A stretch of 37,271 nucleotides of DNA from an uncultured Candidatus Actinomarina sp. (lineage in GTDB: Bacteria; Actinomycetota; Acidimicrobiia; Actinomarinales; Actinomarinaceae): NCBI GenBank assembly GCA_902510965.1, contig CABXDM010000008.1:1-37271 (forward strand), given 5' to 3'. This document shows, piece after piece, positions 1 through 37,271 of this stretch (positions within the stretch are counted from its first letter, which is position 1; each line of letters starts with the position of its first letter). The translations under genes and the position numbers were made by a program. The notes beneath the pieces were generated by a model. That model ran no database searches. It saw nothing but the letters and a program-made list of their open reading frames with translations, and had not been told where the DNA came from.

Positions 1-2
1 TT

Positions 3-1757
3 ATTGGTATGAGAATAGCTACAGCGGCAAATGGAAGAACAACAGAAGCTGCAAGAGATGGTGGAACAATCAAAGCTTTACCAGTTGCATTTAGAGGCGG
101 AGCCGTAATGGGCTTTACTGTTGCAGGTTTAGGTTTATTAGGCGTATCTCTTGGATATTGGCTATTTATTGAAGTTCTAGATCTCCCTAATGGCTACGAT
201 GTATTAGCTGCAATTGGACTTGGTGGCTCATCAATCGCTCTTTTTGCAAGAGTTGGTGGAGGTATTTATACCAAAGCTGCCGATGTTGGTGCTGACTTAG
301 TAGGTAAAGTTGAAGCAGGAATACCTGAAGACGACCCAAGAAACCCTGCAACTATTGCTGATAATGTTGGAGACAACGTAGGAGATGTTGCTGGTATGGG
401 AGCAGACCTTTTTGAGAGCTATGTAGGCTCACTAGTTGCTCCATTAGCTTATGCAGCCATAGTTTTTGCAGGCCAAAGTGTTCTACCCTCTTTATTACTT
501 TTTCCACTAGCCGTAGGAACTATAGGAATGGGATCATCAATTCTTTCATCATTCTTAGTTGTTCCCAAAGAGGGGAAACTGGCACAGGCGCTTCATAGAG
601 GAACATATAGTGCAGCAGCTTTGACTGTTGTGGGTGTATATTTCTTGAGCGATTATATGTTTGCTGATTATACAGAAAATCCAATTGGACTATTTATCTC
701 AGTAATTATTGGACTTGCAGTAGGACTATTGGTCGGTCAAATATCAGAATGGTTTACATCAGACCACTATTCAATTGTAAAAAATATTGCCGATCAGGCA
801 AAAACTGGTCCAGCAACTTTGGTTCTATCAGGAATCTCTGAAGGAATGAGATCAGCTGCATTCTCAGTTATAGTTGTTGTTTTTGGAATCTATGGAGCAT
901 ATACAGCTGGCGACTGGGCACTAGGTGCTGACGGTGGTATTTACGGAATCGCTATTGCGGCTATCGGAGTTCTATCAACATTAGGTATTACTGTGGCTGT
1001 AGATGCATATGGCCCAATTGCTGACAATGCTGGAGGTATTGCTGAAATGGCTCACTTGCCACCGGAGGTTAGAGAAGCTACTGATGAATTAGACTCACTT
1101 GGTAACACAACAGCTGCAATTGCAAAAGGCTTTGCTATTGCTTCAGCTGCGGTAACCGCACTAGCTTTATTTTCAGCTTTTGTGCAAAGTGCAGGAATTG
1201 AAAAATTAGATATAACAGAAGTAGAAGTGACACTAGGTTTATTTCTTGGAGGGATGTTCCCATTCTTATTCGCAGCTATGACGATTAATGCAGTAGGACG
1301 AGCAGCATTCAAAATGATTGAAGAAGTCAGACGACAATTTAATGAAATTCCTGGTTTGAGAGAGGGGAAAGAAGGAGTTGTACCCGACTACACCAAATGT
1401 GTAGACATAGCAACAACTGCTGCCCTAAAGGAGATGTTACTACCTGGGGGACTGGCAATAGCGCTACCTTTAATAATAGGATTTTGGGATAAAGAAGCTC
1501 TCGGAGGTTTTTTAGCTGGATCACTTGTAACAGGTTTCTTACTTGCTATATTTATGGCAAACTCAGGTGGTGCCTGGGATAATGCTAAAAAATATATTGA
1601 AGCTGGTGGCGGTGCCGGTAAGGGTTCCGATGAACATAAGGCTGCTGTTATTGGGGACACCATTGGCGATCCATTTAAAGATACATCAGGCCCAGCAATG
1701 AATATAGTCATTAAAGTTATGACAATTGTTAGCTTGATATTTGCGTCTGCTTTTTAA
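3..1757 (+). CDS. hppA: Membrane-bound proton/sodium-translocating pyrophosphatase, 5'-truncated by the window edge
   Basis: DDPRNPATIADNVGDNVGDVAGMGADLFESYVGS, VDAYGPIADNAGGIAEM, LGNTTAAIAKGFAIASA and GGAWDNAKKYIE motifs; reading frame is open upstream of the ATG at 9. Confidence 0.97.
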   Translation: MGMRIATAANGRTTEAARDGGTIKALPVAFRGGAVMGFTVAGLGLLGVSLGYWLFIEVLDLPNGYDVLAAIGLGGSSIALFARVGGGIYTKAADVGADLVGKVEAGIPEDDPRNPATIADNVGDNVGDVAGMGADLFESYVGSLVAPLAYAAIVFAGQSVLPSLLLFPLAVGTIGMGSSILSSFLVVPKEGKLAQALHRGTYSAAALTVVGVYFLSDYMFADYTENPIGLFISVIIGLAVGLLVGQISEWFTSDHYSIVKNIADQAKTGPATLVLSGISEGMRSAAFSVIVVVFGIYGAYTAGDWALGADGGIYGIAIAAIGVLSTLGITVAVDAYGPIADNAGGIAEMAHLPPEVREATDELDSLGNTTAAIAKGFAIASAAVTALALFSAFVQSAGIEKLDITEVEVTLGLFLGGMFPFLFAAMTINAVGRAAFKMIEEVRRQFNEIPGLREGKEGVVPDYTKCVDIATTAALKEMLLPGGLAIALPLIIGFWDKEALGGFLAGSLVTGFLLAIFMANSGGAWDNAKKYIEAGGGAGKGSDEHKAAVIGDTIGDPFKDTSGPAMNIVIKVMTIVSLIFASAF

Positions 1758-1781
1758 AAGCCTAAAAATTAATTACAGACG

Positions 1782-1787
1782 TATAAT
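1782..1787 (+). promoter_or_regulatory. Consensus -10 TATAAT upstream of the glycosyltransferase
   Basis: Perfect TATAAT ending about 15 nt before the ATG; no clear -35 box. Confidence 0.4.
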
Positions 1788-1802
1788 ATTACTCAGTACA
1801 TT

Positions 1803-2870
1803 ATGAGAATATTACTTATAACTAATGATTGGCTCCCTAAAAAGGGTGGAATCAGTACATATTTAACTAACCTAGTTAGTTCCGTAGATCACGAGTTTAC
1901 TATTTATGCACCCAGCTGGGCTGAAGGAGATAATGTAATAAACTCTTCATCTAGCTTCTTTTTGAATAGTAAAGATACTATCAAAGAAATATCTGACATT
2001 ATCAAAAATAAGAATATTGACATTATTTTACATGGGTCAAGCAATCCTCAATTCTTGCTAATTGGCAAACTAGACCAGATTTCGAATATTAATAGTCCAA
2101 AGAATATCAAGATTCCTCAATTCATGATTTGTCATGGTGCAGAATTTAATGTATTGAACTACATACCGTTATTAAGATCTGTCTTAAAAAGAAATCTCAA
2201 TAAATTAAATAAAATATTTACAGTAAGTGAATTTTCGAAAAAAAAACTACAAGATATTACAGAAACAGAAATTATTAATATTGGTGCTGGTATAACAATT
2301 CCATCATCTCAAAAAGATTTCAAAATAGAGAAAACAATAAAAGTTGGAGTTATGAGTCGTTTTGTTTCTAGAAAAAAAATAGACTGGGTTATTGATGCAA
2401 TGCATGACCTTAAAGAAAATGGTCACAATGTTGAATTAGATATCTTAGGTTTTGGCAAACAGAAAAATTATCTCCAACGCTTAGCTTCAGTCTCTTCTGC
2501 CAAAGTTAATTTCATAGAGGAACAACAAGATAAAGAATATGACTTTTATGAAAATATAGATATTTTTGTAATGCCTTCAAAATCGAAGTACTTTGGTGCA
2601 GAGTTCGAGGGTCTAGGGTTGGTTTATTTAGAAGCTGCAAGTTATGGCCTACCAACTCTAGTTGGTACATCAGGAGGTGCTCCAGAGACTATTATCCCAG
2701 GTGTATCTGGATTTGTTGTAGGTGATAAAAAGACAATTATCGAAGGAGTCCTTTATTTTATTGAGAATCCGAGTGAGCTTGACTCATTTGGAAATAAAAA
2801 CAGAGAAAATATACTTGAAAATTTTAGTCTTGATACTTTCGCAAAGAAGTTTGAAAGTGAAATTATTTAA
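1803..2870 (+). CDS. Glycosyltransferase family 4 (PimB-like)
   Basis: N-terminal MRILLITNDWLPKKGGISTYL and C-terminal EGLGLVYLEAASYGLPTLVGTSGGAPETI, typical of GT4/GT-B enzymes. Confidence 0.88.
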   Translation: MRILLITNDWLPKKGGISTYLTNLVSSVDHEFTIYAPSWAEGDNVINSSSSFFLNSKDTIKEISDIIKNKNIDIILHGSSNPQFLLIGKLDQISNINSPKNIKIPQFMICHGAEFNVLNYIPLLRSVLKRNLNKLNKIFTVSEFSKKKLQDITETEIINIGAGITIPSSQKDFKIEKTIKVGVMSRFVSRKKIDWVIDAMHDLKENGHNVELDILGFGKQKNYLQRLASVSSAKVNFIEEQQDKEYDFYENIDIFVMPSKSKYFGAEFEGLGLVYLEAASYGLPTLVGTSGGAPETIIPGVSGFVVGDKKTIIEGVLYFIENPSELDSFGNKNRENILENFSLDTFAKKFESEII

Positions 2871-2872
2871 TC

Positions 2873-5569
2873 TTATTCGTCTTCGGAACTGTAGTCACCA
2901 AATAGGCCCAAGATTTCACTTTCTGTAACAGATATTGCCATTCTCTGATTTTCTAATGCTTTATTTTTCTTTTCTATCAATATTTTACTGATCAAGTTAT
3001 CTTTTGTTGCATCTTCAGCTTTCATTCGAAATCTACCCCTATAAAAGACAATATCTAGTAGTTTTGCTAGTTGCACAAGATGATCTTTTGATAGTTTTTT
3101 AATCTGCTTTTCATCAAGATAGAAATGTTCCGTAATCATATCTAACATGGAATCTTTAGAAGCAGATTTTGGCATTTTTAATATTTCCCCACCTAAGAAG
3201 TTGGATATATTTCTATATTTATCTTCTTCAACAAGTTCACGAATCCCATCCTTAGACAAATCTCTCAATTCTTCTATATCAAACACAGTTCTAGATCTTT
3301 GTTTCATTGCATATCCACCGTATGGTCCGACAGCAGAGGAATATGTCCACTCACCCTGTGTCGCAACTTTTCTTGGATTCTTGGCAGAAAGAGAAAATCT
3401 TTCAAGACAATCCTCAGGAGAGAGCGTATCAGGATCTTCATCTTCAAAAATTGGTCCAATCAAATTTTTATAAATACATTTTTTTTGTCTTACACCCTTT
3501 TCTTTCACGCCATGTTGTATGTAAAACCCACCATTGGGCCCCAGTTTTATGAATATCGAAGCATCACACTCTGGACATTTACAAACGACTCGCTCTTTCT
3601 TAAGACTTTCCTCCTGCTTACCTTCTAGCTCCTGAATGTAATCAGTATTTACTTCCTCCAAAGCTATATCTGGGTTTAGGCCTACCTTGAAATCGTCATC
3701 TCTTAGTAAATATGGATAAGGAACTTTTCCAACAATTCTTCCAGTCTTTACTACATATCTTGATTCAAAAGGTAGCTGTATGGATGTTAATGCTAAGGGA
3801 TCCTGAACTCCATACTTTTCAATATGATCAGATATTGTTTGATGGGACTTTTCAAGAAATTTGACTTTAGATTCTTGAGGATTATTACTTTCAAGAATTT
3901 CATCTAGACTGTCTTCCATTGATTTGGAGAATTCGTAGTCTATGTACTGATTGAAGTAGGGCTTCATAAAGTTATTTATTAAGGCCATAGCTAGGATTCG
4001 AGGTTTAAGACTTGATTCTGAATTGATAAAGACTGAGGTGATACTTTCAATTATTGAGACATATGTCGACGGCCTGCCGATTCCTAGTTCTTCAAGCTTG
4101 TTTATTAATGACGTAGAGGAATATCTATTTGGAGGATTTGTAAATTTTTCTTCATTTTTACAACTTACTATGTCAACTAGGTCTCCTTTAGATAAATTAG
4201 GTAATTCTTGTGACTTCTCTGTTGCATTTTTAATTAAATCCCTATAGCCACCAAAAGTCCATGTAGTTCCTGAAATCCCCAGTATCATTGGACCAAACTT
4301 GTCATCTTCGACCTGTATCTCTATTGACTTTGTAATTCCTTTTGCGTCAGTCATTTGAGAAGCAACAGTCGTATTAAATATCAAACTATAAAGTTTGAAT
4401 TCATCGCTGTCTTCTTTATGGGTTCCGAGTAATTCAGATGGGGCAGTAAAGGTTTCACCAGAGGGTCTAATTGCTTCATGTGCGGCTTGAGCATTTTTAC
4501 TATCACCAAAATAATTTGGTTTTTCTGGAAGGTGCTCAGCTGAAAAATTCTGTGATATATAATTTCTAGAGGCTTTGATCGCTACATCTGACAATCTAAT
4601 CGAATCTGTTCTCATATAGGTTATTAAACCCTCTTGATATAGTCGTTGGGCAATACCCATTGTTTTACGGGGCTGGAACCCTAAGTTACTGCGTGCAGAT
4701 GTTTGCAAGCTAGTAGTTTTGAGGGGCTTAGGAGGCTTCCCACTGCGTGCTGATTCCTTGATAGATGAAATTTCTGCTTTAGCATTTGTAAGTTTCTCGC
4801 TAACTTCATCAGCTTCCTCTTGTGAGAGATATTTCTTTTCTGAGCTAATTTTATTACCGTCCTTATCAAAATCAGATGATGAGGCAAGTCTTTTATCTTG
4901 TACTTTTTTTAAACTTGCTTCGAATTGTACATTTTTACCTATACAGACAGTTGTTATATCGAAATATTGAGAAGTTACAAACTTAATTCTCTCTTCTTCT
5001 CTCTCGACGATAAGTCTTATTGCGGGGCCTTGTACTCTACCTGTAGAAATGAATGCACCTCCCAAGTCACGAACTTTTGGTGATATCTCATAACCAATCA
5101 TGCGGTCAAGAGTTCTTCTAGCTTCATAAGATTTAAATTTACCGATATCAATTTTTTCAGGATTATTAACTGCATTAAGGACTGCTGCTGGTGTAATTTC
5201 ATTAAATTTAATTCTCTTTGGTTCATCTTCTAGCTCAAGCGCCTCTTTTAAATGATATGCAATTGCTTCACCTTCTCTATCATCATCAGTAGCAAGATAT
5301 ATCTCTGTTGCATCATCTGCTAGTTTCTTAAGTTCGCTGACTATTTTTTTTCTATCTTCAGGGATAACATAGATGTTCTCAAAATCACTTGGTTTAACGG
5401 CTCCCCATAAAATGTCTTTATTTGTGTAATTTGAAGGAATTGATTTTGCATTCCTCGGAAGATCTCTAATGTGCCCAACACTAGACTTTACAACATAATC
5501 AGAACCAAGTATTTTCGATATAGTTTTAACTTTCGTTGGTGACTCAACAATTACTAAAGGTTTTGACAT
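2873..5569 (-). CDS. topA: DNA topoisomerase I
   Basis: LVIVESPTKVKTISKILG, ATDDDREGEAIAYHL and catalytic GLITYMRTDSIRLS motifs. Confidence 0.97.
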   Translation of the reverse strand: MSKPLVIVESPTKVKTISKILGSDYVVKSSVGHIRDLPRNAKSIPSNYTNKDILWGAVKPSDFENIYVIPEDRKKIVSELKKLADDATEIYLATDDDREGEAIAYHLKEALELEDEPKRIKFNEITPAAVLNAVNNPEKIDIGKFKSYEARRTLDRMIGYEISPKVRDLGGAFISTGRVQGPAIRLIVEREEERIKFVTSQYFDITTVCIGKNVQFEASLKKVQDKRLASSSDFDKDGNKISSEKKYLSQEEADEVSEKLTNAKAEISSIKESARSGKPPKPLKTTSLQTSARSNLGFQPRKTMGIAQRLYQEGLITYMRTDSIRLSDVAIKASRNYISQNFSAEHLPEKPNYFGDSKNAQAAHEAIRPSGETFTAPSELLGTHKEDSDEFKLYSLIFNTTVASQMTDAKGITKSIEIQVEDDKFGPMILGISGTTWTFGGYRDLIKNATEKSQELPNLSKGDLVDIVSCKNEEKFTNPPNRYSSTSLINKLEELGIGRPSTYVSIIESITSVFINSESSLKPRILAMALINNFMKPYFNQYIDYEFSKSMEDSLDEILESNNPQESKVKFLEKSHQTISDHIEKYGVQDPLALTSIQLPFESRYVVKTGRIVGKVPYPYLLRDDDFKVGLNPDIALEEVNTDYIQELEGKQEESLKKERVVCKCPECDASIFIKLGPNGGFYIQHGVKEKGVRQKKCIYKNLIGPIFEDEDPDTLSPEDCLERFSLSAKNPRKVATQGEWTYSSAVGPYGGYAMKQRSRTVFDIEELRDLSKDGIRELVEEDKYRNISNFLGGEILKMPKSASKDSMLDMITEHFYLDEKQIKKLSKDHLVQLAKLLDIVFYRGRFRMKAEDATKDNLISKILIEKKNKALENQRMAISVTESEILGLFGDYSSEDE

Positions 5570-5652
5570 GTCCTCATTTTTAACATCATTTTTTTAATAT
5601 GTATAGGATTTTTAAAAAAAAGTATTTTTATTTTCTTTTAGTATATAAATAA

Positions 5653-6984
5653 GTGAATAAAATTAAAATATTTTCAAAATCACAATTTTCAATTTTGTGG
5701 TGGTCAGGATCGCTTTCTAGCTTTGGAGATTGGGCTACATTATTTGCGTCAGTAGCACTTGCTAGTCAACTTGGTTCTGAAAGTGGTAACTCAGGTATAA
5801 CAGCTGTTGTCCCCGTGATTGCAAGAATTATTCCTGCATTCCTGTCTTCATTTGCCGGTCTTATGGCTGACAGAATGAATAAGAAAAATATAATGATTTT
5901 TACAGATTTATCGCGAATGGTAATTGTTTTATTTCTTTTCTTTGCAAACAGTTTGCTGCATTTGTTTATCATTAATTTTTTAACTGAAATATTCTCCTTG
6001 ATGAGACAACCATCACGAGAGTCTGTTGTCCCGGAATTAGTGGATAAAGAAAACCTAGTAAAGGCAAACTCATTATTCGCAATCGGAACATATGCAACAC
6101 TGCCAATAGCTTCTATATTTTTTGCACTAATAGCTGATATTAGAGTTCCTACTTTCATAACAAGTTTTGGTAATGGTTGGTCGGGATCAATTATTTTTCT
6201 TTTTGACTCAATTACATTCATGCTGTCGGCCTATCTTTTATTATTTTTGAAAACAACAAGTGTCAAGACAACTATTGAAAATGATGGGTTTGTCTTAAAA
6301 GAGTTCAAAGAAGGACTAAATTATTTTTTTGGTAATAAGGAAATTAGAAACATAACAGTTTCAATATCACTCAGCCTTTTTGGAGCAGGAGCTCTTTTTA
6401 TACTAGGCCACACCTTCTTAACAGTGGACTTAGGTTTTACAGAAAGCTCTTTTGGCTTCATGATTGCTTCATTTGGAACAGGGATCATTTTTAGCATGGT
6501 TACGTTTAGTTATTTTGTAAGTACATTTTCACGAGTAAGTTTTGTTATTGGTTTATGTATGCTGTCTACAGGTATATCTTTGTTTACTGCGTTTATTTCA
6601 ACTGATTTTACAAACATACTCTTATCCATTTTTATTTCCGGAGTTGGTACTGGGGGTGTTTATCTCCTAACCATAAGTTTCCTGCAAGCTACCACAGACC
6701 AAAAAATGAGAGGCAGGGTTTTTGGTAACTTTTATACCATAGGTAGAATCGCACTGCTCCTATCTTTCATAACCTCGGGCATTGCAGCAAACTACTTAGA
6801 TTCTTATTTTGCAAGTAGTGGCGTTGAGACGGTATTAAAGATCAGTTCTTTATTGATTTTTATTTCTGGATTGATTACTTTTATTACGAGTTACAGAAAG
6901 ATATTTAAAGAGTTTGGTATTGAGAATTCTAATTTTAACAATATTAAATTAAATTTTAAATCGATAGAGGATGAACCAGAATGA
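5653..6984 (+). CDS. MFS transporter (GTG start)
   Basis: About 12 hydrophobic segments; GLMADRMNKKNIMIFTDLSRM loop typical of MFS. Confidence 0.85.
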   Translation: MNKIKIFSKSQFSILWWSGSLSSFGDWATLFASVALASQLGSESGNSGITAVVPVIARIIPAFLSSFAGLMADRMNKKNIMIFTDLSRMVIVLFLFFANSLLHLFIINFLTEIFSLMRQPSRESVVPELVDKENLVKANSLFAIGTYATLPIASIFFALIADIRVPTFITSFGNGWSGSIIFLFDSITFMLSAYLLLFLKTTSVKTTIENDGFVLKEFKEGLNYFFGNKEIRNITVSISLSLFGAGALFILGHTFLTVDLGFTESSFGFMIASFGTGIIFSMVTFSYFVSTFSRVSFVIGLCMLSTGISLFTAFISTDFTNILLSIFISGVGTGGVYLLTISFLQATTDQKMRGRVFGNFYTIGRIALLLSFITSGIAANYLDSYFASSGVETVLKISSLLIFISGLITFITSYRKIFKEFGIENSNFNNIKLNFKSIEDEPE

Positions 6985-7589
6985 ATTGTAATTATTTAGC
7001 ATTTGAAGGGATAGATGGATCAGGTAAAACTACTTTGATTAATGAATTGTCGGCTGAACTTTCTAAAGCAAGTGTAGATTTTAAAATTGTCAGAGAACCC
7101 GGAGGTACAAAACTTAGCGAGGGAATTAGAGATTTGTTATTAAGTCACGATTTCGAGGTTAATCCAACAGCGGAGGCACTTCTTTTTAGTGCAAGCCGTG
7201 CCCAATTAATTCAAGAGGTAGTAAAACCATCTATTAAAAATGGGCAGGTAATTATTACTGACAGATCTGCCTATTCCTCAGTTGCCTATCAAGGAGTTGG
7301 AAGAGGGTTAGGTTACGAAAAAGTATACGAACTCAATGATTTTGCATTAAATAGCTACTGGCCAGAAAAAGTAGTTCTTCTTGATATTGATCCAGAAATA
7401 TCTTTATCAAGACAAAAAATAGCAGACAGGATTGGAAGTGATAAAGTCAGCTTCTTTAATAAAGTTAGAGATGGATATTTACAATTAGCAGAGGACTTCA
7501 GTGATAAATTTCTAGTTATAAATGCTGAAGATTCAAAACAGGAAAATTTCACTAAAGTATCCGAGTGGTTGGATCTTGCAGAATCTTAA
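6981..7589 (+). CDS. tmk: Thymidylate kinase
   Basis: FEGIDGSGKTTLI P-loop, VREPGGTKLSEGIRDLLL, ITDRSAYSSVAYQG. Confidence 0.96.
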   Translation: MNCNYLAFEGIDGSGKTTLINELSAELSKASVDFKIVREPGGTKLSEGIRDLLLSHDFEVNPTAEALLFSASRAQLIQEVVKPSIKNGQVIITDRSAYSSVAYQGVGRGLGYEKVYELNDFALNSYWPEKVVLLDIDPEISLSRQKIADRIGSDKVSFFNKVRDGYLQLAEDFSDKFLVINAEDSKQENFTKVSEWLDLAES

Positions 7590-8442
7590 TTACAGTCTTG
7601 CAAAAGAGAGTAAGTCACCTTTCCATGCATATTTACTATTGTCAGACTCATCCAAGTATGTATTAGAACAAGCAATTCAATTTGCATCAAAAATTAATCT
7701 GTCAGAGAATTATGAGGATAATCACCCAGACGTAAGACTCATAACGTCAGAAAACATAAACACTATTGGTATCGAAGACGTAAGAGATGTTCTCAATAAA
7801 GATAATTTATCCCCTATATCTGGAAAATATAAGGTAATTATCTTCCCACCTTACAAGTCACTGACAGAGGAAGCCTCAAATGCGTTACTCAAGACACTCG
7901 AAGAACCATCTGAGTCTAGTATTTTCATCCTGACTTCTACTGGTAGTTTTTGGTCACACGCTAAAGATGATGCAAATAGAGGAATTATTAACACTATTAA
8001 AAGCCGTTGTAGAACAGTTTTTGTAGAGTCCGAAACTGTAACTACTTATGACTTCACCTTCGATGACTTTTCAAACTTCATTGATATAAGGGATTTCAAA
8101 TCTATCGTCAATAAAGATAAAGTTACTAATCTGTTAGAAAACTTAGAACAGCTAACCAGTACAAATTCTACTTCAGGTAAGAATATGTTTAGATTCCAGA
8201 GTTTATTAAAAGATGTAAAAAATATTCAATTAGAATTTGAGGAATCGACAGCTACTTTTAGTAATAAATTGACTACTCGTTCTCTTGAATACTTAGTTAG
8301 AGCACTTCTAACTTCTGAGGATATTGATAAATTAAATTATAGATATTGTGAACTAATTCAAAATGCCACAGAGGAAATTCAGCAAGGGATGAGAGATAGT
8401 ATTGTCTTGAATAATTTATCAGTAGAGCTAGCAGAATTATGA
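7576..8442 (+). CDS. holB: DNA polymerase III delta'-like subunit (likely TTG start at 7576; ORF track begins at 7522)
   Basis: Position after tmk; LTEEASNALLKTLEEPSESSIFILTST...TIKSRCRTVFVE delta' signature; HPDVRLI and IGIEDVRDV. Confidence 0.85.
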   Translation: MQNLNYSLAKESKSPFHAYLLLSDSSKYVLEQAIQFASKINLSENYEDNHPDVRLITSENINTIGIEDVRDVLNKDNLSPISGKYKVIIFPPYKSLTEEASNALLKTLEEPSESSIFILTSTGSFWSHAKDDANRGIINTIKSRCRTVFVESETVTTYDFTFDDFSNFIDIRDFKSIVNKDKVTNLLENLEQLTSTNSTSGKNMFRFQSLLKDVKNIQLEFEESTATFSNKLTTRSLEYLVRALLTSEDIDKLNYRYCELIQNATEEIQQGMRDSIVLNNLSVELAEL

Positions 8443-9275
8443 GCACCCTAACTCTTTTAGGAACAGGTTGCCCCAGTCCAAGTAGCTTAAGATTTGGTCC
8501 CAGTACTTTATTTACTCATAAAGGGAGCAATTATTTATTTGACTGCGGTTCCGGAGTAACTCAAAGATTAAATGCTGCTGGAGTCAAATCATCTGATATA
8601 GAAATCCTTTTTGTGACACACTTGCATTCTGACCATGTCATGGATATTTATCAACTGTATATATCTGGATGGCATCAGGGAAGAGATAAAAAATTTAGAA
8701 TAGTTGGACCCAAAGGCACAAAGGAATTTTTCCAGAATATGCTTAAAGCTTTTAAAAATGAACTTCAAGGAAGAGTTCAATGGGAGCAAAGACCTAATAA
8801 AGGTGGACTTGATTACGAGATTACGGAAATTAATTCAGACTATGCATACAAGAATCTCCATTTAGAAATAATTCCCTTCGAGGTAGACCACTATCCGGTA
8901 GAGCCTGCATACGGCTACCAAATAAAAGTTTCGGATACAGAGATAGAAAAAAAAGTAGTAATCTCTGGAGACACCAGAAAAAATGAGAATTTAATAAATC
9001 ATGCTATGGATGCAGATGCGTTAGTGCACGAAGTTTTCATTAATCTAGAGTTCGACGAGAACAGGATGTCTAAAAAAACTATTTCTAATGTCAGAGACTA
9101 TCACACCAGTCCAAAAGAAATTGGAGAGATTGCAAAAGCAGCTAACGTTAAAAAATTAATACTTACTCACTTCGTCCCCCCAGTTTTTGATGAGGATTTT
9201 TTAACCAAGGAAATAAGAGAATCTTACAAGGGCATTGTGATCATTGGCGAAGACTTATTAACTATTGAAATTTAG
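8439..9275 (+). CDS. MBL-fold metallo-hydrolase (RNase Z-like)
   Basis: LLGTGCPSPSSLRFGPSTLF, FDCGSG, THLHSDHVMD, SGDTRKNENLI, LTHFVPP. Confidence 0.88.
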   Translation: MSTLTLLGTGCPSPSSLRFGPSTLFTHKGSNYLFDCGSGVTQRLNAAGVKSSDIEILFVTHLHSDHVMDIYQLYISGWHQGRDKKFRIVGPKGTKEFFQNMLKAFKNELQGRVQWEQRPNKGGLDYEITEINSDYAYKNLHLEIIPFEVDHYPVEPAYGYQIKVSDTEIEKKVVISGDTRKNENLINHAMDADALVHEVFINLEFDENRMSKKTISNVRDYHTSPKEIGEIAKAANVKKLILTHFVPPVFDEDFLTKEIRESYKGIVIIGEDLLTIEI

Positions 9276-9282
9276 AAGTAAA

Positions 9283-10458
9283 CTATAGACTTTTTAAGCT
9301 GGTAAATTTTTTAACACTGAATAGTAAGTAGCCACCAATAAGTAGCCCAAAATAAATGAGATTGGAATAACCGAAATTTAAGTATGTAAATCCGAGACTT
9401 ATATGAGCAACAGAGCTCCCAACAAATACTAGGCTGTCACTCTTAATGTTTAGATTTATTCCATTACTGATTGAATAATTAGAAATAGCAGAGCTTATTG
9501 CTATGTAGGTAAAGTTCCACCCAAGGCCAAGAAGATATAGACCAATTTTTAAAAATAATATATTTGTATTAAAAAGCGAAACCACACAACTAAGGATGAG
9601 TATAAGGCTCCCAATTATGGCAAAAAGTTTAGATCCATATTTATCAACTAGCTTTCCAAGAATGGGTGATAGTAAAAACATACCTAGTGTGTGGTAGCTT
9701 ATAATTGTTCCTACTAATTTTATTGTTTCTCCAATATCTTTCACATGCAAGGGTGTTGCAGACATAATTAATACCATTACAAAGTGATTCAGTACAAGGA
9801 TTTTTGTTAACAATCTTGCAGTGCTATCTAGTTCAGATAGTTTGAGTGATTTTTCTATAACTAGTTTTTTATTAAGTGCGCTATCTTTTTGAGAGAATAA
9901 CAAGACGGACAAACCTGCAAGGAACATTCCAAATGTAGCAATGAAATAACCAACTATCAGGTCAGACCCCAACCAGTTTTCAAAAACTGCTGAATACTCT
10001 CCAACTAATCGAGGACCAAATATCGAGCCAAAGACTGAAAACCAAACAGCTAAAGATAAAGCTGTAGCTTTAAAACTTTCTGATGCCACGAATGAAGCAA
10101 CATACCTAGTTTGAAGAGCTGCTGATTGACCAATACCCAAAATAAATGCTCCTATTAGTAGAAGATAAAATGAGTCAATTATCAAAGAAGAGATCTGAAC
10201 TAGTCCTCCTAAACTACCAATAAGAAAAGTATTCGATAGAGCTCTATTTTTTGAATATTTTTGTGACATCCTGTCAAACATTTGAGTACCAATTACCGCA
10301 CCAGCAACACCGACAGCATTTGGAAACCCAATTAAATATGGATTTGATGAAACTTCTCTTGCAGCTAAGACCGTGATAGTTACAGCAGCTATAAATCCAG
10401 TAGAAGAAAAAGCAACTGAGAGTAATAAATGAAAAATTTTCTTTACTTCTTGAATCAT
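9283..10458 (-). CDS. MFS transporter
   Basis: Multiple hydrophobic helices, internal pseudo-repeat typical of MFS. Confidence 0.75.
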   Translation of the reverse strand: MIQEVKKIFHLLLSVAFSSTGFIAAVTITVLAAREVSSNPYLIGFPNAVGVAGAVIGTQMFDRMSQKYSKNRALSNTFLIGSLGGLVQISSLIIDSFYLLLIGAFILGIGQSAALQTRYVASFVASESFKATALSLAVWFSVFGSIFGPRLVGEYSAVFENWLGSDLIVGYFIATFGMFLAGLSVLLFSQKDSALNKKLVIEKSLKLSELDSTARLLTKILVLNHFVMVLIMSATPLHVKDIGETIKLVGTIISYHTLGMFLLSPILGKLVDKYGSKLFAIIGSLILILSCVVSLFNTNILFLKIGLYLLGLGWNFTYIAISSAISNYSISNGINLNIKSDSLVFVGSSVAHISLGFTYLNFGYSNLIYFGLLIGGYLLFSVKKFTSLKSL

Positions 10459-10540
10459 AAATTAAGAGTAATAAATTTCTTGAACTAATTATTTTTTCTA
10501 GAAGTAATTGTAAATAATTTTACACACATTAGCATAAGTA

Positions 10541-10624
10541 TGCATGAAGAGAGGGAAACCTCAGCAACCTAGAAAGCAAACAAAGGTGCTACAAATGCGG
10601 TTTTTTATAGACAAAAAATATGCT
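10541..10624 (+). promoter_or_regulatory. SAM-clan riboswitch-like leader (SAM-I / SAM-IV / SAM-I-IV-like) upstream of metK
   Basis: GAAGAGAGGgaaaCCTCAGCAACCT...AAGGTGCTA core; P1 TGCAT(10541-10545)/ATGCG(10595-10599); P3-loop AGCA(10575-10578)/TGCT(10621-10624) pseudoknot candidate; located upstream of metK. Confidence 0.9.
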
Positions 10625-10659
10625 ATTTATCTTCATAAACCTAAACAGGAGAAAATAAA

Positions 10660-11748
10660 ATGAATAATATGGTCACAGCTGAAACAGTTTCACCAGGACA
10701 CCCAGATAAAATAGCTGATTTAATATCTGATTACGTTCTTACACAAGCTTTAAAAAATAATACAGCCTCCAAGGTTGCTGTAGAAACATTCCTAACAGGC
10801 ACGAAAAATGGAGGATTGGTTCTTGTAGGAGGGGAAATAAGTGAAATTGCTAATATTACTTCAGAAGATATTAAAGAAATAGTTAATTTAGCCCTAAGTA
10901 AAACTATTAAAACCAGTTTTGACGATTTTGATTTAGAAAAGCTGTCAATATATAACGAACTCACTCCACAGTCAGAGGAAATTAGAGCAGCTGTTGAAGA
11001 TGACAAAAACCAAGGAGCGGGAGATCAGGGAATTATGGTCGGTTACGCCACGAATAAGACAAAATCATTAATGCCTGTTACTTTCGATAAATCAAGAAAT
11101 ATACAAAAAAGCTTGTGGGATCTTCAAAACTCAGATCCTATGCTCGATTTAGATTCAAAAGTACAAGTTACAAGTGGCGGAGAAAAAACAAAAGTTGTTT
11201 TTTCAACCCAACACCAGCCAGATATTGATTTAGAAAGATTAAAAGAACAAGTAAATGAAATTGTATCTGAACATATTTCTGAAGATTTTGTTCTAGACCT
11301 CAATCCATCTGGTTCCTTCGTAAAAGGAGGGCCTGCGGGAGACACTGGTCTCACAGGTAGAAAAATAGTAGTCGATGCTTATGGACCTTCAGTTCCTGTT
11401 GGGGGAGGAGCATTCTCAGGAAAAGATCCTAGCAAAGTAGATAGGTCTGCCGCCTATGCAGCGAGACATCTTGCTAAAAATGTAGTAGCTCATGAACTAG
11501 CTGATAGATGTCAAGTTAGGGTTGCGTACGCAATAGGAAAAGCTGATCCCTATGAGTTAACAGTTGATACCTTTGGAACTGAAAAAAAAGAAAATAGTAC
11601 ACTGCAAGACTTTATTAATAAGTTTGATATGAGGCCTGCAGCAATTATCGAGAGGTTGAGCTTACTAACTGTGGACTATAGAACAGATACACTTTTCTCG
11701 CACTTTGGCCACGATGATCGAAATTGGGAAAAAATCGAAAATATCTAG
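10660..11748 (+). CDS. metK: S-adenosylmethionine synthetase
   Basis: ETVSPGHPDKIADLISD, GAGDQGIMVGYAT, GGPAGDTGLTGRKIVVDAYG, GGGAFSGKDPSKVDRSAAYAARH. Confidence 0.97.
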   Translation: MNNMVTAETVSPGHPDKIADLISDYVLTQALKNNTASKVAVETFLTGTKNGGLVLVGGEISEIANITSEDIKEIVNLALSKTIKTSFDDFDLEKLSIYNELTPQSEEIRAAVEDDKNQGAGDQGIMVGYATNKTKSLMPVTFDKSRNIQKSLWDLQNSDPMLDLDSKVQVTSGGEKTKVVFSTQHQPDIDLERLKEQVNEIVSEHISEDFVLDLNPSGSFVKGGPAGDTGLTGRKIVVDAYGPSVPVGGGAFSGKDPSKVDRSAAYAARHLAKNVVAHELADRCQVRVAYAIGKADPYELTVDTFGTEKKENSTLQDFINKFDMRPAAIIERLSLLTVDYRTDTLFSHFGHDDRNWEKIENI

Positions 11749-11767
11749 AAACAAGTATTTAAGCTGA

Positions 11768-11773
11768 TATAAT
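11768..11773 (+). promoter_or_regulatory. Extended -10 promoter (TGaTATAAT) upstream of the metY riboswitch
   Basis: TGA+TATAAT; predicted TSS close to 11780, just before the aptamer P1 strand. Confidence 0.6.
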
Positions 11774-11780
11774 CTAGATA

Positions 11781-11865
11781 TACATAAAGAGAAGGTTAAG
11801 ACCTCAGCAACCTGGAAGACTATCCAAGGTGCTAGAAAATGTGGCAGAAATGCAACTAACTAGTC
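11781..11865 (+). promoter_or_regulatory. SAM-clan riboswitch-like leader upstream of metY
   Basis: AAAGAGAAGGttaagACCTCAGCAACCTGGA..TCCAAGGTGCTA core; P1 TACAT(11781-11785)/ATGTG(11839-11843); pseudoknot P3-loop GACTA(11818-11822)/TAGTC(11861-11865). Confidence 0.92.
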
Positions 11866-11895
11866 AAAACCCTCTCCAAATTAAAGGAGAAACTA

Positions 11896-13176
11896 ATGAA
11901 ATACGACTCGAAACTACTACACGCAGGATGGGATTCTGATGCAGACGCTGAAGGGTCTATCACAGTTCCAATATATAAGACGACAGCGTATCAATTTAAT
12001 AATACGGAACATGCCGCTAATTTATTTGGATTAAAAGAATTTGGTAATATCTACTCTAGACTTGGAAATCCAACAGTTGGTGCACTTGAAGCAAGACTTA
12101 CCGCATTAGAAGATGGTGCAATGTGCGTAGCATTATCATCTGGTACATCAGCGGTAATGTATTCCTTAATAAACATTATGAGTCAAGGCGATAACTTTGT
12201 CGCAGCTAACCAACTCTATGGTGGTACCTACACAATGTTTGATAATATTCTTCCAGAATATGGAATTGATGCCAAAAAAGTAGACATAACAGATTTAAAA
12301 GCAGTTGAAGATAGTATCGATGATAAAACAAGAGCAATTTATTGCGAAACTGTCACAAACCCAGGACTTGTTGTCGCGGATGTAACGGCCCTGTCTGAAA
12401 TAGCTCATAAGCACGGCATTCCTTTAATTGTTGACGCTACATTTACTACTTCTGCTATTCAAAAATCATTTGATTTCGGAGCAGATATAGTTGTCTATTC
12501 TTTAACAAAATGGATGTCTGGCCACGGAAGAGTTATCGCGGGCGCAGTTATTGAAAAAGGTGGTTTTGACTGGGGGAACGGCAACTTCCCTCTTTATGAT
12601 AAACCAGACAGTAGCTACGGTAATATGCGTTGGGGGCATGACCTAGGAGATCTTGGAAATGTAGCATATTCTTTGAGACTAAGAACTGTACCTCTTAGAA
12701 ATCTTGGTGCAAACATGTCACCTGATACTGCTTTTGAGGTGATGTCTGGACTTGAGACTCTCAGCCTGAGAATGGAAAGACATTGTAGCAATGCTAAAAA
12801 GGCAGCAGAGTTTCTTTCAGCTCACGATTCGGTTGAATGGGTTAGATTTCCCGGCCTTGAAGGAGATCCGTCGTATGAATTATCAGAAAAATACCTTAAT
12901 GGAACTGGTGGAACCATGGTAGTTTTTGGAATAAAAGGAGGTAAGGATTCTGGGCAAAAATTTATTGATAACTTAAAAATGTTTCGACATGTAGCAAATG
13001 TTGGAGATACTAGGTCTTTAGCAATCCATCCTGCTTCTACGACTCATTCTCAGCTAGATGATGAGGCTTTAGTTGCGGCTGGATCACCACCAGAGCTTGT
13101 GAGGCTATCCATAGGTATTGAGAACATAGAAGATATCATTGAAGATCTTTCACAGGCACTTGAAAGTACAAAATAA
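11896..13176 (+). CDS. metY: O-acetylhomoserine sulfhydrylase / Cys-Met metabolism PLP enzyme
   Basis: TVPIYKTTAYQF, IYSRLGNPTVGALEARLTALE, DFGADIVVYSLTKWMSGHG (PLP Lys), HPASTTHSQL. Confidence 0.95.
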   Translation: MKYDSKLLHAGWDSDADAEGSITVPIYKTTAYQFNNTEHAANLFGLKEFGNIYSRLGNPTVGALEARLTALEDGAMCVALSSGTSAVMYSLINIMSQGDNFVAANQLYGGTYTMFDNILPEYGIDAKKVDITDLKAVEDSIDDKTRAIYCETVTNPGLVVADVTALSEIAHKHGIPLIVDATFTTSAIQKSFDFGADIVVYSLTKWMSGHGRVIAGAVIEKGGFDWGNGNFPLYDKPDSSYGNMRWGHDLGDLGNVAYSLRLRTVPLRNLGANMSPDTAFEVMSGLETLSLRMERHCSNAKKAAEFLSAHDSVEWVRFPGLEGDPSYELSEKYLNGTGGTMVVFGIKGGKDSGQKFIDNLKMFRHVANVGDTRSLAIHPASTTHSQLDDEALVAAGSPPELVRLSIGIENIEDIIEDLSQALESTK

Positions 13177-14245
13177 CAATATATCTAAATTCCAGATACC
13201 GCATTTTAAATTAGATTCCGGCGAAGTTCTGGATGATATAGAAGTTGCCTATACGACGTATGGGCAACTATCTTATTCTGGAGATAATGCAATACTCATA
13301 TTTCACGCCCTTACGGGTAGTCACTTACTAGCAGGTAATTACGAGCAGTTCCATGATAAAACTTTACCATGGAATGAAGAGCTTGAAATTGGCTGGTGGG
13401 ATGATTTTGTAGGTCCCGAAAAAATGATTGATACGAATAAGTATTTTGTTGTTTGTGCAAATTACTTAGGTGGCTGTTATGGATCAACAGGACCAAATAA
13501 TTATCAATTGAGTGAAGAACAAAATTTTCCAGAGATAACGTTTAGAGATATCGAAAACACACAAAAAGAATTATTAGACCACCTCGGCGTCAAGATTTTA
13601 CATGCAGTGGTGGGTCCTTCTATAGGAGGTTTGATGGCTCTTGAATTTGCTGCTAGATTTCCTAATTTTGTTAATAAAATAATCTCAATTTCTAGTGGAC
13701 TAAAAGTCTCAACTCTACAGTTACTTCACAATCTCGAGCAGGCATATGTACTAAATTTAGGTAGTGATTCAAAAGAGAGAAAAAAAGACTATCTTGCTCT
13801 AGCCAGAATGGTTGCCCATAAAACATACATATCACTTGAACTACTTTCCAAGAGAGCAAAAGATGAAACAGAGTATACCGAAGATTATTTAGATAATTTT
13901 ATTAAAACCTCTGAAGAGTCTTATATGATACACCAAGGTGAAAAATTTACTGAAAGATTCACTAATGAGTCGTATCTATCAATTATTAGAGGCTGGCAAA
14001 ATTTTAGGTTAACTGAAAGCACTTTACAAAACATATCATCAAAAGATGTCTTAATTTTAAGCGTTGATTCAGATGTGTGCTTTTACCCGGAGCAACAAAT
14101 AAATTTAGCAAATGTTCTGAAAGAACAAAATTGTAATGTGCAGATCGAACATTTTGTCTCTGAAAAGGGACATGATAGTTTCCTCCTCGAACCTAGTTTG
14201 TACGAGTCACCTATCAAAAATTTTCTGAATGTTCGCGAAAATTAA
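13160..14245 (+). CDS. metX: Homoserine O-acetyltransferase (likely TTG start at 13160; ORF track begins at 13139, overlapping metY)
   Basis: VAYTTYGQL, FHALTGSHL, CANYLGGCYGSTGP, VVGPSIGGLMALEFAARFP nucleophile elbow, VSEKGHDSFLLE. Confidence 0.93.
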   Translation: MKVQNNNISKFQIPHFKLDSGEVLDDIEVAYTTYGQLSYSGDNAILIFHALTGSHLLAGNYEQFHDKTLPWNEELEIGWWDDFVGPEKMIDTNKYFVVCANYLGGCYGSTGPNNYQLSEEQNFPEITFRDIENTQKELLDHLGVKILHAVVGPSIGGLMALEFAARFPNFVNKIISISSGLKVSTLQLLHNLEQAYVLNLGSDSKERKKDYLALARMVAHKTYISLELLSKRAKDETEYTEDYLDNFIKTSEESYMIHQGEKFTERFTNESYLSIIRGWQNFRLTESTLQNISSKDVLILSVDSDVCFYPEQQINLANVLKEQNCNVQIEHFVSEKGHDSFLLEPSLYESPIKNFLNVREN

Positions 14246-14300
14246 CCTTATTTTTTGTTGCAATTAACTAATAAAATCATTATTTTTATATAACTATCTC

Positions 14301-14379
14301 AAATGAAATCGAAAGATTGAAAACAAGATAGTACGAGAGTCCCAGAAGGTCGCAAGATCAACTGGGATTTTCACTTTTT
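14301..14379 (+). ncRNA. Candidate structured small RNA or leader with terminator-like hairpin
   Basis: Hairpin AATC-GAAA-GATT (14307-14318); 11-bp stem GAGAGTCCCAG/CTGGGATTTTC (14335-14345/14362-14372) enclosing GGTC-GCAA-GATC, followed by TTTTT; TATAAC at 14289-14294. Confidence 0.45.
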
Positions 14380-14396
14380 AAGAGACCCCAACTATT

Positions 14397-14468
14397 GCCG
14401 AGGTAGCTCAGTGGTAGAGCAGCTCACTCGTAATGAGCAGGCCGAGGGTTCAATTCCCTCCTTCGGCT
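14397..14468 (+). tRNA. tRNA-Thr, anticodon CGT
   Basis: Full cloverleaf: GCCGAGG/CTTCGGC acceptor, GCTC/GAGC D arm, GCTCA-CTCGTAA-TGAGC anticodon arm, GAGGG-TTCAATT-CCCTC T arm; CCA not encoded. Confidence 0.97.
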
Positions 14469-14523
14469 CAAAATATCTTTAAAATTTAATCGTATTTTAT
14501 AAATAACTAACTAGTCTTTTTAT

Positions 14524-14784
14524 GTGAAAAAATTAATTATGTATATAAGTGTTTGGAGTCTAATTTTTCCTGCGATGGCGTTAGCTGATGATCACAATGG
14601 TGAGAATGAGCTACCAATTCCGGCAATAGTAATTGAGGAAGAAATTGAAGAACCTGAAGATCCTGCATGGACTTACAAATTTCTTATTCCTACATCAGTT
14701 GCAATCGCAACCTTAGTAATTCTTGGAAACGTAGTTCAGTATTTTCGACAGGTAACGAGAAAACGATATAAGGTAAAAGAATAA
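14524..14784 (+). CDS. Small acidic exported/membrane protein of unknown function (86 aa)
   Basis: Signal-peptide-like N-terminus ending AMALA, acidic EEEIEEPEDP stretch, one TM segment, basic C-terminus. Confidence 0.6.
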   Translation: MKKLIMYISVWSLIFPAMALADDHNGENELPIPAIVIEEEIEEPEDPAWTYKFLIPTSVAIATLVILGNVVQYFRQVTRKRYKVKE

Positions 14785-14805
14785 TAAAAGTATTCTCGGT
14801 GTTGA

Positions 14806-16074
14806 ATGTCTAACCCAATCGAAGAAAAATTCTTATCAAGCTTTGATATTAACAAGAAATACGTTGTGGCTTTAAGTGGCGGTGTAGACAGTGCTGTATT
14901 GGCTTTCTTAGCTACTAAGTATTCTAAAAATGTAAGAAGTGTTTTTGTCAATCACAACCAAAATCATTCAAGTGACTTAGAACTACAAGCAAAATCTATT
15001 GCTAACCGGCTAGGTATTGCTTTTGTCTCACTACAAACCTCTTTAGAGCCCAATGCATCTGAAACACAAATGAGAAATGTGAGAATGAAAGAATTGAACA
15101 TGAACATTGAAGAAGAAGAATATCTCTTATTTGGACACACCCTATCTGATAGAGTTGAAACATTCTTTATGAATTTATTTAGAGGTACACGTTTACATGG
15201 TTTAAAGTCAACTCCCATGCAGGTGAACAAAATACTAAGACCCTTATTGGATATATCCAAGCAAGAAGTCATTATCTATGCTGAAAAAAACAAAATCAGT
15301 TACCTTGATGATGAAACAAATTTTGATAATCAAATAAATAGAAATTGGATTAGAAATGTTATTTTTGACGAGGTCAAAGAAAGATTTACCGGTTCATTAG
15401 AAGATAAAATCAATCAAATAATTAGCGAGGTAGAGTATGCACTTCCAGGAGAAACAAAGTTTTTAAAATTTATTAAGTCAAGCAAAGGGTATGTTGAGAT
15501 TCCAATCTCTATGATAAATTTTAATAATCCTGAATTATTATCATCTTTCTCAATTATTGCAAAACTACTAGGCATGTCAGGAATGGAGTCAAAGGATATC
15601 GATAAAATAAAAGAAGTCATTGCTTCTGGTAACCAAGTATCTTTTTATGGAGACTGGTTTTGCTTGAAATCATCCTCACTTTTAATTTTTGTTAACAAAC
15701 ATCTTTGGTGCGAACAATCTAACCAAGACAAATTAAGTTATGGATATTTAAATCTTGTAAAAGTTGAAAAGGTAACGTCTCACAATAGGTGGAATTTAGC
15801 AATTCCACCTCTAAGTAAAAACATTTCTACGAGGACGCTAGAGAGTGGTGACAAGATAAGGGCTAATGGAACTGACCAAAAAGTATCTGAAGTTATGCGG
15901 TCTTTTGGTATTAAAGGATTAATGAAAGAGGTTTGGCCGATGATGGTTCTCGATGATGAAATAATTTGGCTTCCAGGAATAAGAAAGTCAGACGCAGCTC
16001 TTGACTTCCATAAAGAGAATTATTCACATATAATAAGTGCTTCTGTAGAAAAGGGTAAAATTGAAAATTTCTAA
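14806..16074 (+). CDS. tilS: tRNA(Ile)-lysidine synthase
   Basis: VALSGGVDSAVLAFLA PP-loop, FGHTLSDRVETFFMNLFRG, RPLLDISKQEVI. Confidence 0.94.
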   Translation: MSNPIEEKFLSSFDINKKYVVALSGGVDSAVLAFLATKYSKNVRSVFVNHNQNHSSDLELQAKSIANRLGIAFVSLQTSLEPNASETQMRNVRMKELNMNIEEEEYLLFGHTLSDRVETFFMNLFRGTRLHGLKSTPMQVNKILRPLLDISKQEVIIYAEKNKISYLDDETNFDNQINRNWIRNVIFDEVKERFTGSLEDKINQIISEVEYALPGETKFLKFIKSSKGYVEIPISMINFNNPELLSSFSIIAKLLGMSGMESKDIDKIKEVIASGNQVSFYGDWFCLKSSSLLIFVNKHLWCEQSNQDKLSYGYLNLVKVEKVTSHNRWNLAIPPLSKNISTRTLESGDKIRANGTDQKVSEVMRSFGIKGLMKEVWPMMVLDDEIIWLPGIRKSDAALDFHKENYSHIISASVEKGKIENF

Positions 16075-16573
16075 AACGTTGATATCTAAGGAAGAGATTG
16101 AAAATAAAATCTCTGAAATTGCAAACAAAATTAATGATAAATACGAAGGAGAAGAGTTAGTCGTAATTGGCATTTTGAAAGGTGCCTTTATTGTAGTGAG
16201 CGATCTAGCAAAACAACTGCAGCTTGATGTAACTTTTGATTTTATGAGTATCAAATCTTATTATGGCTCTGAATCATCAGGACAAATAAAAATCGTAAAA
16301 GATTTAGAATACGATATCACAGACAAGAATGTTTTGATTGTTGAAGATATTTATGACACCGGACTCACACTTTCAAACTTAAAAAAACTACTTGAATCAA
16401 GAAATCCAAAAAGTATTGAAATTTTCTGCATGTTTGTTAAAAAAGACGTCGCTGAAGATCCAATTGAAATAAACTACAGCGGTTTCGAAATCGGTCCTGA
16501 ATTTGTAGTGGGTTATGGGCTTGACTACAACGGAAAATACCGTGAACTCCCTTATCTTGGTGTACTTTCTTAA
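16061..16573 (+). CDS. hpt: Hypoxanthine phosphoribosyltransferase (alternative start)
   Basis: VVIGILKGAFIVVSDLA, FMSIKSYYG, VLIVEDIYDTGLTLSNL PRPP loop. Confidence 0.95.
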   Translation: MKISKTLISKEEIENKISEIANKINDKYEGEELVVIGILKGAFIVVSDLAKQLQLDVTFDFMSIKSYYGSESSGQIKIVKDLEYDITDKNVLIVEDIYDTGLTLSNLKKLLESRNPKSIEIFCMFVKKDVAEDPIEINYSGFEIGPEFVVGYGLDYNGKYRELPYLGVLS

Positions 16574-16618
16574 ATTTGATAATTACTTTTAATCGTGCGG
16601 GTATTAAATTAAAACATA

Positions 16619-18472
16619 ATGGATAATAAAGAAAAAAATAAAAACAGATCATTTTTTTTATATGCTGCTTTAGGGCTGTTAATCTTTTTTGGCGTTCAGC
16701 AATACAACGAAAATATAAATGCACCTGAGCAGGTTTCTTTCTCTGAATTTAAATCTTTGATTAATGAGAAAAAAGTTGAAGAAGCAATTATTAAAGAGCA
16801 GTCAAACACAGTGCATTTTGAAGTTATAGGTAAAAGTAAAGTTTTTAAAACTGAATATCCAGAGGGTTTTGAAGGGGAAGTTTTTCAACTACTAGTAGAT
16901 GAAGAAATTGAGTTAAGTACTGACACTGAACCTGCTGGCTTTCAGGATTACTTTATAGCATTTTTACCATGGCTATTCCTTGCTGGCTTCATGTTTTATA
17001 TGTTTTCTCAAGTGAGAACAAACGGCAATCAAATTATGCAGTTTGGTAAATCCAAAGCTAAAGAAATGGACGAAGAAACTCCTAAGGTCACATTTAGTGA
17101 CGTCGCAGGAGCTGAGGAAGCAAAAGAAGAACTTGAAGAAATAAAAGAATTCCTTAAATCTCCTGAAAAGTTTAACAATCTAGGAGCAAAAATTCCCAAG
17201 GGCGTTTTACTAGTTGGACCACCCGGTACAGGTAAAACCTTACTAGCAAGAGCTGTAGCTGGGGAATCTAATGTTCCATTTTATAGTATTTCTGGTTCAG
17301 ACTTTGTTGAAATGTTCGTTGGTGTAGGAGCAAGTCGTGTTAGAGACTTGTTCAAAAAAGCAAAAGATTCGTCTCCAGCAATTATCTTTATTGATGAGAT
17401 CGACGCTGTCGGAAGAATGCGTGGAGCAGGTCTTGGTGGGGGTCATGATGAACGAGAACAAACATTGAACCAGCTTCTTGTAGAAATGGATGGATTTGAG
17501 TCTAATCAGGGAGTAATTCTTATGGCAGCTACAAATAGACCAGATGTGCTTGATCCAGCACTATTAAGACCTGGACGATTTGATCGGCAAGTAATTGTTG
17601 ACAGGCCTGATTTAGATGGTCGAACACAGATTTTAAAAGTCCACTCTAAAGATAAACCGCTTGCAAAAAATATTGACTTAAAAACAATAGCTAAACAAAC
17701 TCCTGGATTTACAGGAGCTGATTTAGCAAATTTATTAAATGAGTCAGCATTACTTGCTGCAAGAAAGAGTAAAAAGACTATTTCAAATACAGATATCGAA
17801 AATTCAATTGATAGAGTTCTCGCCGGGCCTGAGAAAAAAAGCAGACTTATGAGTGACGAGGAAAAGAAAATAATCGCATATCATGAAACTGGACATGCAT
17901 TAGTTGGTTGGGCGCTTCCAAATGCAGATCCGATACATAAGGTTACAATCATTCCAAGAGGCAGGGCTTTAGGGTATACACAGGCTTTACCTGAGAGAGA
18001 AAAGTATCTTTCATCAAAAGCTGAATTAAAAGATCGATTAGCGATGTTGATGGGGGGAAGAGTTGCGGAGGAACTAGTATTTAAAGACCCAACAACAGGT
18101 GCGTCTAATGATATTGAAAAGGCTACTGAAATTGCTAGACGAATGGTCATGGAATTTGGTATGAGTGATAAGCTAGGGCCAATGTTATTCGGCAAGGGGT
18201 CAAACGAAGTATTTCTTGGAAGAGATTATGGTAGACAGCAAGATTATTCGGATGAAGTAGCTTCCTCCATAGACGATGAAGTAAAAATTCTTCTTAATGA
18301 TGCTCACGCAATAGCTGGTAAAATCCTTAAAAAATTTAAAAAACAAATGGATGCAATGGTTGAGGTCTTGATGGAAAAAGAAACAATTGATAGAGAAGAA
18401 GTTTCAAGAATTTTTAAATCAATAAAAAAAGTTAAAATTCATGGCTCCGGAAAAACTTTAAAGCTGGCATAG
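16619..18472 (+). CDS. ftsH: ATP-dependent zinc metalloprotease FtsH
   Basis: [41 protein letters not shown] zinc site, two N-terminal TM segments. Confidence 0.98.
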
Positions 18473-19029
18473 TGAGTAAGTTAGATAAGAGTGATGTACT
18501 CAATGATTTACTAAATTTTATTCAAAAAACTACCAGTAAGCCTGAAGAGGAATCTCTAGCTATATTGCAAAAGTTCACTACAGAGATAGAAAAAAAATTA
18601 TCTCAAAATTCATCTGAATTATTAGAGATCTTTACGAGTCTTGATGAAGTCACACACAGCCAGCCAATATACTTAAGCAGTATTCCCTTCACAAGCTTGT
18701 GTGAACATCATTTACTTCCTTTTTTTGGTTCGTTTGACATAGCTGTGTTTCCAAGAAATAAAATTGCAGGAATTTCAAAGTTTAGTGATTTGGTTAATCA
18801 CCTTTCAAATGACTTAACCCTGCAAGAAAAAATTACGCAAAAGGCAGCTGAACTTATTCATAAAGAATTAGAACCTGAAGGAGTGTTTATAAGAGTTACC
18901 GCTAAACATCTATGCTCAGATTTAATGAATCCAAAAAGTACAGTTTCAGACGTAATTACGACTTTTAGCACAGGTATCTATGAATTAGATTATTCACTCA
19001 GGTCAGAAGCTATAGCGAACTTTAAATAA
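18472..19029 (+). CDS. folE: GTP cyclohydrolase I (divergent)
   Basis: IPFTSLCEHHLLPFFGSFDIAVFP, GISKFSDLV, TAKHLCSDLM. Confidence 0.9.
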   Translation: MSKLDKSDVLNDLLNFIQKTTSKPEEESLAILQKFTTEIEKKLSQNSSELLEIFTSLDEVTHSQPIYLSSIPFTSLCEHHLLPFFGSFDIAVFPRNKIAGISKFSDLVNHLSNDLTLQEKITQKAAELIHKELEPEGVFIRVTAKHLCSDLMNPKSTVSDVITTFSTGIYELDYSLRSEAIANFK

Positions 19030-19030
19030 G

Positions 19031-19774
19031 TTGTTTTCTTGGGATAATTTTTTAGGAAAGCTAACCAACAACTTACTTGGAATAGTGAATATCACAAATG
19101 ATTCATTTTCAGATGATGGTTTACTTAACAGACAAGAAAAAATTCCTGAAGTTTACGAAACGGCATCAAAAAAAGGTATTAACTTTGTTGATATTGGCTG
19201 CATCTCAACTAAACCAAATTTTAAATCTATAACAACAGAAGAAGAGTTACTCAGATTAAATTCATTTCTAGAACATAAAAATGATAATTTTTACCACTCA
19301 ATAGACACTTTCAATCCAATTATCGCTGAAGAAGCTTTCCAGAACAATTTTTCTGTTGTTAATGATGTTTCTGGAGTTCAAGACCAGAGAATGATAACTA
19401 CTTTGAGAAAGCATTCTGCCGGATTGATACTTACCCACAGAAATAATTATTCATCATCGATTCACGAAAAATCAGATTACAAAGATATTGTTAGGGATGT
19501 AAAAAATGACCTTATGAAACAGGTTGAAAATATTTTAGAATCTGGTGTAAATAGGGATCAAATAGCAATAGATGTTGGACTTGGTTTTGGCAAAACCCAA
19601 GAGCAGTCTGCAACACTCTTTGAATCCATTGGTCAGTTTGTCGGAGACTATCCTTTAGTTGTAGGCTACTCAAGAAAAAAATTCACACAGTTATTAAACA
19701 CTTCCGATGAAGAATTACTTAATCACTGCCAAAACCAAGGAGTTTCTTTGGTCAGGTTACACTTCATTGATTAA
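19031..19774 (+). CDS. folP: Dihydropteroate synthase (TTG start)
   Basis: LLGIVNITNDSFSDDG, SIDTFNPIIAEEA, VVNDVSGV, VGLGFGKT, GYSRKKF. Confidence 0.93.
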   Translation: MFSWDNFLGKLTNNLLGIVNITNDSFSDDGLLNRQEKIPEVYETASKKGINFVDIGCISTKPNFKSITTEEELLRLNSFLEHKNDNFYHSIDTFNPIIAEEAFQNNFSVVNDVSGVQDQRMITTLRKHSAGLILTHRNNYSSSIHEKSDYKDIVRDVKNDLMKQVENILESGVNRDQIAIDVGLGFGKTQEQSATLFESIGQFVGDYPLVVGYSRKKFTQLLNTSDEELLNHCQNQGVSLVRLHFID

Positions 19775-19780
19775 AAAATT

Positions 19781-19803
19781 TGTTAAGCTACTATGGTTTA
19801 ACA
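19781..19803. repeat. Inverted repeat TGTTAA-N11-TTAACA upstream of the pseudophosphatase-like gene
   Basis: 6-bp perfect arms, extendable by one wobble pair. Confidence 0.5.
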
Positions 19804-19817
19804 CCTAGGAAAGGCTG

Positions 19818-20288
19818 ATGATGGCAGGACTAAAACCAAATGATTTTCACTGGATAATCGAAGGCAAATTAGCAGTTTCAGAGTGTATAGGTGGTGGAGG
19901 CCTTACTTCTAGAAAAATCAGAAGAGAAGAAGAGGTTCAGTGGTTAAAAAGTAATGGGATCAACTCTATATTCTCATTATTAGAAACTGATTTCAACCTA
20001 ACAAACTATCAAGAAGTTGGCTTTAGGACATATCATTTTCCGTTAGGGGAGAATCCTCCAAAAGAGTCTATTTCGGTCATTTTTGAAGCCATTAAAGAGG
20101 CTCTCTCTGACAAAGAAAGAAAGTTATTAATTCATAGAGAGTACTTAGATGAAGAGGTTCCGGGGATATTGGCTGGTTATTTAATTTATTCAAAACTATT
20201 AGAGGATCCTATATTTTCTAGAACAATTCTTGAACGTATTTTAGGGAAACCTTTATCACCTAAAGCAATTGCTTTGATTCCAAGTTAA
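19818..20288 (+). CDS. Dual-specificity/tyrosine phosphatase-like fold protein with degenerate active site
   Basis: LKSNGINSIFSLLE...YQEVGFRTYHFPLGENPP scaffold followed by LLIHREYLDEEVPGILAGYLIY at the HCX5R P-loop position. Confidence 0.65.
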   Translation: MMAGLKPNDFHWIIEGKLAVSECIGGGGLTSRKIRREEEVQWLKSNGINSIFSLLETDFNLTNYQEVGFRTYHFPLGENPPKESISVIFEAIKEALSDKERKLLIHREYLDEEVPGILAGYLIYSKLLEDPIFSRTILERILGKPLSPKAIALIPS

Positions 20289-20294
20289 TAGGAA

Positions 20295-20642
20295 ATGTCT
20301 TACGACATTAAAATTGATGGAATAAAAACACATGGTAAACATGGTGTTTATGAGTTTGAAAAGATAGAAAATCAACTATTTTTAATTGATTTACATATAA
20401 TACTTAACAATGACACTGTTGTTGATGATCAAATAGAGACAACTATTAATTATGCGGACTATGTTGAGAAGGTCGAAGAATTGGTTGCATCATCTTCATT
20501 TAATCTTATTGAGACATTAGCTAAATATATATATGAAAATTTAATTGATGCAAAAATTAATAAATTAATCATTACAGTCCATAAACCAAATACAGCTCTT
20601 AGCAAAAAGACCAAAGACATCAGCGTTACCTACAGTGGATAA
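20295..20642 (+). CDS. folB: Dihydroneopterin aldolase
   Basis: IKIDGIKTHGKHGVYEFEKIENQLFLIDL, TINYADYVEKVEE, FNLIETLAKYI. Confidence 0.94.
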   Translation: MSYDIKIDGIKTHGKHGVYEFEKIENQLFLIDLHIILNNDTVVDDQIETTINYADYVEKVEELVASSSFNLIETLAKYIYENLIDAKINKLIITVHKPNTALSKKTKDISVTYSG

Positions 20643-21108
20643 CTATCAGGGAATTATTCTTTCATTAGGATCTAATATTGGTGATCGTCAAAAAAATTTA
20701 AGGAATGCTCTGATTGAGCTTGAAAAAATAGCTCAAATAAATCTGGTTTCATCAATTTTTGAATCAGATGCATTGTTGGAAACCAATCAGAGAAATTTTT
20801 ATAATATAGTGACTGAAATTGAGTACTCAAGAACTTCTTCAGATCTCTTAAATGAAGTTAAAGAAATAGAAGATTTCCTTGGTAGAAAAAAAACTTATCG
20901 ATATGGTCCTCGATTAATTGACATCGATATCATTTTTTTCAACAACGAAAATAATTCTTCTAAAGAGTTAACAATTCCACACTACGATTGGAGAAATAGA
21001 TTGTTTGTAGTTGAACCACTCTGCGAAATCATCAATGTATTTGACATCGCTGACTTTAATTTAAATGATCAAAAAGTAGAAAAAAAAGGTAATATAAGTT
21101 ACAAGTAA
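20635..21108 (+). CDS. folK: 2-amino-4-hydroxy-6-hydroxymethyldihydropteridine pyrophosphokinase (GTG start)
   Basis: ILSLGSNIGDRQKNLRNAL, YGPRLIDIDIIFF, LTIPHYDWRNRLFVVEPL. Confidence 0.95.
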   Translation: MDNYQGIILSLGSNIGDRQKNLRNALIELEKIAQINLVSSIFESDALLETNQRNFYNIVTEIEYSRTSSDLLNEVKEIEDFLGRKKTYRYGPRLIDIDIIFFNNENNSSKELTIPHYDWRNRLFVVEPLCEIINVFDIADFNLNDQKVEKKGNISYK

Positions 21109-21138
21109 TTACGGGCACCAATATAGGGCACGATAAAT

Positions 21139-21960
21139 ATGAAAAATGTAAAACAAATAACAAATGATATGTATGAAGAAAATCTATTTTTTGTACCAAC
21201 TATGGGATCCCTGCACAGAGGACATTTTTCATTAATAGAACAAGCTAAGAAATCTGGATTAAAAACTATTGTCTCAATTTTTGTAAACCCAAAACAATTC
21301 AATGACACTAATGACTACCAAAAATATCCCAGGGACATTCAAAAAGACTCTATAAATTTAGAGAAGCTAAACGTAGATTATCTTTTTACACCTGATGAAA
21401 ACTATGTATATGGTGATAGTTTTTTAGATCTGCTTAGTTCTGGTCATATAGGCGAACAGTACGAGGGTAAATCAAGACCGGGACACTTCGATGGAGTTCT
21501 GACTGTAGTGAATAGATTATTTGAGCTAATAAAACCTAAAAAAGTCATTTTTGGGAAAAAAGATGCACAGCAATTATTTTTAATTAAAGATTATATTGGG
21601 CGCACGAATAAAGATATTGACCTTCTTGAAGGGGAAATAGTACGTGATAAATTGGGCTTAGCGTTAAGTAGTAGAAATTTACTTTTGAGCGCTAAAGGCA
21701 AGAAAACTGCCAGTGGTTTAAAGAAACAACTCGATACTCTAAAAGAAATATTTCTTGAAACTGGTCTAGTAAGTACATCAATTGAAAGAACACTACAAAG
21801 GAATAAAGATGGCCTACTTGAAATTGATTATCTCGAAATATTAGATAAAGATACTTTTAGTGCAATAAGTGATAACACAAAAAATTTTATAATTATTATT
21901 GCTGGATACGTAGAGGGAATTAGGTTGATAGACAACATTGATTTCAGAATAGAGGGATAG
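21139..21960 (+). CDS. panC: Pantoate-beta-alanine ligase
   Basis: FVPTMGSLHRGHFSLIEQAK, SIFVNPKQF, PGHFDGVLTVVNRLFELIKP, FGKKDAQQ. Confidence 0.95.
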   Translation: MKNVKQITNDMYEENLFFVPTMGSLHRGHFSLIEQAKKSGLKTIVSIFVNPKQFNDTNDYQKYPRDIQKDSINLEKLNVDYLFTPDENYVYGDSFLDLLSSGHIGEQYEGKSRPGHFDGVLTVVNRLFELIKPKKVIFGKKDAQQLFLIKDYIGRTNKDIDLLEGEIVRDKLGLALSSRNLLLSAKGKKTASGLKKQLDTLKEIFLETGLVSTSIERTLQRNKDGLLEIDYLEILDKDTFSAISDNTKNFIIIIAGYVEGIRLIDNIDFRIEG

Positions 21961-22728
21961 ATGAAAAAAATCATAGCCATAGATGTTGGTAATAGTGAAA
22001 CTACTGTCGGTGTAGGCAACTCAGATAATTGGCAAAGTTATAGGTATACGACAAGGAAAACAATTACCTCGGATGAGCTATTAATGATGTTTAGAACAAC
22101 AATTGATCTTTCGAAAGCTGATGATGAACTTCTTCATGGAGCTATAGTTTGTTCTGTTGTGCCCCAAATTACAGATAGTGTTGTGTCTGCAATAAATAAA
22201 TTTTCATCTAAAGAGGTTTTAGTTGTTGGCCCTGGTGTTAAAACTGGTTTAAAAGTAAACATTGACAATCCTAAAGAACTGGGACCAGATCGCATTGCAA
22301 ATTCAGTGGGAGGTTACAAAAAAATTAATAAAGAAGTTATAATTGTGGATCTTGGAACAGCTACAACTTTTGATGTTGTGAACCACAATAAAGAATATCT
22401 TGGTGGATCAATTGCCCCGGGAATAAAAATAAGCTTGGATGCTTTAATTTCAAGAACTTCTTCATTAAAGTCTGTCGAACTTAAAGAACCAAACAAAGTT
22501 ATAGGTAAAAATACTTACGAGGCTATACAAAGCGGACTAGTTTTAGGACACGCCTCAATGATTGATTCAATGCTGGAAAAGATAGTACTAGAATCAGAAC
22601 TTTCCCCAGGTGTAGTTGTAACCGGAGGACTTGGAACTTTAATTCAACCAGTCTTAAACATAAATACATCTTATGAAAGAAATCTAACTTTAGATGGACT
22701 TGAAGAGATATATAATTTAAATAATTAA
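21961..22728 (+). CDS. coaX: Type III pantothenate kinase
   Basis: IIAIDVGNSETTVGVG, VCSVVPQITDSV, LGPDRIANSVGGY, VDLGTATTFDVV, GGSIAPGI. Confidence 0.95.
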   Translation: MKKIIAIDVGNSETTVGVGNSDNWQSYRYTTRKTITSDELLMMFRTTIDLSKADDELLHGAIVCSVVPQITDSVVSAINKFSSKEVLVVGPGVKTGLKVNIDNPKELGPDRIANSVGGYKKINKEVIIVDLGTATTFDVVNHNKEYLGGSIAPGIKISLDALISRTSSLKSVELKEPNKVIGKNTYEAIQSGLVLGHASMIDSMLEKIVLESELSPGVVVTGGLGTLIQPVLNINTSYERNLTLDGLEEIYNLNN

Positions 22729-22738
22729 TATACATATT

Positions 22739-24229
22739 GTGAGTAATCTTTCAAAATCAGAGCAAGAAATATATGACCTTAGGGCCGAAAAAATCCAATT
22801 TTTTCTGGATAATAATCAAGATGCTTTTCCAACAGAATTTAAAGGAACTTCCCAAATAGTAGACATTATTAAAAATCATACAACCCTAAAAGATGCTGAA
22901 CATTCAGGAGTTGAAGTCAAAATTCACGGTCGAATATTGAATGGAAGATCTTTTGGGAAGCTTTCTTTTTTTGACTTGATTGATAATTCTGGAAAAATAC
23001 AGATTCTTGTCGACTCAAAAACCTTATCCGAAGAAGAGAGTGTCTTATTTTCAAAATATGATTCTGGCGACATCATCGGCGTAAAGGGCGAGATAATGAA
23101 AACTAAAAAAGGCCAACTTTCAATCAAAGTTTCTACAAGTAGTATTTTGTCTAAATCATTAAGAACTCTTCCTGAAAAATGGCATGGCTTAAAAGATAAA
23201 GAAACAAGGTTTCGTCAAAGATATCTAGATTTCATTGTAAATCCGGATGCAAAACAAACAATAGAAATTCGTTCAAAAATAATCAACTCCATCAGACAAT
23301 TTATGCATGGCAAAGATTTTATTGAAGTGGAAACTCCAATATTACAACCTAAAGCTGGTGGGGCGATTGCCAAGCCATTTATAACTCATCACAATGCTCT
23401 TGATGTCGAAATGTATTTAAGAATTGCTCCAGAGTTATATTTGAAAAGAATGATAGTTGGAGGTTTTGAGAAAGTCTTTGAACTAGGTAGAGTTTTTAGA
23501 AATGAGGGCATAGATCAAACCCATTCCCCTGAATTTACAATGATGGAAAGTTATGAAGCCTACACAAATGTCAATGGTGTTATTGAAATGGTAGAAAATA
23601 TGTGTTCTACAGTCTTTGACGACTTGGAATTAAGTACTGATATCACTTTTGATGAAAAGAATGCTGATTTTTCATTTCCCTGGGCTAAAGCATCTATGTT
23701 TACTTTAGTTTCAGAGGAGGTAGGTATCAAAGTTGAATTTTCTAGTGATTTTAATGAAGTTGTTGAACAGTTGAATAAAAAAGATATAGAAGTTAATACT
23801 GAGATAAATACTACGGGGCTTCTGGTCTATGATTTATTTGAAAGATTTGTTGAGGAGAAAATAATAAATCCTACATTCGTAATTGATTACCCAGTAGAGG
23901 TTTCCCCTTTTGCTAGAAACAGTAAAAATAATCCAAGCATAACTGAGAGATTTGAGCTATTTGCTTTTGGAAGTGAGCTTGCAAATGGCTTCTCTGAATT
24001 AATAGATTCCGTTGAACAAGAAGCAAGACTAAAATCTCAAGCTATAAAAAAAGAGTCAGGGGATGAAGAGGCACATGTTGAAGATATGGATTACATAGAA
24101 GCTTTGGAACATGGGTTACCCCCAACAGGTGGTCTAGGTTTTGGAATTGATAGATTTGTAATGATGCTTACGGGGAATACCTCGATACGTGAAGTTGTTG
24201 CATTTCCTCATTTAAAACCTGAAAACTAA
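22739..24229 (+). CDS. lysS: Class II lysyl-tRNA synthetase (GTG start)
   Basis: RFRQRYLDFIVNPD, VETPILQPKAGGAIAKPFITHHNALD, FRNEGIDQTHSPEFTMMESYEAY, GLGFGIDRFVMMLTG. Confidence 0.98.
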   Translation: MSNLSKSEQEIYDLRAEKIQFFLDNNQDAFPTEFKGTSQIVDIIKNHTTLKDAEHSGVEVKIHGRILNGRSFGKLSFFDLIDNSGKIQILVDSKTLSEEESVLFSKYDSGDIIGVKGEIMKTKKGQLSIKVSTSSILSKSLRTLPEKWHGLKDKETRFRQRYLDFIVNPDAKQTIEIRSKIINSIRQFMHGKDFIEVETPILQPKAGGAIAKPFITHHNALDVEMYLRIAPELYLKRMIVGGFEKVFELGRVFRNEGIDQTHSPEFTMMESYEAYTNVNGVIEMVENMCSTVFDDLELSTDITFDEKNADFSFPWAKASMFTLVSEEVGIKVEFSSDFNEVVEQLNKKDIEVNTEINTTGLLVYDLFERFVEEKIINPTFVIDYPVEVSPFARNSKNNPSITERFELFAFGSELANGFSELIDSVEQEARLKSQAIKKESGDEEAHVEDMDYIEALEHGLPPTGGLGFGIDRFVMMLTGNTSIREVVAFPHLKPEN

Positions 24230-25203
24230 TTACTTCTTTGAAGTAAGTACTCATTTAGGTTATTTAAAATATTTGAAATTTTCTTATTCTCTATATTTTT
24301 TATCGCATCATTACTTTGTTTGAAATGAAGATTTACAAATTTTTTTGATTCTTCAACTATCTCATCGTTGTTAAACTCTCCTAGAACATCAGTGAGTGCA
24401 ATTTCAGAATTCTTTACCTGGCGCAATAATTCTTCAACCTTCTTAGGGTTTTTTTCAAGTGCAATAAGTACTGGCAGTGTATAGGTGCCTTCGAGGATAT
24501 CATTACCAGCTGGTTTACCCAACGTTTCGCTGTCTGAATTTAGGTCTAAGATGTCGTCTGTAATTTGAAAAATAATTCCATTGTGCCAAGCCCACGAACT
24601 AATTGAATCAATAGTATTTTTAGAACAATTTGATGCCATTGCTCCAAGCTTTGCACTTGTTCTAATTAAACTTGCTGTTTTTCCACCTATCACTTCTAGG
24701 TAATCATCTTTACTATGAGTCGTGCTGTAGGAAAATTGAACTTCTTTTGTTTGACCAACTACTAATTCCGCATAAGTAGATGCGAGCAATTTGACAGATT
24801 CTAGTCCTAAGTTATCTGCTGCAAGTTCAGAGGACCTAGCAAGTAAATAATCACCAGCCAATATAGCGAGGGTTGCATTCCACTTACGATTAGTACTTTC
24901 AACACCCCTACGTGTTGTAGCTTCGTCGATAACATCGTCATGATACAAGCTACCTAAGTGAATTAATTCAACCGAAATACCCGCATCAATTACTCTTTCT
25001 TGGTTTCCAGTTCCCAACTCACCAGCTAGAAGAGAAATTATTGGCCTAAATCTTTTCCCACCAGCTTCAATAAGATACTGAGAAATTTCTGTGAGATAAT
25101 TATCTTCCGATACGGTAACTTCAAATAAGCGTTTCTCAAGTTTTTCTAAATTTTCCCATAAATTAGGTATGGGTATGATGTTTGTTAGCTCATTTGAATC
25201 CAT
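24226..25203 (-). CDS. Polyprenyl diphosphate synthase
   Basis: AGGKRFRPII, LYHDDVIDEATTRRG (first Asp motif), ITDDILDLNSD (second Asp motif). Confidence 0.95.
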   Translation of the reverse strand: MDSNELTNIIPIPNLWENLEKLEKRLFEVTVSEDNYLTEISQYLIEAGGKRFRPIISLLAGELGTGNQERVIDAGISVELIHLGSLYHDDVIDEATTRRGVESTNRKWNATLAILAGDYLLARSSELAADNLGLESVKLLASTYAELVVGQTKEVQFSYSTTHSKDDYLEVIGGKTASLIRTSAKLGAMASNCSKNTIDSISSWAWHNGIIFQITDDILDLNSDSETLGKPAGNDILEGTYTLPVLIALEKNPKKVEELLRQVKNSEIALTDVLGEFNNDEIVEESKKFVNLHFKQSNDAIKNIENKKISNILNNLNEYLLQRSN

Positions 25204-25282
25204 ATTTATAGATTAAGTTGATTTAATAAATACATGTAATTTTCATTTAGGCGTATAAACGGAGACTTATTAATATAAACAT

Positions 25283-27763
25283 ATGTTTGAAAGATTTACA
25301 GATAGAGCTCGTAGAGTAGTTGTCCTCGCCCAAGAAGAGGCAAGAAGACTTAATCATAATTACATAGGTACAGAGCATATTCTGTTAGGGCTGATTCAAG
25401 AGGGTGAAGGCCATGCTGCCAAGGCTCTTGAAGAATTGAGCATAAATATAGATTCAGTGCGGTCTGAGGTAGTTGAAATTATTGGAGAAGGTCAGCAGTC
25501 ACCAAGTGGGCATATTCCTTTTACACCAAGAGCAAAAAAAGTACTTGAACTTTCACTAAGAGAAGCCTTACAACTTGGACACAACTACATTGGCACAGAA
25601 CACATTTTATTAGGTCTCATTCGAGAAGGAGAAGGTGTAGCAGCACAGGTATTGAAAAAACTTGGCGCAGAACTCTCACAAGTAAGACAGACAGTAATAA
25701 AGTTGATCTCTTCTTCAGGTGAGGGTAAAAAGCCACAATCAGCCTCAACTGGTGGTCGTGAAAGATCTGGCTCAGGTACTGGTTCTGCAATATTAGATCA
25801 ATTTGGAAGAAACCTTACAAGAATGGCTAAAGAAGGTAAGTTAGATCCTGTTATTGGTAGATCAACAGAAATCGAACGAGTTATGCAAATACTCTCTCGT
25901 AGAACAAAAAATAATCCGGTTTTAATTGGTGAACCTGGTGTTGGTAAAACAGCAATAGTTGAAGGCTTAGCACAAAAAATTGTATCAGGAGACATCCCAG
26001 TAACACTAAAAGGTAAACAAATTTATACACTTGACCTTTCATCACTTGTTGCAGGATCAAGATATCGTGGAGATTTTGAGGAGAGACTTAAAAAAGTTTT
26101 AAAAGAAATCAAAACACGTGGCGATATTGTTCTTTTTATAGATGAAATTCACACTTTGGTGGGTGCTGGAGCTGCAGAGGGAGCTATTGATGCAGCATCA
26201 ATTCTGAAGCCAATGCTTGCTAGAGGTGAATTACAAACAGTTGGTGCAACGACCTTAGAAGAATTTAGAAAGCATTTTGAAAAAGATGCTGCTTTAGAAA
26301 GACGTTTTCAATCTGTAAAAGTTGATGAGCCTAATTTGTCTGATGCTATAGAAATACTTGGTGGACTTAAGGATAGATATGAAGTACATCATGGTGTGAG
26401 ATTTACAGATCAGGCCATTGCGTCTGCTGTAAATATGGCTGACCGATATATTTCAGATAGATTCTTACCTGATAAAGCTATTGACTTAATTGATGAAGCT
26501 GGAAGCCGAATGAGGGTGTACAAAAAACCACTAGATCCAGAGAAACAAGAATTATCTGATAAATTAAAAAATTATAGAGAACAAAAAATTGACGCTGTTG
26601 AGTCACAACTTTTTGAAAAAGCTGCACAAATTAGAGATCAGGAAAAAATTTTACTAGAGGAAATTGATTCTCTTGATGGAGTTTCTTCTACAGATGTAGA
26701 GATGGTCATTGACGAAGAAGAAATCGCAGAAGTGTTGGCGCAATGGACAGGCATACCTGTTCATAGACTAACACAAGAGGAAACTGCAAGATTACTTGAA
26801 ATGGAAAATGAGTTACACAAGAGAATTGTTGGTCAAAACGAAGCCATTAATGCTGTTTCAAAAGCAATAAGAAGAACCAGATCAGGATTAAAAGACCCTA
26901 AAAGACCATCTGGTTCATTTATTTTCTTAGGTCCATCTGGTGTAGGAAAAACAGAAACTGCAAAAGCACTCGCTGAATTCCTTTTTGGTGATGAAGACTC
27001 CTTAATCCAGATAGATATGTCTGAATACATGGAAAAGCACACGGTCAGTAGATTGATAGGATCACCTCCGGGATACGTTGGATATGATGAGGGTGGTCAG
27101 TTAACTGAAGCAGTTAGAAGAAAACCATTTAGTATTGTTTTGTTAGATGAGGTCGAAAAAGCTCATCCAGATGTATTTAACACTCTTCTTCAGATTCTTG
27201 AAGATGGTAGATTGACGGATGCCCAAGGTAGAACTGTTGACTTTAAAAATACTGTAATAATAATGACTTCTAACTTAGGTACTAAAGATTTAAGTAAAAA
27301 TATTGGTTTTAGCAACTTAACTGATACAGGTTCTTACGACAAAATGAAATCTAAAGTTGCGGAAGAGCTTAAAAGACACTTTAGACCTGAATTTTTAAAT
27401 CGAATTGACGAAACAATTGTATTCCATCAGCTCACTGTTGAAGAGGTAACAGAAATTGTAGATTTGATGCTAGACAGAGTGCATAAACAACTTAAGAACT
27501 CTGATATTGAGATAGTCTTATCCGAAGAGTCAAAAGAATTTTTAGCGACTGAAGGATATAACAAAGAATTTGGAGCTAGGCCTCTACGAAGATCCATACA
27601 AAGATTACTCGAAGATCCTTTATCTGAAGAACTTCTTCAAGGTAAGTATAAGGCTGGATCAACAATTGTAATATCTCTTAACTCTGAAGAGGGTATTTTA
27701 AAATTCGAAGCCGTTGAAGCTCCAACTGAGCCACCGGTTGACTTTGCCGATTCTGAGTCTTAA
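25283..27763 (+). CDS. clpC: ATP-dependent Clp protease ATP-binding subunit ClpC
   Basis: [37 protein letters not shown], two Walker A motifs ([16 protein letters not shown]), internal UVR-like segment. Confidence 0.98.
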
Positions 27764-27778
27764 TATTAACTAAATCAA

Positions 27779-28711
27779 ATGAGAATAATTATCGATACTG
27801 ATCCAGGTACTGACGACGCTGTAGCTATATTAATAGCACTTGCACACTTCACGGATAAAGAAATACTTGGAATAACTACAGTAGCTGGAAATGTTGGAGT
27901 AGAAGTAGGAACTACTAATGCTCTAAGAATTCTTGAGCAAGCTGGAAGGAATAATATTAAAGTTTTTGAAGGAGAGAGTGCCCCTTTAAAAAGAGAGCTT
28001 TTAACTGCTGAGTGGGTTCACGGTACTGATGGATTAGGAGGAGTTCCCTTTCCAGCACCATCAAAAACCGAGGAAGGTCAAGATGCTGTCACTTTCCTAA
28101 AAGATGCTATTTCAAATTCCGAAGAGAAAGTAACATTATGTGTTTTAGGTCCTATGACCAATATTGGAAAAGCTATATCAGAGATGCCAGAAATTGTTGA
28201 GAATATTGAACAGATAGTTTTTATGGGAGGAAGTGCAACTGGTGGAAATACAACTCCTGCGGCAGAGTTTAATATACTCGTCGACCCAGACGCTACCCAT
28301 ATCGTTTTACACTCTGGTGTAAAGCTTATAATGATGGGATTAGATGTCACCCATCAAGCAATTTCAACTTCGAATAGAATAAAAAATATTTCTGACACTA
28401 AAACAAAAACTTCAGAACTACTTGTAGGACTCATGTCGCGTTTAGCAAATTTAGAGATTGTCAAAAAGAAATTTCCGGATGGAACACCCGTTCATGATGC
28501 ATTTGTAACAGCGTATCTCGTTGACAACTCTTTAACCAAGGGGAATTTTGTAAATGTAGAAGTTGAGACTCTTTCAGATCTTACCCTTGGCCAGACAGTA
28601 GTAGATGTTAATGAAATATCTGGTAGAGATAAAAATGTTTACTGGATGAATGAAGTTGATGATGATAAATTATTTTCGATCATAACAAAAAGTTCTTCGC
28701 TACTCCCTTAA
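27779..28711 (+). CDS. Inosine-uridine-preferring type nucleoside hydrolase
   Basis: RIIIDTDPGTDDAVAILIAL, TTVAGNVGVE, VFMGGSATGGNTTPAAEFNILVDPDAT, HDAFVTAYLVD. Confidence 0.94.
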   Translation: MRIIIDTDPGTDDAVAILIALAHFTDKEILGITTVAGNVGVEVGTTNALRILEQAGRNNIKVFEGESAPLKRELLTAEWVHGTDGLGGVPFPAPSKTEEGQDAVTFLKDAISNSEEKVTLCVLGPMTNIGKAISEMPEIVENIEQIVFMGGSATGGNTTPAAEFNILVDPDATHIVLHSGVKLIMMGLDVTHQAISTSNRIKNISDTKTKTSELLVGLMSRLANLEIVKKKFPDGTPVHDAFVTAYLVDNSLTKGNFVNVEVETLSDLTLGQTVVDVNEISGRDKNVYWMNEVDDDKLFSIITKSSSLLP

Positions 28712-28757
28712 AAATAAAAATATAACCTATATCAATTCGGCAGTTTTTAAAATATGT

Positions 28758-28763
28758 TATAGA
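28758..28763 (+). promoter_or_regulatory. Extended -10 (TGtTATAGA) upstream of the BMP lipoprotein gene
   Basis: TGN plus TATAGA; -35 weak. Confidence 0.4.
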
Positions 28764-28772
28764 ATTAATCCA

Positions 28773-28790
28773 TCATTATTTAAATAATGA
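28773..28790. repeat. 18-bp perfect palindrome TCATTATTTAAATAATGA, candidate operator or 5' UTR hairpin
   Basis: Lies between the -10 and the SD (aaggag) of the BMP lipoprotein gene. Confidence 0.65.
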
Positions 28791-28802
28791 AGGAGTAAAT
28801 AA

Positions 28803-29921
28803 ATGATAACAAATAAAAAGAAATCATCTTTGATTTTGCTATCTCTAATGTTAGTTCTATCCGCCTGTGGTGGATCAGATACTGCAACAGAGGAAGTTGC
28901 TGAAGTCGTAGTTGAGGAAGAGTCATTAGATTCACCTGCAACAACCGCAGCACCTGCAGCAGAACCAGATGGACTAAAAGTTGGTATCGTTCTTGGCGCA
29001 TTAGGTGACCTTTCCTTCATGGACTCTGCTAAAAGAGGCTACGACAAAGCTGTAGCTGATCTTGGCATTCAAGGAGACTATGTAGAAACAGAACCTAGCG
29101 AAAGAGCGGCTGCTATTCAAAACTTTCTTGCTGATGGAAAAGAAATGATCATTACGGTCGGTTTCTCAGAAGCAGAAATTACTAAAGAAGCAGCAGTAGC
29201 TAACCCAGACGTACAATTTGCAATTGTTGATATGGTTATTACAGCAGACAATGGTGATTTATTACCAAACGTCTCAAACCTTATCTTCAAAGAGCATGAG
29301 GGTTCTTTTGAAGTTGGATATATTGCTGGAAAACTTTCCAAAACTGGCCATGTAGCTTTCATGGGTGGAATGGACGTTCCAATAATTAGAAAATTTCAAA
29401 CAGGTTGGGAAGAGGGTGCAAGATATGCAAACCCTGACATTAAACTTTGTGACGGTTATGCCGGTAGCTGGGGAGATCCTGCTAAAGGTAAAGAAATCGC
29501 ATTAAGTTGTTTTGAGCAAGGTGCAGATATTATATTTGCAGCTGGTGGCTCAACTGGTAATGGAGCATATGAAGCCGCAGCGGAAACAGGTAATTTCGCA
29601 GTTGGTGTTGACTCCAACCAGGACTTTATGCAACCTGGAACTATGATCACATCCATGATGAAGAATGTAGACTTCGCTGTCTATTCTGCAATTAAGAATA
29701 GAACTGAAGCTGGAATGGTAGTAAGCGAAATTGCTTCTTATGGTTCAGCTGAAAACGGTGTTGGTCCAACATGGTTAGTTGATGGAAGTTCATTATTTGC
29801 TGACGAAGGACCTGCTGACATGGCAGCCCAAGTCGCAGCTTTAACTGAAGAAGTAAAAGAAGTTAGAGCAAAAATTGTTTCTGGTGAAATTGTTGTTACT
29901 GATGTAACAGCTGGTGGTTAA
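28803..29921 (+). CDS. BMP-family (basic membrane protein) lipoprotein, nucleoside-type ABC substrate-binding protein
   Basis: Lipobox LVLSACGG, low-complexity linker, KVGIVLGALGDLSFMDSAKRGYDKA, VGYIAGKLSKTGHVAFMGGMDVPIIRKFQTGWEEGA, GVDSNQD. Confidence 0.94.
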   Translation: MITNKKKSSLILLSLMLVLSACGGSDTATEEVAEVVVEEESLDSPATTAAPAAEPDGLKVGIVLGALGDLSFMDSAKRGYDKAVADLGIQGDYVETEPSERAAAIQNFLADGKEMIITVGFSEAEITKEAAVANPDVQFAIVDMVITADNGDLLPNVSNLIFKEHEGSFEVGYIAGKLSKTGHVAFMGGMDVPIIRKFQTGWEEGARYANPDIKLCDGYAGSWGDPAKGKEIALSCFEQGADIIFAAGGSTGNGAYEAAAETGNFAVGVDSNQDFMQPGTMITSMMKNVDFAVYSAIKNRTEAGMVVSEIASYGSAENGVGPTWLVDGSSLFADEGPADMAAQVAALTEEVKEVRAKIVSGEIVVTDVTAGG

Positions 29922-29947
29922 TTTAACCAATTACTAGACAAAAAATT

Positions 29948-29979
29948 TAATTTAGCCCGACGTGAGTCGGGCTAAATTA
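29948..29979 (+). terminator. Strong hairpin between the BMP lipoprotein and the ABC ATPase gene (partial terminator or 3'-end stabiliser)
   Basis: 14-bp perfect stem TAATTTAGCCCGAC/GTCGGGCTAAATTA-type arms around a GTGA loop; no continuous T-tract downstream on + strand. Confidence 0.75.
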
Positions 29980-30009
29980 TTAAGATTAAGTAAATCTAAA
30001 AATTAAAAT

Positions 30010-31527
30010 ATGAATAAAGAAACAGCAATACATTTAAAAAATATTACAAAATCTTACCCCGGCGTTATAGCCAATAAAAATGTTGACTTTCAGGTAAACA
30101 AAGGTGAAATCCATGCCTTAGTTGGAGAAAATGGTGCTGGTAAATCAACCTTGATGAAGATTCTTTATGGAATCGAGCAACCAGATGAAGGCGAAATCGT
30201 AATTAATGGTTCAATGGAAACTATTAATAAAGTAGAAACGGCAATCAATCTTGGTATTGGAATGGTCCATCAAGAATTCACATTGGTACCAAGTTTTACA
30301 GCTCCTGAGAATATTGGTCTCGGTCAAGAACCTAAAAATTCTAAAGGATTGGTTGACTGGAAAGGTCTTAACAAGTCCGTTATGGATATCGCCGAGAAGT
30401 ATGGTTTTAAAGTTGATCCCGGTTTAAAGATGATTGATGCCTCAGTAGGGGTTCAGCAAAGGACCGAAATACTAAAAACTCTTTATAGGAATGCAAATAT
30501 ACTTATTCTTGATGAGCCTACTGCTGTTCTTACTCCACAAGAAACTGATGAATTATTTAATGTAATTAGAACACTTGTTAACGAGGGAAAGACAGTCATC
30601 TTCATCACTCATAAATTAAGAGAAGTTATGGAAATTGCTGATAGAGTGACAGTTATGAGAGCTGGTGAAGTCCAGGGAGTATCTGAAACTAAAAATACCT
30701 CTATTACAGAATTAGCCTCCCAAATGGTTGGAAGAGAAGTTTTTCTTCAGGTCAAAAAAGATGAATCAAATCCAAAGGATGAAATCTTAAATGTAGAAAA
30801 CTTATGGGTTCACGATGCTCGAGGACTTTTAGCTGTAAACGGTGTAGAGATGAGCATAAAAGAAGGTGAAATAGTTGGTATTGCAGGAGTTGAGGGTAAC
30901 GGACAAACAGAGCTTGTTGAGGCTCTAACAGGCTTACGAAAGGCGAGTAGAGGCAAAATAATGTACTTAGGTGAAGATATAGCGTCTTCAACACCAAAAA
31001 ATATACGTAGAAAAAAAATTGCCCATATTCCTGAAGATCGAACAAATACTGGATTAAATACACAACTAAGTATTTGGGAAAATCTCATTGGTAATTCCTA
31101 TTTCAGAAAACCACTTTCCTCAAAGGGAATATTTAACTTAAAAAAAGTCGCAAAACATGCAAATAAACTTAAAGAAGATTTTGATATTAGATCCCCCAAC
31201 GTTTCTTTAAAAGTAAAATCACTTTCAGGTGGAAATCAACAAAAAGTTGTTGTTGCAAGAGAACTTTCTGAAGATCCAACGCTAACAATTGCATCGCAAC
31301 CAACAAGAGGTGTAGATATTGGCAATATTGAAGCAATTCATGAACAATTAGTTCAAATGAGAGATGATGGAGGAGCTGTTCTCTTAGTTTCTGCAGAGCT
31401 TGATGAAGTAATGGCTGTAGCAGACAGGGTGGGCGTTATGTATGAAGGCCAGATTGTAAAATGGGTTAACCCCAAAGAAGTAGATCAATCACAGATGGGC
31501 CTATATATGGCAGGAGTAACAGAGTAA
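30010..31527 (+). CDS. Nucleoside ABC transporter ATP-binding protein (two NBDs, NupO/RbsA-like)
   Basis: LVGENGAGKSTLMKILYG, ILILDEPTAVLTPQE, second half GIAGVEGNGQTELVEALTG and LSGGNQQKVVVARELS, QPTRGVDIGNIE. Confidence 0.95.
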   Translation: MNKETAIHLKNITKSYPGVIANKNVDFQVNKGEIHALVGENGAGKSTLMKILYGIEQPDEGEIVINGSMETINKVETAINLGIGMVHQEFTLVPSFTAPENIGLGQEPKNSKGLVDWKGLNKSVMDIAEKYGFKVDPGLKMIDASVGVQQRTEILKTLYRNANILILDEPTAVLTPQETDELFNVIRTLVNEGKTVIFITHKLREVMEIADRVTVMRAGEVQGVSETKNTSITELASQMVGREVFLQVKKDESNPKDEILNVENLWVHDARGLLAVNGVEMSIKEGEIVGIAGVEGNGQTELVEALTGLRKASRGKIMYLGEDIASSTPKNIRRKKIAHIPEDRTNTGLNTQLSIWENLIGNSYFRKPLSSKGIFNLKKVAKHANKLKEDFDIRSPNVSLKVKSLSGGNQQKVVVARELSEDPTLTIASQPTRGVDIGNIEAIHEQLVQMRDDGGAVLLVSAELDEVMAVADRVGVMYEGQIVKWVNPKEVDQSQMGLYMAGVTE

Positions 31528-32609
31528 TGGATAAGTTTTCTTTTAAGGATGTTCTAGTTACTTTTGCAGGATTATTTATAACTACTTTGGTTGCATGGGT
31601 GTTAATAACTTCAACTGGAAATAATCCATCAGAAGTCGCAAAATATCTTTATGAGGGAGGATTCAAGGGAACAAGAAATATAGCTAACTCTCTTTATCAA
31701 GCTACTCCTCTGATATTAACTGCTACTGCAACACTTATTTCGTTTCGAGTTGGAATGTTTAACATTGGTATAAATGGATCTATGTATGTAGGGGCATTAT
31801 ATGCAGGCTGGGCTGGATATAAATTTACCAATTTAGGACACTTGAGCCATGTTACTCTCTGTATTTTAATCGGCATGACCGTAGGTGCACTGTGGATGTT
31901 ATTACCAGCTCTATTAAGAGTGTATGCAGGTGTTAGTGAGATAATTTCAACAATTATATTAAACTTTGTGGCCGTGCTGTTTGTATCGTACATGGCTAAT
32001 GGGCCATTTAGAGCAGATCCTATTGCTCCGGCTACAGCTAGAATTTTAGAAACTGCAGAGCTTAAACAGATATTCCCTAACTCTCAATTCAATACAGGTT
32101 TTTTCATAGCTGTAATTGTCGCAATTCTTGCACATTTTGTTTTAAATAAAACTACCTTTGGCTATGAATTACGTTCTGGGGGAGATGGCCTCGTTGGCGT
32201 ATATCCTTCAAGATTTAGTTCTTATCTTGGAATACCATCTGATAGATCAGCAATAATTGGAATGTTGATTTCAGGTGCTCTGGGAGGCCTTGCAGGAGCA
32301 ATAGAGGTACTCGGAGCGGTAAGATACTTTTTTCAGGAACTAGAGTTCAACCAAGGATTTGATGGAATATTAATTGGCATCCTAGGAAAGTTAGAGCCAA
32401 TTGGAGCAATAATTGCTTCTTTATTCTATGGAGCAATTAAAAATGGTGGTTTCTTCGTAGACTACAAAACAGATGTAGCCAGAGAGATAATCATAGTTTT
32501 AATATCGATCTTAATTTTCTTTGTCAGCGCTCAAAAAATAGTAAAAGGATTAGAAAAGTATCCAATAGTTAAGAAATTAGATAGTTTCTTTTCAAGAAAG
32601 AAGATGTAA
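31527..32609 (+). CDS. Nucleoside ABC transporter permease 1 (NupP-like)
   Basis: Multi-TM; FRVGMFNIGINGSMYVGALYAGW, AGVSEIISTIILNFVAV, SGALGGLAGAIEVLG. Confidence 0.93.
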   Translation: MDKFSFKDVLVTFAGLFITTLVAWVLITSTGNNPSEVAKYLYEGGFKGTRNIANSLYQATPLILTATATLISFRVGMFNIGINGSMYVGALYAGWAGYKFTNLGHLSHVTLCILIGMTVGALWMLLPALLRVYAGVSEIISTIILNFVAVLFVSYMANGPFRADPIAPATARILETAELKQIFPNSQFNTGFFIAVIVAILAHFVLNKTTFGYELRSGGDGLVGVYPSRFSSYLGIPSDRSAIIGMLISGALGGLAGAIEVLGAVRYFFQELEFNQGFDGILIGILGKLEPIGAIIASLFYGAIKNGGFFVDYKTDVAREIIIVLISILIFFVSAQKIVKGLEKYPIVKKLDSFFSRKKM

Positions 32610-33535
32610 TGGAATGGATTGAAATATTTGATATATCACTATTAAGAAGTCTTCTCAGGTCAACTGCACCAATAGCAATTGTTGGAATGGCTGCTGCAAT
32701 TTGTTCAGCAGCTGGAGTATTAAATATTGGACTTGAGGGTAAGATGCTCAATGCTGCCTTTGCAGGTGTTGCAGCTAGTTATTATACAGAAAGCATGTGG
32801 GCTGGTTTAGCTGCCGGAATCATAGCAGGAATTGTGACAGCAGTTTTGTTTGGCTTACTTTCATTTACACTCGGTGCCGATGAAGTATTAGCCGGTCTCG
32901 CTATAAATATTTTCTCATTAGCTGGGACGACGTACTTAATGCGTACCCTTTTTGGGCAGGCAGGTTTCTTTTCAGATCCAAAAATCGTAGGTGTAGAGCC
33001 AATATATTTCACATTTTTAGAGGGAACTTTTCTTGAACCATTTTTATCAGGCTTTACCTATTCAGTATATTTAATGTTCTTTATCGCTGCTGGCCTACAT
33101 ATTCTCTACTACAGAACTCGTTTAGGAACAGCTATAAGAGCAACTGGAGAAAATCCAGAAGCAGCCGAAGATGCAGGAATTAATACTGTCAGGATCAAAT
33201 GGTTAGTCACTGTTTTTTCAGGACTCCTAGCGGCAATATCTGGTTTGTTTCTTTCTCTAGAAAACCTCACGATGTTCACTGAGGGTATGTCAGCAGGTAA
33301 AGGTTATATTGGACTTGTTGCATCATCTTTTGGTAACGCAACACCTTTAGGAACCTTTGGAGCTAGTGCCTTTTTTGGTTTAGGCGATGCAATTGGAATT
33401 AGACTACAGGGAGTTTATGAACTCGACTCTCGCTTAATTTTAATGATTCCTTACGCGTTGACAGTGGTTGTTCTAATTTTAATTGGTATTAGACAGAGAT
33501 TAAAAGTTAGACCAGTCGCAATTCCAGAGTCTTAA
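32609..33535 (+). CDS. Nucleoside ABC transporter permease 2 (NupQ-like)
   Basis: SAAGVLNIGLEGKMLNAAFAGV, GADEVLAGLAINIF, RATGENPEAAEDAGINTVRIKWL. Confidence 0.93.
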   Translation: MEWIEIFDISLLRSLLRSTAPIAIVGMAAAICSAAGVLNIGLEGKMLNAAFAGVAASYYTESMWAGLAAGIIAGIVTAVLFGLLSFTLGADEVLAGLAINIFSLAGTTYLMRTLFGQAGFFSDPKIVGVEPIYFTFLEGTFLEPFLSGFTYSVYLMFFIAAGLHILYYRTRLGTAIRATGENPEAAEDAGINTVRIKWLVTVFSGLLAAISGLFLSLENLTMFTEGMSAGKGYIGLVASSFGNATPLGTFGASAFFGLGDAIGIRLQGVYELDSRLILMIPYALTVVVLILIGIRQRLKVRPVAIPES

Positions 33536-33539
33536 CTCA

Positions 33540-34859
33540 TTGGTACAAAGACTTTATTTAGCAAAATATATTGTCGAAGATGTTAATACCATACATCATG
33601 ATGCAGCACTAATAGTTGAAGACCAAAATGTAAAAAAAATACAACACAAATCTGAACTCTCTTTCGAGCAAATTCAAAATAGTGAAGATTTGGGTGATGT
33701 GGTTATTTCACCAGGATTAACAAATGCCCACTCTCATGTAGCCTTAAATTCAGTTAAGGGACTAGGGTACGGTACCGCAAGTGCATTATATGATGTCATG
33801 TGGGGAGTTGAACCAGCACTCGATGAAGATTCAGTATATAAACTTTCTTTACTGGGAATGGTAGATGCAATACGCTCCGGAACAACGAGTATTAATGATC
33901 ACTATTTTTTTGCAGATGCTGTTGCGAAGGCTGCGTGTTCAATTGGCATCAGAGGGTTTATTGGCCACACAGTTATGACAGAGTATGGACCATGGACAGG
34001 TAAAACAGAAATTACCAAGGCTAAGGAGTTTGTACAAAATTGGAAGGAATCCTCATTAGTACATCCTGTTGTAGCTCCTCATGAAACATCAACGGTTAGT
34101 CCAGAAATATTGATTGACCTTTATGAATACGCTCAAGAAGTAAATGTTCCTATACATATTCACTTAGCCCAAACCCAAAAAGAGATGAATTACATTAAGG
34201 AAAAATTTGAGACAAGTCCAATTAAACATGCAGCAAATCTTGGTATATTGGATGAAAACGTGATTGCTGCACACTGTAAAGTCATTGAAGAAGGAGATTT
34301 AGAAATTCTCTCAGCAAGCAACTGTTTTCCAATCTTTTGTCCTACAACGCATGGACTATCAGGGAAACCAATGGATACTAATTCTCTTACAAAAAATGAA
34401 ACCAAATGGGGAATTGGTACGGATTGTTCTGGAGGTAATGACGACTATGATATGCTCGAAGAAATGAGAGCAGCAATTTTAATTAATAATACTCACTCAC
34501 AAGGAAATCTAATAACCCCAAAAGAGGTTTTTGATATTTCTACAAGACTAAATATTTCTCGAGTTTCCTTGAACGCCATGAAAGGGACTCTCGCAGAAGG
34601 ACAAACTGCTGATTTCATTTCTATAGAAATCAATAATTCAAGAATGCAGCCTTTACACGATATAGTAAATAACATTGTAATGTGTGCATCTTCAAATGAA
34701 ATCAAAGATGTATTTGTAAATGGCAAGGAAGTTTTGAGGAACAATCAGTTAGTGAACATCGATGAAGAAAAAATAATTTTCGAAGGTACGGAAACAATAG
34801 ATAAAATTTTTAAAGAGACTGGCTTTATAAAGAGAATTCAATCAGGAGATTTCAATTGA
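33540..34859 (+). CDS. Amidohydrolase, SAH/MTA deaminase-chlorohydrolase-like (TTG start)
   Basis: SPGLTNAHSHVALNSVKGL, SGTTSINDHYFF, HIHLAQTQKEM, AAHCKVIEEGD, GIGTDCSGGNDDYDMLEEMR. Confidence 0.85.
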   Translation: MVQRLYLAKYIVEDVNTIHHDAALIVEDQNVKKIQHKSELSFEQIQNSEDLGDVVISPGLTNAHSHVALNSVKGLGYGTASALYDVMWGVEPALDEDSVYKLSLLGMVDAIRSGTTSINDHYFFADAVAKAACSIGIRGFIGHTVMTEYGPWTGKTEITKAKEFVQNWKESSLVHPVVAPHETSTVSPEILIDLYEYAQEVNVPIHIHLAQTQKEMNYIKEKFETSPIKHAANLGILDENVIAAHCKVIEEGDLEILSASNCFPIFCPTTHGLSGKPMDTNSLTKNETKWGIGTDCSGGNDDYDMLEEMRAAILINNTHSQGNLITPKEVFDISTRLNISRVSLNAMKGTLAEGQTADFISIEINNSRMQPLHDIVNNIVMCASSNEIKDVFVNGKEVLRNNQLVNIDEEKIIFEGTETIDKIFKETGFIKRIQSGDFN

Positions 34860-35839
34860 AAGATAAGTCCGTACTTCATGATCACTTAGATGGAGGATTG
34901 AGACCAAGTACAATTATAGAGCTAGCTGAGCAATCAAGAATTGAACTTCCAACTACTGATCCACAACTTTTAGAAGATTGGTTCTTTGAAAACATTTCAT
35001 CAGAATTAAATCAAGTATTTAATAAATTTGAATTAACAATTTCACTCATGCAAGATGAAGAATCTTTAGAAAGAATTGCTTATGAAGCAGTTGAAGACCT
35101 TACAAAGGATGGTGTTTCTAAAGGTGAATTAAGATATGCGCCATTGCAGCATCTAAGAGGGGAGTTAAATCCACAAAATGTTGTAGATTCAGTGTCTAGG
35201 GGAATTAAGAATGGAATGGCTGAATTTGGAGGTAATTTCAGTTCTATATTGTGCGCAATGAGACAAAACAATGATTCTTCTCAAGTAGCAGATTTAGCAA
35301 TTAGTAATTATTTAAATGGCGTTGTCGGTTTTGATTTAGCAGGACCAGAGTACGGACACCCTCCGTCAAAGCATATTGAAGCTTGTATGAAAATAAATAA
35401 AAGTGAGATTGGTTTAACAATTCATGCTGGAGAGGCAGCAAACTTCTCCTACATAGAGGATGCAGTATCTAATTGCAAGGCACAGAGAATTGGTCATGGC
35501 TGGCAAGTCATAGAAGGATGTGTTGAGATAGGTGGATTATTTGAACCAAATACTAAAGCTGCTGAATATATTCTTGAAGAGAAGATTCCATTGGAGATAT
35601 GTATATCTTCAAATGTTAAATCTGGAGCAAGTGATGTAAACAAAGAAAACCACCCCGTATTAAAACTGTTTAAAAGTGGATTTAACGTGACTTTAAATCC
35701 GGATAATCGTTTGATGGCCTCCACCACACTTTCGAAAGAATACGAATTAGCTAAAGAGGAATTTGGTTTAAGTGAAGATGAAGAAGATAAAATAATTCAA
35801 AATACCTATAATTCATTATTTGAAAATATAGGTTATTGA
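34856..35839 (+). CDS. add: Adenosine deaminase family protein (alternative start)
   Basis: LHDHLDGGLRPSTI, YAPLQH, FDLAGPE, TIHAGEAANF, AQRIGHG, LEICISSNVKSGA, TLNPDNR. Confidence 0.92.
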   Translation: MKDKSVLHDHLDGGLRPSTIIELAEQSRIELPTTDPQLLEDWFFENISSELNQVFNKFELTISLMQDEESLERIAYEAVEDLTKDGVSKGELRYAPLQHLRGELNPQNVVDSVSRGIKNGMAEFGGNFSSILCAMRQNNDSSQVADLAISNYLNGVVGFDLAGPEYGHPPSKHIEACMKINKSEIGLTIHAGEAANFSYIEDAVSNCKAQRIGHGWQVIEGCVEIGGLFEPNTKAAEYILEEKIPLEICISSNVKSGASDVNKENHPVLKLFKSGFNVTLNPDNRLMASTTLSKEYELAKEEFGLSEDEEDKIIQNTYNSLFENIGY

Positions 35840-35854
35840 TAGCTAATTTTAGAG

Positions 35855-37018
35855 CTAGTCTTGTAATTTTAAAATTGTTGAAGCTAGCAAAACACTACCA
35901 TTGCGTATTGCAATTTTTGCTTCATTTGTAATGGTTGCATGCGCGAATTCTGGTTGATGGTTTACAACACTTCCATCATCAGGAACAATGGCGAGAAATG
36001 CATGTAGAGATGGAAATTTTTTTGATATATTTCCAAAGTCAGTTGATCCATTTTTAGATTGATCAAAATGTTTATTAGTTTTCATATCAATTCCAAGTTC
36101 TTTTGAATAATCCATAAAAATTTCAGCTAACTTACCATCTGTTACTAAATTTTCATAGGTTCCATTACCCTCTATGAAATTTACTTTACAACCAGTTGCT
36201 GAGGCTGCACTTTTAAAGCAGTTCAATATCTTTTTTTCGAGAACCTTTAGACCAGATGTTTTTTGGGCTCTCATCATCCAACTTGAGCGCGTGTAATCAG
36301 GGATAATATTTGCTGACTCTCCTCCATTCGTAATAATTCCATGAACTTTTTCTGTTGGAAGTAGCTGTTGTCTAAGTGCGCTTATGGAATTGTATGCTAA
36401 AACCTGTGCATCGAGTGCATTTTTACCTATATAGGGAGAACCTGAGGCATGGGCCGCCTTACCAATAAACTCAACATCAATCTGTTTCACAGCAACCATA
36501 AGAGGATCTACTTCATTCCTTGTCGCAGGATGAATCATTAGAACTGCTTTATTGTCTTTGAATACCTCTTTTTCAAGAAGTTTAATTTTCCCACCTCCTC
36601 CACCATTTGGAAATGAAAGAGGAAGAATCTCTTCTGCAGGACACCCTACGATTTGTATTGCATCAGAAAGTTTATCAATTTTTTTAGAAAGAAGATAAAA
36701 AGCACCTATACCTATAGAGGAGATAATATTATGCCCACAAGCTTGTCCAACACCCGGAAGAGCATCATATTCAATACATATTGAAATTGTTTTTTGATTG
36801 CCACCTTTTTTATTAATCAATCCAGTAAAAGCTGTAGGCATCTCGGATACTTTTTTAATTTTTGCAGACGAAATATTATTTGAAATTAATTTAGTAATCT
36901 CTTTATGAGACTTTACTTCTTCATAACCTAGCTCTGGGTTTTTGTATAAAAAGTCATTTAAGGCGAAAATTTTTTTTTCAAATTTAGAGAAGTCACTTAA
37001 TAATTCTTTAGTCAGCAT
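35855..37018 (-). CDS. M20-family amidohydrolase/peptidase (aminobenzoyl-glutamate/indole-acetyl-amino-acid hydrolase-like)
   Basis: PELGYEEVKSHKEI, EYDALPGVGQACGHNIIS, GCPAEEILPLSFPNGGGGGKIKLLE, EFIGKAAHASGSPYIGKNALDA. Confidence 0.92.
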   Translation of the reverse strand: MLTKELLSDFSKFEKKIFALNDFLYKNPELGYEEVKSHKEITKLISNNISSAKIKKVSEMPTAFTGLINKKGGNQKTISICIEYDALPGVGQACGHNIISSIGIGAFYLLSKKIDKLSDAIQIVGCPAEEILPLSFPNGGGGGKIKLLEKEVFKDNKAVLMIHPATRNEVDPLMVAVKQIDVEFIGKAAHASGSPYIGKNALDAQVLAYNSISALRQQLLPTEKVHGIITNGGESANIIPDYTRSSWMMRAQKTSGLKVLEKKILNCFKSAASATGCKVNFIEGNGTYENLVTDGKLAEIFMDYSKELGIDMKTNKHFDQSKNGSTDFGNISKKFPSLHAFLAIVPDDGSVVNHQPEFAHATITNEAKIAIRNGSVLLASTILKLQD

Positions 37019-37020
37019 CT

Positions 37021-37269
37021 TTAACCTTTACCAAAGAATGTTAATTCCTGAATGGCACATTCTTTGAAGGCATTCGAGTTTCCGATATCTTCACCTGAGT
37101 ATGCACTTAAAATATCAATCCTTAATGTTGCAGTAGTCGAATTTATATCAATCCATTGTTGGCCATTATTATTTTGTATTTCTTTTTCAATCAAGATGGA
37201 GGACTCATCTGTTGTAACCTGAATATCCCTTACCCTAAAATTTCTTTTGAAAGAATTGGTACTTTCAAG
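37021..37269 (-). CDS. C-terminal fragment of an ORF resembling an actinobacterial C-terminal glycan-binding (NADase-type/discoidin-like) domain; truncated by window edge
   Basis: Own translation: LESTNSFKRNFRVRDIQVTTDESSILIEKEIQNNNGQQWIDINSTTATLRIDILSAYSGEDIGNSNAFKECAIQELTFFGKG*; not in the ORF track because the start lies outside. Confidence 0.6.
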   Translation of the reverse strand, partial: LESTNSFKRNFRVRDIQVTTDESSILIEKEIQNNNGQQWIDINSTTATLRIDILSAYSGEDIGNSNAFKECAIQELTFFGKG

Positions 37270-37271
37270 AT

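Follow-up and report, generated by a model that had tools for sequence, protein, structure and literature searches.

A predicted dual-specificity phosphatase-fold pseudophosphatase, near-universal in Acidimicrobiia, encoded between folate synthesis genes of Candidatus Actinomarina

Among the folate synthesis genes of an uncultured Candidatus Actinomarina sp. lies a gene for a small protein, designated here X, which is predicted to have kept the fold of a phosphatase and lost its active site. We consider it fairly probable that X is a near-universal housekeeping protein which descended from a DUSP23/VHZ-like dual-specificity phosphatase (DSP), then lost the PTP chemistry and most likely serves, without catalysis, as a binding protein or adaptor. 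Its place among the fol genes seems to reflect inheritance of the neighbourhood and no functional tie.

Gene locus and neighbourhood

The gene for X occupies positions 19818..20288 on the forward strand of the window (the whole stretch of 37,271 nucleotides that was analysed) and is an intact open reading frame, starting with ATG, free of interruptions and encoding 156 amino acids. The start may be the second ATG, at 19821, since relatives begin at the second Met. A sequence-only reading of the window had placed X between folP and folB in a folE-folP-folB-folK run, and the Pfam matches of the flanking genes, all on the same strand, bear this out: folE (GTP cyclohydrolase I, 18472..19029, FolE, E 3e-34), folP (dihydropteroate synthase, 19031..19774, FolP, E 6e-46), which ends 43 bp upstream of X, folB (dihydroneopterin aldolase, 20295..20642, FolB, E 3e-24), which begins after a gap of 6 bp, and folK (HPPK, 20635..21108, HPPK/FolK, E 3e-33). 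Further upstream, also on the forward strand, tilS (14806-16074), hpt (16061-16573) and ftsH (16619-18472), named by reading their translations rather than by family search, make up the upstream part (14806..18472) of a block that is conserved in the class. In most families this block reads tilS-hpt-(ftsH)-folE-folP-X-folB-folK-panC-coaX-lysS, with X between folP and folB/folK, so the operon position seen in the window recurs in relatives. As no terminator-like site was found in 18400-21300, X and the fol genes probably share a transcript. Phage or plasmid origin of X was rejected, no phage or plasmid match to it being found.

Predicted fold

Searched alone against Pfam, X gave CDKN3 as its only match, a sub-threshold one (E 0.13), with 12.4 bits vs a cut-off of 20.7. 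The best DSPc E-value over 30 members of the X family was 0.004, short of the curated cut-off, and X scored below the curated cut-offs of DSPc, PTP-SAK and CDKN3 alike. Pfam enzyme families gave sub-threshold matches only, and no NCBIfam model matched X. A profile built from 26 X sequences retrieved the PDB DSP 25xa with an E-value of 2.7e-10 and human VHR with 3e-3; the corresponding values for a 30-member profile were 6.9e-12 and 6e-6. AlphaFold models were obtained for X of the window (pLDDT 90, pTM 0.86) and of Ilumatobacter coccineus (pLDDT 92), and the top PDB matches of both in Foldseek were DSP/PTPs only (VHZ/DUSP23, KAP and Tk-PTP; E 2e-8 to 2e-6, TM 0.70-0.80). The profile searches and the two models agree in predicting a DSP/PTP fold for X; the DSP/PTP-like layout proposed in the sequence-only reading, which had named structure prediction as the check, is thus upheld.

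The closest solved relative by profile is 25xa, a 'Dual specificity protein phosphatase family protein' in the PDB, which shares with X the N-terminal W-V/I-x-x-x-x-L-A strand pair and the LAxSxxPGGxG loop. Unlike X, it has HCRAGYGRTG-type P-loop residues and lacks a six-residue insertion, which the profile alignment places within residues 22-42 of X. The fold is likewise common to X and the atypical DSPs (VHZ/DUSP23, KAP/CDKN3, Tk-PTP), whereas X has neither HCX5R nor the general-acid Asp, has HRxxRR inserted ahead of helix 1 and is acidic where their P-loop binds phosphate.

Loss of the active site

Four motifs are typical of PTPs (PMC12848742): the HCX5R P-loop, the loop with the general-acid Asp, the Q-loop and the E-loop. 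In X of the window, the former P-loop reads HREYLDE (codons 106-112; 20133..20153, forward strand): H106-R107 replaces the expected HC, and the Arg at +6 is missing. The place of the general-acid (IPD/WPD) loop is taken by PLGENPP (codons 75-81; 20040..20060, forward strand), a place that has no conserved Asp. These residues, and with them the Cys-to-Arg change and the loss of the P-loop Arg and glycines, had been quoted correctly in the sequence-only reading.

The loss of Cys, Arg and general acid is conserved in the relatives. HCX5R, scored as (H/V)CX5R(S/T), occurs in 0 of 125 unique relatives, and HCX5R is also absent from all 20 orthologs of another class, so that no close homologue with an intact motif was found. 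Residue 107, the nucleophile site, itself varies (R, G, H, C, A, M, S, N, Y or K across the 125), and position 111 is D, S, G or N. In the same set His106 is unchanged, position 108 is D or E, with N in a few, and position 112 is D or E throughout. Site 77, that of the general acid, has changed in 56 parsimony steps, which puts it at the 99th percentile, and positions 77-78 are among the most variable of the protein. The absence of HCX5R from 125 relatives, together with the variable general-acid site, argues that classical PTP chemistry, as judged from the alignments, has been lost from X class-wide. A sequencing error or a local mutation in the window was rejected, the same loss being found in all relatives, as was chance (HCX5R missing from 125/125). 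Cys at position 107 is sporadic (L037, L162 and an other-class family) and never paired with Arg at +6, and a revertible, Cys-only loss was rejected on these grounds. It should be noted that genuine PTP-SAK paralogs with HCX5R occur in some X-bearing genomes, because of which X is placed as a separate, putatively long-dead line.

As in the eukaryotic STYX and MK-STYX, for which a non-catalytic role has been proposed, the DSP fold of X is combined with loss of the catalytic Cys (PMC10211241). In STYX, one change restores activity (PMC10211241). Unlike STYX, X has also lost the P-loop Arg and glycines, and phosphate binding is not expected: STYX-type proteins lack the Cys alone and keep the Arg, whereas in X the Arg at +6 is missing and residues 108/112 are acidic. 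X is bacterial, and its kinship to STYX and MK-STYX is seen at the level of the fold only.

Distribution

A profile search detected X in 146 of 149 Acidimicrobiia genomes. The three negatives are Acidimicrobium ferrooxidans (G046) and G407, both of one family, and G383, in which the fol genes are cut by contig ends; Ilumatobacter coccineus (G057) carries X. Across 41 genomes from 8 genera of the Acidimicrobium family, X was found in none; an empty result of this search carries little weight by itself, but a sister profile was positive in 146/149 genomes of the class. Outside the class, orthologs were present in two families of one other class of the same phylum (20 of 120 genomes), and 16 of these 20 loci (L173-L192) adjoin a hotdog thioesterase-like ORF and not fol genes. 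X is vertically inherited and near-universal in Acidimicrobiia, and older than the families of the class. Two peculiarities of individual members were observed: the P-loop of the other-class orthologs is replaced by HCDRxxEW, HVxRPGEW or HGNRHTDF, and one ortholog (L049:6895-8331) has a long Lys/Ala-rich C-terminal tail, 455 amino acids in total, unlike all other members.

A published search for Acidimicrobiia-specific proteins began from the proteome of A. ferrooxidans, which lacks X (PMC5962788), and X has partly gone unnoticed for this reason. It was also missed because neither an NCBIfam nor an above-threshold Pfam model was found for it in the searches made. Open-access literature on Acidimicrobiia and dual specificity phosphatases contained no account of it, and that on pseudophosphatases and Actinobacteria nothing relevant; most subscription journals lay outside the scope of these searches.

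Selection

For three Actinomarina pairs, dS being saturated in two of them, the dN/dS of X was 0.015-0.017, a sign of extreme purifying selection, and for the same pairs we obtained 0.14-0.15 for folP, 0.16-0.21 for folB, 0.08-0.14 for folK, 0.07-0.20 for folE, 0.02-0.03 for ftsH and 0.03-0.15 for hpt. The values for X are thus about 4-14 times below those of the four fol genes, and of the eight operon genes that were tested in Ca. Actinomarina, X shows the tightest constraint. Median identity across the genus was 87% for X, 85% for ftsH and 44-55% for the fol enzymes, which evolve fast between the species of Ca. Actinomarina (medians of 45% for folP and 44% for folB), with ftsH, hpt and X at 85-87%. 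Because class-wide identity of X (35%) is not above that of several neighbours and dS is saturated in two pairs, extreme constraint is documented for Actinomarina only. A decaying gene was rejected given the dN/dS of 0.015. The proposal in the sequence-only reading of a pseudophosphatase kept by selection fits both the dN/dS values and the presence in 146/149 genomes.

Independence from folate synthesis

HPPK is missing from nine X-bearing genomes, in one of which (G031, Actinomarina) X adjoins the end of a contig. The other eight (G418, G041, G173, G195, G444, G404, G421 and G437), of which G418 is a single contig of 99% completeness, lack FolK, FolB, FolE and FolE2. Rescue by FolE2 was rejected, FolE2 being found in 0/8. 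None of the eight has a FolP-grade gene: Pterin_bind finds in them the weaker kinds of match that in other genomes accompany a true FolP, and several of these lie in long, MetH-sized frames. In three of the eight, the g252 genomes, the order is tilS-hpt-ftsH-X-panC-coaX, folE/folP on the left and folB/folK on the right being gone and X remaining in place. In the f3 group (Ilumatobacter-type), the loci inspected have X directly after tilS on the same strand, and hpt-ftsH-fol-panC-coaX-lysS are gone from the locus. The reverse is seen in the Acidimicrobium family, where the two genomes inspected (G046 and G407) have contiguous folE, folP, folB and folK without X. Co-occurrence of X with FolE/FolP/FolB/FolK was accordingly not found, given eight genomes with X and no fol genes and 41 without X, the fol block being present in the two inspected. 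Since X is kept without fol genes and the fol block is kept without X, folate synthesis does not need X, and X does not depend on folate synthesis. The sequence-only reading had suggested a possible link of X to a phosphorylated pterin; neither such a link nor one to FolE/P/B/K is supported, in view of the reciprocal losses and of the retention of X in place after loss of the flanking fol genes in one lineage.

Two observations concern folate metabolism of the class itself. Genes of de novo folate synthesis have been lost in two groups, several f3 genomes and the genus g252 (L155-L158, L161-L163). Furthermore, FolB and FolK are present in I. coccineus (L038, G057), where neither FolE (PF01227) nor FolE2 (PF02649) was found for the first pterin step.

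Possible function

The most constrained part of X is residues 22-42, a loop and the start of helix 1 (ECIGGGGLTSRKIRREEEVQW; 19881..19943, forward strand). Of the 25 least variable sites of the protein, 11 lie in these 21 residues (p 2.6e-5), which follow the family-specific pattern E-R-P-G-G-x-G-x-x-H-R-x-x-R-R-x-E-E-x-x-W. For the rim loops as a whole, clustering of conserved sites gave a p of 0.065, the signal sitting in residues 22-42. We suggest that X would act through this N-terminal stretch (E22-W42), an invariant loop and helix rich in arginine. On the grounds of topology and sequence position, E22, R23, G25, G26, H31, R32, R35, R36, E38, E39 and W42 may form one binding surface with N60, Y64, H106 and the acidic residues 108/112; the latter five would line the old pocket, and the ligand or macromolecule bound would be a conserved one. 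The pocket would have turned from anion-binding to acidic, and phosphate binding of the STYX type is therefore not to be expected of it. That X is non-catalytic in the biochemical sense is a prediction from its sequence.

The main rival to an adaptor role is that X is a repurposed enzyme with another chemistry, e.g. a metal-dependent one involving His106, Asp/Glu108, Asp/Glu112, Glu22/39 and the arginine cluster, and with a substrate outside folate metabolism. The tight conservation of His106 and of acidic residues at 108/112 in 125 sequences, next to a varying nucleophile site, makes it possible that the pocket has been put to new catalytic use, and constraint at the housekeeping level is in keeping with it. 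However, X matches no enzyme family of Pfam or NCBIfam, no catalytic motif can be recognised in it, position 108 alternates between D and E, with N in some, and 111 varies among D, S, G and N; we regard such an enzyme as unlikely. We find it quite improbable that X is a partner of TilS or tRNA, on the side of the block that serves tRNA and translation, with the arginine-rich loop binding RNA or a translation protein. The possible tie is one of neighbourhood, X remaining beside tilS on the same strand in the f3 loci inspected after the rest of the block is gone, and the conserved loop is basic; yet one locus (L050) has X with folB/folK but not tilS, the other-class orthologs adjoin the thioesterase-like gene instead, and an inherited neighbourhood accounts for the link to tilS equally well.

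A folate auxiliary, binding or dephosphorylating a pterin phosphate or scaffolding FolE/P/B/K, would fit the gene order, since most families of the class have X flanked by folP on one side and folB/folK on the other. It is hardly credible in view of the eight genomes that retain X without FolE, FolE2, FolB, FolK or FolP-grade genes, the persistence of X in place after flanking fol loss, the Acidimicrobium family, from which X is absent and whose two inspected genomes have the fol block intact, and the missing phosphate-binding Arg.

Significance

To our knowledge, pseudophosphatases have so far been described almost wholly from eukaryotes. X is a predicted bacterial pseudophosphatase that is near-universal in a class and occurs in the abundant marine Ca. 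Actinomarina. A bolder view, which we hold to be rather doubtful, is that the class turned a DSP into a core housekeeping factor whose old pocket would have acquired a new ligand or chemistry (His106, acidic 108/112 and the arginine loop), under approximately FtsH-level constraint in Actinomarina, and which escaped notice partly through the list based on A. ferrooxidans. The comparative data separate X from folate metabolism and thereby stop a plausible but wrong annotation based on gene neighbourhood. They raise a question which may be tested in a cultured strain such as I. coccineus, namely which conserved partner this dead phosphatase serves.
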